Positions 1 through 64,000 of a stretch of DNA of 64,000 nucleotides are shown here, piece by piece (position 1 is the first letter of the stretch; the number at the start of each line of letters is the position of its first letter). The DNA is from an uncultured bacterium (GTDB taxonomy: Bacteria > Calescibacteriota > Calescibacteriia > Calescibacteriales > Calescibacteriaceae). The stretch is from the NCBI GenBank assembly GCA_938036315.1, contig CALHPK010000001.1:1-64000 (forward strand). Reading direction: 5' to 3'. Made by a program: the position numbers and the translations under genes. Below the pieces are notes generated by a model that saw only the letters and a program-made list of their open reading frames with translations, was not told where the DNA came from and ran no database searches.

Positions 1-320
1 TAATCACCAACTTCGTCTATTATTTTTTTAAAATCTTCAAATTTTAAAACGCCTTTGGATCTGGAGCTATCTCCCCTCCCGGTGGGACACAGTGGACATT
101 TTAAATTGCAGTAAGTTGTTGGTTCAATGGTGAGTCTGATAGGATATCCAAATACACGGGTACCTCTGAATAAAAAATTCTGAAGTAAAATTAAAGCAAG
201 GTTAAATATTTTCTTCAGAGATGTATACTTCGTAAAGAGAATCTCTTCAGATACCAAATCAAAAAAACTTTTATATATATATATTTTTCCCTTGGTTACC
301 TTGAATTTCTTACTAGTCAT
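1..320 (-). CDS. Radical SAM protein, N-terminal part (cut by window edge)
   Basis: This partial gene is missing from the ORF track because it runs off the left edge. Reading the minus strand from the ATG at 318-320 gives an open frame of 106 codons to base 1. It contains IEPTTYCNLKCPLCPTGRG, a classical CX3CX2C radical SAM cluster motif (Cys71, Cys75, Cys78), so the product should bind a 4Fe-4S cluster and cleave S-adenosylmethionine. About 60 residues precede the motif, a layout common in SPASM/Twitch-type enzymes that modify peptides or cofactors, but the part that would fix the substrate lies outside the window. A TAATAT hexamer sits 5 nt before the ATG. The class is clear; the exact function is unknown. 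Confidence 0.85.
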   Translation of the reverse strand, partial: MTSKKFKVTKGKIYIYKSFFDLVSEEILFTKYTSLKKIFNLALILLQNFLFRGTRVFGYPIRLTIEPTTYCNLKCPLCPTGRGDSSRSKGVLKFEDFKKIIDEVGD

Positions 321-365
321 AAATTATATTAATATCTTAACAACTCCTCAGAGATAGATAACAAA

Positions 366-2051
366 TCAAAATTTAATCCTAATATTGTAAAAGGTCTGAA
401 CAAACTTTTTGATACACACAATGAGGTTATTCTCAAAATGTGAAGATAATTCTTTCAAGCATTTAAATAACTTACCATGTGGTGATGATTTGAAAATATC
501 AAGCGGGAATACTTTATCGGAAAAATTATAGTACACATCAAAATTTTCAAACGAAATCTTATCATACTTTATTCTATAGTACTTGAGGAGTTCATCAAGC
601 AAATAGCCGAGTTTGAAATCGCTTTTTTTTGCAACTACATAAGCGTAATTTTCACTCCCTTTTTCAATTACACTTTCTATCACTGAAGTTATCTCCGGCG
701 TCCAATCAAAACCTGAAAAGTGCATAGCCATAACCTCAGGATAAAAATAACCATTTATTATCGGAGCTAATCTGAAATCTGAAATGATATACCTTATACC
801 TTTTTCTGAAAGAAAATCATAGAGCTCAAAAAATTCCTTATCATCCCTATCTTGGCACGAGAAATTTTTGATTTGAATATCATTTTTCATATCTTTCCAA
901 GGAGTATACTCCCCTTTACAACTTTTGGTATTAAGAAGAATATATGATATATTTGAAATTGCAATAAGTACGGATAGGAGTAAACCGTACTTAAGCTTAT
1001 CTAATCCTAAAACCATTATTAGATAAAATGGTATGTATGCAACTACAAGCTGTTTATCAGTAGGTGACATAAAAAGAGCCATAGCTATGACAATTAGAAA
1101 ATATCTCATCCAAGTCGGGCTCCCTCTAAAAATTCCATATACAAAACCAAACATAGATATAGATAAGTAAATAATAAAAGAAGGGATAAGATACCACTTC
1201 AAAGGATAAGATATACCTAAAGCTTCGGGGAATATCTTGAATTTCTCAGTTACCGATAAGACTCTCCCTGAAATTTTACACTGTGCAAATATCCATCCTT
1301 CCTGATATCCTAAAGCTCTAAAGATAAAATCGTCAAAAGATGGAATAAAAAAATACAAATCTGATATCTTTTTATATTCCTCCAAATTGCAAATATTGTA
1401 AATAATTAGGATTAGACTCCCAATTAATATCCCGAATATAAATTTCACAACTCCCCCTACCTTAGCATCTCTAAAAGCCATCACAACCATAGGGAAAAAG
1501 AAGAATGTAGACAAAGGGGAAATCCAAACATTAGAGAAAATTCCTGCGAGGAAAAATTTTCTCCTCCCAAGAAAGAATAGAGATAACGCTATAGATAAAA
1601 TTGCGGTACCATATCCACGAGTTTGTACAGTCCAATCTAGAAAAACTAAAGGGGGAAACATAAAAGTAATAAGAGCAAGATATTTGTTACTAACTTTATC
1701 TTTTATAAAAAGGAAAAGAAATAACGACGTCAAGAATGATTGGATCAGCCCAGTAATACGAAGCGACAAAAATTCAGACTGTTCAAATCCTAAATACTCT
1801 AAGGTAATAAAAGGTAACCAAGCTATATATATTTCTCCTGGAGAGAATATGTGCCTTGAAGTGGTACACAACATAGGAAAATATCCTTCATAAACAAGTC
1901 TCTTCAACCAGTAAGCGTAAAAACCTTCATCTGATGTAAAAAACCAGAAATAAAGCTTTGACCAGAGAACTCTCAAAACAAAAGAACCAAAAAGTACAAG
2001 ACTTACTACGACAATATTTCTTCTTTTTACCAAAGTTGCAAAATAGTACAA
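366..2051 (-). CDS. GT-C-like multi-spanning membrane protein
   Basis: This 561-aa polytopic protein has about 9-11 hydrophobic helices, an early acidic motif SDEGFYAYW (about residue 40) after the first helix, and a soluble C-terminal part of about 170 residues. The layout matches GT-C glycosyltransferases such as the ArnT/PMT_2/RgtA types, which move sugars from polyprenyl carriers on the periplasmic face; the acidic pair after TM1 is the usual catalytic position. The only plausible start is TTG at 2051. It overlaps the 3' end of the gene at 2027-2884 by 25 nt, so the two are probably translationally coupled. The same organisation is seen in the GT-C protein at 22054. The substrate cannot be predicted. 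Confidence 0.7.
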   Translation of the reverse strand: MYYFATLVKRRNIVVVSLVLFGSFVLRVLWSKLYFWFFTSDEGFYAYWLKRLVYEGYFPMLCTTSRHIFSPGEIYIAWLPFITLEYLGFEQSEFLSLRITGLIQSFLTSLFLFLFIKDKVSNKYLALITFMFPPLVFLDWTVQTRGYGTAILSIALSLFFLGRRKFFLAGIFSNVWISPLSTFFFFPMVVMAFRDAKVGGVVKFIFGILIGSLILIIYNICNLEEYKKISDLYFFIPSFDDFIFRALGYQEGWIFAQCKISGRVLSVTEKFKIFPEALGISYPLKWYLIPSFIIYLSISMFGFVYGIFRGSPTWMRYFLIVIAMALFMSPTDKQLVVAYIPFYLIMVLGLDKLKYGLLLSVLIAISNISYILLNTKSCKGEYTPWKDMKNDIQIKNFSCQDRDDKEFFELYDFLSEKGIRYIISDFRLAPIINGYFYPEVMAMHFSGFDWTPEITSVIESVIEKGSENYAYVVAKKSDFKLGYLLDELLKYYRIKYDKISFENFDVYYNFSDKVFPLDIFKSSPHGKLFKCLKELSSHFENNLIVCIKKFVQTFYNIRIKF

Positions 2052-2884
2052 GCGTAATTAAAAAACGTGAAAAAATCTAAAATCGATCTTGTGCTATCAC
2101 TTTCACACTGATTTGCAAAAAAAAATGATTTCATATCTATAGTTGTTTCACATTCCTTTACATCAATATTTTCATCCTTATTTATACAATTACTATTAAT
2201 GCTTCCATCATAATGGGAAAAAGTTATTTTATCTTGTGCCTTAAACTCCACCTTAGAATACAGATTTTGCAAAAGTATCCGAATATCTTTATTCCTAATC
2301 TCTCCGCCTTTTGATAACACAAAGAGTAGGCCAGCTTCTTCACGAGAAAAAATAAGGATATTTCTAATTATCATCTCATCAATCTTTTTTCTAAAAAGGA
2401 TAAATCGCTTGATTTCATTAATGATTATATTCTTAAAAACAATAATTCCGCGACTAAATAAGATATTAGCATTTATGTCAAAATCCCTTACACCAATCAA
2501 TGTGATCCTTTTCATAGCAAACTCAAACGTCACTGGTGAAGCATACTCAACTATCGAAGGGATGGAATATACTGCATCCTTACCTTTAAAAATCTTCAAA
2601 GGTACGAGTTTTTTCTCAATAATATAACATCCAGAAGCTTTCAGTATATCTAATTTACATTTAAAGCAACTTCTAGTGTATAGGCGATCATCACGCAATT
2701 TTTGTACTGAACATAAATTATTATCAGTAGAGAGAACAATATTCATTATATGGAATAAACCTACTAATCCAAGCTCAATGGAAGATAATTCAGATAAAAT
2801 TATAAGTTTGTATTCCTCTTTGCTTTTAAGCTCTTCGTTATCCAGATCTGACAAAACAATAAATAACAATAAAAAATAATCCAT
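2027..2884 (-). CDS. Hypothetical protein coupled to a GT-C gene
   Basis: This 285-aa protein is not from a family I recognise. It starts with a short hydrophobic stretch (MDYFLLLFIVL) but has no lipobox. It shares a weak pattern with the lipoprotein at 6315-7154: an EE-K start, then MNIVLS or LNIILS followed by C, 12-14 residues, YxxC-like spacing, and a later NxC-x-NKDE or SGC-NKGE segment. Both genes overlap and precede a GT-C-like gene (this one by 25 nt), suggesting a repeated two-gene module. It could be an exported partner of the downstream glycosyltransferase, but that is inference from context. Base composition is very AT-rich, like its neighbours. Confidence 0.55.
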   Translation of the reverse strand: MDYFLLLFIVLSDLDNEELKSKEEYKLIILSELSSIELGLVGLFHIMNIVLSTDNNLCSVQKLRDDRLYTRSCFKCKLDILKASGCYIIEKKLVPLKIFKGKDAVYSIPSIVEYASPVTFEFAMKRITLIGVRDFDINANILFSRGIIVFKNIIINEIKRFILFRKKIDEMIIRNILIFSREEAGLLFVLSKGGEIRNKDIRILLQNLYSKVEFKAQDKITFSHYDGSINSNCINKDENIDVKECETTIDMKSFFFANQCESDSTRSILDFFTFFNYACTILQLW

Positions 2885-3064
2885 TTTATTAATTTAATTA
2901 CCTATTTATTTATTATTTATCTAAATTTAAACATTATCGTCACTACATCAAATATTTTCTTCTGTTTTAGGTGATTATATGATATATGTCTCAAAAAACA
3001 TAAGATCATATTAAAATAATTGAGGTAACTTAATATATATATAGATAGATATATGAGTTATGAT

Positions 3065-3281
3065 GGATCAGTAAACATGAGATCTAAGCATGAGAGGATA
3101 GACCACAGGGGGAATTTGCGAACAGGAAGGTGTACATAAATGGTATAGGAGAATTTTGGCGGTACGTAAAGAAGAGGCTAATGAAACATCATGGTCACTC
3201 ACAAGCAAAGAGTACATATCTTTTCTCAATAAGATAATGATTAATTTTGAATTCAAAGACTACTTCACATTATTTCAATAG
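3065..3281 (+). pseudogene. Decayed IS1595/ISXO2-like transposase, C-terminal remnant
   Basis: The plus strand in this otherwise geneless gap (2885-3295) encodes, across at least two frame changes, KHERIDH, then EFANRKVYINGIGEFWRYVKKRLMKHHG, then INFEFKDY. This matches the order found at the C terminus of ISXO2-like (IS1595 family) transposases, which typically read NHSKGEFARGKVHINGIEGFWSYAKRRLAKFNG...EFRFN. A base appears lost near 3110, and a stop follows LFSIR. No N-terminal part and no clear terminal inverted repeats were seen, so it is a fragment and not a mobile copy. The 62-aa minus ORF at 3068 is its shadow. The rest of the gap is AT-rich sequence with a TATATATA run near 3033. Confidence 0.65.
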
Positions 3282-3295
3282 TAATCAAAAATGCT

Positions 3296-4942
3296 TTATT
3301 CTAAGCAAAAAATATAATAACTCCCTTTGAAAGAACCTTCATTCGGAAACTTCTCAATCAACTTCAATCCAATGTCATTCGCACTAGCTAAATCTTCCAC
3401 TCTTCCTCTCACATCCTCTCCCTGAACTATAATACATCTATTCTTAAGACGCAAATCCTGAAGAACTCTCTGAACAAAAACTTTTTCACCCCCTAAAGTA
3501 CTAAACAAGTATATATAATCTGGGATATTTATCTTTCCTGAAGATAAAAGGGGGAAATTAATAATTGCAGATATCGAAACTACATCCTTATTCATCTTTT
3601 CTCTCTCCAAATACTTTACAACTTCCCTTTGAATATCATATCTAGGAGTTATATGAAAAATACCATCACGCCAAAAATCTCCCATCATCTTCGCATACAA
3701 AATAATTTGGAACATCACATGCACAGCAAATAAAATCTTTTTCATCCCTTCGCTAAAACTCTTATAACCCAAAATTAGAGAAAATAGCGGTAACGCAAAG
3801 TAAAACCTCCTGGGATGATTCGGGAATGGGAACAATATTACTTGCCCTATCATATATACAACTAATGATATAAAAAAAGTACTCCTCCTCAAAAACTTTA
3901 TCCCCAATAAAACAGTGCAAATATATGGAAAAACATAAATATAATTCACCCCATAGTCTTCCTGAACAATAAACGAATTCCCTGATCCCCTAAATCCAAA
4001 AAAATTGAAAAAATCTTGGAAAAACCATTTTATCTTATTTTTAATGAGCTCCACACCAGATCCTCCAAATGTTGAAAAAAAATAGAAGAATTTCCCAGGG
4101 CTTCTTGGGAGAAGCCCTATCCAATATGAATATGACTTTGTACTTGTCTCTATATCCACCGTAGAAATCACATATGGCAATACTGATAGCAAAACAACTG
4201 CAAAAAATATCATAACACCTCTCGCACCTATCACCCTTATCATAGGTACAATCAAAGATAAAAACAAAATCAATGTCGGCAAATATGATAACACAGAAAA
4301 GAAAACAAATATCAAATATATCCTCCTTCCCCTATAAAGATAAAAAATACTCATAGTAACAAAACTCAAAGCCACAGCATACACAACCGCAATCCCTATA
4401 GAGGAATTATAGATGAAAGTGAGAAAAGAGGATAAAAATATCATCGGGTACATAGAATTCAGATTCAAAAATACACTCAGCTTATACACATACGCCAATG
4501 TAACGTATCCGCCTATAAGCGCGGGTAACTTAGAAAAAATAAAGTTCATGTCAGATTCATCTATCCCAATCTTATCCCCAACACTACCCCCTATAACCAG
4601 ACCTAAATAAATAAAAAAATTCTGTATCAGATAAGGAATAGGACCTGTATGGGGCCAGACGTGTATCGGAACTCTCTTACCCCCCAACTCTATTGAATAC
4701 ATTGGTGGCAACGCCTGCGACACAGTCTTGATAACTCCTAAGTCCCTCTCAATTGCTGAATTCGGTTCACATCCTACATCAGAAAAAATCACCTTATTCA
4801 GTCTAATTCTATCAACCCAACATTTCTCAAAATAATATGACTCATCTTGTGTGGTCCCTGCCAAAAAAAACACTGGTATAACAAACATAGAAAAGAAAAT
4901 TAACGATAATATCAACACCGTCCCCCTTCCAACTCCACACAT
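3296..4942 (-). CDS. GT-C-like membrane protein, paralogue of the 7145 gene
   Basis: This protein of about 548 aa has a signal-anchor first helix, a TQDESYYFEK acidic motif at about residue 35, a long extracytoplasmic loop with LPPMYSIEL and VWPHTGPIPYLIQ, 8-10 further helices, and a soluble C-terminal domain containing DIQREVVKYL. Each of these motifs recurs in the protein at 7145-8872 (TEDEAYYIFD, LPPILSLEI, IWPHITFVTYLPQ, DTQREIVDFL), so the two are paralogues. The architecture fits a polyprenyl-phosphate-sugar-dependent GT-C transferase, but I do not recognise the family. The ORF track starts at GTG 4945; I prefer the adjacent ATG at 4942. Cys residues in the first loop may form a disulfide. 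Confidence 0.7.
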   Translation of the reverse strand: MCGVGRGTVLILSLIFFSMFVIPVFFLAGTTQDESYYFEKCWVDRIRLNKVIFSDVGCEPNSAIERDLGVIKTVSQALPPMYSIELGGKRVPIHVWPHTGPIPYLIQNFFIYLGLVIGGSVGDKIGIDESDMNFIFSKLPALIGGYVTLAYVYKLSVFLNLNSMYPMIFLSSFLTFIYNSSIGIAVVYAVALSFVTMSIFYLYRGRRIYLIFVFFSVLSYLPTLILFLSLIVPMIRVIGARGVMIFFAVVLLSVLPYVISTVDIETSTKSYSYWIGLLPRSPGKFFYFFSTFGGSGVELIKNKIKWFFQDFFNFFGFRGSGNSFIVQEDYGVNYIYVFPYICTVLLGIKFLRRSTFFISLVVYMIGQVILFPFPNHPRRFYFALPLFSLILGYKSFSEGMKKILFAVHVMFQIILYAKMMGDFWRDGIFHITPRYDIQREVVKYLEREKMNKDVVSISAIINFPLLSSGKINIPDYIYLFSTLGGEKVFVQRVLQDLRLKNRCIIVQGEDVRGRVEDLASANDIGLKLIEKFPNEGSFKGSYYIFCLE

Positions 4943-5057
4943 CACCTACACACCTGATAAAGCTAAATCTACTTATTACTCCAAAACTTCAGAAATCTAT
5001 AGGATTTCACTCCCAATCCGGGGCACCTGAGCCCTTTCAAACATAATTATATTAGCT

Positions 5058-5999
5058 TTAGCTTTTATCCCAAAAATATTTATTTAGACTAATCCTTTTT
5101 TTTAAACTATCGGGTATAAACCTGCTGTACAGTCCCAACTCGAGCGCCAAATATCTTATAGCAGCTCTGACAATAAGCTTTGGCAATACATATGGTTTTC
5201 TTGAAAAATATCTGACCTCACTAAGGATCAGAGCTTTACCATAACTTTTCACTTTCATTAATTCATATATGAATTTGTAATCTGAAAAAAACACTCCAAT
5301 ATCAAACCATCTCCCAAAAGTTCTTCTCATATCCTCATTATGGCAGTGAACAACCCTTACCTTCGGATTATACATTATAAGGTATCCCCTCTGCAGTATT
5401 TTCAGAGATAAAACCAGTTCTTCACTACAAATTATATTACTTGGGAATCCACCAACCTCCCAGAAAACATCTTTTAGGACACAGAAGCAGGTATTTGAGA
5501 CGAACACATCCTCGAATTTCATTTGAGTTTTAAAAGACTGTATCCGAGGTATATCTGGATAAACGTAATTTCTTTCGAATCTTTCGAATATATCAGAATA
5601 CATAGGACAGATATGCTTTCCGTACACTGCTTTTATCGCGTCATCATTTCTAAAAGAATCTATTATTTCCTTTGCAAAATAATCATCGTATGCTATAGCG
5701 TCCTGCGTCATAAACAGAAGTATGTCGCCTTTGGCGAATTTAGAACAAAGGTTCCTCGTTGCTCCGTGATCGAATTTTGGAACATCTATTATAAGAACTT
5801 TTTCTGAAAAACTTTCCAATTTTCTGTTAGTATTGTTTGCGATTACAATGTTTACTATTTCTGGAAAAGAAGCCAAAAATCTGACATTTTCAAAAAAGGA
5901 AATTTGATTGATAGGTACTACAGCACTAATAGTACTGGGCTTTCTACTAGAAGATATCCTCCCCCCAGCGGAAAATACTATTTCTTCTTGACTCGCCAT
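5058..5999 (-). CDS. GT2 family glycosyltransferase (rhamnosyltransferase-like)
   Basis: This 313-aa enzyme has a single GT-A fold. Visible landmarks are TISAVVPI at the start of the domain (about residue 22), FDHGATRN, GDILLFMTQDA (the metal/nucleotide-sugar motif, here QDA as in many rhamnosyltransferases), VGGFPSN with SEELVLSLKILQRGY (the acidic acceptor-side motif), and VHCHNED. These make it an inverting GT2 enzyme using a nucleotide-activated sugar on the cytoplasmic face of the membrane, probably for O-antigen or another envelope glycan. It has no TM segments. It lies among the GT-C-like genes, which supports a role in surface polysaccharide. The sugar cannot be determined; rhamnose is a guess from the DHGATRN and TQDA signatures. 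Confidence 0.85.
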   Translation of the reverse strand: MASQEEIVFSAGGRISSSRKPSTISAVVPINQISFFENVRFLASFPEIVNIVIANNTNRKLESFSEKVLIIDVPKFDHGATRNLCSKFAKGDILLFMTQDAIAYDDYFAKEIIDSFRNDDAIKAVYGKHICPMYSDIFERFERNYVYPDIPRIQSFKTQMKFEDVFVSNTCFCVLKDVFWEVGGFPSNIICSEELVLSLKILQRGYLIMYNPKVRVVHCHNEDMRRTFGRWFDIGVFFSDYKFIYELMKVKSYGKALILSEVRYFSRKPYVLPKLIVRAAIRYLALELGLYSRFIPDSLKKRISLNKYFWDKS

Positions 6000-6031
6000 A
6001 GATAATAATCTTCACACCTTATATATCTACG

Positions 6032-6292
6032 TTATTTTATAAAAACTAGCTTAATTTGATTATTTAGATCCTTAAAAATCAAAGATAATAATTTCCCTTG
6101 TTTAACCATTTCCCCGAAGATCTCCTTCATCACACAGATGCTAACATCTGAGAAGAATTCCAACAATATCCAATATTCATCTTTATGAATTATCACACAC
6201 TTGAGTGATATTCTCTGATAATTTTTAAAGCAAACTTTTTGGATCTGAGAAAAATCGAACCGTATATGAAATTCTTCGAAACCTGTAATTGA
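6032..6292 (-). CDS. Possible small ORF or gene remnant without a standard start
   Basis: In the 315-bp gap between divergent genes (6000-6314) the minus strand keeps one frame open for 86 codons, giving FEEFHIRFDFSQIQKVCFKNYQ and later EYWILLEFFSDVSICVMKEIFGEM. The composition is protein-like, but there is no ATG near the 5' end; the first usable start is an internal GTG that would give about 46 residues. It could be a short divergent gene with a non-standard start, or a truncated remnant. I recognise no family. Confidence is low because open frames arise by chance in AT-rich DNA, although here stops would be frequent. Confidence 0.25.
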   Translation of the reverse strand, partial: SITGFEEFHIRFDFSQIQKVCFKNYQRISLKCVIIHKDEYWILLEFFSDVSICVMKEIFGEMVKQGKLLSLIFKDLNNQIKLVFIK

Positions 6293-6314
6293 TTATATTA
6301 AAATTAATCTATAT

Positions 6315-7154
6315 ATGAAAGTCGTGAAAATTATTACTATCTTTTTCATACTGCTACTTTCCTGTAAAGGGAGCGCTGGGAAGACAGATAAAAAGGCAAG
6401 CAGTGAGGAGATTAAAAATATATTCTTCGTGATAAAAAACATCCCTGAAACTTTTTTCCTTTTTGACCTTTTAGTAGCCAATCCTATACTAAATATAATT
6501 CTTTCTCCACCACAGGAATGTCAAAAAGAGGACGGGAACAGAAAAATTTATAGAGACTGCCAAATTATGTCTTTTTATTTCTCTGGAGAAATAACCACTC
6601 CAGATAATGCAAAATTCTACCTTTCCGGTGTAAGCATATACTTTCCTGGTACTGCTATTGTAGAAAATGGAACATTTGATATTTTATTTAAAGAAAATCT
6701 TTTGATATTTTACTATGCTAATTATAAATTCTTCCAGATATACAATATTGAAGTCTCGAATACTGTACTGGCCTATTCTTTCTATAATGAAGGGGCAACT
6801 TTCATAATAAGCATTGGTAACAACTCTTCGTTTTCGATAGTAGGCGTTACAGATAGACTAGATATAAATGGGAAATTAACAATTACAATAAACTTCCTAT
6901 ATAATGAAAACAAAAATATAAAATTGAACATTCAAAGTGAAAAGCTTTCATTATCTGGATGCAATAAAGGAGAATATACTTTGAATACTTTAGAGGAAAT
7001 CACCTCAAATCTTGATATCATCTCAAACAAGATGTCGTTATTTCCCCTAAGAGGGAAAATAGCTGTAAATAATATATCAGTCGAACTAAGAGATGGTAAT
7101 TTGATATACGGAGATTTCTCAGAAAATTATGAGGCAATTAGAGGATGCTTCTGA
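6315..7154 (+). CDS. Predicted lipoprotein coupled to a GT-C gene
   Basis: This 279-aa protein begins MKVVKIITIFFILLLSCKGSAGK, a lipoprotein signal peptide with lipobox LLSC (Cys17), so it should be processed by Lgt/LspA and anchored in a membrane. The rest is rich in beta-strand-like alternation (FYLSGVSIYFPGTAIVENGTFDILF), suggesting a beta-rich domain of the LptA/LptC or YceI kind, though no family is recognisable. Its stop overlaps the start of the GT-C-like gene at 7145 by 10 nt, so the two are coupled. It resembles the protein at 2027-2884 in Cys spacing and in the LNIILS and GCNKGE motifs. A TAAAAT hexamer lies about 10 nt before the ATG, and no Shine-Dalgarno is visible. Confidence 0.75.
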   Translation: MKVVKIITIFFILLLSCKGSAGKTDKKASSEEIKNIFFVIKNIPETFFLFDLLVANPILNIILSPPQECQKEDGNRKIYRDCQIMSFYFSGEITTPDNAKFYLSGVSIYFPGTAIVENGTFDILFKENLLIFYYANYKFFQIYNIEVSNTVLAYSFYNEGATFIISIGNNSSFSIVGVTDRLDINGKLTITINFLYNENKNIKLNIQSEKLSLSGCNKGEYTLNTLEEITSNLDIISNKMSLFPLRGKIAVNNISVELRDGNLIYGDFSENYEAIRGCF

Positions 7155-8872
7155 GAATATTTTTAGCCACAGCTATTTTTTCAATATACTTCTGGAAAGA
7201 TGCGAATATCATAGCACCTACAGAGGATGAGGCTTATTATATCTTTGATAGGAACAACAAAGTTTTAGATATAGTAAAAACAAAAGAACCTGAAACCAAA
7301 TACGACATAATTCTTTCTGGCTGTAAAAAGAACATAACTAAGCAATCAGCTATTATTTCGAGAAATCTTCCCCCAATACTTTCACTTGAAATCGGGGAAG
7401 AAACATTCCCAATTATTATATGGCCTCACATAACCTTTGTAACATATCTTCCTCAGGCAATCGCTCTGTATGTAGGGGAGAAATTTAGTATCCCATATGT
7501 AATCACAGAGAAAATTTTCAATTACATCCTCATTGTACTGACAATGATTGCTCTTTTTTTTACTGTGTCCGTAATTTCGAACAAGAATACTGCCTTTTTA
7601 AGCATACTAATCTACGGATTGTTTGCTTCTACAAAATTCTTCGGAGCAATTGGTATATCTATTGATTTTATTTTCCACACTCTCTACATCTTACTTTCAT
7701 TCTACTTTATAGAACTCTTTTCTAAAAATGGCAGAAAAATCTTGTTATTCTTGTCATCTTTGTTCTGTGGGTTAGCAATCCTATCCTATCTCAAATTTTC
7801 ATCACTTCTGACAATGATCATATGGGTCATGATCAGCCTGAAAAACAGAAAATTTAAGGATTCTCTCATATTTTCAATCATACCGGCATTATTTATTTTA
7901 CTTTTCTACATAATCCCATCGGTATATGTTTCTGATTGTGAACCGACAAACATAGAATCACTGAGGACAACTCTGAACCTTATAAGATCTACATCTATTT
8001 ACACATCTGCAGCTATCGCAGACCTTAATAATCTCAAGCTTTTGATCTATGACATTATGAGGATGGTTGATCTCACAGGTTACGGGAAGAGATTGGACTA
8101 TTATGATAACCTTGACTTTAGATTTTTACCTGCTTTACCCCTTATTTTATCTTTTATATACGAAATTCTCTCAAATATAAGAACAAGATCAATAAGAAAT
8201 ATAGCAACATTTATATTAATCTTCAACACTACAATGTATTTGGAATTACCCGTAGAAGGGTATCATAGAAAACTTAGACCCATTTTTCCTTTCCTTTCAA
8301 TACTCATAGGAAAGTTCATATTTTCTCTTTTTAGTGCTAAAAAGAAATATTTCTACTTTGCAGCTTTATCTATATTAACATGGCACATATATTTTCAGCT
8401 AAAAAAAGATTCTGAAATATTTGAAAGCCTAAAAACTAAAGGTAAGTGGTCAATTATTCATCATATAGATACACAAAGAGAAATTGTAGATTTTTTAAAA
8501 GACAAAAAAGAAAAAGAGGAAGCAAAAATTATAAACTTTTCAGCTCCTATAAACCTTGAAATAATCAGCAACTCCAGGTTTATAGATATTGATTTTTCAT
8601 ATTTTCTGCATTTCTCAGGTGTAGTTATGGGGAAAAAGAAATACGGACTAATCGAGATGTACATAAAAAAGAACTTCATTATCCTCAAAACCAACGAGAA
8701 GAAAAGACGCTTACAAGATATTGCTATTGAGACAATCAAATACCTCAGCAAAAAGTACAATGGGAAAATTTACATAATAGCTGACCCATATGGATATGAA
8801 CTTCTAAAGCCACATTTTCATGAGAAGAAAATAATATCCTTCAGTAACAATGCGATATTTTATATATTCTAA
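7145..8872 (+). CDS. GT-C-like membrane protein, paralogue of the 3296 gene
   Basis: This 575-aa polytopic protein has an N-terminal helix, a TEDEAYYIFD acidic motif near residue 28, an extracytoplasmic loop with RNLPPILSLEI and IIIWPHITFVTYLPQ, about 9 further helices, and a C-terminal soluble domain with DTQREIVDFL. Shared motifs show that it is a paralogue of the protein at 3296-4942. The early acidic pair and the topology fit a GT-C glycosyltransferase that uses a lipid-linked sugar on the outer face of the inner membrane. The ATG overlaps the upstream lipoprotein gene by 10 nt with AGAGG directly before it, so translation is probably coupled. Substrate unknown. Confidence 0.7.
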   Translation: MLLRIFLATAIFSIYFWKDANIIAPTEDEAYYIFDRNNKVLDIVKTKEPETKYDIILSGCKKNITKQSAIISRNLPPILSLEIGEETFPIIIWPHITFVTYLPQAIALYVGEKFSIPYVITEKIFNYILIVLTMIALFFTVSVISNKNTAFLSILIYGLFASTKFFGAIGISIDFIFHTLYILLSFYFIELFSKNGRKILLFLSSLFCGLAILSYLKFSSLLTMIIWVMISLKNRKFKDSLIFSIIPALFILLFYIIPSVYVSDCEPTNIESLRTTLNLIRSTSIYTSAAIADLNNLKLLIYDIMRMVDLTGYGKRLDYYDNLDFRFLPALPLILSFIYEILSNIRTRSIRNIATFILIFNTTMYLELPVEGYHRKLRPIFPFLSILIGKFIFSLFSAKKKYFYFAALSILTWHIYFQLKKDSEIFESLKTKGKWSIIHHIDTQREIVDFLKDKKEKEEAKIINFSAPINLEIISNSRFIDIDFSYFLHFSGVVMGKKKYGLIEMYIKKNFIILKTNEKKRRLQDIAIETIKYLSKKYNGKIYIIADPYGYELLKPHFHEKKIISFSNNAIFYIF

Positions 8873-8965
8873 TTATATATTCTAAGAAATATCTCAAAGA
8901 ATTTAAAAGCAGCGAATTTTAGCAATTTAAGAAAGCTTTTAAATCAGAGATAAATTAAATCTGCT

Positions 8966-10714
8966 ATGAGCGTAGGTGACAAGTATGAAACTCACAGTGT
9001 TGATGTGTTAGTTGTAGGAGCTGGCGGAGCTGGTCTAAGAGCCGCAATAGAAGCAGCAAAAGAAGGAGTAGAAGTTGGAGTAGTATGCAAATCTCTTCTG
9101 GGGAAAGCTCACACTGTTATGGCAGAAGGAGGAATCGCAGCCGCCCTTGGGAATGTTGACCCAGAAGATAACTGGAAGGAACACTTCAGAGACACCATGT
9201 ATGGTGGCAAATTTTTGAACGACTGGAGATTCGCTCTCAAGCATGCTCAACTTGCACCGGAGTGCGTAAAAGAACTTCAAGAATGGGGAGCACTTTTTGA
9301 CAGAACTCCTGATGGGAGAATAATGCAAAGAGCCTTCGGCGGACACTCCTGGAGAAGACTCGTGCATGTAGGAGATAGAACCGGACTTGAGATGATCCGA
9401 ACTCTGCAGGACAAACTTCTGTCTTTTCCTAATGTCAAAATTTTTCAGGAATGCACAGTCATCCACCTTTTTAAAGACGGCAATGCCATATCAGGGGCAC
9501 TAGCATACATTAGAGAGACAGGGAGATTTATAGTATTCAAAACAAAAGCAGTCTTGCTAGCAACTGGTGGACTGGGCAAAATATATAAGATAACTTCGAA
9601 TTCATGGGAATACACTGGCTCCGGATACGCTTTAGCCATCCTTGCCGGAGCTGAACTCAAAGATATGGAATTTATTCAATTCCACCCAACAGGAATGGTC
9701 TGGCCACCGAGCGTCCAAGGAGTTCTTGTCACAGAAGCGGTCAGAGGAGAAGGGGGAAGGCTATACAATGCAAAGGGTGAAAGATTTATGCAAAAATATG
9801 ACCCCGTAAGACTTGAACTTTCAACAAGAGATCTGGTGGCAAGATCAATATACACAGAGATAAAAGAAGGGAGAGGGACAGAGCACGGAGGGGTTTACCT
9901 TGATGTTTCTCACCTTCCAGCAGAGCAGGTCAAGAAAAAATTGCCAGGAATGTACAAACAATTTCTTGAGTTCGCTGGAATAGATATAACACGCCAGCCA
10001 ATGGAAGTAGCTCCGACTACCCATTACACCATGGGGGGGGTTGTGGTTGACCCAGATACGCAGATGAGCAGGGTACCGGGACTTTTTGCCGCTGGAGAAA
10101 CTGCAGTCGGACTTCACGGAGCCAATAGACTCGGGGGGAATTCACTCTCAGATCTCCTCGTCTTCGGCAAACTCGCCGGAAAAGGTGCCGCAGAATATGC
10201 AAGCTCATTAACCAAAGATCTCAAAATAGATAAAGATGAATTAGAAAGAGCTATAAAAGAAGCTCTCAAACCATTCGAAACAAAAGATGGAACATCCCCT
10301 TATGAAATTCATGAAAAAATGAAAGAAACCATGCAAAACTATGTCGGTATCTTTAGAGAAGAGAAAGATCTACAAAAGGCCTTGAGCATAATCGAAGAAC
10401 TAAAAAACACAAAGGTTAAAGTTAATGGGAACATCATGTACAACCCAGCATGGCATCTTGCACTCGATCTGAAATTTATGCTAATATGTGCAGAAGCTGT
10501 TATAAGATGTGCTCTTGGGAGAAAAGATAGCATCGGAGCTCATTCAAGACTTGATTACCCAGATCCCCCTAAAGAAAAATATAATCACTATGTGTGGATC
10601 GAAAATGGAGAGCTTAAGATGAGAAAAGAACCAACACCTGAGGTACCAGATGAACTCAAAGCTTTGCTGAATACCCCACCCTCTCGAAAATGGGAAGAAA
10701 GAAGTGGAAGCTAA
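8966..10714 (+). CDS. sdhA: Succinate dehydrogenase/fumarate reductase flavoprotein subunit
   Basis: This 582-aa flavoprotein interconverts succinate and fumarate. Visible signatures are the Rossmann FAD motif VVGAGGAGLRAAIEA (about residues 16-30), KAHTVMAEGGIAAA with His49 as the residue that covalently binds FAD in Sdh/Frd enzymes, FHPTGM and EAVRGEGG of the active site, TRDLVARSI, and HYTMGG/GGNSLSDLLVFG near the C terminus. Length and the covalent-His motif favour SdhA/FrdA over L-aspartate oxidase. The usual partners, sdhB (iron-sulfur) and sdhC/D (anchor), are not in this window. The gene stands at the head of a unit that continues into kdsB. A TAAATT hexamer lies 9 nt before the ATG. 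Whether it works as dehydrogenase or fumarate reductase cannot be read from the sequence. Confidence 0.93.
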   Translation: MSVGDKYETHSVDVLVVGAGGAGLRAAIEAAKEGVEVGVVCKSLLGKAHTVMAEGGIAAALGNVDPEDNWKEHFRDTMYGGKFLNDWRFALKHAQLAPECVKELQEWGALFDRTPDGRIMQRAFGGHSWRRLVHVGDRTGLEMIRTLQDKLLSFPNVKIFQECTVIHLFKDGNAISGALAYIRETGRFIVFKTKAVLLATGGLGKIYKITSNSWEYTGSGYALAILAGAELKDMEFIQFHPTGMVWPPSVQGVLVTEAVRGEGGRLYNAKGERFMQKYDPVRLELSTRDLVARSIYTEIKEGRGTEHGGVYLDVSHLPAEQVKKKLPGMYKQFLEFAGIDITRQPMEVAPTTHYTMGGVVVDPDTQMSRVPGLFAAGETAVGLHGANRLGGNSLSDLLVFGKLAGKGAAEYASSLTKDLKIDKDELERAIKEALKPFETKDGTSPYEIHEKMKETMQNYVGIFREEKDLQKALSIIEELKNTKVKVNGNIMYNPAWHLALDLKFMLICAEAVIRCALGRKDSIGAHSRLDYPDPPKEKYNHYVWIENGELKMRKEPTPEVPDELKALLNTPPSRKWEERSGS

Positions 10715-11468
10715 CTTTATTTGTGCCATCCCAGCCCGGGAAAAATCAAAAAGATTCCCAGGTAAAATTATTTACAAAATCAACGAGATCCCCCTCATAA
10801 TATATGTAATAAAAAGTTGCCTTAGATCATCTGCTAAAAAAGTAATCGTCGCAACTGATTCACAGAATGTTAAAAAAGTTATATCAGAGTACATACCAAC
10901 ACATCCAAAACTCGCAATCAAAATCATAAAAGGCAGAAATATAAAAACAGGTACAGATAGGGTTGCTGAACTTGTAAAAAGAATCAAGATCAAAAATAAT
11001 GAAATAATAGTCAATGTACAAGGAGATGAACCGCTTATGTCCCCAGAAATAATCAATAAAGTAGCCTCCGAGCTAAAAAAAGATAAGAAAGCAGATATAT
11101 CAACATATGGATTTATAACTCAGAACAGAGCTGAAATCGAAAATCCCAATAGAGTCAAGATAGTTATAGACAGGAATTCATATGCTCTATATTTTTCCCG
11201 TAATCCAATCCCATACGGGAGCCGCAAATACCTGATACACACAGGAATCTATGCGTTCCGGAAAAAATCTCTCCTGAAATTTACATCACTTGAAACCTCG
11301 AAAAATGAAATATCTGAAAAGCTGGAACAGCTGAGAGCCTTAGACAACTCAATGAAAATAAAGGTCGTAGTTGGGAAAAAAAGAACACACCCAGTTGACA
11401 CAGAGGACGACATCAAAGAAGTTTTGAAACTAATACATAAAAAGAAAAAACTCCGCAAAAACAAATGA
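10704..11468 (+). CDS. kdsB: 3-deoxy-manno-octulosonate cytidylyltransferase (CMP-KDO synthetase)
   Basis: KdsB activates KDO with CTP to give CMP-KDO, the donor for the inner core of lipopolysaccharide, in the cytoplasm. The 254-aa product shows CAIPAREKSKRFPGK (nucleotide-binding loop), VIVATDSQNV, GTDRVAE, VNVQGDEPLMSPE (metal/CTP site), FSRNPIPYG, HTGIYAFRKKSLLKF, EKLEQLRALD and PVDTEDDI, in family order and at family length. It probably starts with GTG at 10704, overlapping the end of sdhA by 11 nt, with a purine-rich AAGAAAG upstream, so it is likely co-transcribed with that unrelated gene. Its presence is direct support for an LPS-bearing outer membrane. Confidence 0.93.
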   Translation: MEANFICAIPAREKSKRFPGKIIYKINEIPLIIYVIKSCLRSSAKKVIVATDSQNVKKVISEYIPTHPKLAIKIIKGRNIKTGTDRVAELVKRIKIKNNEIIVNVQGDEPLMSPEIINKVASELKKDKKADISTYGFITQNRAEIENPNRVKIVIDRNSYALYFSRNPIPYGSRKYLIHTGIYAFRKKSLLKFTSLETSKNEISEKLEQLRALDNSMKIKVVVGKKRTHPVDTEDDIKEVLKLIHKKKKLRKNK

Positions 11469-11503
11469 CTTATTATAATAAAGAATAAACAAGGAGAGAA
11501 AAA

Positions 11504-12457
11504 GTGAACTCCATGAGGGTCTTAATAACAGGTGCAGCGGGATTTTTAGGATCACATCTTTGTGAAAAATTTCTGGAACAGGGAGCAGAGGTTATAGGGA
11601 TTGACAACTTCATTACAGGTTCTCCAGAAAATATAGCCCACCTACTTGAAAACCCAAAATTTCACTTTATAAAATACAATGTTGTAAATTTCATTTACAT
11701 TCCCGGGAAAATAGATATAATACTGCATTTTGCATCCCCGGCCTCTCCAAAAGATTATCTGAGACACCCTATACACACAATGAAAGTTGATTCTATAGGA
11801 ACTTTGAATACTTTAGGGCTGGCAAAAGAAAAAAGAGCAAGATATGTCCTTGCATCAACATCAGAGGTCTACGGAGACCCTTTAGAACACCCACAAAAAG
11901 AAACTTACTGGGGCAATGTAAATCCAGTCGGCGCACGAAGTGTGTACGATGAGGCAAAAAGATTCGCAGAAGCCCTAACTATGGCATACTTCAGAGAACA
12001 CAAGATTGATGTAAGAATAGTAAGAATATTCAACACATATGGAGAACGGATGAGAATAGATGATGGAAGAGTTATTCCATCATTTATGACAAAAGCAATA
12101 AAAGGAGAAGATCTGGAAATATACGGCGATGGAACCCAAACAAGAAGCCTGTGCTACGTAAAAGATCTAATAGATGCAATACTCAAAATAGCAACCCACA
12201 ACGGAATAGAAGGAGAAATTTTCAATGCAGGAAATCCTGAAGAAATCTCCATTCTTGAACTCGCAAAAATAATTATCAGACTAACAAACTCAAAGTCAAA
12301 AATAGTCTTCAAAGAAAGAATGGAAGATGACCCCCGAAGAAGATGTCCAGATATCACAAAAATAAAAAATATACTTGGTTGGGAGCCAAAAATAAAACTT
12401 ATGGATGGATTAAAAATAACAATAGAGTGGTTCAGAAAAAAACTCGGATCCCAGTAA
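11504..12457 (+). CDS. UDP-glucuronate decarboxylase (UDP-xylose synthase) type SDR
   Basis: This 317-aa extended short-chain dehydrogenase/reductase has GAAGFLGSHL (NAD-binding glycine motif), HFASPASPKDYLRHP, STSEVYGDPLEHPQ, the catalytic YDEAK, RIFNTYGERMRIDDGRVIPSF and DDPRRRCPDITK. The SPASP, YGDP..HPQ and DGRV motifs are those of UDP-glucuronate decarboxylase, which makes UDP-xylose from UDP-glucuronate via a 4-keto intermediate. Some dTDP-glucose or UDP-sugar epimerases share parts of this pattern. The GTG start at 11504 follows AAGGAG at 7 nt, a clear ribosome-binding site; ATG at 11513 is the alternative. It follows kdsB by 35 nt, so sdhA-kdsB-uxs may form one unit. It supplies a sugar for envelope polysaccharide. 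Confidence 0.88.
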   Translation: MNSMRVLITGAAGFLGSHLCEKFLEQGAEVIGIDNFITGSPENIAHLLENPKFHFIKYNVVNFIYIPGKIDIILHFASPASPKDYLRHPIHTMKVDSIGTLNTLGLAKEKRARYVLASTSEVYGDPLEHPQKETYWGNVNPVGARSVYDEAKRFAEALTMAYFREHKIDVRIVRIFNTYGERMRIDDGRVIPSFMTKAIKGEDLEIYGDGTQTRSLCYVKDLIDAILKIATHNGIEGEIFNAGNPEEISILELAKIIIRLTNSKSKIVFKERMEDDPRRRCPDITKIKNILGWEPKIKLMDGLKITIEWFRKKLGSQ

Positions 12458-12492
12458 CTTAAGAGCCAGAATAACCCGAAATAAGACGATAT

Positions 12493-12834
12493 TTAAAAGT
12501 AAACCTTGAACTCCCAAGGTATAAGTCTGACTCTCCCGGCAATCCCTAAATCAATCAGTAAAGATGTCAACTGCTTCTCTTTCCCCTTTTCAACAACTAT
12601 GTAGAATTGCTCCTTAAACTCTTTGAGTTCCCTAACCCCCAGGAGGTCCTGATCATCCAAAACAATAAAAACATATCCCATATTCACACTCCCACTTTTG
12701 ATAACAAAGCTTGGAAACAACGAAACCTTAAATTCACCTACATAATCCTCTACTTTAAGACCTCTTTCTCTGAACCTTTTTGAAATATTCTCCTTAATAA
12801 AGTTTTTGAAACACTCCTTATCTTCCATCTTCAT
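12493..12834 (-). CDS. Hypothetical protein, small and soluble
   Basis: This 113-aa protein has no recognised family. The N-terminal half is charged and helical (CFKNFIKENISKRFRERGL). The rest alternates short strands and helices and ends in VRLIPWEFKVYF. There is no signal peptide, TM segment or metal motif. It is convergent with the decarboxylase gene (35 nt apart) and divergent from rseP. A TAGACT hexamer lies 8 nt before the ATG, consistent with its own leaderless promoter. The protein-like composition and the promoter suggest a real gene. Confidence 0.6.
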   Translation of the reverse strand: MKMEDKECFKNFIKENISKRFRERGLKVEDYVGEFKVSLFPSFVIKSGSVNMGYVFIVLDDQDLLGVRELKEFKEQFYIVVEKGKEKQLTSLLIDLGIAGRVRLIPWEFKVYF

Positions 12835-12937
12835 AGCTTAACAGTCTACAAATTAGCAACTCCAAAAATACTCTGAAGAAAAAACAAACTAAAAACCAAA
12901 AATCACTAAAATTCTAACAATAATAATATACTTTGAG

Positions 12938-14104
12938 ATGAATCTGGCAACTATATTATCCATTTTAATAGGACTTGTTATACTGGGACTTATAGTAATC
13001 TTTCATGAATTTGGGCACTTTATATTCTGCAAAATATTTAATGTCAGGGTTTTAAAATTCTCAATAGGTTTTGGTCCACCTATATGGAGGAAGAAAATAG
13101 GTGAAACTGAGTTTTCTATTTCTCCGATCTTGTTCGGTGGTTATGTAGCTCCGCTAGATAGGGAAAGAATAAAAATTATGGAAGATTCAAAGAGAGAACT
13201 CAGAGAAAAACTCATAAGAGATGGGAAATATGATCCATTAGCAATTGAGAAGGCGACTCAGGATTTTATAAAGGAGGAATTCGATGTTTCTGAATCAGAT
13301 ATAAAATACAGAAGCATTGACTCAAAACCGTTCTTTGCGAAATTCTCTATAGTGTTCGCTGGTCCCCTATTTAACATTATCCTTTCTCTGATATGCCTTT
13401 ATCTCTTGCTCGTTATAGGAGTCGAAAAAATAGGGAATAAAGTCGGGGGTACGCTTGACGGATCCCCAGCACAGCTTGCAGGAATCTTACCCGAAGATGA
13501 AATAATTGAAATCAATGGAACCAAAACCAGAACATGGGATGAAATAAGAACTAATATCATAATCTCACCTACGGATAAGATCTCAGTGAAAGTGAAAAGA
13601 GGAGAACAAATTCTTTCCCTTGATATAGGAACAATAAGAAAAAACGGGATAAAAGTAATAGGAATCTTACCAGATGAAGACTCTAAAGTTTTAGTAAAAT
13701 ACGGAATTATATCTGCTATCCCACAGACCTTCTACGAGCTTCACAAATACTCAATATTATTTTTAAAAAGTCTGAGGATCCTCTTTACAAAAGAAGGAGT
13801 ACAAAGCTTAGCGGGACCGATAGGCATAACAAAGGTTACATCAGATGCTGCGAAAAGAGATTTCAGAGCTCTTCTTTTTGTAATTTTCTTCATATCATTC
13901 AATTTGGCAATTCTTAATCTGCTACCCATTCCAATTCTCGACGGCGGGCACATTCTACTTTACACCGTCGAGTCCATAATAAAAAGACCCTTATCCTTAA
14001 AAGTAAGGCAAGCCGTCACAATAGGTGGACTATTCTTACTGATACTCCTTCTCATAACAGCAACATGGAATGACTTTAGAAATTTTATATTAGATAAAAA
14101 ATAA
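12938..14104 (+). CDS. rseP: Site-2 protease, RseP/RIP metalloprotease (M50)
   Basis: RseP-type proteases cut transmembrane segments of anti-sigma factors or signal-peptide remnants within the inner membrane. The 388-aa product shows HEFGH in the first helix (residues 23-27, zinc ligands and catalytic Glu), the FGP/GGY segment of the family, a central PDZ domain with GTLDGSPAQLAGILPEDEIIEING, and the NLLPIPILDGGH motif carrying the third zinc ligand (Asp) in a late helix. Between TM1 and the PDZ domain is a charged insertion (RIKIMEDSKRELREKL). A TATACT hexamer lies 5 nt before the ATG. It is divergent from a small hypothetical gene, and no anti-sigma partner is adjacent. The family assignment is firm; its target is unknown. 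Confidence 0.93.
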   Translation: MNLATILSILIGLVILGLIVIFHEFGHFIFCKIFNVRVLKFSIGFGPPIWRKKIGETEFSISPILFGGYVAPLDRERIKIMEDSKRELREKLIRDGKYDPLAIEKATQDFIKEEFDVSESDIKYRSIDSKPFFAKFSIVFAGPLFNIILSLICLYLLLVIGVEKIGNKVGGTLDGSPAQLAGILPEDEIIEINGTKTRTWDEIRTNIIISPTDKISVKVKRGEQILSLDIGTIRKNGIKVIGILPDEDSKVLVKYGIISAIPQTFYELHKYSILFLKSLRILFTKEGVQSLAGPIGITKVTSDAAKRDFRALLFVIFFISFNLAILNLLPIPILDGGHILLYTVESIIKRPLSLKVRQAVTIGGLFLLILLLITATWNDFRNFILDKK

Positions 14105-14185
14105 AAGCTTTTTGTCTTTTCAATGTTTATATCACCCTCTTTCAGAAGATACTAAAGGTACATACTTAAGTTGTAAGGTTTAAAA

Positions 14186-14569
14186 TCATTCAACTTTGTG
14201 GACTTCCCAATTTTCATTAATCCACAATCCCACCACATCAACACCAAGATTCCACATCTTAATCGCTCCAACTGCAGATAAGATTTGTTTTAAGTGTGTT
14301 TCTTTATTCACAGGATTACCAGCGCAATCGTGATGTCCAGCAATTGCAACAATTTTTGAATTATGTTTATTAAGCGAAATTTCAACCTTCCTTCTTATCG
14401 CTTGAATCGTAAAACTATCTCTGTCTTCTGACAATACTTTGTCTGGTCCAGGCTCTGTGATCATATCCACATAATCTACTTTATATTCCTTTTTCAACCA
14501 CTCAATCACTGGAATCTGAGTTCTTCCGTCAATACAGTTAATTGCTGTAGCAAATTTTTTTGTATTCAT
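14186..14569 (-). CDS. Small beta-carbonic-anhydrase-like protein
   Basis: This 127-aa protein keeps the zinc-site motifs of beta carbonic anhydrases in compact form: CIDGR (Cys12, Asp14, Arg16) and AGHHDCAGNP (His79, Cys82). That is the CxDxR ... HxxC pattern for zinc and the catalytic Asp/Arg dyad. Canonical beta enzymes are about 200 residues; short versions of this kind are grouped as putative carbonic anhydrases (Pro_CA_2-type). It may hydrate CO2, or it may have lost activity and act as a sensor or scaffold. It has no signal peptide, so it is cytoplasmic. It is convergent with rseP and lies just downstream of a decayed methylthiotransferase relic on the same strand. Confidence 0.75.
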   Translation of the reverse strand: MNTKKFATAINCIDGRTQIPVIEWLKKEYKVDYVDMITEPGPDKVLSEDRDSFTIQAIRRKVEISLNKHNSKIVAIAGHHDCAGNPVNKETHLKQILSAVGAIKMWNLGVDVVGLWINENWEVHKVE

Positions 14570-14589
14570 ATCTGCACCTTTACTTCAGT

Positions 14590-14798
14590 TTACCGAAGTT
14601 TATTTATAACATCATAAGTCGTTTCAAAATGTTTTTCATTTTTGTCAGGAAAAAAAACTACTACCCCGCTCAAAACAATTTCTTTATAATCAAGTTGTGC
14701 AAGCGCTTTTGCTCTTTCAACTATGGTATCAATCTTTCCTGACCTCTGCTTCCATTGCAATCGAGCGGAACTTACAATTTATATCTGAAACAATCATC
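14590..14798 (-). pseudogene. Relic of a MtaB/MiaB-family tRNA methylthiotransferase
   Basis: The 279-bp gap before ttuA holds a broken coding stretch on the minus strand. Reading down, DDCFRYK, then a frame change to CKFRSIAMEA, then another to RSGKIDTIVERAKALAQLDYKEIVLSGV and a stop after DVINKLR. This follows the radical SAM core of MtaB-like methylthiotransferases (QDGCxYxCxFCxIPxARGxSRS...VVxEAxxLaxxGyKEIVLTGV). The third cluster Cys is replaced by Arg (CGC in place of TGC), at least two frameshifts are needed, and both ends are missing, so it cannot be functional. It explains the sequence between the carbonic-anhydrase-like gene and ttuA and argues against the upstream start at 14804 for ttuA. 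Confidence 0.65.
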
Positions 14799-14848
14799 AA
14801 AAGTTGTACAATGAGAAAAATTGTGCATCAAAACTAAAATTTGTAACA

Positions 14849-15793
14849 ATGAGGTGCAGGAACTGTGAAAGCAAAGCACAAATATACTTGAGAAGTTTCA
14901 ATCTTCCACTGTGTAAAAACCACTTTATCCAAAGGTATATAGATACTGTCAAAAAAACAATATCTAAGTTCAAAATGTTTTCAGAGAATGATAAAATCTT
15001 GGTGGCAGTCTCTGGAGGGAAAGACAGCATGGCTTTATGGTACCTACTCCTCAAATTGGGATATAAAGTTACCGCATTGTATATTAACTTGGGAATTGGA
15101 AATGAAAAGGGAGAATCTGGATATTCAAATATGTCTGAAAAAGTTGTTAGAGAATTTGCAAAGAGAATGGGGGCAGATTTGATAATTGAAAATGTTTTAG
15201 AAAAATATGGAGCACCAGCGCCTTTGCTTGATAGGAAAAGGACTCCCTGCTCAGCCTGTGGGATTGCAAAAAGACATATTTTCAACTCAATAGCTATGCA
15301 GAGAGGGTATGATGTCGTAGCAACAGGACATAACCTTGATGATGAGGTCACAGCCCTTCTGGGAAATATCCTCAGGTGGGATGAATCATACCTTAAAAGC
15401 CAGTATCCAGTTCTTCATGCAGAAGACGGCTTTGCCAAAAAAGTTAAACCACTTATTTTTCTCACAGAGAAAGAGAACCTCGCTTTTTGTATGTTTGAAG
15501 GAATTCCTTTCCACCACGATGAATGCCCATTCGCACAAGGCGCAACAAATATTACCCTCAAAAGAATATGGGCTCAAATAGAAGACTTTATGCCCGGCAC
15601 AAAATATAGATTCTTCAGAGAATTTCTAAAATTCAAAGAGAAATACTTCAAACTCGAGGAGAAAAAAATTCAGGGGAAGTGTAAAGTATGTAATCAACCA
15701 ACCCTCGCTGGAGATCTGTGCACATTTCATAGAATGATAGAGAAAGTTAAAAATAAGATTATAACTGGAGAACACTTTCAACAATCTTACTAA
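14849..15793 (+). CDS. ttuA: tRNA 2-thiolation enzyme, TtuA type
   Basis: TtuA adds sulfur to ribothymidine 54 of tRNA (forming s2T54), a modification that stabilises tRNA in thermophiles, using ATP and a thiocarboxylated sulfur carrier. From the ATG at 14849 the protein is 314 aa with an N-terminal zinc finger (Cys3, Cys6, Cys22, His25), the PP-loop SGGKDS (55-60), ATGHNLDDE, iron-sulfur cysteines Cys134/Cys137 (PCSAC) and Cys226 (HDECPFAQ), and a second zinc finger (Cys278, Cys281, Cys291, His294). This double-finger layout fits TtuA/Ncs6-type enzymes better than TtcA or TilS. I moved the start from 14804 because TAAAAT lies 8 nt before 14849 and the family starts at MRCRNC. The 3' end overlaps the convergent aroKB gene by 35 nt. 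Confidence 0.9.
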   Translation: MRCRNCESKAQIYLRSFNLPLCKNHFIQRYIDTVKKTISKFKMFSENDKILVAVSGGKDSMALWYLLLKLGYKVTALYINLGIGNEKGESGYSNMSEKVVREFAKRMGADLIIENVLEKYGAPAPLLDRKRTPCSACGIAKRHIFNSIAMQRGYDVVATGHNLDDEVTALLGNILRWDESYLKSQYPVLHAEDGFAKKVKPLIFLTEKENLAFCMFEGIPFHHDECPFAQGATNITLKRIWAQIEDFMPGTKYRFFREFLKFKEKYFKLEEKKIQGKCKVCNQPTLAGDLCTFHRMIEKVKNKIITGEHFQQSY

Positions 15794-17369
15794 ATTCATC
15801 TATTCTGATCTTCTCAACTCTACTCTTACCAATATCTTCAATAAGAATAAAGTTTATAAATTCTCCTTTAGTTTTTTTGTCAAGTTTCAAAGAACTGAAA
15901 AATTTCGTTTTGTTTAATGATCTGAATTCCGATTCAAAATCCATTCCAAAACTTTCAATGAAATCTTTTACAACCGGGTAAATGCTTTTTCCCTGAATTA
16001 TATCAGAAATTTTTGTTTCGATTTTCACCCCATAAGCTACAGCGATTCCATGTGGGATTTTATATTCCATAGATGATTCAATAGCATGGCCGATGGTGTG
16101 TCCAAAATTAAGGAGCATTCTCAGTCCCTCCTCTTCTCGCTCATCATTTGATACTATATCAGCCTTTATTTTTGCAGACTCCGAAACTACATAGAGCAAA
16201 GAGCTCTCTTCTCTCTCAAGAACCAGAGATCTATTCTGTCCAAGAAATTCGAATAGTTCTTTGCTGAGAGATATTGCGTATTTTATAATCTCTCCCATGC
16301 CTGACAAGAATTCTGAGTTTGGCAAGGTTTTGATAAAACCTATGTCACAGAGCACGCATGATGGCTGATGAAATGTCCCAATCATATTTTTTGCGTTTTT
16401 GGTATTTACACCTGTTTTTCCTCCGATTGCAGAATCGACCTGAGAAAGAAGGGTTGTTGGTATATTTACATACCGAATTCCTCTGAGCCAAGCTGATGCT
16501 GCAAATCCAACGAGGTCTCCTAGAACCCCGCCTCCAAGCACTGCGACAAAATCATTTCTTTTCACATCAATTTGAGAAAAATTTTCCCACAAAATCACTG
16601 CGTAGAAAATATCTTTTGTTCTTTCGCCTTCCGGTAGATCTATATTGAAGCATCTGAAATTTGTGGAAAAAAACTTTTGTATGATTTTTCCAACCTGATA
16701 TCCATTATAAATAAGTTCTCTGACAGTTCTTGATGAAACTATGACACACTTTCCTGCTTCCCTGAACAACTCTTTTATTCTATTTTCGGTAAATTGATTG
16801 AATATTTCGTTTCCTATAATTACATCATATGATCTTTCTCTAAGATTAACTCTAACGATTTTTTGTTTTTTAAGTTGATCGAGAAAGCTCAAAATTTCCT
16901 TTACCACATCATCGGGAGACTTGCTTGATGTATCGATTGAGAAATCTGAGATTCTGTACCATTTTTCTCTTCTTTTCAGTAGTTCATCAATTTTTTTTGC
17001 TGTATCTCCTTCAAGTAGTGGTCTTGTTCCGGGACTAATTCTATTGATCAAGATCTGTGGATCAGCATACAGATTTATTAGAACACCCTTTTTTCTTATA
17101 GCATGCAAATTCTGCGGTATTGTAACTGCTCCACCTCCTAAAGATACGACTCCATTTTCCATCTTTTCTAAGATATCTTTTATTACTCGTGATTCAATCC
17201 ACCTGAAGTATTCTTCGCCCTTTTCTCTGAAAATGGTAGGTATATCTTTTTCTTCCTTTTTCTTGATAATCTCATCTGTATCGACAAATACAGTGTTGAG
17301 TTTCTCTGCTAGTTTTCTTCCACAGACTGTTTTTCCGGACCCAGGAGCTCCAGATATAAAAATTATCAT
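15759..17369 (-). CDS. aroKB: Fused shikimate kinase / 3-dehydroquinate synthase
   Basis: This 536-aa bifunctional enzyme covers two steps of the shikimate pathway to aromatic amino acids. Residues 1 to about 170 are shikimate kinase (AroK): P-loop GAPGSGKT, FVDTDE, FREKGEEYFR, SLGGGAV and the lid region RPLLEGD. From about 178 to the end is 3-dehydroquinate synthase (AroB): EGERTKD, GGGVLGDLVGFAASAWLRGI, PTTLLSQVDSAIGGKTGVN, the metal-site segment GMGEIIKY, and NFGHTIGHAIE with the zinc-binding His. The linker is only about 10 residues, so this is a true fusion. A TAAAGT hexamer 7 nt before the ATG suggests a leaderless start. It is convergent with ttuA (35-nt overlap at the stops). Confidence 0.93.
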   Translation of the reverse strand: MIIFISGAPGSGKTVCGRKLAEKLNTVFVDTDEIIKKKEEKDIPTIFREKGEEYFRWIESRVIKDILEKMENGVVSLGGGAVTIPQNLHAIRKKGVLINLYADPQILINRISPGTRPLLEGDTAKKIDELLKRREKWYRISDFSIDTSSKSPDDVVKEILSFLDQLKKQKIVRVNLRERSYDVIIGNEIFNQFTENRIKELFREAGKCVIVSSRTVRELIYNGYQVGKIIQKFFSTNFRCFNIDLPEGERTKDIFYAVILWENFSQIDVKRNDFVAVLGGGVLGDLVGFAASAWLRGIRYVNIPTTLLSQVDSAIGGKTGVNTKNAKNMIGTFHQPSCVLCDIGFIKTLPNSEFLSGMGEIIKYAISLSKELFEFLGQNRSLVLEREESSLLYVVSESAKIKADIVSNDEREEEGLRMLLNFGHTIGHAIESSMEYKIPHGIAVAYGVKIETKISDIIQGKSIYPVVKDFIESFGMDFESEFRSLNKTKFFSSLKLDKKTKGEFINFILIEDIGKSRVEKIRIDEFSKIVESVLQL

Positions 17370-17420
17370 TTTATTTACTTTACTTCCTTTTATTTTTTAG
17401 ATTAAGGCAATAAAGATAAT

Positions 17421-18218
17421 TCAATTTTTTTCTTTTATGTTTTTAAGATATATAAAATATAATCCTTCGAGGGTGAGATTTTTCTCAATTTTATCTATTC
17501 TTTTTGTGTGCAATGAAATGAGCTCAGCATATCCCCCGGTTGATATGGTAAAAACTTTTTTACCGAATTCCTTTTCTATCTTTTCTATCATCCCATCTAT
17601 CATTGATGCATATCCATGAACTATTCCAGCCTGAATACTCTGGATCGTGCTTTTACCTATCACTGTTTTAGGATCTTTCACCTCGATGCTTGGAAGCTTT
17701 GCTGTCTTTCTAAAAAGAGATTCAACAGCTATATGAATCCCCGGAAAAATTGCACCTCCGACGTACTCTCCCTTATCTGATATGCAATCGAAAGTTATCG
17801 CTGTTCCAAAGTCCACAACGACAATAGGTATTCTATTTTTTTGTTTCCGACCGTACTTTTCCCATGCTCCAACAGCATTTGCAATTCTATCAGCTCCAAC
17901 ATCTTGTGGAGAGTTATATACAATTGGAATGCCAGTCTTTATTCCTGGTCCAACAATTACCCAGTTTGAATGTGGAAAATATTTTGGTATAAGCTCTTCA
18001 AAAACTTCTTGGATAGGTGGGACAACAGATGAGATGCAAAAACCATGAATTTTGGATGGTTCCAGAGAGTAATTTTTTAGCATAGAAATGAACAAAATAG
18101 CATATTCATCTGAGGTTCTGCCTATATCTGAGAATAGTCTGAAAGTCAGCTCTATTTTCCCTTCTGAGAAAAGCCCAAAAGTTATATTCGTGTTACCTAT
18201 ATCTATTGCGCAGATCAT
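17421..18218 (-). CDS. coaX: Type III pantothenate kinase
   Basis: CoaX phosphorylates pantothenate, the first committed step of coenzyme A synthesis. The 265-aa product has the ASKHA-fold phosphate motifs AIDIGNTNITFGLF (start), GADRIANAVGA, VVDFGTAITFDCI and GGAIFPGI, then TISTGGYAELI and LTLEGLYFIY at the end, at normal length. The ATG overlaps the stop of the upstream YbbR-domain gene in an ATGA arrangement, so the two are one operon and translation is coupled. aroKB follows 51 nt later but appears to have its own promoter. Confidence 0.93.
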   Translation of the reverse strand: MICAIDIGNTNITFGLFSEGKIELTFRLFSDIGRTSDEYAILFISMLKNYSLEPSKIHGFCISSVVPPIQEVFEELIPKYFPHSNWVIVGPGIKTGIPIVYNSPQDVGADRIANAVGAWEKYGRKQKNRIPIVVVDFGTAITFDCISDKGEYVGGAIFPGIHIAVESLFRKTAKLPSIEVKDPKTVIGKSTIQSIQAGIVHGYASMIDGMIEKIEKEFGKKVFTISTGGYAELISLHTKRIDKIEKNLTLEGLYFIYLKNIKEKN

Positions 18219-18868
18219 TCTTTTTTTATTATCTTTACCGAAACTTTAACTTTGTCAGGGGAAATTACAATATTCTTGTCAAACTTAAATAATGGGACTT
18301 CCAAAACCATAGGAGAAACTCTATCTCCTTGAACGACTACAAAATCGGTGTATACTACTTCTTTATCTTTCACTTTACTTTCTGGGCCTGATAATAGAAC
18401 CTCGGGTGGGTTAACTTCCACAGCATAGATGTATCCGGCAGAGAGATTATTCACAATATCTGGCAAAACCTTCACCCTTTTTGATATAAATCTTTCAAAC
18501 CCAAAGGTTAAGACTTTTGGCTGAGCGGATTTTATCCTGCAAAGCGGGAAATTTGGGATATCGAGATCAGAGATATCGACAGTATACATAGGGAAGAACC
18601 TGTATGAGAAATCAATCTTTATTGTTCCATGCTTTCTATTAGTAAAACTTGTACCCCAGACCAAAAAGGGACAATCGTATTCAACTGAAATCACTCTATC
18701 AGAATCATCAGTGACTATAAGGTCATTTGGTACGCCGTCAATAATGATATCATATTTTACACCAAAGATTTTTCTGAAATTATATACGGAGAAAAGGAAA
18801 AAAGATACTGCAAATAGAAAAGAAACTATTTTTAAAAAAGCACTATACTTTATCTCTCCGAATTTCAT
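18215..18868 (-). CDS. YbbR-like domain membrane-anchored protein
   Basis: This 217-aa protein has one N-terminal TM helix (about residues 10-30, FLKIVSFLFAVSFFLFSVY) and an extracytoplasmic beta-rich region. The segment VKVLPDIVNNLSAGYIYAVEVNPPEVLLSGPESKVKDKEVVYTD is typical of a YbbR domain (VxPxxVxVxGPxsxl...vxT). In Firmicutes, YbbR (CdaR) regulates the diadenylate cyclase CdaA; no cdaA gene lies next to it here, so the role is uncertain. It is coupled to coaX by a 4-nt overlap. Upstream are palindromic sequences (18919-18962). Confidence 0.65.
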   Translation of the reverse strand: MKFGEIKYSAFLKIVSFLFAVSFFLFSVYNFRKIFGVKYDIIIDGVPNDLIVTDDSDRVISVEYDCPFLVWGTSFTNRKHGTIKIDFSYRFFPMYTVDISDLDIPNFPLCRIKSAQPKVLTFGFERFISKRVKVLPDIVNNLSAGYIYAVEVNPPEVLLSGPESKVKDKEVVYTDFVVVQGDRVSPMVLEVPLFKFDKNIVISPDKVKVSVKIIKKE

Positions 18869-18918
18869 ATAGGTAAGTTTGATTTTACTCTACGAATTAA
18901 TCATTCTTACACATCTAC

Positions 18919-18962
18919 AGAATAATTATTCTCATATATAAGAATAAATCTGCAGCAGATTT
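18919..18962. promoter_or_regulatory. Two perfect palindromes between same-strand genes
   Basis: The gap between the radical SAM gene (ending 18984) and the YbbR gene contains AGAATAATTATTCT (18919-18932), a perfect 14-bp palindrome, and AAATCTGC-A-GCAGATTT (18946-18962). On the minus strand the second could fold as a short hairpin followed by ATTCTT and might be a weak terminator for the radical SAM gene. The first could be an operator for ybbR-coaX. The function is inferred only from symmetry and position. Confidence 0.35.
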
Positions 18963-18983
18963 CAATGAAAAGATAATTTAAAT

Positions 18984-20387
18984 TTATTTAAATTTAAATA
19001 ATAATTCGAGTGAGATTTTTATGATGGCTTTGAGCTGATGCCAGGTCTTGATTCTGCGAATAAAGTTAATTAGATTTCTTGGTCTCCCGAAAAATCTGAC
19101 ATAAGCGTATATCTGAAGAATTTTTATAACTTTAGGTGATACTCTATTATTATGATTTGAGAAATTTTTCGTATATAGATTTGAGTCTGAAATTTTCTCT
19201 GCCCAGTGCTTCTGGTCAATTTCACCTTTTATTTTTCCCCACTCCGTACTTCCTGGGAATGGCTTGAACGCAAAAAAAACAGCTCTGAAAACATTCAAGT
19301 TGCAGGCGAAGCGGATTGTTCTGAGCATATCCTTCACATCTTCAGTGGGGTATCCCAATATGAAATTTGCTTGAACTTCAAATCCATATTTATTTATTAT
19401 TTCAAATTTCTTTTCAATTTTTTGTATAGTTAGTCCCTTCTTCATGTGATCTAGAGTTTTTTGATTTGCAGACTCTATTCCAACAGCGAAAGAGTAACAC
19501 CCTGCTTTTTTCATAAGGTATAATATTTCATCATCTAAAGTGTCTATTCTTGTACCACCAGGAAGTGCCCAAACTATTGGGAATTTTGCGTCCGCCAATC
19601 CATTCAAGAAATCCAAAAGCCACTTCCGTGGCGCTAAGGTCAAATCATCGTCTATAAAATGTATCTCTTCAATCTTATATTTTGAAACCAAAAGCTCAAT
19701 CTCAGCTAGAATATTCTCTATTTTCCTAGTTCTCATTTTTCTTCCGGCAATTAAGGGAACTCCGCAGAAGCTACAATCGTATGGACACCCTCTGGTTGCT
19801 ATAACTGAAGCCACCTTAGTTCTTCTACTCACAATACTTATCGGTACCGTCGGATATGTATCCGGCTTTATCACATCCCAGGCTGGCATAGGATATTTGT
19901 TAACATCTACGAATTCTCGCTTATTGATAATTACTGCTCCATCATTTCTCCACACAAGATTTGGGAAGGAACTTTTGTCCTTTTCGCTGAGCCAACGCCT
20001 TGCAGATGCTATCAAGTCCTCTCCATCACCAACACAGGCAAAATCGAGCTTATCACAATATCTTAGGGTATGCTCAGGTTCAAACGTGGGATGTGGTCCG
20101 CCTGCAATAGTTATAATATCGGGATTCACTCTCTTTATTTCATCGATATATAGTTTTATGGAATAGATGAGTGGACTTAGCGCGTAAAATCCTACAACGT
20201 CGATTTTTTCTCTTTTAGAGATTTGGGCTAATTTCTCAGGGGGAATATTGTCTTTTGCAGCATCTACAAAGATCACATCATCACCGGACATAATCGATGC
20301 TTGAGCCAGATACCCTATGGACTGCGGCTGCAAGCACCAAATCCTTTTTCCCCTAACATCAGCTGGATTAACAAGCAAAAAACGCAT
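18984..20387 (-). CDS. B12-binding-domain radical SAM protein
   Basis: From the ATG at 20387 this is a 467-aa class B type radical SAM enzyme. The N-terminal 120 residues form a cobalamin-binding-like Rossmann domain (RFLLVNPADVRGKR, VVGFYALSPLIYS, TIAGGPHPTFEPEHTL, CVGDGED). The radical SAM core carries TRGCPYDCSFCG (CX3CX2C) and continues with IHFIDDDLT, GIESANQKTLDHMKKG and FILGYPTE. Such proteins methylate unreactive carbons or build lipids and cofactors; the substrate is unknown. The track start at 20435 adds 16 residues without a signal; I prefer MRFLLVNP with AATACT 6 nt upstream. It is divergent from a second radical SAM gene of similar build. Confidence 0.85.
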   Translation of the reverse strand: MRFLLVNPADVRGKRIWCLQPQSIGYLAQASIMSGDDVIFVDAAKDNIPPEKLAQISKREKIDVVGFYALSPLIYSIKLYIDEIKRVNPDIITIAGGPHPTFEPEHTLRYCDKLDFACVGDGEDLIASARRWLSEKDKSSFPNLVWRNDGAVIINKREFVDVNKYPMPAWDVIKPDTYPTVPISIVSRRTKVASVIATRGCPYDCSFCGVPLIAGRKMRTRKIENILAEIELLVSKYKIEEIHFIDDDLTLAPRKWLLDFLNGLADAKFPIVWALPGGTRIDTLDDEILYLMKKAGCYSFAVGIESANQKTLDHMKKGLTIQKIEKKFEIINKYGFEVQANFILGYPTEDVKDMLRTIRFACNLNVFRAVFFAFKPFPGSTEWGKIKGEIDQKHWAEKISDSNLYTKNFSNHNNRVSPKVIKILQIYAYVRFFGRPRNLINFIRRIKTWHQLKAIIKISLELLFKFK

Positions 20388-20546
20388 ATTCTTAGTATTC
20401 TTATTACTTTTACAACAAAATGCCGAACTTTGCAAATTTACTCAGACACAATGTAAAACGTTCCTTTACACTCACTCAAGTGCGAAAAAATTTCTGATAT
20501 TATGGATTGTAGCAAACTAAGTTTTATTGCTAAGATCGATTAAAAA

Positions 20547-20552
20547 TATACT
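20547..20552 (+). promoter_or_regulatory. Putative -10 box of a leaderless promoter (radical SAM gene 20562)
   Basis: TATACT lies 9 nt before the ATG at 20562 and no Shine-Dalgarno is present, so transcription would begin at or near the start codon. Confidence 0.45.
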
Positions 20553-20561
20553 TGTATTCAG

Positions 20562-22097
20562 ATGGGTTTTGATGAAGTAGAAGTCCTTCTTGTCGCTCCT
20601 CCTCGTCTTATGTGGCCATATATCAATGCTTACGATAATTTTATGGTTCCTCAGAATCTTCCTTGCTTAGCTGCTTACCTTCGCCAGCACAAAATAAAAG
20701 TAAAAATCATAGATTGTATGCCCTTAAAAATGGGCTGGAGAACTTTACTCAAAACTATAGCAGATCTTAATCCTAAAATTGTTGCTGCTGGCGAGAATCA
20801 TGCGTTGTTCTCCACAGAAGTCGTAAAACTCTTCAGAGAAGTTAAGAAAATATCAAAGGGTATTGTAACTATTGCTGGTGGTACTCATTTTTCTTTTCTT
20901 GGTGAAGAATATCTTATATCACATCCTGAAATAGATTTCATTGTAGTTGGAGAAGGGGAGGAAACTTTTCTTGAAATATGTATGACAATACTTAATGGGG
21001 GGGAGCCGAGTAAGGTCAGAGGAATAATCTACAGGGATGAAAACGGCAAGCCGACAAGAACTCCGCCCCGACCACTCATACCTAACTTAGATCTCCTTCC
21101 TATGCCAGCATACGATCTTCTTCCTATGAACAGGTATGGTAGATCAAAATTTCTATTTGCGTCGCATGGCTCAACTATACACCACTCAAGAGGCTGTACC
21201 TCGTCATGCAAGTTTTGCGGATTCTGGATACAAATGGCAAAAGTAGAATACAAAAATGGAAATTATGAACTTAGACCGGCCTGGAGAACCAAAAGTCCGG
21301 AGAGAACTTTAGAGGAAGTAAAATATCTTGCAGATAAATTCGACAGGAAATTTTTGGTATGGGTTGATGATACGTTCAATACAAATCCAAAGTGGAATGA
21401 CGAATTTGCGGAACTGGTGTTAAAATCTGGTATAAAAACTAACTGGTACTGCTTTATGAGAGCCGATTACATACTCCGTGATGAAAAACTTGGCATAATG
21501 GAAAAGCTTGTTAGAGCGGGACTTATCCATATAAGTATAGGAGCGGAGAGACCATACGACGAAGATCTTGTAGAATTAGGTAAATCTTTTTATACTGAGG
21601 AAGTTTTGCAAGAATGCACCAAACTTATAAGGAGAAAGTATCCCAAAGTTTTCATTCAGATAAGCTTCATAACAGGTCTGATGAACGATACAAAGGAAAC
21701 TTTTTACGATATCCTGAAATTCGCAAAAGAACTATCACCTGACTATGCTGCATTTCACCCTCTGATGCCTATACCAGGAACTGAGCTTTGGAAAGAAGCA
21801 AAAAGAAAAGGATATATAAAAGTACACGACTTCAACCTCTATGATCTGGTAACCCCAATTATGTCCACAAAGTATCTCACAAGAGAAGAAGTGGACGAGT
21901 TAACAAGAGAAATAACACACAAGTATGTTAGCCTACCGTGGTTCATAAAAGGAATACTCGGCGGAAGCTATAGAAGAAGAATGTATCTGTGGTGGTTAAT
22001 TGTAACCTTGAGAATAACATTGATATCTTTCCTTAAACTTAAACTTCCTTTCAATGAGTATCAGAACCTTATATACCCGCAGTGGTACTGGAACTAA
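20562..22097 (+). CDS. B12-binding-domain radical SAM protein
   Basis: This 511-aa protein has an N-terminal cobalamin-binding-like domain (VEVLLVAPPRLMWPY, VKIIDCMPLKMGW, TIAGGTHFSFLGEEYL, FIVVGEGEETF) and a radical SAM core with SRGCTSSCKFCGFW (CX3CX2C), FLVWVDDTFNTNP, ISIGAERPYDEDLVELGKS and FITGLMNDTKETF. It belongs with the BchE/HpnJ-like class of cobalamin-dependent radical SAM proteins, whose members methylate or cyclise lipids, tetrapyrroles or natural products. The C-terminal 60 residues are basic and hydrophobic (LPWFIKGILGGSYRRRMYLWWLIVTLRITLISFLK) and may associate with the membrane, which would fit a lipid substrate. It overlaps the GT-C-like gene at 22054 by 44 nt, hinting at a shared pathway. 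Confidence 0.85.
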   Translation: MGFDEVEVLLVAPPRLMWPYINAYDNFMVPQNLPCLAAYLRQHKIKVKIIDCMPLKMGWRTLLKTIADLNPKIVAAGENHALFSTEVVKLFREVKKISKGIVTIAGGTHFSFLGEEYLISHPEIDFIVVGEGEETFLEICMTILNGGEPSKVRGIIYRDENGKPTRTPPRPLIPNLDLLPMPAYDLLPMNRYGRSKFLFASHGSTIHHSRGCTSSCKFCGFWIQMAKVEYKNGNYELRPAWRTKSPERTLEEVKYLADKFDRKFLVWVDDTFNTNPKWNDEFAELVLKSGIKTNWYCFMRADYILRDEKLGIMEKLVRAGLIHISIGAERPYDEDLVELGKSFYTEEVLQECTKLIRRKYPKVFIQISFITGLMNDTKETFYDILKFAKELSPDYAAFHPLMPIPGTELWKEAKRKGYIKVHDFNLYDLVTPIMSTKYLTREEVDELTREITHKYVSLPWFIKGILGGSYRRRMYLWWLIVTLRITLISFLKLKLPFNEYQNLIYPQWYWN

Positions 22098-23616
22098 GCT
22101 TCCAGCACTTTTTCTTCTTTCTACTGTTAACTTTGGTATAAGGTTTTTGTGGGGTTACGAATTTTTTAATTTTTTAACACTTGACGATGCTATAAGATTC
22201 TTTTCTGTAATACACCCTATCGAAAAAGGCGATGTTTTTATCTATCAGTTTGATTCAGCTTACCATGGCACGATTTTTGAGACTATCATCGCTTACCCCT
22301 TTATAAAAACCTTTGGAAATTCTGTGCTCACTATAAGGTTAATGAAATCCTTCATTTCTTCGATGACTTTTTTCATAACAGCACTTTTTTTCAGAAAGTT
22401 GACAACAATCTACACCCTATTTGTGCTTTACACTTTCACTCCTACCTACTTTACAAGAAATATTCTTATGGCAGGTAATTACTCACTGATTCCACTGTTC
22501 ACCTTCTTACTTTACACTGCTGATTACCGCCTTGGGAAATCAAAGCTAACTGATTTTCTGAAAGGAGTAATTGTAGGAGCTGGTTCATATAACCATTTGC
22601 TTTTTATCCCACATATAATTTTTCTGAGAGGATGGGGAGGGATCACAGGATTCTTCGTTGGATTTTTCCCTTCAATCCTATTTAACATTTTCAACTCGAT
22701 TATCAATGGTGTAGTCATACCTCCGACCATAGATGATCTTTTTATGCGATTCTACAAATCAGAAGGCACCAGATCTTTCTGGAAGGTCCTTGCCACTCCA
22801 TTTAACTTTTTACTGTACGATATCTACTTTCTGCCCCTTTTACTTATAATCACTTCAAGCGTATTTTATCCTTTCTGTCATCTTCCCAAAAAAGTTATAT
22901 TGATTTTCCTGATTTATCTGATCTTATCCACAGAGGAACGGTATTTTTTATTCCCTTTAAGTATTCTCATTGTAAATATTTGCATCGGAATTGATACATT
23001 ATCTGATGATAAACTATCTGATGTTGTAAAGAAAAAAAATAAAATATTCATCAAGAAAAAGATATTCACTACAGGTCTTATAATCTCTGGCATATTCTTT
23101 GGAAGTCTATCTAATATTATGAATATCAAAAAATGCGAAGGGACATCGGAATTCATTAATTATCCTTACGGGAGCAAGCATTACATCTGTAGTGATAAAG
23201 AACTTAAGGAAAATTTTTATTGCCTCAAAAGTTTCATCTCAGAAGATAAAACATACTTATCAATAGGCACAACAGATATAGCAACATATTCCTATTATAA
23301 CTTTTTATCCCCTAAAGAATATATAATACCTTTATTTGTTCCCTGGACAAAATTTTGGTCATTCGAGAATATAAAAATAAAACACATTGTAACATACAAA
23401 AAAGAGGAAGAATTATTATACTCCATTTATCTGCTTTCCTACGGTCTACAAATTAAGAACTTATATAGAATCTGCGGTAACTTTTTGATTGCCGAACTTC
23501 AGACATCTATCAGCTCACACGAAATAGTATCAAGAATATCTTCACATAACAAAGTTTATATTAGAAAATCGGGTCTAATAGAAATCCTATCTGAGATCTG
23601 GGAGAAAGTGAAATAA
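22054..23616 (+). CDS. GT-C-like multi-spanning membrane protein
   Basis: This 520-aa polytopic protein has a first helix, then NFLTLDDAIRFFS with an acidic pair, about 9 more helices including VLTIRLMKSFISSMTFFITALFF, and a soluble C-terminal domain of about 170 residues starting with CEGTSEFINYPYGSKHYICS. Topology and the acidic pair after TM1 resemble a GT-C transferase and the protein at 366-2051. The ATG at 22054 lies inside the upstream radical SAM gene (44-nt overlap); no later good start precedes the first helix, so this start is likely. Co-transcription with the radical SAM gene suggests they act on the same lipid-linked or envelope molecule, which is inference. Confidence 0.65.
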   Translation: MSIRTLYTRSGTGTKLPALFLLSTVNFGIRFLWGYEFFNFLTLDDAIRFFSVIHPIEKGDVFIYQFDSAYHGTIFETIIAYPFIKTFGNSVLTIRLMKSFISSMTFFITALFFRKLTTIYTLFVLYTFTPTYFTRNILMAGNYSLIPLFTFLLYTADYRLGKSKLTDFLKGVIVGAGSYNHLLFIPHIIFLRGWGGITGFFVGFFPSILFNIFNSIINGVVIPPTIDDLFMRFYKSEGTRSFWKVLATPFNFLLYDIYFLPLLLIITSSVFYPFCHLPKKVILIFLIYLILSTEERYFLFPLSILIVNICIGIDTLSDDKLSDVVKKKNKIFIKKKIFTTGLIISGIFFGSLSNIMNIKKCEGTSEFINYPYGSKHYICSDKELKENFYCLKSFISEDKTYLSIGTTDIATYSYYNFLSPKEYIIPLFVPWTKFWSFENIKIKHIVTYKKEEELLYSIYLLSYGLQIKNLYRICGNFLIAELQTSISSHEIVSRISSHNKVYIRKSGLIEILSEIWEKVK

Positions 23617-23655
23617 CAATTTTACCGCCTTCACTATTCTGTCCCGAAAGATTAC

Positions 23656-23661
23656 TATAAT
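23656..23661 (+). promoter_or_regulatory. Putative -10 box of a leaderless promoter (Cys-rich protein)
   Basis: A consensus TATAAT lies 9 nt before the ATG at 23671, with only TA-rich sequence between them and no ribosome-binding site. Confidence 0.5.
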
Positions 23662-23670
23662 ATATATACG

Positions 23671-26600
23671 ATGCAAACTAAATTAAAGTTGAGAAGCTTT
23701 TTAATATTACCTGTGCTAATAGTTCTTCCTATTACCTTTTTGGTAGTGTGGGGGATCTTTGCAACAAAACGGAGTCTCGCAACCTCTGAATCTAAAACGA
23801 CAACAGAAACAAATTCACAAATAGAAGAAGAAGAAGAAGTGTATTGGTTGGAGGGAGAGGATTATTGGCTCAAGCGATATTCAGAAGAACTTGGCTACAT
23901 GATGCCAGCTGATATAACAGCTCAAATCAGATTTGGAATGGCTATGCAGTGTCCGGGGTATCCCCCTGAAGTAGTCAACCCTGAATCCCAGGACAAAACC
24001 TGCAAACCTTCCCCACCTGTACCTCTTTTATACCTGAGATCGCTCGGATACGACAGCTACTTCACCGCAGGTGGAAAAATCTTCCCCTACTCTTCTACCC
24101 TGTGCACCGATATAGATATTCCCAGAAATAGTGCAGAATGGATTATGGAATGTCTGAAAAGGAACAAGATAGATATCAATGGCATTCCTGGCTTTGAACC
24201 TCCACCGAACTGGATAAAGCCACCCCAACTTCTTGAAAAGGAGGGTAAAGCTCCGGAGTTTTTCTCAATACTCACGGGGGGAAGGATGACGCTTGAAGGT
24301 AAAATTGGGTACCCACAGATGCCACTTGCCAGAGCAAGAAGAGGTATGGGATTGAGAATTTCACCAGCAGCGCTTGAAAGTTTGGAGCAATCCCTGGAAG
24401 GGTATATCAACAACATTATAAATGATGTAATAAATTGCAATTGCGAACAGAACACAGGCAGTGATTATTGTCGCAGTTGTTGTGTGCGCCCCCCTGCTGA
24501 TTCCCCGCAGGGTACCTGTTGCCGTACCGACCCTATATCGGGAAGGTGTCTGATAAAAAACTGTGCTCGCTGGTGCAACACGGGTGAATGTCCCCCGAGT
24601 GCCTCGCAACCACCTGCCCAAACGTGCGGAGGAATACCCTGCCCAGCATCATCCTGCCCAGAAAGCCCCTACCAATGCATAGATATTCCCGCAGTCGGTG
24701 ATTGTGCAATAAAAGATTCAATGATGTGCCCAGCTTACTCGTATTGTAATGTTGTAGGTGGGAGTAGGTGTGCTCAAGTAGGACCTATAAACATAGAGGC
24801 AGCAGATTGCCCAAATTTCAACATCTTCGGATGTCCTACAGATAACAATAATTGCGGAAACGACGGTTTAATAGTAGATCTATATATAGGACGAACCGCA
24901 ATAGAAATGTTTGGAAGAGTTGCGAACTATGTAGCTAAAATACAAGGATGCACCAATAATGACTGCAATTCAGGCACCACAGAAAGAACCTGCAGTTCTA
25001 ATTGCGGACAGAATCAAACCTGCAACTGTAGGTGCTGCTCAGGTGCCCAAGCTGGATGCGGAATTGATTGGCCACCGGGATGTCCCTGTTGCGATGACAG
25101 AATAAGGGTAAGTATTGAATTCCCCGGCTTAAATATTTACGGAATAGCCTTCCTTCTGTATGGACCTAGTGGTTCTCCATTTTTTACTGCTTGTGGAAGC
25201 CAAGCTGGAACCTGGAAAGTAAACTATCCCGGTGAGTGGCTTAACCTGTGTGCTTGCGCCCAGAACGCAAATGTGTTCGGTGCAGATCCCGATATCTGCG
25301 ACTTTGGCTTTTTAAACGTTTGCGGAATGATTGCAGACTTATTTATAGGTGAAGAAGAAGTTAGATGTCAGGTAGTCGGGTTAGTAAATGATGTTTTAGG
25401 TGGTGCTATTTCTAATTCTCTTGGGGGGACTTTGCCAATATCTGCTATGGAGGCTCTTGGTGCGTGTAATACTACTGCATATGACCTTGGCATATACCCT
25501 GAATTCTGTGCTGGAGGTTCACTCGGATACTCAGGAAACTATTACACAGGTGGTAGAGGGATAAATCTATTTACAGATCTTGCAGTAAGAGTTAATACTC
25601 CGAACTCTTGTGTTCTTGGAACCTGCCCTCAGTACCCAACACAAGCAAATCTGAGCATATGTAGCAATACAGGGGCAGCAACAAATGTCCACAACTGCCT
25701 GCCAAATTTAAACAACTACGACATAGGTATATTCATCTCAGAAGAGTCAATAAATCAACTTTTTTATCTGTTGTGGACTCAAGGATACCTGTGTCAATCT
25801 TTCATACTACCAGAAAGCGTGGCTAAAATAGTAATTCCAGGAATACGACAGATCTTCCCAACCACTCCAACGGTACAGGTTTCATTCATCCCAGTTTGCA
25901 CAAATCCAACTCCTCGATTTACAACGAGTGGGAATACCTTTTTTATAAATATTCCCGAATTGAGAGTAAGATTTAGGGCCTGCAATACGCCTGCTTGCGC
26001 AACACAGCTATTTGATATGCAGGTAAGATTAGACATACAAGGTCAGCTCCAAGCAATCATCCAGAGCGGATGTCACCCCCTGGATACATTATGTCAACAG
26101 AATCCAACATTCAGGTGCAGAAGATGTAACAACAATGGTTGTTGGACAGATTATATACCATACGGTGGAGGATGGCTTCAGCTTTCAAATGTGATAATTA
26201 ATCCGGATGTCTTCGGCATTACAAATACTCACCCGCAGATAAACCTCACCCCACCATTCACAGAGATAGCAGATGTTATAGGAAACCTCTTGAATGGCTA
26301 CTTAGATCAGGGGCTAATAACAACTCGTATATATAACCTGATACTGGTTCCTTTGAGAATTCAGAGTCTGACTGCTTTTGGATTTATGCACAACGCTCTA
26401 GTTGCAAGATTGGATCTACCCGACCCATTCTGTCTTAATTTCATTCTGGACTTTGGGAACTTCGCACCTTCAGCTGATACCTTATACCGTATGGTTAGAG
26501 ACGGCTTCTGGCCAATTTCAGTTTCTCCAGCAACTTATCTACTCAACTCAGGAGAAATAACTCTTGATGAGTTCGAGAAACTAACAGCTCGCCCTGAACC

Positions 26601-27363
26601 TGAAAATAAGATAAACACTTTAATAAGCGTATATGAGATAGGCAAAAATGGGGAAAGGCTCGCTCCAAAAGCAGAAAATTCAAAAACAATTGAGATAAGA
26701 ATACCAGCCTTATCAAAGGGAGTAGAGATAAAAGCTCTGGCAGAATTTTCAGGCTTTTATCCAGATGAAAATAGTGAAGTCCACATAGTATGGAAAAGAA
26801 AAGATGGATATATGTGGAATGCAATGCCGAACGGAGTACTCAAATACAGACCTATAAACCCATATGAAGAAATAGAAATCTTGGCCTACGTGAAGAAAAA
26901 GTATGACCCTGAAAATCCCCAAGAAATCGTACTGGCTTATGACACAAAACCGGCTATACTACGCGTAATCAGAGGAGTACTAGAAGGTAAAGTTGTGGGT
27001 CCAGATAAAGTAAAAGCAGGAGAAACTATGGAATTTGAAATTACCCCAAATGTAGAAAAAGTAAGCTACAGCATAGATGGAGGGAAAAGCTGGGTAGGAC
27101 CAATCTTAAACTCAAAATTTTCGGTGTACTTCCCATATGGTCTGACAGAGGCCAAATTAGATGTAATATTTATACGTGGAGAGGAGGAAGGATATGCCAG
27201 CAAAACAATAACAGTGGAGGAAGGAACGGGTATGTGTGGTTCTATGCTTGGACTCCTTGGCATATTCCTAATAATTCTGCCTGCAGCACTACTAATGATA
27301 AGAAAATACAGAAACGGGAAAAATGGTAAGAGCAATAATGGCCATAACCATGTTAGAATTTAG
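23671..27363 (+). CDS. Large Cys-rich exported protein with C-terminal membrane anchor
   Basis: This 1230-aa protein is exported by an N-terminal hydrophobic signal (LILPVLIVLPITFLVVWGIF, about residues 11-31). Residues about 250-490 are extremely rich in Cys, with CC and CxC pairs (CNCRCCSGAQAGCG; CPCCDD). Around residues 690-790 the segment DIGIFISEESINQLFYLLWTQGYLC resembles lipid-binding TULIP/BPI-like domains, a tentative reading. Beta-sandwich-like stretches follow (about 985-1190, including SYSIDGGKSW). The C terminus is EGTGMCGSMLGLLGIFLIILPAALLMIRKYRNGK: a Cys-Gly motif, one TM helix and a basic tail, as in MYXO-CTERM or Synergist-CTERM-type sorting signals. The Cys-rich part is more GC-rich than its surroundings. 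The next lipoprotein gene overlaps the end by 41 nt. Function unknown; surface location is likely. Confidence 0.75.
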   Translation: MQTKLKLRSFLILPVLIVLPITFLVVWGIFATKRSLATSESKTTTETNSQIEEEEEVYWLEGEDYWLKRYSEELGYMMPADITAQIRFGMAMQCPGYPPEVVNPESQDKTCKPSPPVPLLYLRSLGYDSYFTAGGKIFPYSSTLCTDIDIPRNSAEWIMECLKRNKIDINGIPGFEPPPNWIKPPQLLEKEGKAPEFFSILTGGRMTLEGKIGYPQMPLARARRGMGLRISPAALESLEQSLEGYINNIINDVINCNCEQNTGSDYCRSCCVRPPADSPQGTCCRTDPISGRCLIKNCARWCNTGECPPSASQPPAQTCGGIPCPASSCPESPYQCIDIPAVGDCAIKDSMMCPAYSYCNVVGGSRCAQVGPINIEAADCPNFNIFGCPTDNNNCGNDGLIVDLYIGRTAIEMFGRVANYVAKIQGCTNNDCNSGTTERTCSSNCGQNQTCNCRCCSGAQAGCGIDWPPGCPCCDDRIRVSIEFPGLNIYGIAFLLYGPSGSPFFTACGSQAGTWKVNYPGEWLNLCACAQNANVFGADPDICDFGFLNVCGMIADLFIGEEEVRCQVVGLVNDVLGGAISNSLGGTLPISAMEALGACNTTAYDLGIYPEFCAGGSLGYSGNYYTGGRGINLFTDLAVRVNTPNSCVLGTCPQYPTQANLSICSNTGAATNVHNCLPNLNNYDIGIFISEESINQLFYLLWTQGYLCQSFILPESVAKIVIPGIRQIFPTTPTVQVSFIPVCTNPTPRFTTSGNTFFINIPELRVRFRACNTPACATQLFDMQVRLDIQGQLQAIIQSGCHPLDTLCQQNPTFRCRRCNNNGCWTDYIPYGGGWLQLSNVIINPDVFGITNTHPQINLTPPFTEIADVIGNLLNGYLDQGLITTRIYNLILVPLRIQSLTAFGFMHNALVARLDLPDPFCLNFILDFGNFAPSADTLYRMVRDGFWPISVSPATYLLNSGEITLDEFEKLTARPEPENKINTLISVYEIGKNGERLAPKAENSKTIEIRIPALSKGVEIKALAEFSGFYPDENSEVHIVWKRKDGYMWNAMPNGVLKYRPINPYEEIEILAYVKKKYDPENPQEIVLAYDTKPAILRVIRGVLEGKVVGPDKVKAGETMEFEITPNVEKVSYSIDGGKSWVGPILNSKFSVYFPYGLTEAKLDVIFIRGEEEGYASKTITVEEGTGMCGSMLGLLGIFLIILPAALLMIRKYRNGKNGKSNNGHNHVRI

Positions 27364-29149
27364 GCGCATTATTATTGTGTTTCCTCTTGTTCTTCTTGCA
27401 TTCTGCAAACGTCCCTCAAAACCTACTACACAATCAACACAAACTCCAACTTCACCAAAGCTGGAAGTAACGGATTTCTCTCCAGAAGGTATAAGTGTTC
27501 CTGTATGGAGTGAAGTTTGGATCCAATTTTCAAGTCAAGTAACCTTCTCATTTGAAATAACTCCGCAGGTGGAAGGTCAGATAAAATATGATTCACCAAC
27601 TTCAAGACTTATCTTTTCTCCAGCATACTCATTAGAATATGATACGGAGTATTTTATAAAGATCCGAGCTACCGACATATACTCAGGAAACGTAACTCAA
27701 TTCAGTTGGAGTTTTAAAACACAGAAAAAAGATACAAAAACTCCCTGGGTAGTAGTCTCAAGTTGCTTCAAAGATAAAATTTATGTTGAGATAAATCCAG
27801 TATATCCAGCTTCTATTCTTATCTTTGTAAACTCAACCTTAGCTGAGAAGCTTATAACATATTCTACTTTTCCAATAGGTTTTGAAATTGAAGATGGAGT
27901 GAAAGACGGAGAAAATGTAGTAGAAGTTGTACTCGATTACAGTTTTTCCTCCTTTGATCTTCGGAATGAAAACGGTCTGATCTTGAAATTTAAGGATATA
28001 GCTGAAAGGGACACGTTACCTCCGGCTCCCCCGGTTTTAAAAGGACAGAAAATAAAGTTCACTGCAGAAACATATGATATAGGTTGTGCGGGATTGACGG
28101 GAGAATATCTTCTATACCATATAAAGGATGGAGATGAGTTGTTTCTGGGGTCAGTTGCAAATGAGTTCACAACACTACCTATTGTGTTTGAGGGAGGAGA
28201 GATCTGTGTGAAAGCGGTCGATTCAGTTGGGAACATTTCAGAATGCTCAAACAAAATCAAACAAGGATATAAAAGTACAGAGTTTTCAATTGGAACCACC
28301 CATAATATCTTACCAATATGGGGAAAAGTATTTTTTATCGATTCTGATAGGTTACTTTTCAATGATGGCTCAACAATTCAATCAGCAGACATAAACTGCA
28401 ATAGGATAGTCCCTATGCTAGATTATATCTTATGTGAATGGGAAGGGAACGTTTTCATACTCGATAGAGACATCAGAAAAGAAAGATTGAATTCCTCCAA
28501 GATTCTTTCTTCTTGTCCCAATGCTAACGTTTTTTCTGATGGCACAAGCGTAATATCAAAAGATTGGTCTATAGGGCTAACCGGTGTAGATAATCTCGAT
28601 TGCTCGGATAACTTTATAATTGGTTTTTCATCTTCTGATAAAAATTTACATCTGATAGACGTAGCTAGTTCTGCTGTATTTTCGAACCATCTTTCTACTG
28701 TTTACCTAGGTATATTCATAAATCCTGACATTACTGTTGAGGGGATTTTTGCAGAAAAGAGCTCGTTTGCTGTGTTCATAAAGAATTTTGATCCCTACCA
28801 CTTTTTGAGCCAGATTACTGATACTACTGGTATCGAACGGACGACATTGCCAAGAATGTCACTTCTGTACTGGCTCAGCTCAATGCCAGCTGAGATATTC
28901 AACGCCTTGTATGTGAAAGAGTATCCACTTAATGAAGAAATCCTGAAAGTTACAATGTTTGATGGCATACTTGTTGCACTAGTAAAAGATGGTAAACTAA
29001 TGGTAGACGCTAATACCTTCTCACCTGGGGGGGAGGAATTTTTGTATGATAATGTAGTCGATATTGGTCTGTCAAATTTTACTGGTGATAGATCAAAAGA
29101 TTTATTTATTGTATTTCGGGATGGAAAAGTTAAAATCTTTCACGATTAG
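27323..29149 (+). CDS. Surface lipoprotein with Ig-like domain
   Basis: This 608-aa predicted lipoprotein has a signal ending in FPLVLLAFC, with the lipobox Cys at residue 28 of the listed start or residue 19 if translation begins at ATG 27350, which gives a more normal signal peptide. After a Thr/Ser/Pro linker comes a SbsA/Big_5-like Ig domain (VTDFSPEGISVPVWSEVWIQFSSQV ... FSPAYSLEYDTEYFIKIRATDIYSGN, about 45-135). A second beta-sandwich region and a C-terminal propeller-like part with SVGNISECSNKI, LFNDGSTIQ and KDLFIVFRDGKVKI follow. The start lies inside the upstream Cys-rich gene, so the two surface proteins are probably made together. It ends with a 4-bp convergent overlap with gspK. 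Role unknown; adhesion or scaffold is a guess. Confidence 0.75.
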   Translation: MVRAIMAITMLEFRRIIIVFPLVLLAFCKRPSKPTTQSTQTPTSPKLEVTDFSPEGISVPVWSEVWIQFSSQVTFSFEITPQVEGQIKYDSPTSRLIFSPAYSLEYDTEYFIKIRATDIYSGNVTQFSWSFKTQKKDTKTPWVVVSSCFKDKIYVEINPVYPASILIFVNSTLAEKLITYSTFPIGFEIEDGVKDGENVVEVVLDYSFSSFDLRNENGLILKFKDIAERDTLPPAPPVLKGQKIKFTAETYDIGCAGLTGEYLLYHIKDGDELFLGSVANEFTTLPIVFEGGEICVKAVDSVGNISECSNKIKQGYKSTEFSIGTTHNILPIWGKVFFIDSDRLLFNDGSTIQSADINCNRIVPMLDYILCEWEGNVFILDRDIRKERLNSSKILSSCPNANVFSDGTSVISKDWSIGLTGVDNLDCSDNFIIGFSSSDKNLHLIDVASSAVFSNHLSTVYLGIFINPDITVEGIFAEKSSFAVFIKNFDPYHFLSQITDTTGIERTTLPRMSLLYWLSSMPAEIFNALYVKEYPLNEEILKVTMFDGILVALVKDGKLMVDANTFSPGGEEFLYDNVVDIGLSNFTGDRSKDLFIVFRDGKVKIFHD

Positions 29150-30237
29150 AGTCTTCTGAAAAATAGGGTATGAGTTGTACCTTGTCCCCGAAGCAAAACT
29201 GCTTGCAATTCACTTTCTGTATTTGAAACCTTGCATAAGATCTTTACTGAGAAGACATCAGACCTGACATCAAATATCATCTCGGGTGCTAATCCAAAAA
29301 ATGTCTGAGGGGCAACAGGGATCATTTTCCCCAAAAAACTTACAAATTCCGAAAACGACTTGAATGGCCTTTCCTTTCTTTCATCGTAAATCTTCTGTGC
29401 TATATCCAAAGCATCCGGTAAATCTATAAAAGAAGCTATAACTTCTTTTGGAGCTGTATTAACATTGATTTTCAAACTACCGGCATACGGCCAAAATGTA
29501 AGGTATGGGCTTCTGATAGCATCGGGTCTTCCCTCAAAATACTCTATAAAAAGTTTCGATATATCTGCCTTACTTATTTCTGCAATTTTGAGCAGAATTT
29601 CCGGATACGGGATAAACCAGTTCCACTGAAGATCCGGGAGCTCATATAGTCCCTCAGAATCGGAGTCTATATAGTCTATAATATAACCTGCTAGCTGTTC
29701 TGGTAGTTTGATAATTTTGAAGAAGTGTTCTAGTACTCTCAAATAATTCGGCTTTACCATACCTTCTGTTTTTCCACGGGAATCAACCAGAGCATTGACA
29801 TTGAGCTTTCCGGTCTCATCTGTTATTATTGCTCTGATTGTTCCGTATACTACATCCAGTGGGAAAATATAGGCTTTTGACCACAACTCATCGATATCTG
29901 AAAAATTCTCGGAATAGTAATCGTATCCTGAACGTCCGAGATCATCCTGTAGTATTTTTTTGACAACCTCCAGAGCGATATCGCATACTGAGTCTGCGGT
30001 AACCGAATTTTTGACCTCAGTCAACACCACGGCGGAACGGGAAACGACTTCGGTGATCTGCGTGACGACAGCTGTGGTAAGGGTAATGGATGTAAGAACC
30101 GTGATTAAGAAAAAAGCTTTCGGATAATACTTCTTTATGATATCAATTTCTCTGATTATCCTTTTTATTTTTATTCTTACTTTTTTTATTTTTGTTATCA
30201 CATACTTACAGAGTTTTGATATCTGTGAATTCTCCAT
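29146..30237 (-). CDS. gspK: Type II secretion minor pseudopilin GspK-like
   Basis: GspK caps the pseudopilus tip of type II secretion systems. This 363-aa protein has one N-terminal hydrophobic helix (AFFLITVLTSITLTTAVVTQI, about 41-61), then the GspK features ITDETGKLNVNALVD, YIIDYIDSDSEGLYE and SLKINVNTAPKEVIASFIDL (a helix-hairpin-helix-like region), and KPFKSF-type loops. Oddities: the cytoplasmic leader is about 40 residues, very basic (TKIKKVRIKIKRIIRE), and lacks the Gly normally found before the prepilin peptidase cut; here the residues are YYPK-AFF. No other gsp or pil genes are nearby. It starts inside the upstream mutase gene (32-nt overlap), so it is coupled to an unrelated function. 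Confidence 0.8.
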   Translation of the reverse strand: MENSQISKLCKYVITKIKKVRIKIKRIIREIDIIKKYYPKAFFLITVLTSITLTTAVVTQITEVVSRSAVVLTEVKNSVTADSVCDIALEVVKKILQDDLGRSGYDYYSENFSDIDELWSKAYIFPLDVVYGTIRAIITDETGKLNVNALVDSRGKTEGMVKPNYLRVLEHFFKIIKLPEQLAGYIIDYIDSDSEGLYELPDLQWNWFIPYPEILLKIAEISKADISKLFIEYFEGRPDAIRSPYLTFWPYAGSLKINVNTAPKEVIASFIDLPDALDIAQKIYDERKERPFKSFSEFVSFLGKMIPVAPQTFFGLAPEMIFDVRSDVFSVKILCKVSNTESELQAVLLRGQGTTHTLFFRRL

Positions 30238-31912
30238 AAACTTCTTTTAACGTTTCTGTTATTTCTTCTTCTGTCGCAATAGCTTTTATAGCTTCCTTTA
30301 TATAGGGTATGAGATTCTTCTGAGCTTTTGCCGCATCCTTTAGCTCCTTGAGAGCTCTTAAAACTTCTCTTCCATCTCTTTTTGATTTTATTTCTTCAAG
30401 AAACTTTATTTGCTGTTCTTGAACGTCAAGATTCAAGCGGAACTTTGGGAAATCAAACTTTCCACCTTCTTCGTCCTCAAACGCATTGACCCCAACTATT
30501 ATTCTTTCTCCTCGCTCCACTTTGCTTTGGAATTCAAATGAAGCCCTAGCTATCTCCTTTCTGAAAAACCCATTCTTTACCCCTTCAATAACTCCGTGAT
30601 AGAAACTTCCATTTCCCATCTTCAGAATTGCGTCAAAATATTTTTCCGCTTCCTCTTCCATAGTATCTGTGAGTTTTTCAACAAAATACGATCCCCCAAG
30701 TGGATCTACGACATTAGCAACTCCTGTCTCATACGCAATAACCTGCTGAGTTCTAAGAGAAATCCTTGCTGAAAGTTCTGATGGGAGGCACAATGCTTCA
30801 TCAAAAGAGTTTGTGTGTAGACTTTGTGTTCCTCCAAGAACTGCTGCCAGTGCTTCAATGGTAGTTCTTATAATATTGACTTCTGGCTGCTGAGCAGTCA
30901 GAGAACATCCTGCTGTCTGAGTGTGAAACCTCAATTTCAGCGATCTCGGGTCTTTAGCTCCATATCTTTCCTTGAGATATCTTGCCCATATTCTACGAGC
31001 TGCCCTGAACTTTGCTATCTCCTCAAAAAAATCAATGTGACAATTAAAGAAAAATGAAATTCTGGGAGCAAAATAATCAACATCAAGTCCCCGCTGAATT
31101 CCAGCCTCAACATATGCGAAGCCGTCTGCAAGAGTAAACGCAAGCTCCTGAATCGCATTAGAGCCAGCTTCTCTTATATGGTAACCAGAAACAGAAATTA
31201 TGTTGAAATTTGGTGTGTACTTTGGTGAGTATTCAAACATATCTACTATTAACTTGATTGACGGCTCCGGGGGATATATCCACTCGTTTTGCGCGTGATA
31301 CTCTTTGAGGATATCATTCTGAATTGTTCCTCTCAGAAGCCGGGGATCGATTCCTCTCTTTTCAGCAAGGCAAACATACATAGAATAAAGCCATATTGCA
31401 GGAGCATTTATTGTAAACGAAACCGAAACTTTATCAAGGGGGATTCCATCGAAAAGTTTATCAAGGTCATAGATTGTATCTATTGCAACTCCCTCGACCC
31501 CGACCTCTCCGTAGGCCAGGGGAGATGTTGAATCAAGCCCCATCAGAGTTGGCATATCGAACGCGGTCGAGAGCCCCGTTTGTCCTTGCGACAGAAGAAA
31601 CTTCCATCTTTTATTTGTATCTTCAGCCCTGCCAAAACCAGAAAATTGCCTTATTGTCCACAATTTACCCCTATACATATCTTTATGAATTCCCCGTGTG
31701 AAAGGGTACTCACCTGGTACGCCGAGCTTCCTTGCTAATCCCGAACTCTGCTCAACATCTTCCGGACCATAAAACTCTTTCAATTTTATCCCCGAAAGTG
31801 TTTCTGATTCTGCACAGTTTTTAGGTGATGCAACACGAGTTAATGTGCCAACTTTGCCATCCTTTCCATCTCCTCTCTCAAGAAGGTCTAATATACTTTT
31901 TCTTCTTGCCAT
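30206..31912 (-). CDS. Methylmalonyl-CoA mutase, catalytic (N-terminal) subunit
   Basis: This 568-aa protein is the substrate-binding TIM barrel of the B12-dependent acyl-CoA mutases that interconvert methylmalonyl-CoA and succinyl-CoA. Signatures include EYPFTRGIHKDMYRGKLWTIRQFSGFGRAEDTNKR, GQTGLSTAFDMPT, SFTINAPA, GTIQNDILKEY, NIISVSGYHIREAGSNA, RFHTQTAGCSLTAQQPEVNI and GGTQSLHTNSFDEAL. It ends at about 568, so the B12-binding domain is absent and must be a separate subunit, as in archaeal and some bacterial enzymes; that gene is not in the window. Specificity for methylmalonyl over isobutyryl or ethylmalonyl is likely but not proven. TAATTT lies 6 nt before the ATG. gspK overlaps its 3' end. 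Confidence 0.9.
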   Translation of the reverse strand: MARRKSILDLLERGDGKDGKVGTLTRVASPKNCAESETLSGIKLKEFYGPEDVEQSSGLARKLGVPGEYPFTRGIHKDMYRGKLWTIRQFSGFGRAEDTNKRWKFLLSQGQTGLSTAFDMPTLMGLDSTSPLAYGEVGVEGVAIDTIYDLDKLFDGIPLDKVSVSFTINAPAIWLYSMYVCLAEKRGIDPRLLRGTIQNDILKEYHAQNEWIYPPEPSIKLIVDMFEYSPKYTPNFNIISVSGYHIREAGSNAIQELAFTLADGFAYVEAGIQRGLDVDYFAPRISFFFNCHIDFFEEIAKFRAARRIWARYLKERYGAKDPRSLKLRFHTQTAGCSLTAQQPEVNIIRTTIEALAAVLGGTQSLHTNSFDEALCLPSELSARISLRTQQVIAYETGVANVVDPLGGSYFVEKLTDTMEEEAEKYFDAILKMGNGSFYHGVIEGVKNGFFRKEIARASFEFQSKVERGERIIVGVNAFEDEEGGKFDFPKFRLNLDVQEQQIKFLEEIKSKRDGREVLRALKELKDAAKAQKNLIPYIKEAIKAIATEEEITETLKEVYGEFTDIKTL

Positions 31913-31918
31913 AAGAAC

Positions 31919-31924
31919 AAATTA
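31919..31924 (-). promoter_or_regulatory. Putative -10 box of a leaderless promoter (mutase)
   Basis: On the minus strand TAATTT is followed by GTTCTT and the ATG at 31912, giving 6-nt spacing and no room for a ribosome-binding site. Confidence 0.45.
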
Positions 31925-31952
31925 GTGATAGGGGATTAAAAAATCTGAAAGT

Positions 31953-33521
31953 TCACATCTTTTCAGGAGCAGACACTCCCAAAAGTTCTAATCCTGATCT
32001 GACGGTTTTTCTGACGACCTCCGATACAAAAAGTCTTGAAAAACGTACCCGAGCATCTTCAACCAGAATTCTTTTTCTTTGGTAAAATGAATGGTACTCT
32101 GACGCAAGATCAATCAAATAAGATGTTATCACTGATGGTTCGATAAGATTGTAAGCCTTAATAACCTCATCAGGGAATATAGAGCAGAGCCCTAAAATTT
32201 TTCTCTCATCTTCTTCAAAACCTGACCAAGGATCCTGCTTTTTCCACTCCTCGTACCCCTCAAGTAGATTTCTTGACTCCGCTTCTTTAAAAAGTGAGCA
32301 CACTCTTGCGTGAGTGTACTGGACATAATACACTGGGTTTTCAGTGGTCTTTTTCTTTGCTAGATCAACATCAAAATCAAGATGGGTATCCACACTTTTT
32401 GTAAGATATATGAACTTGGCAGCATCTACACCAACTTCATCTATAAGTTCATCCAAGGTTATATAAGTTCCTTCTCTTTTTGACATCTGAATAGGCTTTC
32501 CATCTTTTATAAGGTTTACCATTTGAACGAGGCGGACTTTAAATTCTCCAGAGAATTTGGCCAATCTTAGAAAAGTTTCAATTCTCTTTACATAGCCATG
32601 GTGATCAGCTCCCCACACTTCAACCAAAATATCATATCCCCTTTTGAGCTTAAATAAGTGATAGGCACAGTCATTCAGAAAATATGTTGGATCTCCATTT
32701 GACTTTATAAGAACTCTATCTTTATCATCCCCGAAATCTGTAGTTTTTAAGAATAAAGCTCCGCCTTGTTCATAGGTATAAGGTTTCACAATCTCTAAAG
32801 ATTCTCTGAGATACTTTTGCATTTCCCTTTCTGAAACGAAGCTATCAAAATATATTCCGAATCTATCTATTGTTCTCTTGATAATATGTTCCAGAATTAT
32901 TTGACTTGCCATAAAACCTATATTTGAGAAATCTTTTTCGGCAAATTTATAGCTCCCAGCCTTATTTTTGAGAATCTCTCTTATTTCATTTATGTATTCT
33001 CCTTTGTACTGATCACCTTCTCCGCAGATTGACATTCCAAGCTTTTCTATCTGTTCACCGGCATCATTGATGTAAAATTCTCTATCAACTTCCGCCCCAC
33101 AGAATTTGAAAATGTTTGCTATCGCATTTCCAACAGCTGCTATTCTGCCATGCCCTACGTGTAACGGTCCGGTCGGATTTGCTGACAAAAACTCACACAA
33201 AACCCTCTTTCCACAGAGAATGTCAAGAGTTTGGAATCTTGACAAAAATTTAGCAGAAACTTTTACAGGAATTTTGAAATTCACAAAACCCCCTATAGGC
33301 TCTGGATTGAGCCACTGTAACCTTTCTGCCAATTCGCATGCTATCTTCTCTGGAGGCTTTTGTAAATGTCTGGAAAGCTTAAAAGGTACATCCGAGCAAA
33401 GCTCCCCATACTGCAGGTTTTTCGGCTTCTCAGGAACTGGGACATCAATTTCTATCCCTCTTTCCCTTACAAAATTCTCAATCTCCCTCCTGACTATTTC
33501 AGCAATAGTTTTGCTTGTCAT
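31953..33521 (-). CDS. argS: Arginyl-tRNA synthetase
   Basis: ArgS attaches arginine to tRNA-Arg in the cytoplasm. The 522-aa class I synthetase shows an N-terminal Add-1 tRNA-recognition domain (about 1-85), the HIGH-type signature SANPTGPLHVGHGRIAAVGNA (about 90-110), the insert with EFYINDAGEQIEKLG, VEVWGADHHGYVKR, the KMSKS-like MSKREGTYITLDELIDEVG, and a DALR anticodon domain starting at VYYVQYTHARVCSLF. It is somewhat shorter than the usual 550-580 residues. TACAGT lies 5 nt before the ATG, suggesting its own leaderless promoter. It sits between a Rieske gene and the mutase on the same strand. A tRNA-Arg(CCG) gene lies elsewhere in the window (38970). Confidence 0.95.
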   Translation of the reverse strand: MTSKTIAEIVRREIENFVRERGIEIDVPVPEKPKNLQYGELCSDVPFKLSRHLQKPPEKIACELAERLQWLNPEPIGGFVNFKIPVKVSAKFLSRFQTLDILCGKRVLCEFLSANPTGPLHVGHGRIAAVGNAIANIFKFCGAEVDREFYINDAGEQIEKLGMSICGEGDQYKGEYINEIREILKNKAGSYKFAEKDFSNIGFMASQIILEHIIKRTIDRFGIYFDSFVSEREMQKYLRESLEIVKPYTYEQGGALFLKTTDFGDDKDRVLIKSNGDPTYFLNDCAYHLFKLKRGYDILVEVWGADHHGYVKRIETFLRLAKFSGEFKVRLVQMVNLIKDGKPIQMSKREGTYITLDELIDEVGVDAAKFIYLTKSVDTHLDFDVDLAKKKTTENPVYYVQYTHARVCSLFKEAESRNLLEGYEEWKKQDPWSGFEEDERKILGLCSIFPDEVIKAYNLIEPSVITSYLIDLASEYHSFYQRKRILVEDARVRFSRLFVSEVVRKTVRSGLELLGVSAPEKM

Positions 33522-33614
33522 AATATACTGTACTTAATTCACTTTGCAGTGTTTAATTTTCTCTACAGATCCTTTGATTTCAATGCGCTTCATAGATTTT
33601 TGGATTTCAATCAA

Positions 33615-33920
33615 TTAAATTTCAACAAATACATCACCGTTAGAGTCAACATATACATTTAGCTTTTTTATTGGGGAAGGCGCTGGCATAGATAGATTTT
33701 TTCCGGAGAATATATCGAATTCAGCACCGTGCCACATACAAGTTATCCTTTCCCCTTCCACTTCATAATTTTCAGAAATTGGCATATCCTGATGGCTACA
33801 GCGGTCTTCATATGCATAAATTCTACCCTTATATTTTATGAGAAGGACTGGGAATCCATCAACTTCAACCCCTTTGACTTCCCCATCCTTCATCTCATAA
33901 ATATTCAGAACTTTCTTCAT
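33615..33920 (-). CDS. Rieske [2Fe-2S] ferredoxin-like protein
   Basis: This 101-aa protein is a single Rieske domain with both cluster ligand motifs, CSHQ (CxH) and CMWHGAEFD (CxxH), at the expected distance (about 17 residues). It carries a high-potential 2Fe-2S cluster. There is no signal peptide or TM helix, so it is a soluble cytoplasmic electron carrier of the kind that serves dioxygenases, NirD-like reductases or assimilatory systems. No oxygenase is adjacent; argS lies downstream (93 nt) and an M23 peptidase upstream. A GGGGGT stretch about 10 nt before the ATG could serve as ribosome-binding site. The partner is unknown. Confidence 0.88.
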   Translation of the reverse strand: MKKVLNIYEMKDGEVKGVEVDGFPVLLIKYKGRIYAYEDRCSHQDMPISENYEVEGERITCMWHGAEFDIFSGKNLSMPAPSPIKKLNVYVDSNGDVFVEI

Positions 33921-33976
33921 ATCTCCATTACCCCCTTGCTCCCAGCATCTCTGATAAGAGTTTATAAGTAAAATAG

Positions 33977-34795
33977 CTACATTGCTCCAGCTGAAATTTC
34001 AAGGAATTTATCAATTTTATCTTCTATTTCAAAGAAAATGAATGGATTAACATCCACCTTTCCTACCTTAATTCCAAAATGCAGATGGGGACCGGTTGCT
34101 CTTCCTGATCTCCCGATTGTTCCTATAACCTGTCCTTTTTTTACAAAATCTCCCTCCGCCACCTTAATCTTTTGCAAATGAGCATATATTGAAAATATTC
34201 CTTCACCGTGATCTATAACAACAAGGTTCCCCTCAAGGGTAAATTTTCGCGCTATCCTCACCACTCCAGAATTTGAAGCGAAAACCTTAGTTCCAATATC
34301 CCCCGAGATATCAATGCCTCTATGGTATCCCGCAAGCTCACCGTTTATCTCTCTTCTAACTCCAAAATTCTCTATGATCCTCTTGTAATCTCTAACAGGT
34401 AAGATAAAATTTCCCAACCAAAATTTTTGACTTCTCAATGTGTACACATTGTTCAAAATTTCTTTTTCCCTCTTTATTTTATCTATATCGGGTAGACTTG
34501 GTCTTCTTTTTTTTCTGAACCATATCCTTTCAATCTTCATCTCCTCATCGCATATTTGCACATCTGCAAAGGTGCTACTAACAGTCACAGGAACTGGGAG
34601 AACATATATAGAGATTCCGTCTTTGACAAAGTAATAATCGGAGATTTTTTCACGTGACAAAATCAGCCCTCCCCGAGAGACGCACTGATGAGCTGAGTTT
34701 CCATTCTCGTAAAAGAGAATAAGATTGGAATGCCCCTGTTGGCTGAAAGATATAAATAATATAGTAAAGGTTAGGATGCGAAGACTCCAGACCAT
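33977..34795 (-). CDS. M23 family metallopeptidase (LytM type)
   Basis: This enzyme is a predicted periplasmic endopeptidase or regulator acting on peptidoglycan cross-links. The LasA/LytM zinc site is intact: YHRGIDISG (HxxxD), FSIYAHLQ and GPHLHFGI (HxH) near the C terminus. A central charged region (KIKREKEILNNVY) precedes the catalytic domain (about 150-260). The track start at 34831 overlaps tatA; the ATG at 34795 gives a clean signal peptide (MVWSLRILTFTILFISFSQQGHS) and begins 13 nt after the tatA stop, so I prefer it. All metal ligands are present, which argues for an active enzyme over a degenerate EnvC/NlpD-like activator. Confidence 0.88.
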   Translation of the reverse strand: MVWSLRILTFTILFISFSQQGHSNLILFYENGNSAHQCVSRGGLILSREKISDYYFVKDGISIYVLPVPVTVSSTFADVQICDEEMKIERIWFRKKRRPSLPDIDKIKREKEILNNVYTLRSQKFWLGNFILPVRDYKRIIENFGVRREINGELAGYHRGIDISGDIGTKVFASNSGVVRIARKFTLEGNLVVIDHGEGIFSIYAHLQKIKVAEGDFVKKGQVIGTIGRSGRATGPHLHFGIKVGKVDVNPFIFFEIEDKIDKFLEISAGAM

Positions 34796-34808
34796 CGCAA
34801 AATAAAGT

Positions 34809-35045
34809 TTACAAATTCTGTGATCTGCCATCCCCCTTTTCCCCCTCTATCTCAAGATAAGATCTATTCCCTTCATCAATCCTGAGTTCCTTCTCAATAG
34901 TTCTTCTGACTTCTTCCCTTGCCCTTACGAACTCTCGCAAAGCCTTTCCAAAAGATTTAGCTATCTGAGGGAGTCTCTTTGGTCCCACGAAAATTAGAAT
35001 CACTACGAATATCACAAGGAGCTCCTGCCACCCGATTCCAAACAT
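34809..35045 (-). CDS. tatA: Sec-independent translocase subunit TatA/TatB-like
   Basis: TatA oligomers form the conduit through which folded proteins cross the inner membrane. The 78-aa product has the family layout: a short N-terminal helix with Gly (FGIGWQELLVIFVVILIFVGPKRLP, including the FGP hinge), an amphipathic helix (QIAKSFGKALREFVRAREEVRRTIEKEL), and a charged tail. TatA and TatB are hard to separate at this length. The gene starts inside the siroheme-synthase-type gene (89-nt overlap) and has TAAATT 6 nt before its ATG, so it probably has its own leaderless transcript. tatC is not in the window. A Tat pathway fits the presence of a Rieske protein and oxidase maturation but is not proof of either as substrate. 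Confidence 0.88.
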   Translation of the reverse strand: MFGIGWQELLVIFVVILIFVGPKRLPQIAKSFGKALREFVRAREEVRRTIEKELRIDEGNRSYLEIEGEKGDGRSQNL

Positions 35046-35688
35046 ACTTAAAATTTAATCCCACTTTATATCTTTTACTTTTCTTCAAAACTTGACGGAC
35101 GAAATCTCTCAAAGAGGAGTTTTCTTTAATAGCTATTCTGGAAATCTCAAGAAGAAATTTGTTCTCATTTTCGGTTTTCTTACCTATTTTCATAAGCTCT
35201 TCCCTGATCTTTTCTATCACCTTGAGTTTTTTGATAACCGAGGGAGTTACTATTCTTCCGATTTTCTCTCTTAGAGCCTTTGAAAAAGCGGAAACTTTAC
35301 CCTCTGTTGATATAGCAATACTCACATCTCCTTTTTTGATCAGAGCAGGCACAAAAAAATCAGAGAACTCGGGGCAAGTGGCGGAATTAAGAAGAATTTT
35401 TCTTTCACTACATATTGATCTTATATGCTTTACTAATTCTTTATCTCCCACACATTCGAACACCATAAAAGAATTGTGGGGTATAATCCCGCCTTCAAAT
35501 TTCTTCCTTATATACCTTATCTTATTATTTTTCTTTATAAGTTTTCTTAATCCTTTGGAGATTTCTGGTGAAATTAGCAAAACCTCAGCCCCGCTCTGCA
35601 AGAGTCTTTTTACCTTTCTCTCTGCAACCTGACCTCCTCCTATAACGACACAAAGCTTACCAGACAAATTAATAAATACAGGATACAT
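34957..35688 (-). CDS. Precorrin-2 dehydrogenase / siroheme synthase N-terminal type
   Basis: This family (Met8p/CysG N-terminal domain) oxidises precorrin-2 to sirohydrochlorin with NAD and may insert iron, leading to siroheme or heme d1. The start at ATG 35688 gives MYPVFINLSGKLCVVIGGGQVAERKVKRLL, the family's typical opening with the Rossmann GGG motif. NSATCPEFSDFFVPALIKKGDVSIAISTEGKVSAFSKALREKI carries the conserved D-F-PA and S..GxSP-like segment (here GKVSAFSKALR). The track start at 35718 would overlap the upstream lipoprotein gene. The last 30 or so residues (VWNRVAGAPCDIRSDSN...) are encoded by the 5' part of tatA in another frame and are probably a run-on tail, not a domain. Confidence 0.82.
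   Translation of the reverse strand: MYPVFINLSGKLCVVIGGGQVAERKVKRLLQSGAEVLLISPEISKGLRKLIKKNNKIRYIRKKFEGGIIPHNSFMVFECVGDKELVKHIRSICSERKILLNSATCPEFSDFFVPALIKKGDVSIAISTEGKVSAFSKALREKIGRIVTPSVIKKLKVIEKIREELMKIGKKTENENKFLLEISRIAIKENSSLRDFVRQVLKKSKRYKVGLNFKYVWNRVAGAPCDIRSDSNFRGTKETPSDS
35052..35057 (-). promoter_or_regulatory. Putative -10 box of a leaderless promoter (tatA)
   Basis: TAAATT precedes the tatA ATG by 6 nt, inside the coding sequence of the overlapping upstream gene. Confidence 0.4.
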
Positions 35689-35692
35689 CCAA

Positions 35693-37696
35693 TTACTGAG
35701 AAGATGAAATAGCTCCAAGTATAGAGTCTAAGATGAGGTTAAAAGATAAATTCAGAGCACAAAGCCCCCTTCGTTCTGAATAAAGCTCTGGTTGGTTTCG
35801 TCCTGCAGGATTTTCCACCCCGCACTGACTAAGAAATCCGGAAACTTTCTGCTGATTCCCACCTGCTTTACTAAGAATCCCAGAAACTTTCAGCTTAAGT
35901 AATCCTCCAAAAGTTGGATCTTGAAACAGAATATATGGGAATTTGAAAAAGATTCCATCTTCAGGGATCTTCCACTCAGAATTCCACCCTAATTCTTGAG
36001 AAATCTGAGTTACTGATAGTTCAAAATGGGGAATGTCAATCTCTGGCTTTGGCTGGGTACAGGCAAGACCAAAAAACTCCTTTCTTCCTTCCTTATAGTT
36101 AGTAATGATTGACGTATCATACAATTTAGCTCCGCAATCCCACTCTATGACAAAATTGTCTCCAAACTGTTCAATTATATCACCTGCATCACTTGAGAAC
36201 GCAGTAGTCCATATGGGCAACCACCTTCTGTAATGGGTCTTTCCATCTTTAAGATTATCAAACATAGTACCAAAATCAAAATAGAATATATCACCCAAAA
36301 TTCCTGAGATTAATCCAGAAATGGCTTCTGGAGTGAAAAATTGAGAATTCAGTATCTGTCTTATAAAACCTGACTGTTGTGAAGCCAAAAGATTTAAAAC
36401 TGTATCAATTATAGGATTAAATATACCAGCTTTTACCCCCGCAACAAGTGCGGTTGAGAAAATATACACAAGCTCACCTACTGATATTTGAGGAACTGCT
36501 GGGTCTTTACCCAGATTCCTTCCAAGTTTCCCTACAGATTTCTTAAATTCCTCAGCAGTATCATCCTCTAGGAATTTTGCTTCTATCTTCTCACCTCCAG
36601 ATTTATATCTTATGATGTAGTACTCTCCATCAAAAGTAATAATAGCTTTTTCAGAATTTAAATTTTTACTTTTTGCGTAATCAAGAAATTTCTGAGTTTT
36701 CTCAATCGCTTGCAATAGCTGATATATTGTTCTCAAAACTTCAAGGAATGAAGAAACTGTTAAGAAACTTCCATCTTTTTTCAGAAGATAAGTGAAAATT
36801 CTACCCCCATGCAAAATAGGATCATCTGTAAAGGATACTTTCTCCGCATATTTTGGGATTTGGGAAACTCCTTGCAATACACCATCTACATTTACAGAGA
36901 AAATAAATCTATGAATAGCATCTATAATATCCAAAACCGACTCTGTAAAGTATACCATACCAAGATCATGAATCCCTCCAAAGTCAAAATCAGCTCTTAT
37001 AATAACAAGCTGAAGCTTCACAGGTAATGTTTTTATTTCAATTTTGAAATCACTATCTTTTTGCTCGGATTCCTCCTGAATTTCCCTCAAACGCTTTATA
37101 TTATCCTCGATTCTCCGAAGGTAAATTGAGTCTATGCTACTACACAGAGTTTGAGCAAGTCCACTAAGTTGAGAGCATCCGTATGGGATATCAGACTCAG
37201 TCTGAAGAGATTCGATTCTACTCCCAAGTTGTGGGGCAGAAGGGAGAGATTCGATAAGCTTTAAAATGGTTTGCGTGTCAAATTTACCAGCAACTATAGC
37301 TACAGCAAGTTCATTGAAAAAATAAAATAGCTGATGCAGAAGCAAAAAAGAATCGATAAGCACGTACACATATTTTTCTTCTCTGGTTGCTGTTTTGTCT
37401 GAAATCTTCTGATTCAGCTGTTTCTTCGCTTGCTTGTATTGCTCTATTATTTCTTTAAGCGTATCGGTTTCAACATCTATTTTACTTATTATATCTAATG
37501 CTGACTCGAGCTCTGGAGATGGAGCTATGATCCGACTCTTCCCTTTTTCGATTATTGTTATCGGATACTTTGTAGATGGTTGAGTTTTCTCGTCTTTTTT
37601 ACCGCAAGCATATGAGATAATCATTAATATCACTAAGATTACCGATACCTTCGAGATAAAACCTTTTTTTCTTTTCCTGCATTCAACCGACTTCAT
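35693..37696 (-). CDS. Large predicted lipoprotein of unknown function
   Basis: This 667-aa protein carries a basic N-region, a hydrophobic stretch and lipobox ISYAC (about residues 15-31), so it should be lipid-anchored. The mature part is mainly helical in its first half (TLKEIIEQYKQAKKQLNQKISDKT; YVYVLIDSFLLLHQLFYFFNELAVAI), with a middle region GELVYIFSTALVAGVKAGIF and a beta-richer C-terminal third. No family is recognised. C-terminal Cys residues (CGVENP, LCALNLS) may pair. It ends 4 nt before the siroheme-synthase-type gene, so they may share a transcript. A TAATAT box 6 nt before the ATG marks its promoter. Confidence 0.7.
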   Translation of the reverse strand: MKSVECRKRKKGFISKVSVILVILMIISYACGKKDEKTQPSTKYPITIIEKGKSRIIAPSPELESALDIISKIDVETDTLKEIIEQYKQAKKQLNQKISDKTATREEKYVYVLIDSFLLLHQLFYFFNELAVAIVAGKFDTQTILKLIESLPSAPQLGSRIESLQTESDIPYGCSQLSGLAQTLCSSIDSIYLRRIEDNIKRLREIQEESEQKDSDFKIEIKTLPVKLQLVIIRADFDFGGIHDLGMVYFTESVLDIIDAIHRFIFSVNVDGVLQGVSQIPKYAEKVSFTDDPILHGGRIFTYLLKKDGSFLTVSSFLEVLRTIYQLLQAIEKTQKFLDYAKSKNLNSEKAIITFDGEYYIIRYKSGGEKIEAKFLEDDTAEEFKKSVGKLGRNLGKDPAVPQISVGELVYIFSTALVAGVKAGIFNPIIDTVLNLLASQQSGFIRQILNSQFFTPEAISGLISGILGDIFYFDFGTMFDNLKDGKTHYRRWLPIWTTAFSSDAGDIIEQFGDNFVIEWDCGAKLYDTSIITNYKEGRKEFFGLACTQPKPEIDIPHFELSVTQISQELGWNSEWKIPEDGIFFKFPYILFQDPTFGGLLKLKVSGILSKAGGNQQKVSGFLSQCGVENPAGRNQPELYSERRGLCALNLSFNLILDSILGAISSSQ

Positions 37697-37702
37697 ATAT
37701 TT

Positions 37703-37708
37703 ATATTA
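37703..37708 (-). promoter_or_regulatory. Putative -10 box of a leaderless promoter (667-aa lipoprotein)
   Basis: On the minus strand TAATAT is followed by AAATAT and the ATG at 37696. The remaining 425-bp gap to 38121 holds no gene that I can support: only AT-rich sequence and an imperfect repeat of ATAAACTCT near 37792-37821. Confidence 0.45.
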
Positions 37709-38097
37709 ACTCAACCTTAGGCAGATTCCATTTTATGGAAATTTTATGAAAGAAGTAAGCTTATACTCATTGCTTACAAGTTAACAGATAAAATAAACTC
37801 TCTATAAATAAGATAAACTCTATAACTCCTATCTATGGCAGTTTCAATATTAATCTTCAACCATTAATCAATATATTTCCATTTATCTTTTCTCAGTATT
37901 CTCTATACTTTCTTACTACGCAAAGCTTGTCACCTTACAGAATACATCTCTCAAATTCTACTTTGAATTATTTTTGTAATCTTTTAATTTTTATCTGCCA
38001 TTCCTTTGCACTGCGATTGAGAATACTACAACAAGATAAGTGACATTTCACAGAGATGGGTAAAGACTTACTTTTGGGTCTAGCTTTTGGACTGGAG

Positions 38098-38117
38098 CAA
38101 AATTTTTTAAAATTTTG
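38098..38117. promoter_or_regulatory. Perfect palindrome over the promoter of the SPOR gene
   Basis: CAAAATTTT-TT-AAAATTTTG is an exact inverted repeat with 9-bp arms ending 4 nt before the ATG at 38122. It contains the candidate -10 TAAAAT (38108-38113, 8 nt before the ATG). A dimeric regulator binding here would block the promoter, but symmetry in AT-rich DNA may also be accidental. Confidence 0.35.
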
Positions 38118-38121
38118 ATAT

Positions 38122-38796
38122 ATGCTTATAGAAGGAAAAACTTCTGACTTTAAAAGCTATGCGGTGGCGTTCCTTATATTCTTAGTATCTATCACACTCT
38201 CATTCTTTTTGGGGCTCAGAATAGGTAAAAACATAGCGAAGGAAAAGCTGAAGCAAGAAATATCAAAAGCTCGAGAATCTGAGATTGAAGAGGTTGTTGC
38301 AGGAATAACGACAAACTACAGAAAAAAGCAGCAGAGCGAAGAAACATTATCCGCCAACAGCCAAACACAAAACAACGATAAAAAACAAGAAGAAAGAGAG
38401 TCTTTACAACTAAAAGACACTCCACAACCAAAGGACACTTTACCACAACCAGAAAGCGCAGTATCTCCCTCTTCTACACAACAACAAGATACAAAAAAAC
38501 AGCAACAAGGTAACCAGAAGAATCAGCAGATGGAACAATATAGCCGAAAAAATCAGGAAAGAGAACAAATCTGGAGTATACAGCTTGCATCTTTCCAAAG
38601 CAGAGAAAAAGCCGATATATTTGCAAAAAGTGTGAAAACAAAATACAAAATCTCAACCTATGTTATCCAAGGAAACTCAAACGGTAAAACAGTCTGGAGA
38701 GTACGCACTGGGAAATTCAGGGACAAAAAAGACGCCGAAAAATTTCTTACTGAGCTCAGGAGAAAAGGAATAAATGGCCAAGTAGCTAAAAACTAA
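38122..38796 (+). CDS. SPOR-domain membrane protein
   Basis: This 224-aa protein has a cytoplasmic N-tail, one TM helix (YAVAFLIFLVSITLSFFLGLRIG, about 14-36), a long Gln/Lys/Pro-rich linker (about 65-150, including QQQDTKKQQQGNQKNQQ), and a C-terminal SPOR domain (IWSIQLASFQSREKADIFAKSVKTKYKISTYVIQ...VWRVRTGKFRDKKDAEKFLTELRRKG, about 152-222). SPOR domains bind peptidoglycan stripped of stem peptides and direct proteins to the division site, so the product probably acts at the septum like FtsN or DedD. It has its own palindrome-covered promoter. A weak GAAGA-loop-TCTTC-TTTTT hairpin follows the stop. Confidence 0.88.
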   Translation: MLIEGKTSDFKSYAVAFLIFLVSITLSFFLGLRIGKNIAKEKLKQEISKARESEIEEVVAGITTNYRKKQQSEETLSANSQTQNNDKKQEERESLQLKDTPQPKDTLPQPESAVSPSSTQQQDTKKQQQGNQKNQQMEQYSRKNQEREQIWSIQLASFQSREKADIFAKSVKTKYKISTYVIQGNSNGKTVWRVRTGKFRDKKDAEKFLTELRRKGINGQVAKN

Positions 38797-38823
38797 GATT
38801 GGGAAGTCTAAAAAAGCTTTGTT

Positions 38824-38845
38824 GAAGAAATTAATCTTCTTTTTC
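38824..38845 (+). terminator. Weak candidate intrinsic terminator after the SPOR gene
   Basis: GAAGA-AATTAA-TCTTC followed by TTTTTC lies 28 nt after the stop. The stem is only 5 bp and AT-rich, so efficiency would be low. Confidence 0.3.
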
Positions 38846-38969
38846 TCGAACGGGGGAGTTTTTTCTCTAATGTATTAGCACTCTCTCTTTATTATAATTG
38901 AATAATTATTTAAACCATTTTTAAACTATAAAATAAATAAATAAATAAAATAAAAAATTAGATGTGTTG

Positions 38970-39041
38970 GTGCCTGTAGTTCAGAGGAAGAACGCTGGAC
39001 TCCGGATCCAGAGGTCGTGGGTTCAAATCCCACCAGGCACA
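38970..39041 (+). tRNA. tRNA-Arg (anticodon CCG)
   Basis: The 72-nt sequence folds as a standard cloverleaf: acceptor GTGCCTG pairing with CAGGCAC, D-stem GTTC/GAAC, anticodon stem CTGGA/TCCAG around loop CTCCGGA (anticodon CCG, reading CGG), variable loop AGGTC, T-stem GTGGG/CCCAC around TTCAAAT, and discriminator A. The 3' CCA is not encoded (the sequence continues CCCTAC), so it must be added by a CCA-adding enzyme. The minus ORF at 38926 (VGFEPTTSGSG) is the well-known antisense artefact of tRNA genes. Confidence 0.95.
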
Positions 39042-39081
39042 CCCTACTTAAAAATAGCAGTAATAAAATGATAATCACAAG

Positions 39082-40200
39082 ATGCAAGATCGTCAGATAA
39101 GAAGGAGAAGAATATACCAAGCCATTATCTTCCTGAGTGGACTAATTTGTGGAGTAATAGTCGGATTATCTATATCTAAATGTCCTTACGTATTACCTCC
39201 GAAAGAAGGAAAAATAGAAACGACTTCAGAGGGAGGGGAGGTTGAATTTAGCAAGGAGGAGAAAAAGGTAGAGGGAACAAAGGTCTATGTATATGGGGGG
39301 AGGGTAACACCGCAGGTGATATTTGTAGAGAAGGCAACAGGAGGGACTCAGGAGCAGATCACTCACCAAACGGAACTATCGTGCGATTCTTTCCCGTTCT
39401 CGATATCACTAGTAGATCCTCCCCCTGTACTTTTAAACAGGAAAATTATTGATATGCTTTTTACATCCGGAATAACTTTATCTTGTGGCATTGTAAGTGA
39501 AGAATACTCAATGGAGTTCCCATGCGAGCTACAATCTCCAAGATTAACTTTATTTTTCTCCTTAGATGGGGCAAAGCTATTTAAAATCGTATATAAACAA
39601 AATGACTGCTCAAGGGACCTATTTAGCTATAATTTTATAGTGGACACACAACCACCCGAAACTAGGATAATACTTAAAGATGGTATCTCTCCAGAAACAG
39701 AAGTTCTCACAGTTTCGGATGCGGAGTTTGAGATTATCACAAGTGAACCAGTTGCTTATACGCTGTGCAAAGTTGATGATGGTCTATGGTTCGACTGTTC
39801 ACTTCACCGCTTATACCTTACCAATATAGAGGAAGGCTGGCATGAACTTTGGGCATTCTCAGTTGATATAGCAGGTAATGAAGAAATTGAAAAGAAGGTA
39901 TTTAGATTTAAAGTCGATGCAAGACCTCCCACAACTATTCTCATCTCAGCTCCCACCTCAGTTACGAGTTCTACAAGCGCCACATTTAAATTCAAAGCAG
40001 ATGAAGAAAATGTAAGATTCGAATGCAATATAGATGACGCTGGCTGGATTCCCTGCTCTTCTCCATTTGAAATCTCAGAACTCAAACCAGGGTACCATAC
40101 ATTTAGAATAAGGGCAATCGATAGCTTTGGCAGAATTGAACCTGAACCATTATCTTACTCGTGGCAGATCATCAAAGATAATAAGCAAAACATAAAGTAG
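39082..40200 (+). CDS. Membrane-anchored exported protein with Ig-like repeats
   Basis: This 372-aa protein has a basic N terminus and one TM helix (AIIFLSGLICGVIVGLSIS, about 14-32) that anchors an extracytoplasmic part. After a charged linker there are at least two repeats of a bacterial Ig-like type: PPETRIILKDGISPET...YTLCKVDDGLWFDCSLHRLYLTNIEEGWHELWAFSVDIAGNEE and PPTTILISAPTSVTSSTSATFKFKADEENVRFECNIDDAGWIPCSSPFEISELKPGYHTFRIRAIDSFGRIEPEPLSYSW. The FEC.ID..W.PC.SPF pattern is common in large surface proteins. Paired Cys within each repeat should form disulfides. The gene begins 40 nt after tRNA-Arg. Probably a surface structural or binding protein; no catalytic motif is seen. Confidence 0.75.
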   Translation: MQDRQIRRRRIYQAIIFLSGLICGVIVGLSISKCPYVLPPKEGKIETTSEGGEVEFSKEEKKVEGTKVYVYGGRVTPQVIFVEKATGGTQEQITHQTELSCDSFPFSISLVDPPPVLLNRKIIDMLFTSGITLSCGIVSEEYSMEFPCELQSPRLTLFFSLDGAKLFKIVYKQNDCSRDLFSYNFIVDTQPPETRIILKDGISPETEVLTVSDAEFEIITSEPVAYTLCKVDDGLWFDCSLHRLYLTNIEEGWHELWAFSVDIAGNEEIEKKVFRFKVDARPPTTILISAPTSVTSSTSATFKFKADEENVRFECNIDDAGWIPCSSPFEISELKPGYHTFRIRAIDSFGRIEPEPLSYSWQIIKDNKQNIK

Positions 40201-40277
40201 GCGCAATGAGAACATCAGAATAGTAAAAAATCTACAAATTTTTTATAAAATAGTAATTCTACGAAATTCCACATAAA

Positions 40278-42428
40278 TCAGGTTCTCTGTATATCTGTAA
40301 TATATTTGGTTGATTTAAGTTCGTTCATAACTTTTTCAACGTCATAAGAATCTTTTACCTTAAAGGCAAGTTCAATTTCGAACTTATTGTTAACTTCCCG
40401 TGAGAGAATGGAGCTTATGCCGTAACCATTTTTTCTTAAATTTTTCACAATATCTGAAATAATCTCTGGCGAATCAGTGAAGAACCTAAGTTTGCTTACA
40501 TATTCTTTCTGCTCTGGGAAACTCTGCTTGGGGATCTTTACGATTCTATCTGTCCTGAGATGCCCCAGTTGCTTGCAGTCTGCCCTGTGTATAACTATAC
40601 CATACCCTCTTGTGATATATCCAACAATTTCATCTCCTGGGACCGGAGTGCAGCAGAGAGCAAATCTTGTTTTCACCCCTTTCAAATCTCCGGTCAACTG
40701 AACTTCTCTCAGTTCTTCTTGTTGTTGATCCTGCTTTTTATCTTGATCCTCTTTTTTATCCTGCTCTTCACTTTTTCGTTCTAATATTTCTAAATTTTTT
40801 CTCACAGTACGCAGGAAATTCTGAACGCTAAACTTTCCCATACCAACATACACGAACAAATCTTCGATGCTTTTCACTTTGATATCTTCTAGAACTTTTG
40901 TAAATATTCCTTTTTCCAGAAGGTCAGAAAAATTTAATCCAAATTTTCTGAGTTCTCTTTTTATGGTGGTTTCTCCTATCTCCTTTGCTACCTGTTTATC
41001 TTCTTTTGAAATAAATTGCTTTATTCTTGACTTAGCTCTTTGTGTCACAACGAAATTTAACCAGGCTCTTTTTGGTTTTTGATTTTTTGATTTTATAATC
41101 TCAACGATATCGCCGGATCTAAGCTGGTAATCTATTGGCTGGAGTTTTCCATTAACCTTTGCTCCGACACATCTTTCACCTAACTCAGAGTGTACAGCAT
41201 AGGCAAAGTCTAAAACGGTTGCGCCACGAGGTAGTATTTTTACATCTCCCCGAGGAGTGAAAACATAGATCTCATCAGGATATATATCTTCCCCGATATT
41301 TTTTACTTCATAGTATGGAGTTTCTCTGGAAAGTTGAAGCACGTTTTTCAGCCATGAGAAGATCTTGAGTCCCGATTCTGAGATTGGAGTTCCGTCTTTA
41401 TAGACCCAGTGGGCAGCTATACCTTCTTCTGCTTCTTTATGCATCTGGTAGGTTCTTATCTGAAACTCTACTTTGTACCCTTCTGGCAAGATAACCTTTG
41501 TATGGAGAGATTTGTAGCCGTTGGGTTTAGGTATAGCTATATAATCTTTGAATTTACCCGGAATGGGTTTGAAGTATGAATGCAAAATTCCCAGAACATT
41601 ATAACACTCTCCTACTGTGTTCACTATTATTCTGAAACCTATAATATCGTATATGCTATCAATATCGATGCCTTGTTTTATCATCTTTTCCCAGATACTG
41701 CATACGCCTTTTATTCTGTTTTCTATCTTGAAATTCTCTATTTTTTCTTTTACCAAAATTTCTGACACTGTTTTCTCAACGTCTTCGATGAATTTTTTGC
41801 TCTTGGGAACTATCTCGTCTAACTTTCTTTTTATGAAATTTGCTGCATCTGGATAAAGGATTTCAAAGGCTCTATCTTCGAGCTCTGTTTTGATTTTGTA
41901 AAGACCGATTCTGTGGGCAATAGGAGCGAAGATTTTCAGAGTTTCCTCAGCTATTCTTTTTCTTTTTTCTTCTGGAAGAAATTCAATAGTTCTTATGTTA
42001 TCAAGTCTATCTGCAAGCTTTATAAGAATTACCCTAACATCACGTGCCATAAACACGAACATTTTGCGAAGATTCTCAATCTGCCTCTCATCCGCATCGA
42101 GGTTAACATTGCTGAAAGAAACCTTTGTGACTCCATCGACTAAAAAAGCTACCTCGTCACCGAAGAACTTAGCTATCTCCTGTAGTGAGCGAGGGGTGTC
42201 TTCAACGACATCGTGCAGTAATCCAGCCGCCACAGTCTTATCATCGGCTTTGAGTTCAGTTAATATCTTGGCCACAGAAAAAGGATGAACTATGTACGGC
42301 TCACCCGAAAACCTAAACTGGTTTGCATGATAGTAAGAAGCATATATATATGCTCTTTTTACAAGCTCTATATCTGGGGCGGGATGATAACTCTGAATAG
42401 CACTGCAGATGTCAGCTATTCTTATCAT
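40278..42428 (-). CDS. relA: Bifunctional (p)ppGpp synthetase/hydrolase (RelA/SpoT, Rsh)
   Basis: Rsh enzymes make and break the alarmone (p)ppGpp in the stringent response. The 716-aa protein has all domains: an HD hydrolase (YHANQFRFSGEPYIVHP, GLLHDVVEDT; about 30-180) with the HD pair retained, a synthetase domain (IYDIIGFRIIV, KDYIAIPKPNGYKSLHTKV, FQIRTYQMHKEAEEGIAAHW; about 220-350), TGS (EIYVFTPRGDVKILPRGATVLDFAYAVH; about 385-445), a helical/zinc-finger region ending CCTPVPGDEIVGYITRGYGIVIHRADC, and a C-terminal ACT domain. A Lys/Gln/Asp-rich spacer (KSEEQDKKEDQDKKQDQQQEE) precedes the CC motif. The intact HD suggests both activities. TAAATT lies 6 nt before the ATG. It is convergent with the Ig-like gene. 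Confidence 0.95.
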   Translation of the reverse strand: MIRIADICSAIQSYHPAPDIELVKRAYIYASYYHANQFRFSGEPYIVHPFSVAKILTELKADDKTVAAGLLHDVVEDTPRSLQEIAKFFGDEVAFLVDGVTKVSFSNVNLDADERQIENLRKMFVFMARDVRVILIKLADRLDNIRTIEFLPEEKRKRIAEETLKIFAPIAHRIGLYKIKTELEDRAFEILYPDAANFIKRKLDEIVPKSKKFIEDVEKTVSEILVKEKIENFKIENRIKGVCSIWEKMIKQGIDIDSIYDIIGFRIIVNTVGECYNVLGILHSYFKPIPGKFKDYIAIPKPNGYKSLHTKVILPEGYKVEFQIRTYQMHKEAEEGIAAHWVYKDGTPISESGLKIFSWLKNVLQLSRETPYYEVKNIGEDIYPDEIYVFTPRGDVKILPRGATVLDFAYAVHSELGERCVGAKVNGKLQPIDYQLRSGDIVEIIKSKNQKPKRAWLNFVVTQRAKSRIKQFISKEDKQVAKEIGETTIKRELRKFGLNFSDLLEKGIFTKVLEDIKVKSIEDLFVYVGMGKFSVQNFLRTVRKNLEILERKSEEQDKKEDQDKKQDQQQEELREVQLTGDLKGVKTRFALCCTPVPGDEIVGYITRGYGIVIHRADCKQLGHLRTDRIVKIPKQSFPEQKEYVSKLRFFTDSPEIISDIVKNLRKNGYGISSILSREVNNKFEIELAFKVKDSYDVEKVMNELKSTKYITDIQRT

Positions 42429-42434
42429 ATATAG

Positions 42435-42440
42435 AATTTA
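42435..42440 (-). promoter_or_regulatory. Putative -10 box of a leaderless promoter (relA/spoT)
   Basis: TAAATT is followed by CTATAT and the ATG at 42428 on the minus strand, with 6-nt spacing. Confidence 0.45.
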
Positions 42441-42521
42441 GCAATTTGAGCTTTTTATACCTATATTCTTAACAAATTTGCATTATCACACTTTCGTAAT
42501 AAACAAAATCAAATTATTGCT

Positions 42522-42941
42522 ATGGTGAAAATTGCAAGAGCAACTGCCATCACCGTAGGGATAATTGGAATCATAGGAAGTTTTTATATTGAAAAAATTC
42601 AGGGAGAAATTCCTTGCAAGTTATGCCTCATCATAAGATACAGCATTATTCTCTTCACAATAGCAGCAATTCTCAGCACACTTTACCTGCCTGTTATCTT
42701 TGCAGGACTAATCTCTCTTATCCCCGGAATACTATCCGACATAAATCTTATTATTTCTGAAAATTCCACAAATCATACAGGATTCTGTGGAGAACAACAA
42801 GGAGTCCAACAAGTGTGCTCAACTCCAGAGTTTTTAGGAATAAAAACCTCTGTGTGGGGATTAGTAATCCTTTCAATACTCTTTGCAATAGCAATTAAAA
42901 TGTCAGCACATGCATACAGAGAAATTGGTAAGAAGAACTGA
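42522..42941 (+). CDS. DsbB-like disulfide bond formation protein
   Basis: DsbB-type proteins reoxidise periplasmic thiol oxidases by passing electrons to quinone. This 139-aa protein has four hydrophobic helices, the first active-site pair in EIPCKLCLIIRY (CxxC after TM1, matching PCxLCxxQR of DsbB) and a second Cys pair in the large loop (GFCGEQQGVQQVCSTPEF). Length and topology fit the short DsbB/BdbC branch. No DsbA-like partner is adjacent. Disulfide-forming capacity agrees with the Cys-rich exported proteins in the window (23671, 39082). It overlaps the heptosyltransferase gene by 32 nt, so they are co-transcribed. Confidence 0.85.
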   Translation: MVKIARATAITVGIIGIIGSFYIEKIQGEIPCKLCLIIRYSIILFTIAAILSTLYLPVIFAGLISLIPGILSDINLIISENSTNHTGFCGEQQGVQQVCSTPEFLGIKTSVWGLVILSILFAIAIKMSAHAYREIGKKN

Positions 42942-44040
42942 TAAGAGGAAATCAAATTGGGGGATTGGCGTACACGAACTAAATGACAAAAATTTTTTGG
43001 AGGTGAACGGAAAAAATAAAAAGCCGAGGGTTGTCATAATAAGATTAAGCTCCCTAGGAGATATAATTTTATCTACTATAGCAATTGAAATCCTTAAAGA
43101 TAATTTTGAAATTTTCTTTCTCACAAAAGAGGAATATCAGAAAGTTCTCAGCAATAACCCTTATGTTAAAGTTCTAACTGTGAAGGACTCATCTTTACAA
43201 AGCATAGTAACATCATCAATAAACATAAGGAGAACCCTGAAACCAGACTATGTCCTAGACCTACACGATAAAATCCCAACCATTGTTATAAGGAGCATAA
43301 TTGGAGGGAAAATTTTTGTGTGGGATGCCCAAAGAATACAAAGACGCAAAGCAATAATAACAAAAAATTTTTCAAATATAAGACCCACAGTACAGAGATT
43401 TGCAGAAGCAGCCTTAAGGCTCATGTCAACACTCAATATATCTGAGAATAATGCTCATAATTTTAAGAACTATTTTAAGAACTATGAAAATTACTCGCCA
43501 CAAATTTTCACGCCGATGTACCCAGAATCAGAAAAACTTGCCGAATTCCTTAAAATAGCTAATTCAAAAGTTCATATACTAATCGCCCCTGAATCTCGCA
43601 TGAAATCAAAAATGTGGGATTTTAACGAATGCAACAAATTAATACTTGAACTTGAGAAGAAAAACTTTATAGTCTCTGTAATTGGAGCTGACAAAAAAAA
43701 TTCAGTACTATATCAGACCGAACATAAATTCTTTGGGGATCTATCACTATCGGATATAAAACTTTTAGTGAATTCTGCCTCGGTGGTTGTATCTGTTGAT
43801 TCGGGCATAATGCATATGGCATCTGCTTTAGGTAAACCGCTCATAGCAATATTCACCTCATCAGTCCCACAACTTGGATTTTATCCATATGGAACGACTA
43901 AGCTAAAAATAATCGAGTATGGAAACCTTTACTGTCGCCCCTGTTCTTTGCATCCCAAAGATTGCCCAGAAAAGCATCATATATGCTCAAAAATACCATA
44001 CATCAGGGTACTGAATGCTATATCTGGGCTCATATCCTGA
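42910..44040 (+). CDS. GT9 family glycosyltransferase (heptosyltransferase-like)
   Basis: GT9 enzymes add heptose from ADP-heptose to the LPS inner core at the cytoplasmic face. The 376-aa product has the N-terminal Rossmann domain opening PRVVIIRLSSLGDIILSTIAIEIL (about 39-62) and the C-terminal donor-binding domain with HILIAPESRMKSKMW, FGDLSLSDIKLLVNSASVVVSVDSGIMHMASALGKPLIAIFTSS, the ADP-heptose region typical of WaaC/WaaF. A Cys cluster CRPCSLHPKDCPEKHHIC near the C terminus is seen in some family members. The first 38 residues overlap the DsbB-like gene and look non-homologous, so the true start may be a downstream TTG or GTG near codon 30. With kdsB it supports an LPS core. Confidence 0.85.
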   Translation: MHTEKLVRRTDKRKSNWGIGVHELNDKNFLEVNGKNKKPRVVIIRLSSLGDIILSTIAIEILKDNFEIFFLTKEEYQKVLSNNPYVKVLTVKDSSLQSIVTSSINIRRTLKPDYVLDLHDKIPTIVIRSIIGGKIFVWDAQRIQRRKAIITKNFSNIRPTVQRFAEAALRLMSTLNISENNAHNFKNYFKNYENYSPQIFTPMYPESEKLAEFLKIANSKVHILIAPESRMKSKMWDFNECNKLILELEKKNFIVSVIGADKKNSVLYQTEHKFFGDLSLSDIKLLVNSASVVVSVDSGIMHMASALGKPLIAIFTSSVPQLGFYPYGTTKLKIIEYGNLYCRPCSLHPKDCPEKHHICSKIPYIRVLNAISGLIS

Positions 44041-44068
44041 ATTTTCAAATCTGAAAATAGATCCTATA

Positions 44069-44074
44069 TAAATT
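44069..44074 (+). promoter_or_regulatory. Putative -10 box of a leaderless promoter (gyrA)
   Basis: TAAATT, overlapping TATATA, lies 8 nt before the ATG at 44083. No Shine-Dalgarno is visible. Confidence 0.4.
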
Positions 44075-44082
44075 AACCCATT

Positions 44083-46383
44083 ATGAAAAGTTTATCTGTT
44101 CCGATAGAGAAAGAGCTGGTCTCATCTTATCTGAGTTACTCACTCAGCGTAATAATAGGGAGAGCATTACCTGATATAAGAGATGGTCTCAAACCTGTTC
44201 AGAGAAGAATAATATGGACAATGTGGGAAGATGGAGTTACATCTAAAAGTCAGTACAGAAAGAGTGCGAAAATTGTTGGTAGTTGTATAGGTAAGTATCA
44301 TCCTCATGGAGACAAGCCGGTGTATGATGCTCTGGTAAGACTTGCTCAGGACTTTGTGATGCGCTACCCCTTGGTTGATGGGCAAGGTAACTTTGGATCC
44401 ATAGATGGAGATGAGCCTGCTGCAATGAGATACTCTGAGGCTCGTATGACCCAGATAGCTGAAGAACTTTTGAAAGATATAGAGGAGGAAACTGTTGATT
44501 TTGCTCCAAACTATGACGAGACCGCCTACGAGCCTAAATATCTTCCCGCAAGATTCCCAAACCTACTTGTCAACGGTACATCTGGGATTGCTGTTGGAAT
44601 GAGCACTTCGATCCCACCCCACAATCTTGGCGAAGTTCTTGATGCACTGATTTACCTACTTGACAATCCAAAGGCATCTTCTGATCAAATAATGAAAATA
44701 ATAAAGGGACCCGATTTTCCAACCGGGGGAATTGTTGTGGGCGATCTAAAAACTATATACAAAGATGGGAAGGGACAGTTTTCTATATACTCTCGGTATA
44801 AGATAGAAAGGAATGGGAAACACAAGCTTTTGGTATTTTATGAGGTTCCGTATCAGCAGAACAAATCAAAAATAGTTGAGAGAATTGCGGAGCTTATAAG
44901 AGAAAAGGCAGTAGAAGGCATTGTAAGAGTTGCGGATGAGTCCGACAGGCACGGCATAAGAATAGTGATAGAAGTTAAAGAAGGGTATGAAATAGAGCCG
45001 ATTGTTGCTCACCTTTATGAGAAAGCTGGACTGAAATCGAACTTTTATGTGAATATGCTAGCACTTGATGGAGTTCAGCCCATATCTACTAATCTTCTGG
45101 AGATCCTTCAGAAATTTATTGATTTCAGGCAAGATATAATTGTTCGTAGGACAAATTTCAGACTAGCAAAAGCGCAAAACAGACTACATATTTTGGAAGG
45201 TCTTATGAAAGCAATAGATATTCTGGACGATATAATTGAAACAATAAGGAGTTCGGAGAATCAAGAGAAGGCTAAACAAGCCCTCATAGAGGATTTCGGA
45301 TTCTCTGATATTCAAGCGCAATCAATTCTTGATATGCGTCTTGGGAGACTGGCAAAACTTGAAGCAGAATCTATCAGAAAAGAATATGAAGAGACCAAAA
45401 AGGAAGTAAACAAGCTCAAAAAAATTCTCCAAGATCCAAAGGAGCTAAAGAATGTTATGATCGAAGAATTTAAGGAAATAAAGAATAAATATGCAGATCA
45501 GAGAAGATCGGCTATATCAGAAACCCCACCTATTGGTGAATTAGAAACCTCCCAGGAGCTTAAAGTTGTTATCACTCCAGACTTTTTTGTAAGCACTTTC
45601 GCAAAAGCTGAGAGAATAAAAAGAATTGCAGTAAGGTCATCATTTATCACATCAGGAGACTTAGCTGTAGTGAGCAATCTCGGGAAGGTATACAGGGTGA
45701 AAATTGAGAGGATAAAGAGTTGGACGGAAAAAGGAACACCTATCAAATCCTTAGTCAGACTCTCAAAAAATGAAGAAATAGTATATGTAGCACCCGCAGA
45801 CGAGGAGAAAAATCTCGTATTTCTTTCAAGGAAAGGCTTCACAAAAAAGTTCAGATTAAAGGAAGTTTATGATCTTACTGCAAGGGGGGAAGTCATTTTC
45901 GAATTAGAAGAAGGAGATGAGATAAAGGATGCAACTGAATGTTCTGAAGGGGACTCCATATTTTTCGTATCTGAGTCAGGGATGATCTTAGGAGTTAATG
46001 AATCTGAAATCACATCTAGAGTTTCCCGAGCTATTGAACTACCAGAAGGAGTATCAACTTTGTGTGTCGTATCTAAATCAAAAGAAGATAAACTACTTAT
46101 ATGTGCTACCCAGAAAACTATAAAAGCTGTAAGATCTGATGAACTGAAAATTCAGAGCAAGGGAGGTGTCGGCATAATTCTTTTCCCAGAAAAAGCCGGA
46201 AAAGTAATCGATGTACTGTTTGTCAGCGATGAAAATGACGAGATCTGCATAACCTATAAAAAAGATGACAAAGAATATTTCAAATATATTTCCGTTAAGA
46301 AAATTCCCGTTTTATCACGCCAGGCAGTAGGTAAAGAGCTTGTCGATGGAGAAATCATAAGTCTTGGGAAGGTTATAGGGTAG
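44083..46383 (+). CDS. gyrA: DNA gyrase / topoisomerase IV subunit A
   Basis: This is the DNA-cleaving subunit of a type IIA topoisomerase. The 766-aa protein has the winged-helix domain ([49 protein letters not shown]), catalytic Tyr117 in [10 protein letters not shown], the tower and coiled coil (about 360-500), and a C-terminal beta-pinwheel (about 500-760) with repeats such as [15 protein letters not shown] and [14 protein letters not shown]. The GyrA-box, normally QRRGGKG, is degenerate (IQSKGGVG), which leaves gyrase versus topo IV open. In the quinolone-determining region the residues matching E. coli Ser83 and Ala84 are Lys78 and Pro79, while the Asp87 match is kept (Asp82). No gyrB is adjacent. 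Confidence 0.92.
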
Positions 46384-46411
46384 TAGCAAACAGATCTGAG
46401 CAAGATAGATT

Positions 46412-47029
46412 TCAGAACCTATGTGATATTCCTCCAAATATAGCACTCTGACCGAAGGATTGCATCTCCAGTGTTATAAATGTGTCAGGATTGAGATGAT
46501 AATCCCCACCAACCACTATTAGGAATCGTGAATTTGGTCTTGACCTTAGCTCCTCACCATTTTTGAATCTCAGGAGAAAATCTTTATATCCACCACCGAC
46601 GTATGCTATTGAATGCGCCACCCTGAAACTCATAGTAGGAACGATTTGCCAGAAAATCGCATTCGGGAATTTACTCCGAGAAACACTAGCAAGAAATGGC
46701 ATAATTTCAATATGCGAATCAATACTTATATTTACAGTTCTTTGCTTTGATAAAAAAGTAAGCTTTGTTCCGATTCCAAAATTGTTCAGATTAGGTATGG
46801 GATCAACTGGAGCCAGATTTTTTATTCCTATGAGCCCATATACGAAAAATTCATCTACAAAGGAATATCCAAACTTACCGTTGATGCTAAGTGATGAAAG
46901 AGGGGTTATACTTTTGTTATCAGTTTCAACAAGAGAATAACCTATAAAGCCTCCCATCTCAAAGGTATTAAAATTTGGAGTTATAGTACCTCCTCCCCCG
47001 AGAAATCCTATGAAAATTAAGATCTCCAT
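46412..47029 (-). CDS. Predicted outer-membrane beta-barrel protein
   Basis: This 205-aa protein consists of alternating amphipathic strands (MGGFIGYSLVETDN, LSINGKFGYSF, FFVYGLIGIKNL, NFGIGTKLTFL) and ends in Phe (FGGISHRF), the usual C-terminal recognition residue for BamA-inserted barrels. The N-terminal signal is unusually short (MEILIFIGFLGGGG) with no basic n-region, yet a perfect TATAAT 7 nt upstream supports this start. Size fits an 8-stranded barrel. It is convergent with gyrA (28 nt). No specific family is recognised; it is a structural or channel protein at best guess. Confidence 0.65.
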   Translation of the reverse strand: MEILIFIGFLGGGGTITPNFNTFEMGGFIGYSLVETDNKSITPLSSLSINGKFGYSFVDEFFVYGLIGIKNLAPVDPIPNLNNFGIGTKLTFLSKQRTVNISIDSHIEIMPFLASVSRSKFPNAIFWQIVPTMSFRVAHSIAYVGGGYKDFLLRFKNGEELRSRPNSRFLIVVGGDYHLNPDTFITLEMQSFGQSAIFGGISHRF

Positions 47030-47036
47030 AGTAATA

Positions 47037-47042
47037 ATTATA
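47037..47042 (-). promoter_or_regulatory. Consensus -10 box of a leaderless promoter (beta-barrel gene)
   Basis: A perfect TATAAT on the minus strand lies 7 nt before the ATG at 47029 and leaves no space for an untranslated leader. Confidence 0.55.
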
Positions 47043-47169
47043 CAAATTTGAGATACTCAAGATAGAACTGATATTAGCAAGTGAGAAGATTGGTAATAAC
47101 CTAAATTGCTTACATCACTTTCTAAGCAAATTTCATATCGATATCATAAATCAATACCATATATATGAT

Positions 47170-47739
47170 ATGAATACAATCAAAATAAATGGAATCAGAA
47201 CAGTGTTCAGAATAACATTTTTTATTTTTGTGTTGTTTTGGCATTTCATTCAAGTTAGCAATTTATACGCTTATGAAGATTATGACCAAGAAGAAGAAGG
47301 AGTAGATATTATCTACCTGTCACATAGATATATTGGGTATTCCATCTTAGCATTGGCAGTCCTGAATGGTGCTTTAGGTTACTATATTATTAATTTGTAC
47401 GAGAAAGGAGAGCGTGTTCCCAGCTACTCAAGGTATGTACATAAGAGGCTTGGCGTTGGAATTGCTGGTCTATCAATTCTGCAATCTGCCCTTGGATACA
47501 TAGAGTTCTGGAAGCTTAGGAAGGAAGAGGGCGGTTCAAGAAGGAGATTCATACATATGATCCTGTCTACTGTGGCTACAGCTGGTTTTATTGCTGCCAC
47601 ACTTTTTGGCGAAGATGCTCGTGAGAGGATTGAAAAAGGTAGGGCATCAAGTATAGCTGGTTCTTACCTAAATCATATGACCGTGGGACTACTTTCTATT
47701 TCGTTAGTTTTCACAACCGCTATCATAATAGCATGGTGA
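47170..47739 (+). CDS. Four-helix membrane protein, cytochrome b561-like
   Basis: This 189-aa protein has an N-terminal signal-like helix, an acidic stretch (EDYDQEEEGVD), and then four TM helices each carrying a His near one end: His52 (LSHRYIGYSILALAVLNG), His91 (YVHKRLGVGIAGLSILQS), His129 (RRFIHMILSTVATAGFIAATLFG) and His169 (YLNHMTVGLLSISLVFTTA). Four His in four consecutive helices is the arrangement that ligates two b-type hemes in cytochrome b561 relatives, so a diheme membrane electron carrier is plausible. This is inferred from spacing; overall similarity to known b561 proteins cannot be judged by eye. It stands alone between the barrel gene and gmd (convergent). Confidence 0.55.
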   Translation: MNTIKINGIRTVFRITFFIFVLFWHFIQVSNLYAYEDYDQEEEGVDIIYLSHRYIGYSILALAVLNGALGYYIINLYEKGERVPSYSRYVHKRLGVGIAGLSILQSALGYIEFWKLRKEEGGSRRRFIHMILSTVATAGFIAATLFGEDARERIEKGRASSIAGSYLNHMTVGLLSISLVFTTAIIIAW

Positions 47740-47828
47740 TACCTCAGCTACAGGCTAATCAAAATCAGTAACTGCACTCAAGTTGTCTGCAAGAAGAGAG
47801 TATACCATCCCGGTTGAGATCTTCAGCA

Positions 47829-48974
47829 CTATTCAGATCTTGCGTGATAAGAAATTTTATGGTCAGTGTAACTGAATCCCTTTTCAGCTAATATTTTAAT
47901 CCCCTTCCCTGGAGGTTCGAGTCCGACATTTTTCATATCGTAGTCGGTCATAATCATTACGAGCTCTTTGAATGTTATGCGGGGTGACCATCCGAGTTTC
48001 TTCATAGCTTTTGATGGATCTGCCTGAAGGAATTCAACCTCTGTGGGTCTGAGGTATCGCGGATCGATCTCAATAACTACATCTGATGGACGAAGCAAGT
48101 TGGAATATTTACTATCTACGCTTTTGACTATTCCCTTTGTTTGTAATCCTTCGCCTTTCCATTCTATTTCTACTCCTGCGTACGAAAAAGCAAGCTCTAT
48201 GAATTCTTTTACTGAATGGCTTTCTCCTGTTCCAACGACATAGTCATCTGGTTCATCTTGCTGTAGCATGCGCCACATAACTTCCACATATTCAGGAGCA
48301 AATCCCCAATCTCTTTTTGCATATAAATTTCCGATGTAGAGTTTTTTCTGCTTTCCAGCCAGAATATGAGCAAGTCCACGAGTTACCTTTCTTGTTACAA
48401 ATGTTTCACCTCTTCTTGGACTTTCATGATTGAAAAGAATTCCATTACATGCAAAGATATTATATGATTCTCTGTAATTTACAGTTATCCAGTAGGCATA
48501 AACTTTAGCTGTTGCATAAGGACTTCTTGGTCTGAACGGTGTAGTTTCATTCTGAGGAGGGGGAGAACTTCCAAACATTTCAGAAGAAGATGCCTGATAG
48601 AATTTTGATTTTACTCCGCTCCTTCTTATCGCCTCAAGAATCCGAGTCGTGCCAAGTCCTGTTACATCACCTGTGTATTCTGGTATATCGAAGCTAACTT
48701 TCACGTGAGATTGAGCCCCAAGATGATATATCTCATCAGGTTTTATGTTATATACAAGTTCGGTTATCTCTCCTGAATCGGATAGATCACCGTAATGGAG
48801 GAAAAGTCTGGCTGATGGCTCATGAGGATCGACATATATATGGTCAATTCTATGAGTATTGAATGTACTAGCCCTTCTTATTAATCCGTGAACTATGTAT
48901 CCTTTAGATAGCAAAAATTCCGCAAGATAAGATCCGTCCTGTCCTGTTATTCCGGTTATAAGGGCAACAGGCAT
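47829..48974 (-). CDS. gmd: GDP-mannose 4,6-dehydratase
   Basis: Gmd converts GDP-mannose to GDP-4-keto-6-deoxymannose, precursor of GDP-fucose, GDP-rhamnose, GDP-perosamine and others. The 381-aa SDR protein shows [93 protein letters not shown] (catalytic YxxxK), [21 protein letters not shown] and [12 protein letters not shown], all in order and at normal length. The follow-up reductase or epimerase (fcl, rmd) is not adjacent. TATCTT lies 7 nt before the ATG. It feeds deoxyhexose into surface glycans made by the transferases in the window. Confidence 0.95.
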
Positions 48975-49022
48975 AATTAAGAAGATATTTTCTGCTGGTC
49001 TGAATTTACATTTTGCTGAAGA

Positions 49023-49361
49023 TTATTGCTTCACCGTGGAGAGGATATCTGGCATAAAAATAAACAAAATTATAGCAAATATAACAAGTGGGATCAGAGC
49101 AAGAGAAATTATTATTCTACCTTCATACTTCAGGTGCATATAATAAAGTGCAATGAGTAGTCCTTTTATAGTGCTTATTGTGAATACAAATGGGGGAGCA
49201 TATTCTCTGTGAACAATTGCAGAGATAACAACCGACAGCACAGTAAGAACAAGAAGTCCCACGTAGATTTTGACATAGGGGGGATGGGAATTATGTTCTT
49301 CTCCCTTAGGATGGGAATTGTGTTCTTCTCCTTTACTTGTTGTTTTCATTTTTACACCCAT
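49023..49361 (-). CDS. coxD: Cytochrome c oxidase subunit IV (prokaryotic type)
   Basis: This is the small fourth subunit of aa3-type oxidase, which stabilises the complex. The 112-aa product has three TM helices (VKIYVGLLVLTVLSVVIS; FVFTISTIKGLLIALYYMHLKYE; IIISLALIPLVIFAIILFIFM), with the YYMHLKYE signature of the bacterial COX4/CyoD-like family. The N-terminal tail holds a tandem duplication, KGEEHNSHP twice, encoded by a 27-bp repeat. The start follows GGAGGAGGTGCT, a strong ribosome-binding site. It is the last gene of the operon cytochrome c - II - I - III - IV, 12 nt after subunit III. Confidence 0.88.
   Translation of the reverse strand: MGVKMKTTSKGEEHNSHPKGEEHNSHPPYVKIYVGLLVLTVLSVVISAIVHREYAPPFVFTISTIKGLLIALYYMHLKYEGRIIISLALIPLVIFAIILFIFMPDILSTVKQ
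49281..49334 (-). repeat. 27-bp tandem duplication inside coxD
   Basis: Two adjacent 27-bp units encode KGEEHNSHP-KGEEHNSHP in the N-terminal tail of oxidase subunit IV. The units differ at a few silent positions, so the duplication is not brand-new and has been kept in frame. Confidence 0.85.
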
Positions 49362-49373
49362 AGCACCTCCTCC

Positions 49374-49976
49374 TCAAGTTAAGTAAAAGAGTGGAAAGAT
49401 ATAAAGCCAAACTATATCAACAAAATGCCAATACAAAGCTGCATTCTCAACAGCTTCTGGAACTTTCTTCTTTTTTATATACAGCATAACTCCAAAGATA
49501 ATCAGAGTTCCTGCTAAAACATGCAAACCATGAAGTCCTGTTGTAGTGTAGTATGACATCCAGAAAACATTTCTTGATGGGACGAAACCGTGGTGAATCT
49601 CCCTTGAGTACTCTACGAACTTCAAACCAACAAACACAAGTCCGCACAAAGCTGTAAGTCCTAAAAAAAGTTGAGCTTTACCCCAGTTATATGAAAATGC
49701 TGACTGATGAGATAAAACAGCCGTTAGACTTCCGGTGAGCAGTACAAGAGTATTTATAAATGCTATCGTAGCATTTGTATGTACAGATTCCTCAAACCAA
49801 TGAGGATAGCTTAATCTGAAAAGGATCACAGATGCCACTATCCCTCCAAGAATTACTATCTCGCCGGCAAGGAAAATCCAGAATCCAATCTTTTGGAACG
49901 GTATGCCAACTTTTTCATATTCTTGACCTATTTGTATCTCTTGAATCTCAACTTCTCTGACACCTTCTGCTTTCAT
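49374..49976 (-). CDS. coxC: Cytochrome c oxidase subunit III
   Basis: Subunit III supports the proton-pumping heme-copper oxidase in the inner membrane. The 200-aa protein has five TM helices in the short bacterial form, with QKIGFWIFLAGEIVILGGI, NTLVLLTGSLTAVLSHQSAF, FLGLTALCGLVFVGLKFVEYSREIHHGF, TTGLHGLHVLAGTLIIFG and ALYWHFVDIVWLYIFPLFYL. The HGLHVLAG and YWHFVDIVW motifs are diagnostic. A ribosome-binding site (GGGGAGG, 8 nt) precedes the ATG. It lies between subunits I and IV in one operon. Confidence 0.94.
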   Translation of the reverse strand: MKAEGVREVEIQEIQIGQEYEKVGIPFQKIGFWIFLAGEIVILGGIVASVILFRLSYPHWFEESVHTNATIAFINTLVLLTGSLTAVLSHQSAFSYNWGKAQLFLGLTALCGLVFVGLKFVEYSREIHHGFVPSRNVFWMSYYTTTGLHGLHVLAGTLIIFGVMLYIKKKKVPEAVENAALYWHFVDIVWLYIFPLFYLT

Positions 49977-49999
49977 TTTTCTGACCTCCCCTTTTTCTT

Positions 50000-51688
50000 T
50001 TATTTTTCAGCTGTCTCGCCTTTGAGTTTGACAAGCCTTCCTTGAGGTATGAAATCAATATCCTTACCATTTTTTGCATATTCGTACGGACCTCGCTCTA
50101 CCAGAGGGGCAAAATTTCCCCAGTTAAGATGAGGTGGGGGTGAGGGGGCAAGCCATTCCAAGGTTGTAGATTCCCATGGATTTGGCTCTGTCTCTTTCTC
50201 ACCAGCAAAAATACTGTAAAAGAACACAAATATGAAGACAACCTGTGTTGCAAGAAGAAGCACAGTTGAAATAGTCATAAGCTCATGTATCCACTGATAT
50301 TTTTGGAGATACCCAAGCTCTAACGCAGAATAATATCTACGTGGATGACCTGCAAGACCTAAAAAGAATGCCGGAAATGCAAATCCATTGTAAAAGACCA
50401 GAGTTAGGATAGCATGCCACTTACCAAATGTATAGTTTATCCTGCGACCAAACATCTTAGGAAACCAATGGTAGATTCCGGCTAAAGAAGAAAGAACAGC
50501 TATTGTAAAAACCGTATAATGGAAGTGTGCAACGACAAAATAGGTGTCATGAAAATATATGTCAGATGCAACAGCTCCCAAAGGTAACCCCGTAAGTCCC
50601 CCTATGATAAACATCAGGAAGGCAAATAATCCAAATAAGAAAGCGGGAGTAAACCTTATTGATCCTCCAGCAAGGGTTAGCCCTAAGACTACAAGACTCA
50701 TTGAAAAAGGAACAGAGATAAGGACTGTTGTTATTGAGAACCCCAGAGCTGAAATTGTATTAATCCCTGCAACGAACTGGTGATGAGCCCAAACTAAAAA
50801 GCTCAAAATAGCTGCTACGATGTTAGCGTAAACAAAAGTCTTATAGCTAAAAATTGGTCTCCTTGCATATGTTGTAAAAACCTCGGCTAGTATGCCCAAA
50901 GCTGGGAAAAGGATGACATAGACCTCCGGATGCCCGAAAAACCAGAAAAGATGCTGCCACAAAATCGGATCTCCTGCTTTCCCAGCTTCAACCCTGAAAA
51001 AATGAGTTCCAAGATTTATGTCAAGAAGGAGCATAAGTGCACCAGCTATCAAAGGTGCAACTGAAAACAAAAAAACCAAAGATGCTATAACTTCCATCCA
51101 TATAAATATCGGGAGTCTCATAAATGTGAGTCCACGGACTCTCATTGTAAGAACGGTTGTGACAAAGTTTACCCCTCCCATAAGCATTGAAGCAAATTCA
51201 AAAGCTAAAGCAAGCAGAAATAAATTTGCACCCCATTTTGCTCCGATGAGAACCTCAGGATTGGCGCTCAATGGCGGATAGACTGTCCACCCACCTGAAA
51301 AAGCACCGCCGGGGACAAACATAGAGAGAATAAGGATCACTGCTGACAGAAAGAAGGTCCAGTAAGACATCATATTTAAAGTTGGGAAAGCCATATCCCG
51401 AGCACCTATCATCAATGGGATAAGAACATTCCCAAACCCTCCAAGGAGAATGGGCATAGCAACCCAGAAGAACATAATTGCTCCATGCAAAGTGACAAAT
51501 GCATTATATTGTTCGTGAGAAAGAAAACCAGGATTTGCAAGGTTTATCCTGAAAAAGAGAGCGAGCACTCCACCGAAAATAGCCATCACAATTCCTGTGA
51601 TAAGATACTGCTTCCCGATCACCTTGTGGTCAGTTGAGAAGATATACCTTTTTATGAAACTTTCTTCTCTGTGATGCTCCCCACTCAT
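50000..51688 (-). CDS. coxA: Cytochrome c oxidase subunit I (aa3 type)
   Basis: This is the catalytic subunit carrying heme a, heme a3 and CuB, reducing O2 to water with proton pumping. The protein (562 aa from ATG 51688) has 12 TM helices. Landmarks are FVTLHGAIMFFWV (heme a His), WQHLFWFFGHPEVYVILFPALG with the His-Tyr pair of the CuB site and D/K-channel Glu, VWAHHQFVAGI (CuB His-His), and HDTYFVVAHFHYTVF (heme ligands). The HPEVY motif with Glu is that of A-type oxidases. The track start at 51706 adds six residues, but GGGAGGT sits 7 nt before 51688. A terminal WNSTTLEWLAPSPPP-like segment (WESTTLEWLAPSPPPHLNWG) is also family-typical. Confidence 0.96.
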   Translation of the reverse strand: MSGEHHREESFIKRYIFSTDHKVIGKQYLITGIVMAIFGGVLALFFRINLANPGFLSHEQYNAFVTLHGAIMFFWVAMPILLGGFGNVLIPLMIGARDMAFPTLNMMSYWTFFLSAVILILSMFVPGGAFSGGWTVYPPLSANPEVLIGAKWGANLFLLALAFEFASMLMGGVNFVTTVLTMRVRGLTFMRLPIFIWMEVIASLVFLFSVAPLIAGALMLLLDINLGTHFFRVEAGKAGDPILWQHLFWFFGHPEVYVILFPALGILAEVFTTYARRPIFSYKTFVYANIVAAILSFLVWAHHQFVAGINTISALGFSITTVLISVPFSMSLVVLGLTLAGGSIRFTPAFLFGLFAFLMFIIGGLTGLPLGAVASDIYFHDTYFVVAHFHYTVFTIAVLSSLAGIYHWFPKMFGRRINYTFGKWHAILTLVFYNGFAFPAFFLGLAGHPRRYYSALELGYLQKYQWIHELMTISTVLLLATQVVFIFVFFYSIFAGEKETEPNPWESTTLEWLAPSPPPHLNWGNFAPLVERGPYEYAKNGKDIDFIPQGRLVKLKGETAEK

Positions 51689-51704
51689 ATTACTACCTCC
51701 CATC
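51689..51704 (-). promoter_or_regulatory. Ribosome-binding site that decides the coxA start
   Basis: On the minus strand GGGAGGT ends about 7 nt before ATG 51688 (MSGEHHREES). The upstream in-frame ATG at 51706 would place this Shine-Dalgarno inside the coding sequence, so the downstream start is preferred. Confidence 0.7.
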
Positions 51705-51709
51705 ACTTT

Positions 51710-52429
51710 TTATCTTTTAAATTCATACATAGAAATTATATCTTCAGAATTGTAAATAGGATTTTTAATCCATTCTTTATATTTTTCTTCCTCCATAACT
51801 ATCATTATTCCTTTCATGCTGTAGTGCATAGAACCACAGAGTTCTGCACAAGCTATATCATATTGCCCCTCAGCAGTTGGTTTGAACCATACATAAGTAG
51901 TCCTTCCAGGGATAGTATCATACTTCATTCGAACATTTGGAATGAAAAGAGAGTGTAAAGTATCACCTGATGTCATTTTCAGAAATACGTAGTAGTTTTT
52001 CGGAACAACTAATACATTGGCAAGTTTAAAATCATCAGAGGTACCGAACTTTCCGTCTTCCCCTGGATAGATGAATGTCCAGAAAAATTGCCTTCCTATA
52101 ACATTTACCTCAACATACTTTTCTCCTTTCTGTAAAGCTTCTTTCTTAATTTTGTCAATAGGTCTGATGTAAAAGTAAGCCCAGGCATATGAGCTTGTAA
52201 CAAGGAGCACAAGGTCGAATATAATCATAGCAAAATCGATATAAATAACCTTTTTGAGGAGTGGAGGGACATCCTGCAGTGGGAATGGGTTTTTTGATCT
52301 CCTAAATTTGAAAATCATATATAGCACTATAGCAAAAGAGACAATCCCTATAACGATTCCTCCCCCTATTGAAATTTTCAGAACTAAATCGATCAGATGT
52401 CCATCTGCGGATATATTAACGGGAAGCAT
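51710..52429 (-). CDS. coxB: Cytochrome c oxidase subunit II (CuA)
   Basis: Subunit II receives electrons from cytochrome c at a binuclear CuA site. The 239-aa protein has an N-terminal pair of TM helices (LVLKISIGGGIVIGIVSFAIVLYMIF, about 14-40, and VIYIDFAMIIFDLVLLVTSSYAWAYFYI, about 63-90) and a periplasmic cupredoxin domain with VNVIGRQFFWTFIYPG, DTLHSLFIPNVRMKYDTIPGR (first CuA His) and CAELCGSMHYSMKGIMIV (Cys, Cys, His, Met ligands). All CuA ligands are present. There is no lipobox or fused heme domain; the cytochrome c is a separate gene just upstream, overlapping by 14 nt. GGGGG stands about 13 nt before the ATG. Confidence 0.94.
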   Translation of the reverse strand: MLPVNISADGHLIDLVLKISIGGGIVIGIVSFAIVLYMIFKFRRSKNPFPLQDVPPLLKKVIYIDFAMIIFDLVLLVTSSYAWAYFYIRPIDKIKKEALQKGEKYVEVNVIGRQFFWTFIYPGEDGKFGTSDDFKLANVLVVPKNYYVFLKMTSGDTLHSLFIPNVRMKYDTIPGRTTYVWFKPTAEGQYDIACAELCGSMHYSMKGIMIVMEEEKYKEWIKNPIYNSEDIISMYEFKR

Positions 52430-53336
52430 TCTTTATAGTACCCCCTTCTTTTTGTAAGTGTAATATATAAGCTACTAAATTCCAAATAGTTTCATCTCCA
52501 AGGTGCGCCCATGGTGTCATCGTCGTCCCCCCGATACCATCTCTTATTGTGACGAAAATGTAATCTGGTTTAGGTCTTCTCAGAGGCTCTTTTCCGAACC
52601 ATCGGGAACGCACAGCTTGGAAGGATGGAGCTCCATTTTCAAACTTCAGATTCCCATCTTTATCAAATTCGTACCAGAAAGAAGGTTGCACTAAAGGTTC
52701 TTCTCCAGCTTCTGGATTCCTATGGCAGGCAATACAGAATGATCTGAAAACTTCTCTCCCCTTCTCTACTCTTTCGGGAGTCATAAGGTCATCTGGTGGT
52801 TCAGGATAATATCTTGATTCAACTTTCACAAATCTCCATTTTGGATTCAGAGTTTTTATATACTCTATTATTGCTTTCAAGTCCCGCTCAGAAAGATTTG
52901 GATAACCTGGCATCGGTGTGCCTTGCAATCCCTCTTTTATGATACTTTTCAGATCCTCATCAGAAGCAAGTTCCCCCATGAATCCAGATCCGAATTTAAA
53001 AACTACCTTACCATCTTTGTGGTATTTTCCTGTAAAATCTCTTGCATAGATTGGATCACCTAAGTCAGTTTTGAGTCCTTCTGGGGTTACAGGCAAGGAA
53101 TCCCCATTTCTACCATGGCAGGTTGCACACATATTTTCATAAAGATGCGCTCCCCTTTTTACCATAGCTTCATCTGGCTTCCAGATCTCCTCTTTTCCCT
53201 CAAATTCCTTGAGAACTTTCTTGTAGTCCCATTCCAGCTTTGAAACTTTATATTCTGGATGCCCCCTTTTCACATACCACAATGGAACTCCTATGCAAAA
53301 AACTGTAATTATGACAGCTACTATGTACCCCTTCAT
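52416..53336 (-). CDS. Membrane-anchored diheme cytochrome c, first gene of the oxidase operon
   Basis: This 306-aa protein has one N-terminal TM anchor (YIVAVIITVFCIGVPLWYV) and two class I cytochrome c domains. The first has CATCHGRNGD (residues 70-74) with a distal Met in the GTPMPGYPNLSERDLKAIIEYI segment; the second has CIACHRNPE (about 200) with GGTTMTPWAHLGDETIWNLVAYIL. It should sit in the periplasm and deliver electrons to the CuA site of subunit II, encoded next in the operon (14-nt overlap). The second CxxCH domain resembles those of cbb3 CcoP or alternative-complex cytochromes only in general form. AGGAG 7 nt before the ATG gives a Shine-Dalgarno start, so this gene has an untranslated leader, unlike many neighbours. 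Confidence 0.9.
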   Translation of the reverse strand: MKGYIVAVIITVFCIGVPLWYVKRGHPEYKVSKLEWDYKKVLKEFEGKEEIWKPDEAMVKRGAHLYENMCATCHGRNGDSLPVTPEGLKTDLGDPIYARDFTGKYHKDGKVVFKFGSGFMGELASDEDLKSIIKEGLQGTPMPGYPNLSERDLKAIIEYIKTLNPKWRFVKVESRYYPEPPDDLMTPERVEKGREVFRSFCIACHRNPEAGEEPLVQPSFWYEFDKDGNLKFENGAPSFQAVRSRWFGKEPLRRPKPDYIFVTIRDGIGGTTMTPWAHLGDETIWNLVAYILHLQKEGGTIKNASR

Positions 53337-53412
53337 TCTTATACTCCTTTGCTTTTTCTACTCACAAATTTTAAAAATTTTCTAAATTTAAAAAATTCCC
53401 CAAATCATTCAT

Positions 53413-53438
53413 ATTAGTAATTAGAACTTTTTACTAAT
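53413..53438. promoter_or_regulatory. Inverted repeat upstream of the cytochrome oxidase operon
   Basis: ATTAGTAA-N10-TTACTAAT is an exact inverted repeat with 8-bp arms and centres about one helical turn and a half apart, located 75-100 bp before the first gene of the oxidase operon. This is a typical footprint for a dimeric transcription factor. The rest of the 246-bp gap is AT-rich, with a CAGGATTTA direct repeat near 53508-53540. Confidence 0.4.
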
Positions 53439-53582
53439 TTATTTATTTTACCTTTTCTCTTTAGAAAACATATTTTTCAAAAATTACTTTGACTACAATG
53501 TAACTGACAGGATTTATTCACCGAAGGCAGGATTTACTTACTAAAGCCAATTGAAGCACTATAGAGCTGAGTTACTGATGTG

Positions 53583-54104
53583 TTACAGCAACAACTTTGG
53601 TATAGATCTCTGCTCTAACTTCTCCACAATTTTGATAAAACTATCTGGCACTTCTATGGATTTGTTATCAAGGTAGTTATACATAACTTGAACGGATTGG
53701 GCATCGACTGTTTTTCTTCTATCTCCCGATGGTGATTCAGCTACTATAACATAATCAAAATAAAAAATTCTCTCCCCAAAAAATGGGATTCTTATACCCA
53801 CCTGAATTACATCATTGACAAACATCTGGGCTCTATAAACACAAGTTATTTCTGCAAGTATAATTGAAAATATACTATCTGAATGTATCCCCTCTTGTTC
53901 TGCTATCTTCCTCAATCTATTCATATATTCAAATCTTGCAGTTTCCAAAAATGCAATTACCGAGACATTATTGATGTGTCCCATCATATCTGTATCACAG
54001 AACCTGACTTGTACCGGGACAAAAACAGAAAATTCATCAGGGGAAAAATTCAAAATTTTTCTCCCCTGAATAGTTCTATTTTTAAGCTCTGCTGAATCTT
54101 TCAT
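53583..54104 (-). CDS. Acyl-CoA thioesterase, hotdog fold (4HBT type)
   Basis: This 173-aa single-hotdog protein is of the 4-hydroxybenzoyl-CoA thioesterase/YbgC class, which hydrolyses acyl-CoA thioesters in the cytoplasm. The signature VQVRFCDTDMMGHINNVSVIAFLETARFEYMNRL contains the catalytic Asp (DTD, then xxGHxNN) and the helix that follows. The YRAQMFVNDVIQVGIRIPFFGER and DRRKTVDAQSVQVMYN strands complete the fold. The substrate range cannot be read from sequence. TATATT lies 5 nt before the ATG, suggesting its own leaderless transcript. It follows the cox promoter region on the same strand but is transcribed toward it. Confidence 0.85.
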   Translation of the reverse strand: MKDSAELKNRTIQGRKILNFSPDEFSVFVPVQVRFCDTDMMGHINNVSVIAFLETARFEYMNRLRKIAEQEGIHSDSIFSIILAEITCVYRAQMFVNDVIQVGIRIPFFGERIFYFDYVIVAESPSGDRRKTVDAQSVQVMYNYLDNKSIEVPDSFIKIVEKLEQRSIPKLLL

Positions 54105-54109
54105 AAGTC

Positions 54110-54115
54110 AATATA
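54110..54115 (-). promoter_or_regulatory. Putative -10 box of a leaderless promoter (thioesterase)
   Basis: TATATT, 5 nt before the ATG at 54104, minus strand. The 405-bp gap 54105-54509 otherwise holds a 14-bp tandem repeat (54334-54361) and an ORF I do not accept (see rejected list). Confidence 0.45.
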
Positions 54116-54333
54116 TTTGGAATCTACATCTTGATAATGCTATTTCACAGATTTTCATTACCCTACCCTTTACAACTTATCATTTTTTCCATTGTTTATT
54201 TTTCCCAGACAGTCTTAGATTAAAGATGGAGTTGCTTTTCTTTATTTTTTACAGATTTTTACAGCTTCTGCGTATGAATTTAGAGTGATCTGGTTTACAT
54301 AAATTGAAGATACCGCTATTGAAGTTTTGTCAG

Positions 54334-54361
54334 ATTTGTTGTGGGAAATTTGTTGTGGGGG
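54334..54361. repeat. 14-bp tandem repeat in an intergenic region
   Basis: ATTTGTTGTGGGAA is followed directly by ATTTGTTGTGGGGG: two 14-bp units matching at 12 positions. It lies about 150 bp before the lipoprotein gene at 54510. Confidence 0.7.
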
Positions 54362-54509
54362 ATCAGCTACTGTAAACGGGCAGGAACTGTAGTTATACCA
54401 CAGCATCAGAAAGAAATCAATAATATAATTCCTTTTGCTGAAGATACAATAAATTTTCTGAGTTACTGTTAAATTATAATAAGTAGAAGATAAAGTAGAA
54501 AAAGTGTAT

Positions 54510-56018
54510 ATGTGTAAGGTAGCAAATTTATTAATTTTTTTGATTGTTGCTACCACAACAGGTTGTGGTAGATTTTCCCTTGATTATGAGGAGGAGGCTT
54601 GTCCCGAAGAATTTTGTACGTTTTTGAGAGGTGAAGTTCTCATCGATAAGAATAATAGTGGATTTTTTAATTCTTTTGCTCAAGACCGACGTGGAGGGAT
54701 TCATGTAGTTTACTACCAGGTGCCAAAAAGGACAATTCTATGGGCTTATGCGGAGTCACTAAAAAAAGGATTCTCAAAATATGAGGTAATAGATGAAGCA
54801 GGAGAAAACGAGAATAAAGGGCTTTCATCTAAAGTAGTTGTTGATTCACAGGGAAGACCTTACGTCATATACATAAGGCACATTGAAGGCGGAGTGCATT
54901 CTTTTGGAATTTATATCGCCTGGAGAGTAGATGAAGGCAGATGGGTTATTGAGCCTTGGTTCAAAAATCTCAATTGCATTGCAGAAACAAAAGCCGAATT
55001 CCTCGATGCTACAATAGACCCAGAAGATACAATACATATAGCATACATAGGACTTGACAAGAGACTTTATTACTCAAATTCAAAAATGAGAATATCTGAA
55101 CAAGGATGCGAACTCGTAGATCCCGGTCGAGGAGAAGAATCTCGGGTCCCATTTGGAGGAGCTATCTCAAACTGCATACGCATAAAAATAGATCCCGCAG
55201 GCAACATCCATATGGCTTACTACGACTCAGAAAATCAGAACTTAAAATACGCCTCAAGAAAAATTGGAGAAACCGCATGGAAAATCTCTATAGTCGGATG
55301 GGAAAGAGTTGTAAATGAAGAACTGAACCTTCAGCAGGTTTCTCCCGGTGAGTATTACGCTAATCTTAAATTCCCATCTAATGAATCAAAATTAGACACT
55401 TTTATATTCGTAATCGGACCAGGTGGGAGAAGGGAAATTCCAAAAGAGTATTGGCGGTTCAGAGGAGTAAATCAGGTAGCTTTCTCATCCGCAGTAGTGG
55501 GACCAGGTAAAGAATTCGATCCGGGAAATTCGAAGTTTCTTATAAGCTATGTAAGAATAGATACTTCCCCGGACGATGAAGGATCGTTTTGTGATATAGA
55601 CTGGGATTCAACTGGTAATCCGTACGTAGCTTACTACAACTCAACACAAGTAACACTTGAAGTATCTAGACTTAAAGGAGATAAATGGGAAAAAGACCCA
55701 CCAATAGATAATGTAGCCATAGGCTCTAATATTTACTCTACAAAATTTAAATTCCAAAATAGATTCATACCTATTCTGATATATCCTGACTCCATAAAGA
55801 TGGGAGTAAAATCTGCTATATACATCGAAAAAGAAAATAGATGGATCATAAGTAAGATAGCAGGAGGTGGAACAGCAGGATTGCACCTTTTTGCTGACTT
55901 CCTACCTGTCAATGGTGTAGGAGGAACTTCGTACATAAGGATTGAAAGAGATTCTGCAAATTTTTATTTCTCAGTATTTGATATTCCAAAGGAAATAAAG
56001 GAGATTCTCGTCAAATAA
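54510..56018 (+). CDS. Surface lipoprotein with beta-propeller-like repeats
   Basis: From ATG 54510 (the track uses GTG 54504) this 502-aa protein opens MCKVANLLIFLIVATTTGCGR, a lipoprotein signal with lipobox TTGC. The mature part repeats an Asp-x-x-Gly-x-x-His/Tyr-x-x-Tyr pattern: DRRGGIHVVYYQ, DSQGRPYVIYIR, DPEDTIHIAYIG, DPAGNIHMAYYDSENQNLKYASR and DSTGNPYVAYYN. Such repeats are typical of BNR/sialidase-like or YncE-like beta-propellers of extracellular proteins. No catalytic residues of sialidase were identified. It lies 4 nt before a second large lipoprotein gene, so the two are co-transcribed and may act together on the surface. Function unknown. Confidence 0.75.
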   Translation: MCKVANLLIFLIVATTTGCGRFSLDYEEEACPEEFCTFLRGEVLIDKNNSGFFNSFAQDRRGGIHVVYYQVPKRTILWAYAESLKKGFSKYEVIDEAGENENKGLSSKVVVDSQGRPYVIYIRHIEGGVHSFGIYIAWRVDEGRWVIEPWFKNLNCIAETKAEFLDATIDPEDTIHIAYIGLDKRLYYSNSKMRISEQGCELVDPGRGEESRVPFGGAISNCIRIKIDPAGNIHMAYYDSENQNLKYASRKIGETAWKISIVGWERVVNEELNLQQVSPGEYYANLKFPSNESKLDTFIFVIGPGGRREIPKEYWRFRGVNQVAFSSAVVGPGKEFDPGNSKFLISYVRIDTSPDDEGSFCDIDWDSTGNPYVAYYNSTQVTLEVSRLKGDKWEKDPPIDNVAIGSNIYSTKFKFQNRFIPILIYPDSIKMGVKSAIYIEKENRWIISKIAGGGTAGLHLFADFLPVNGVGGTSYIRIERDSANFYFSVFDIPKEIKEILVK

Positions 56019-56022
56019 ACCT

Positions 56023-58611
56023 ATGAACACAAACAGAAAATCACTTTTCGTATTTGTAACCATCTTTATAGCAATATCAGTATCATCTCACATATTCGCA
56101 TGTAATAAAAAAGGAAAGATTACCTCTCCAGAAAATCCAGGGTCGCTCCCTCCCCCTCCTCAATGTAAGGGTAAGATAAATTTCTCACCGGAATCAGTAT
56201 CGGGATGGTCCCCCCTTCCGGTAACTTTTACAGCTGAGCTACAGGATGCTCCCTCTGAAGGGATCACAGCTGTGGGATTTGATTTCAACAAAGCGGATGG
56301 AATCATTGACTTTCTTGAAGTCCTTACCCCTGCAACCAACAAGTTTGTCTACCAAGTAACTTACACTACAGTCGGGGAATTTGTTGAAGGGATATCATTC
56401 TACTGGAACGAGGGGAATATCTCTTGCGGGCAGTATTTCACTTCGAAAATAAGTGTGGTCTTTCGATGCCCAACACCAACCGTCAGGGTAATTGCTCAGC
56501 AGGGATTCGGCCTAAGCTATACTGTATTTTTCAGAATTTTAGACCTCCCTATTGATTCGGTTTCTTTCAAAGCTGGACCCGGGACATCCTTATCTGATGT
56601 AACATGCACCCCGTATCAAGCTATTCAGAACAGTTGCTATATTTCGATTAATTTTCCAGATTATGGTGATTTTATCTTATGCTGGTATGCGGAATCATAC
56701 TGCGGAGCCAGGACCGACCTTGAGTGCTTATCACTCCTGCTTCAGTATTCATCTTCTCAGATCTTATCATACGGAGGGGGAACTCCAGACAAGGCGTTCT
56801 TTTCACCATCACAAAACATGATAGCCTTGAGGACTCCTCCTTACATTACTTTGCTGAACAAAAACGGAGAAATAATCAGAAGACTGCAAAGTGCATCTGG
56901 AATGATATACTCAATGAAGTTTAAAGAGGGTTCCGTATGGATACTTGAGCCATCTGGTAATTACATTCAATTTTTCAGTGTAGATTTGTCTGGTAAGATA
57001 AAAACTGTTATTGGGAATATCTTTGGAGCCATTGATTTTGATGTATTTTCAAGCCTCGGCAAAAAATACGGTGCATTTGTAAGAAGCTTTGCAGACAACG
57101 GAGATATCCTTGTGTTTGATATAACAGACCTTGAAGCCACAACTCCCATCTGTCGCAAAGATATACCCCCTGGGGCAAGAGAAATAAAAGTAATAAATAA
57201 TTTTGCATTCGTCAGATATTCCACAGAAATTCATGCATATAAGATAAATCTTACCGGCTCAATATGTACTGTGGCTGATCCTATCACACTTGCTTTTGGG
57301 CATGTCCCCTCATTTTTCGATATTGAAGGGGATAGTCAACAAGCTACTGGAGTATTTTCAACTTCATTCCAACCAGAACAAGATAAGATATTCCAATTCA
57401 GCTTTGACTTTACATCTGAGAAGTTCTCATCATCTATTTCAAAGTTTGTGGTATTCCCATCATCGGAAGTTCAAGCTCTGAAAGTCTCCCCCTTTAATGT
57501 ATCCCACGTAGCTATAGGATATTTTCAGAAAAATTCAGGAGAATATAAAGTCAAATTATTTGATTTATCGGGACAGCAAACAGTAGGTGGAGAGGAAGGC
57601 TTTTCATTACCATCAAGACCTGTATCCATTTCATTCGTAGATACTATAACTACGATAGTTTTTGATGATTCCTCTAATATCGCTCGAATCTCATTCTATC
57701 CTTTGTCACAGAAGAACTATTTAAAATTGGGAGGAGCAAGAAGCGGAGATGTAAGGGCTATTCATCAGATAGACTGTAACACAGGAAACATTCTGGAATA
57801 TATTATTGATGGAAGCTCGATTGCTCTTTTAGATCTAACCCCGGTATTCTCATCAGGGGGAACTCTTCCAGTATCAATTACACATATACCTTCAGATCCT
57901 CTACTTATTCACCACTCAGGTGAAGAGCTTTACGGAATTTTCAGGGATTCATCTGGAGTATTCTTGTCCAACGCCACTTTCTCATTTCGCATAAACTTTG
58001 AAGGACAGGATATAAGAAGTTTCGCAAAGGGGATAACACATTTTCTCGCTGGAGGAAGTTCGGGTCTTTACTACGCTAAAAAGACATTTTCGAATTTTCT
58101 ACTTTATGAAAGAAATATTCAGGTCAGGAAAATAAGGTTTATAAGCCCGAACTTTTTTATCATAGCCCCTGAAGGATTATATGTAGTCCAAGAAGGACAG
58201 AATCTTACAGAACCAGTACGGTATAGCTTGCCTTGTCAAGATATAGCAATCTCTGATGATAGCAGATATATCTACTGTCTGACGCCAATAGATATAACAG
58301 AATACGAATTATCGGGAATTTTAACCAAAAGAAAAGAAAGAACATTTGCATTATCGATAGGTAACATAGTAGATTCTGACTATGAGCAGGGGCACATATT
58401 CTTTGTATCAAAGACGGCAATAGGACCACTTTACGGAACTATAAGTTCCAGGGATCTGAAGATAAAGATTCTCAGTCTGCTGGGGGGAGACAGAGATGAT
58501 CCAATTTCTATATCTGCTCATTCTGTTTGTTTGCCTCAAAGGTTAATGTTTTTAATATACGGGAACTTTGGAACAGAAATTATGAAAGGCTTTGCCACAC
58601 TAATTCAGTGA
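56023..58611 (+). CDS. Large surface lipoprotein, PKD-like plus propeller-like region
   Basis: This 862-aa protein has signal MNTNRKSLFVFVTIFIAISVSSHIFAC with lipobox IFAC (Cys27). After a Pro-rich linker, INFSPESVSGWSPLPVTFTAELQDAPSEGITAVGFDFNKADGI...YQVTYTTVGEFVEGISFYWNEG (about 50-145) resembles a PKD-type beta-sandwich; the F-D-F..DG and Y-x-x-x-G-x-F/Y patterns are the clue. The remaining 600 residues are strand-rich with repeated segments such as KAFFSPSQNMIALRTPPYITLLNKNGEIIRRL and DISDDSRYIYCLTPIDI, suggesting one or two beta-propellers. It is adjacent to and probably co-transcribed with the lipoprotein at 54510. No enzyme motif is seen. Likely a cell-surface binding or structural protein. 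Confidence 0.72.
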   Translation: MNTNRKSLFVFVTIFIAISVSSHIFACNKKGKITSPENPGSLPPPPQCKGKINFSPESVSGWSPLPVTFTAELQDAPSEGITAVGFDFNKADGIIDFLEVLTPATNKFVYQVTYTTVGEFVEGISFYWNEGNISCGQYFTSKISVVFRCPTPTVRVIAQQGFGLSYTVFFRILDLPIDSVSFKAGPGTSLSDVTCTPYQAIQNSCYISINFPDYGDFILCWYAESYCGARTDLECLSLLLQYSSSQILSYGGGTPDKAFFSPSQNMIALRTPPYITLLNKNGEIIRRLQSASGMIYSMKFKEGSVWILEPSGNYIQFFSVDLSGKIKTVIGNIFGAIDFDVFSSLGKKYGAFVRSFADNGDILVFDITDLEATTPICRKDIPPGAREIKVINNFAFVRYSTEIHAYKINLTGSICTVADPITLAFGHVPSFFDIEGDSQQATGVFSTSFQPEQDKIFQFSFDFTSEKFSSSISKFVVFPSSEVQALKVSPFNVSHVAIGYFQKNSGEYKVKLFDLSGQQTVGGEEGFSLPSRPVSISFVDTITTIVFDDSSNIARISFYPLSQKNYLKLGGARSGDVRAIHQIDCNTGNILEYIIDGSSIALLDLTPVFSSGGTLPVSITHIPSDPLLIHHSGEELYGIFRDSSGVFLSNATFSFRINFEGQDIRSFAKGITHFLAGGSSGLYYAKKTFSNFLLYERNIQVRKIRFISPNFFIIAPEGLYVVQEGQNLTEPVRYSLPCQDIAISDDSRYIYCLTPIDITEYELSGILTKRKERTFALSIGNIVDSDYEQGHIFFVSKTAIGPLYGTISSRDLKIKILSLLGGDRDDPISISAHSVCLPQRLMFLIYGNFGTEIMKGFATLIQ

Positions 58612-58682
58612 TCTTAGCTACAGCAGAAATTACAATCGGTCAGATTTGATGAGTCAGAAATGAGTCAGCTCTGAAGCGAAAT

Positions 58683-59762
58683 CTATATTTTGAATTTTAT
58701 TCTCACTATATCTCCATCTTGTATTATATAGTCTCTTCCGACAGTCTTGAATAGTCCTTTTTCGTAAGCTTGTTTATCTGACCTGCAATTTTTATACTCT
58801 GCAAAATTTGCAACATCTGCTGATATGAATCCTTTCTGCATATCAGAGTGTATCATACCTGCTGTCTCATAAACTGTTGTTCCATTTTTTGTAATCCAGC
58901 TTCTCAATTCCTTACCTTCAAAGCCTGTAAAGAATATAACAAGATCAAGTATCTTCTTTACCACTGATGTTATGAGCTCACGTAAAGGGGTAATTCCGAA
59001 AGACCTTACTTCTGCTTCATCTACATCCATTTCACTCAAGGCGTCGCATACGATAATTTCTGACTCAGGAAGACCTTCCTTCAGAGAATCCCACTCATTT
59101 TTCCCCAGATCTGTATTGATCAATATAAAATATGGTTTTGAGCTTATAAGTTGTAGTTCCTTCAGCTCCAAAGCACACAATCTTTTATCCTCTTCTGAAC
59201 TTAACTCAACCTTGAATTTTCCCTCCTTTGAAAAATTTTCTATCGCCTCCTCTATTCTTTCCAGAACTTTCATCTTCTCCTTTGCAACTTTATCTCCAAC
59301 AGAGGCGGATTTTTTGAGTTTCTCTTTCCTCCTCTCAACAATCTGAAGGTCACTCATAGCAATCTCATAGATCAAAACTTCAAAATCCCTCTTTATATGA
59401 TTTGTTCCATCAATGTGTGGTACTGTTTCAAGATATCGCAGGACATAGGAAATCGCATCAAGAGGTCTGATGTAAGACAGGAACTCATTCCCGAGTCCTT
59501 CTCCTTTATGAGCACCTTTTATCAACCCAGCAACATCAACTATCTCAACAGCAGGATACTTTACATCTGAAGATTTTAGAATCTCAGAGAGGGTTTTCAA
59601 CCTCGGCTCATACATTACCATTATTCCGTGATTTTTACTTTTTGTCGTGAAAGGATATGGAGCAACCTCTGCAGTCAATTTTGTAAGAAGATTGAAAATA
59701 GTCGTCTTACCACTTGATGGAATTCCAACAAGCCCAATGCTAACCTTATCTCCAAAAATCAT
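58683..59762 (-). CDS. ychF: Ribosome-associated ATPase/GTPase YchF
   Basis: YchF is a universally conserved Obg-family protein that binds ribosomes, prefers ATP and modulates stress responses. The 359-aa product begins with SIGLVGIPSSGKTTIFNLLT (G1, P-loop), has KYPAVEIVDVAGLIKGAHKGEGLGNEFL (G3 with switch II), a helical insert (about 125-210), a G4-like region with ILINTDLG in place of NKxD, and the C-terminal TGS domain LVIFFTGFEGKELRSWITKNGTTVYETAGMIHSDMQKGFISADV and GRDYIIQDGDIVRIKF. The altered G4 (NTD) agrees with the known relaxed nucleotide specificity of this family. It lies alone on the minus strand between surface-protein and glycosyltransferase genes. Confidence 0.94.
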   Translation of the reverse strand: MIFGDKVSIGLVGIPSSGKTTIFNLLTKLTAEVAPYPFTTKSKNHGIMVMYEPRLKTLSEILKSSDVKYPAVEIVDVAGLIKGAHKGEGLGNEFLSYIRPLDAISYVLRYLETVPHIDGTNHIKRDFEVLIYEIAMSDLQIVERRKEKLKKSASVGDKVAKEKMKVLERIEEAIENFSKEGKFKVELSSEEDKRLCALELKELQLISSKPYFILINTDLGKNEWDSLKEGLPESEIIVCDALSEMDVDEAEVRSFGITPLRELITSVVKKILDLVIFFTGFEGKELRSWITKNGTTVYETAGMIHSDMQKGFISADVANFAEYKNCRSDKQAYEKGLFKTVGRDYIIQDGDIVRIKFKI

Positions 59763-59863
59763 AACTTTTAATTTTGATAATCATCATTACTCTACCACAA
59801 GCACAGTTAATTTTACTGGAATGAGATAACCAGAATATAAAATCCCAACCTTTCTGTTTTACT

Positions 59864-59925
59864 TTGTAAAATATGAGACTTCCACCTGTTTCGCTTGTAA
59901 AATATGAGATTTCTACCTGTTTCGC
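59864..59925. repeat. 31-bp tandem duplication in an intergenic region
   Basis: Two directly adjacent 31-bp units read TTGTAAAATATGAGA(C/T)TTC(C/T)ACCTGTTTCGC, with only two differences. They lie in the gap between the divergent genes ychF and the triple-GT2 gene (59763-60019). Confidence 0.9.
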
Positions 59926-59959
59926 TGTGCCCTATGCAGAAAATTATACAATGCCAAAT

Positions 59960-59993
59960 TTTTAAAAAGCGCACAATTTTAAAAAGCGCACAA
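59960..59993. repeat. 17-bp perfect tandem duplication in an intergenic region
   Basis: TTTTAAAAAGCGCACAA is repeated twice with no mismatch, 34 bp after the 31-bp duplication. Both duplications are upstream of the gene at 60020 and may alter its promoter spacing. The copies may have arisen by replication slippage. Confidence 0.9.
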
Positions 59994-60019
59994 AAAATAG
60001 TAAAATATGTAATTAGCGG

Positions 60020-62953
60020 ATGGGGAGGGTATCTATACTTATTTTTTCATCATTTTCTGAATCACTTAAAGATATAGTTCAATCTTGTGTTGAGCAGACT
60101 CAAAAACCTCACCAAGTCATAATATGTAGCAACAAAAAGTATCACACAAAAGACCATAAGATAGCAAGTCAGCTGAAGGAGGAGTATTCATTCATAAAGT
60201 TTATTGAAAGCAAAGAGACTTACAAAAATCCCAAAGCAGATGGATTCAAAGATTTGATCAAATTTGCAACTGGGGACTACATTCAACTTCTGCCCGACAA
60301 CATAATTATTCATCCAGAGTTTACCGAAACACTTAGCCAAATTCTGGACAAAGATTCGGAAGTAAAATTAGCCACAGGTAGAATTATATTTGCTGACAAA
60401 AAGTCAAATATCATTATCAACCAGACCTTCTGGCGGACTTTCTACTCAGCTTTCCAAAGCCTTTTTACGGACAAAATAATTGACGGAAAAGAATTTATAA
60501 AGGCATATCTTAGAATGACAAAGAATCTACCCCCGGTATCTCCTCTTTTTAGAAAAACATCTTTGAACTTTGAACTTTTCAAATCCAGAGATTTTGAATT
60601 TAAAGTAGAAACAGAGCGCTTCTTGTGGTTATATCTCCTAAAAGATGGAGGAAAAGTTTTTCTGTCAAGAAAAAATCTGTATACCTACAAGGTGAATGTT
60701 TCCGCTCCAGTTGAAATAGACGCCCAAGTTGAATCCGCAATAGAACGATACAATCTCATCTCTGACGAGTTCTTGACCGAAGTAGGAATAAAACTGAGCA
60801 AAGAGGAATCAAGAGAACTTACTGAGAATTTATTTATTGAAATGACAAATCTGATAAGAGAATGCGAAAGAGTCGGAAGGAAAGATCTTGCAGAGAGGCT
60901 CTCAAGATATACTAAAGAGTTGGTGAGAAAAAAGCAAAAGGATTCATCTTATCTCGTCTACAATAACATAAAACGTCGGAGAGAACCATTTTCAATAATA
61001 ATTGTAACGCGCAACAACGAAAGTACAATCTTACAATGCATCCAAAATATTTTAAATAACATAAGAAACGAAGATGAGGTCATTGTTGTGGATAATGGTT
61101 CGAATGACAAAACCCCACAGATTCTAAAAGATACAGCAAATAAATCGAAAAATATGAGAATATTTTTCAATGGGAAGGATTCTGGATATTCGCAATCTAT
61201 AAACTTAGGGGTAAAGAGATCAAAGAACGAATTTTTAGTCTTTATAAACCCAGATACTGTCATAACCACTCCAGATTGGCTTGAGATATTTTACAGAAGT
61301 TTAGAGAAAGATAATGTTGGAGCTGTTGGGCCGGTAAGTGAACAAGGAATGTGGAAAAACAACGTAGCACACTATACAAAAATTCCCCAAGAGATTATCC
61401 CAATTTGGTTGAGATCTTTTTACGATGGTGAGGAAATAGGAACCAAGATTCTTTCTGATTTTTGCATAGCTACAAAGAAAACCATATTTGAAAAACTAGG
61501 AGGGTTTGATGAATCCATTACCTCATATCTTTGCATTATAGATTTTTGCTTGAGGCTTCAAGAAGAAGGACTTGAGATGAAAGTCCTGCCTTCGGTATTC
61601 ATAAGACATATGCAGGGTAATACTAAGAGTAAACCAGATACAAATTCTGATCAAATTTCGACGCTTAATTTTGCAAAGAAACTTCTAAGAAAATACGGAT
61701 ATGGAAATGTACCGACTCCTGAAAAATGGTTTGGGATGGATTCTCCTTCTTATTACCCATACGAACTTATAAAGCTCGTTAAACTCAAATTTCTTTTTAA
61801 TTTTTCAGGCACTTATAAAGATAAGGACTTTTTCGTCAGCAGAGCGAAGATAATAAACAAGAAGCCACCCATTTCAGTCGTTACAGTGAACTGGAAGTCT
61901 TTCGAGAATATAAAAGAGCTTGCCAAGTCAATTATAGATTCAAATTATCCAAATATAAACTTGATAGTAGTTGATAATTCCGAAGATGAAGAGGAATATG
62001 AAAAGCTACGCAGTTTTGAGTCAATCTTTAACTCTCAAAGTAACGAGAAGAAAATATTTATTTTGGAAAATGAGAACAATGGTTTTGCTTCAGGATGCAA
62101 TAAAGGGATAAAGTTTGCAAAAGAAGAACTCAAATCTGAATTCATATGGCTTCTAAATCCTGACACTGTGATTCAAAGTGATACACCTTTAGAACTTCTA
62201 AGGACAATGCTTTATACAGATGTTCCGGTTGTAACTTGCAAAATGAAAATATATGGTGGAGATCTAGTTCAGTACAATGGTATAGTTGTGAGCGAAGCTT
62301 CTTTAGAAGATAGAGAAGTGGGCATACTTTACATCCAAAAACTTTCGGGAGCTAATATATTCCTCAGAGCCGATGTATTTGACAAGGTAGGATATCTTAG
62401 TGAGAATTTTTTTCTTTACTTTGAAGACGATGAATTTTTCGACAGACTCAAGGCAAAAGGAATTTTCCCAGTATATACTCCATATACATTTATATATCAT
62501 AAAATAAAGGAAGGGCATGGACTTTTAGGGAGTTCACTACACCTTTACTATTTTGTAAAGAATCTTTTGTTTTTTTTCCACCAGAAAGATAAAGAAGCAC
62601 TTTTTTATATTCTAGATAAAATCAGCGATTATTATATCTATGCATTTAATCAGGGCTTAGAAAAAAGTGCAAAAGCAATAATCCTTGGAATATATGATTT
62701 TATCCAACAGAAAAGGGGGAAACAGGACATAAGTGAAATTGAGAAAAATAAGGAGGAATGGCTACTTGAACTTTCAAAAATTGATCTAGGGAAGCCAGGA
62801 GAAAGAATGCCCGTTATAGATTTTATGAATCTTCTCAAAATTAATCTTATGGCAAATCCTTATAATCCTCAGATGTTTGAAAGATATATACAAGGACTTT
62901 CCCTGCTATTATTTGAAGAAATATCAGGTAAAGATATATACATGCTTATTTGA
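60020..62953 (+). CDS. Multidomain glycosyltransferase with three tandem GT2 domains
   Basis: This 977-aa cytoplasmic protein carries three GT-A family 2 domains. Domain 1 (about 1-230) starts VSILIFSSFSE and has GDYIQLLPDN at the DxD position. Domain 2 (about 320-560) starts FSIIIVTRNNESTILQCIQ and shows VVDNGSNDKT, LVFINPDTVI, ATKKTIFEKLGGFDES and DFCLRLQEEG. Domain 3 (about 610-860) starts ISVVTVNWKSFENIKELAKS and shows VVDNSED, NNGFASGCNKGI, WLLNPDTVI, LSGANIFLRADVFDKVGYLSENFFLYFEDDEFFDRLKAKG. Domains 2 and 3 have full NPDT and acidic acceptor motifs; domain 1 looks degenerate at the metal site. A helical tail follows. Such proteins polymerise or extend surface polysaccharides. It is preceded by tandem repeats. 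Confidence 0.85.
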   Translation: MGRVSILIFSSFSESLKDIVQSCVEQTQKPHQVIICSNKKYHTKDHKIASQLKEEYSFIKFIESKETYKNPKADGFKDLIKFATGDYIQLLPDNIIIHPEFTETLSQILDKDSEVKLATGRIIFADKKSNIIINQTFWRTFYSAFQSLFTDKIIDGKEFIKAYLRMTKNLPPVSPLFRKTSLNFELFKSRDFEFKVETERFLWLYLLKDGGKVFLSRKNLYTYKVNVSAPVEIDAQVESAIERYNLISDEFLTEVGIKLSKEESRELTENLFIEMTNLIRECERVGRKDLAERLSRYTKELVRKKQKDSSYLVYNNIKRRREPFSIIIVTRNNESTILQCIQNILNNIRNEDEVIVVDNGSNDKTPQILKDTANKSKNMRIFFNGKDSGYSQSINLGVKRSKNEFLVFINPDTVITTPDWLEIFYRSLEKDNVGAVGPVSEQGMWKNNVAHYTKIPQEIIPIWLRSFYDGEEIGTKILSDFCIATKKTIFEKLGGFDESITSYLCIIDFCLRLQEEGLEMKVLPSVFIRHMQGNTKSKPDTNSDQISTLNFAKKLLRKYGYGNVPTPEKWFGMDSPSYYPYELIKLVKLKFLFNFSGTYKDKDFFVSRAKIINKKPPISVVTVNWKSFENIKELAKSIIDSNYPNINLIVVDNSEDEEEYEKLRSFESIFNSQSNEKKIFILENENNGFASGCNKGIKFAKEELKSEFIWLLNPDTVIQSDTPLELLRTMLYTDVPVVTCKMKIYGGDLVQYNGIVVSEASLEDREVGILYIQKLSGANIFLRADVFDKVGYLSENFFLYFEDDEFFDRLKAKGIFPVYTPYTFIYHKIKEGHGLLGSSLHLYYFVKNLLFFFHQKDKEALFYILDKISDYYIYAFNQGLEKSAKAIILGIYDFIQQKRGKQDISEIEKNKEEWLLELSKIDLGKPGERMPVIDFMNLLKINLMANPYNPQMFERYIQGLSLLLFEEISGKDIYMLI

Positions 62954-63001
62954 ATTTTATTTATTTTTTATTAAAGTAACCGAATACGCATAGAAAACAC
63001 C

Positions 63002-63868
63002 TTATTTTTTTGATTTTTTAGTTCTTTGTGTTTTCAGTGTTTTTTCCTTCTTTTGTTCTGCCCCGGATATCTTTTGCCTTCCCGGTTTTTTAGTTTTAAC
63101 AAGTTTTTTGTCTTGTTTCTTTTTTATTCTGCTATCCTTTTGCTTTTTTGAAACTCTCTTTTCCCGAGTTTTTCGAGCCCGAGGTCTTAAACCACTCTCA
63201 CCTTCATACTCCTCTTCAACCGATATATCTCCCTTCCCCTCTTCCAGAATCTCCTTCTCTATCTCCTCTTCTATTTTTTCTGTTATCTCCTCTGGAATAG
63301 GTTGATCAATATCAAGGTCTCCTTCTTCTACCTCTTCTATTTCTTCCACTTCCTCGCTCTCCTCACTTCTTCCTTCATATTTTTCAAAACCTTCTTCATC
63401 TATCTCATTTTCCTCCTTTTCTTCTTCTTCCTCCTCTACCTCCATTTCTTCTTCGCTTTCGCCCATAACTGCGGATTCAGGGGAAACATAACCAACCTCG
63501 TATTTATTCAAAAAAAGTCTAGAACTTCTCTCCTCAAACTCTACCTTCTGCTGACAGTCGATACAGTACTTCACATAAGGTATTTCCTCTAACCTTTCTT
63601 TATCTATCTGTACTCCACAAAGTTCACACACACCGTATCTTCCGCTTTCGATTTTATCCAGAGCTCTCTCTATAAGTTTCAATGTTTCTATATCGATTGA
63701 AGATGCAATACCATATATACTTTTTATCTTTTCAATGGATGTCAGGTCCATAATATCTAGTTTTTCCTCCTCCTGCTGAACGGGTAAAGATGAATACTCT
63801 CGCATCCCACTTATAATCAACTTCTTTAAATTCTCAAGCTTTCTTTTCATTCTTTCCTCAAAAGTCAT
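63002..63868 (-). CDS. DksA/TraR-like zinc-finger protein with long acidic and basic tail
   Basis: The first 125 residues of this 288-aa protein resemble DksA-family transcription factors: a helical N-terminal part (FEERMKRKLENLKKLI), then LKLIERALDKIESGRYGVCELCGVQIDKERLEEIPYVKYCIDCQ with a four-Cys zinc site (Cys81, Cys84, Cys102, Cys105). DksA binds the RNA polymerase secondary channel and works with ppGpp; a relA/spoT gene is in this window. Unlike normal family members, which end near residue 120-150, this one continues with about 90 residues that are almost all Glu/Asp (137-224) and then about 60 Lys/Arg-rich residues (228-288, KKKQDKKLVKTKKPG). The tail is a likely disordered polyampholyte. 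It may contact nucleic acid or RNA polymerase. The last 132 bp of the window contain nothing else I can support. Confidence 0.82.
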   Translation of the reverse strand: MTFEERMKRKLENLKKLIISGMREYSSLPVQQEEEKLDIMDLTSIEKIKSIYGIASSIDIETLKLIERALDKIESGRYGVCELCGVQIDKERLEEIPYVKYCIDCQQKVEFEERSSRLFLNKYEVGYVSPESAVMGESEEEMEVEEEEEEKEENEIDEEGFEKYEGRSEESEEVEEIEEVEEGDLDIDQPIPEEITEKIEEEIEKEILEEGKGDISVEEEYEGESGLRPRARKTREKRVSKKQKDSRIKKKQDKKLVKTKKPGRQKISGAEQKKEKTLKTQRTKKSKK

Positions 63869-64000
63869 AGTCGACTCTTATGTTAATCTCTTCCGGCAAC
63901 AAAATAGTAATTTAGCAAAATATTTTTCTTTATCTTACTTTACCTTATGTTATATCAAGAATAAATCTGTTAACTTAGGCTACATTTTACAATTTTATTA

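Follow-up and report, generated by a model that had tools for sequence, protein, structure and literature searches.

What might an RNA polymerase (RNAP) factor of the DksA type do with a long tail whose charge is split into an acidic and a basic half? The question is raised by a gene at positions 63002..63868, minus strand, of the 64,000-nucleotide stretch of DNA analyzed here (the window), which comes from an uncultured member of the Calescibacteriaceae (Candidatus Calescibacterium and relatives), a family of hot-spring bacteria. The initial annotation took the product for a DksA-like protein with a normal zinc-finger core, and this was borne out: the open frame occupies exactly the annotated interval and encodes 288 amino acids (aa), four full-length homologues in the family support the whole gene, and residues 1 to 115 (63524..63868, minus strand) form a DksA-type core with a coiled coil and a zinc finger. 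PF01258 (DksA/TraR C4 zinc finger) matches residues 76 to 110 (E value, 2.2e-12; 47.2 bits versus a curated cutoff of 24.9), and this match and the family alignment place the four zinc-finger cysteines at C81, C84, C102, and C105 (63554..63628, minus strand). NCBIfam DksA models match the core far under their equivalog cutoffs (NF033459, 62.2 bits versus 105; TIGR02420, 44.2 versus 115.5). AF2 predicts a coiled coil plus a globular domain for the core, to which E. coli DksA and P. aeruginosa DksA2 were matched in the PDB with a probability of 1.00 (for 4IJJ, probability 1.00 and TM 0.70 by target).

In E. coli DksA, D71, D74, and A76 are functionally important residues. They align with the coiled-coil tip motif DIMDLT (residues 38 to 43; 63740..63757, minus strand), where D38 and D41 correspond to D71 and D74, and T43 takes the place of A76; D38, D41, and T43 are invariant in all five homologues. 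Two functionally important acidic residues are typical at the tip of such secondary-channel factors (PMC4598747). A domain search of the 288-aa protein returned no match to HARE-HTH (PF05066), PF01272, or PF03449. The source genome holds one PF01258 gene; in another family genome (G001), the family profile gave two extra weak matches beside the full-length gene.

The initial annotation had allowed that close relatives might lack the tail or that an assembly fusion had created it. Searching for homologues with the same tail recovered the protein at full length in all four other family genomes, which are separate assemblies (Candidatus Calescibacterium nevadense EM19, Bacterium HR19, Calescibacterium sp. 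SKYB43, and bacterium BF2.bins.44), at 42 to 47% identity overall; the five genomes span three genera. We therefore reject the idea that misassembly or a frameshift fused a DksA gene to an unrelated acidic/basic frame and give it practically no probability. Also counting against an artefact, there is no in-frame stop, and the tail has more synonymous than nonsynonymous changes. The tail is genuine: it extends a known factor, is conserved, and is specific to the lineage.

The genes nearby offer no clue to function, because the neighborhood in the source genome (a glycosyltransferase and lpxK) differs from that in the relatives, where an M23 peptidase gene lies upstream and tatC and trpS lie downstream in convergent orientation. 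A promoter and terminator scan of the locus found neither. The window encodes, at 60020-62953 (plus strand), a 977-aa protein with three family 2 glycosyltransferase stretches in a single chain, and the TatC of the relatives (L034:5895-6701, minus strand; equivalents in L032, L033, and L035) is lengthened at its N terminus by a stretch rich in Glu and Lys.

The tail comprises the 173 aa past residue 115. Its acidic block spans residues 116 to 224 (63197..63523, minus strand; 109 aa), of which 46% are D/E, and has a net charge of −42; its basic block spans residues 225 to 288 (63005..63196, minus strand; 64 aa), of which 47% are K/R, has a net charge of +25, and leaves about half of the acidic charge unneutralized. 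The acid-then-base order first described for this tail thus stands, while "almost pure Glu/Asp" overstated the composition of the acidic block. Gly and Pro occur within the blocks, and tail lengths differ between homologues. Across all five proteins the acidic block is 98 to 114 aa long with a charge of −42 to −49, and the basic block is 51 to 69 aa long with a charge of +20 to +25 (in the four relatives, −43 to −49 and +20 to +24). The charge fraction is 0.54 to 0.63, the approximate kappa is 0.36 to 0.41, and in each homologue the charges are more segregated than in all 200 shuffles.

Such a tail stands out from its own proteome, as judged from a 785-kb sample of the source genome (684 open reading frames [ORFs] of at least 80 aa, chosen greedily without overlap and not curated as genes), in which E and K are common residues. 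The protein holds the most acidic 50-residue window of the sample (−28; runner-up, −17) and ranks second for the most basic (+19); it alone among the 684 ORFs has both a window of −12 or lower and one of at least +12. The most basic window of the sample (+21) belongs to an ORF with a Lys-rich C-terminal tail of the GKGGGKPMATKKAAAGKKK type (L148, 2682-3752, plus strand). Beyond the family, we surveyed 386 genomes with the family profile, together with named records. The matches listed supplied 77 distinct DksA-like ORFs, with the longest open frames included, and five more were added. Among these, the acid-then-base tail is confined to the five family members and absent from the 77 other DksA-like proteins, in keeping with the earlier remark that such a tail is not a known feature of DksA/TraR. 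Some of these other proteins (e.g., L008 and L112) resemble ours in combining a C4 DksA core with a short or medium acidic C terminus (net charge, −18 to −29), but none has a basic block. No relevant paper on a DksA with an acidic tail or a C-terminal extension came up in a literature search. Since the sample is that of the matches listed, the split-charge DksA architecture is rare there rather than proven unique.

Is the tail under selection? Nei-Gojobori estimates for the closest pair of relatives (L004/L005) gave dN 0.015 and dS 0.245 for the core, 0.069 and 0.608 for the acidic block, and 0.266 and 0.423 for the basic block, whose ratio of about 0.6 makes it the least conserved part. By these values the acidic block is clearly constrained, and the basic block swaps letters quickly. 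Neutral simulations, in which the number of amino acid changes was matched to that observed, gave a mean acidic charge of −35.8 (SD, 3.2) against the observed −47, with 1 of 2,000 runs as extreme, and a mean basic charge of +12.5 (SD, 3.9) against the observed +20, with 76 of 2,000 as extreme. For this single genome pair and a simple mutation model, both blocks hold their charge beyond neutral drift.

Within the acidic block, I, L, V, or M recurs at every fourth position across 17 residues (191 to 207) in all five homologues. Shuffled acidic blocks reproduce this i,i+4 stripe in 0.3 to 1.4% of cases per protein, values that do not multiply because the five proteins are related. In the AF2 model of the window protein the core is confident, and the stripe overlaps a confident tail helix at residues 193 to 211 (pLDDT about 82 to 84), so that we place a conserved helix at 63236..63298 (minus strand); a second tail helix (238 to 257) is below confidence, and the rest of the tail has a pLDDT of about 42 to 63. 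The SKYB43 homologue is modeled with high pLDDT as a single long helix from 180 to 293, which makes a disordered arm less than certain. The striped helix is common to both models. AF2 tends to over-call helices in E/K-rich sequence, so the tail may be disordered, conditionally helical, or a charged strut.

The setting of the factor is also unusual. A domain search that a divergent Gre protein could escape detected no GreA/GreB (PF01272, PF03449) in the five family genomes (G000 to G004); the same search found them in 9 of 14 control genomes. The family genomes are 82 to 86% complete, and by our estimate chance absence from all five would have a probability of ~8e-5 if losses were independent. 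That GreA/GreB go undetected in five family genomes is unusual for bacteria. No delta-type HARE-HTH domain was found in the source genome either, so other such factors seem to be missing. Because no Gre protein was detected in the five genomes, the DksA-like protein may be the only Gre/DksA-type secondary-channel factor of the lineage. As for the polymerase itself, the subunits encoded at L148 6110-15675 (beta, 1,557 aa; beta′, 1,605 aa) are far larger than those of E. coli and have several lineage-specific insertions, and in a comparison centered on beta SI1 the alignment of the 1,557-aa beta is interrupted by further insertions peculiar to it.

A relA/spoT gene in the window had been offered as a functional link to ppGpp signalling. 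That gene (40278-42428; HD, synthetase, TGS, and ACT domains) lies about 21 kb from the DksA-like gene, and all five family genomes carry a single copy, so finding it in the window says little, and we set it aside as evidence. E. coli DksA contacts ppGpp at site 2 through R91, L95, K98, R129, and K139 (PMC7676912). None of the five is kept: L95, K98, R129, and K139 align with T62, L65, I96, and Q106, and R91 is likewise not retained at an aligned position that is less certain. Site 1 on the polymerase of the source genome is mostly kept (beta′ R362, K615, I619, and D622, with R417 changed to K), and its omega starts with MARIT (site 1). With RelA/SpoT in all five genomes and site 1 mostly kept, ppGpp signalling probably exists in the lineage, and ppGpp may act on the polymerase without the DksA-like protein; a link that runs through that protein appears weak.

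We tentatively favor, at somewhat less than even confidence, a secondary-channel factor of the DksA type that carries its own electrostatic arm, in which the tail would extend the action on polymerase beyond what ordinary DksA can do. As family membership suggests, the core would dock at the rim of the secondary channel and point its acidic coiled-coil tip at the active site. A long arm would leave the C terminus of the core, first acidic with one conserved helix and then basic. The acidic arm may mimic nucleic acid in or near the RNAP cleft, loosening DNA or RNA contacts as the acidic tail of delta does, and may thereby aid the release or exchange of complexes; the hydrophobic-striped helix might anchor it on RNAP, like the middle helix of SutA, and the basic end would fold onto the acidic block and restrain it until displaced by nucleic acid or another polyion. 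We infer docking, arm location, release activity, and self-restraint. Since DksA approaches RNAP through the secondary channel, tail length is the sole basis for assuming that the arm reaches the main cleft. What points to this model is the full-length conservation of the protein in all five genomes, the near-constant charges of its blocks, held beyond neutral drift, the conserved stripe modeled as a helix, and a core that keeps its fold, its zinc cysteines, and two tip aspartates, along with the undetected GreA/GreB, the lack of a delta domain, and the functional analogues delta and SutA. Counting against it are the charge order, which runs opposite to that of delta, the incomplete neutralization of the acidic charge, and the single long helix modeled for the SKYB43 homologue. 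We regard as rather unlikely the full combination in one polypeptide of a secondary-channel plug, a SutA/delta-like polyanion arm in the main cleft, and a basic restraint, in a lineage with no detectable Gre or delta and with no ppGpp site on the DksA side.

Folding back of the tail, nucleic acid binding, and condensation, all proposed at the outset, are each physically possible. The main alternative, which we consider possible but doubt, is that the basic end binds DNA or RNA nonspecifically and tethers the factor with RNAP to the nucleoid or the transcript, the acidic block acting as a spacer or brake. Every one of the five homologues ends in such a Lys/Arg-rich stretch, and precedents exist in the Lys-rich tails of AlgP, which bind DNA (PMC9239181), in the D/E repeats that autoinhibit DNA-binding proteins such as HMGB1 in cis (PMC10250230), and in the acidic C-terminal tip that autoinhibits Hfq (PMC5606850). 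Such tethering sits less easily with the pattern of constraint, however, since conservation is lowest in the basic block and better in the acidic block with its helix.

The helices modeled in the tail would suit a different, distinctly unlikely arrangement, in which the whole tail is one long charged helix (a single alpha-helix or a coiled coil) serving as a rigid strut or dimerization arm. The SKYB43 model looks just like this, and two tail helices are predicted for the window protein, but only the one at 193 to 211 is confident there, and the over-calling of E/K-rich helices, the Gly and Pro within the blocks, and the varying lengths all weigh against a strut. We give a low probability to a passive tail of a thermophile, a bristle of charges that aids solubility with no specific partner: a hot-spring lineage, a genome in which E and K are common, and a basic block that drifts in sequence agree with it, yet the protein is unique among the 684 sampled ORFs, and its acid-then-base layout and internal helix are fixed in all five homologues. 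High charge fraction and strong charge segregation generally favor condensation, and both are features of this tail, which might cluster RNAP or drive phase separation through intermolecular complex coacervation. We think this just as improbable as a passive tail, as the blocks can neutralize each other within one molecule, and related populations live at 70 to 90°C (PMC4791363), where weak attractions may count less.

If the electrostatic-arm model holds, the protein would join parts known from elsewhere: acidic disordered arms on RNAP are familiar in the form of separate proteins or subunits (delta and SutA), and here one would be fused to a DksA core. A thermophilic lineage that branches deeply and in which GreA/GreB go undetected could then be a test case for the rewiring of polymerase recycling and promoter control by charge pattern, and for how DksA-type factors work with no ppGpp site on DksA. 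Compared with DksA itself (E. coli, 1TJL and 5VSW; P. aeruginosa DksA2, 4IJJ), the protein has the same coiled coil and globular fold, the DxxD of the tip, and, as in E. coli DksA, the zinc cysteines; it differs in its 173-aa split-charge tail, shorter N terminus, Thr for Ala at the tip, and changed site-2 residues. Delta and SutA are compared with it as functional analogues, not as homologues. The acidic C-terminal region of delta (RpoE) of Bacillus, with a net charge of −47, displaces nucleic acids from RNAP, and an adjacent basic stretch compacts it, removal of which extends the acidic region (PMC7749165, PMC9136928). Delta thus also places an acidic tail of about −47 beside a basic stretch on an RNAP-binding domain, but its HARE-HTH anchor is unrelated, and its basic stretch comes first and is much shorter (residues 96 to 104). 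SutA of Pseudomonas aeruginosa, likened here by architecture alone from its description in PMC9300723, has a D/E-rich arm, a 20-residue helix whose hydrophobic residues bind the beta protrusion, and a disordered tail, and its acidic arm is proposed to enter the main cleft. It resembles our protein in the D/E-rich region, the helix of about 20 residues with a hydrophobic face, and the disordered tail; unlike ours, it stands alone without a DksA core, and that description reports no comparable basic block. The autoinhibited D/E-repeat proteins HMGB1 and UBF1 likewise join an acidic block to a basic nucleic acid-binding part in cis (PMC10250230), but they are eukaryotic, and their basic part includes folded DNA-binding domains.
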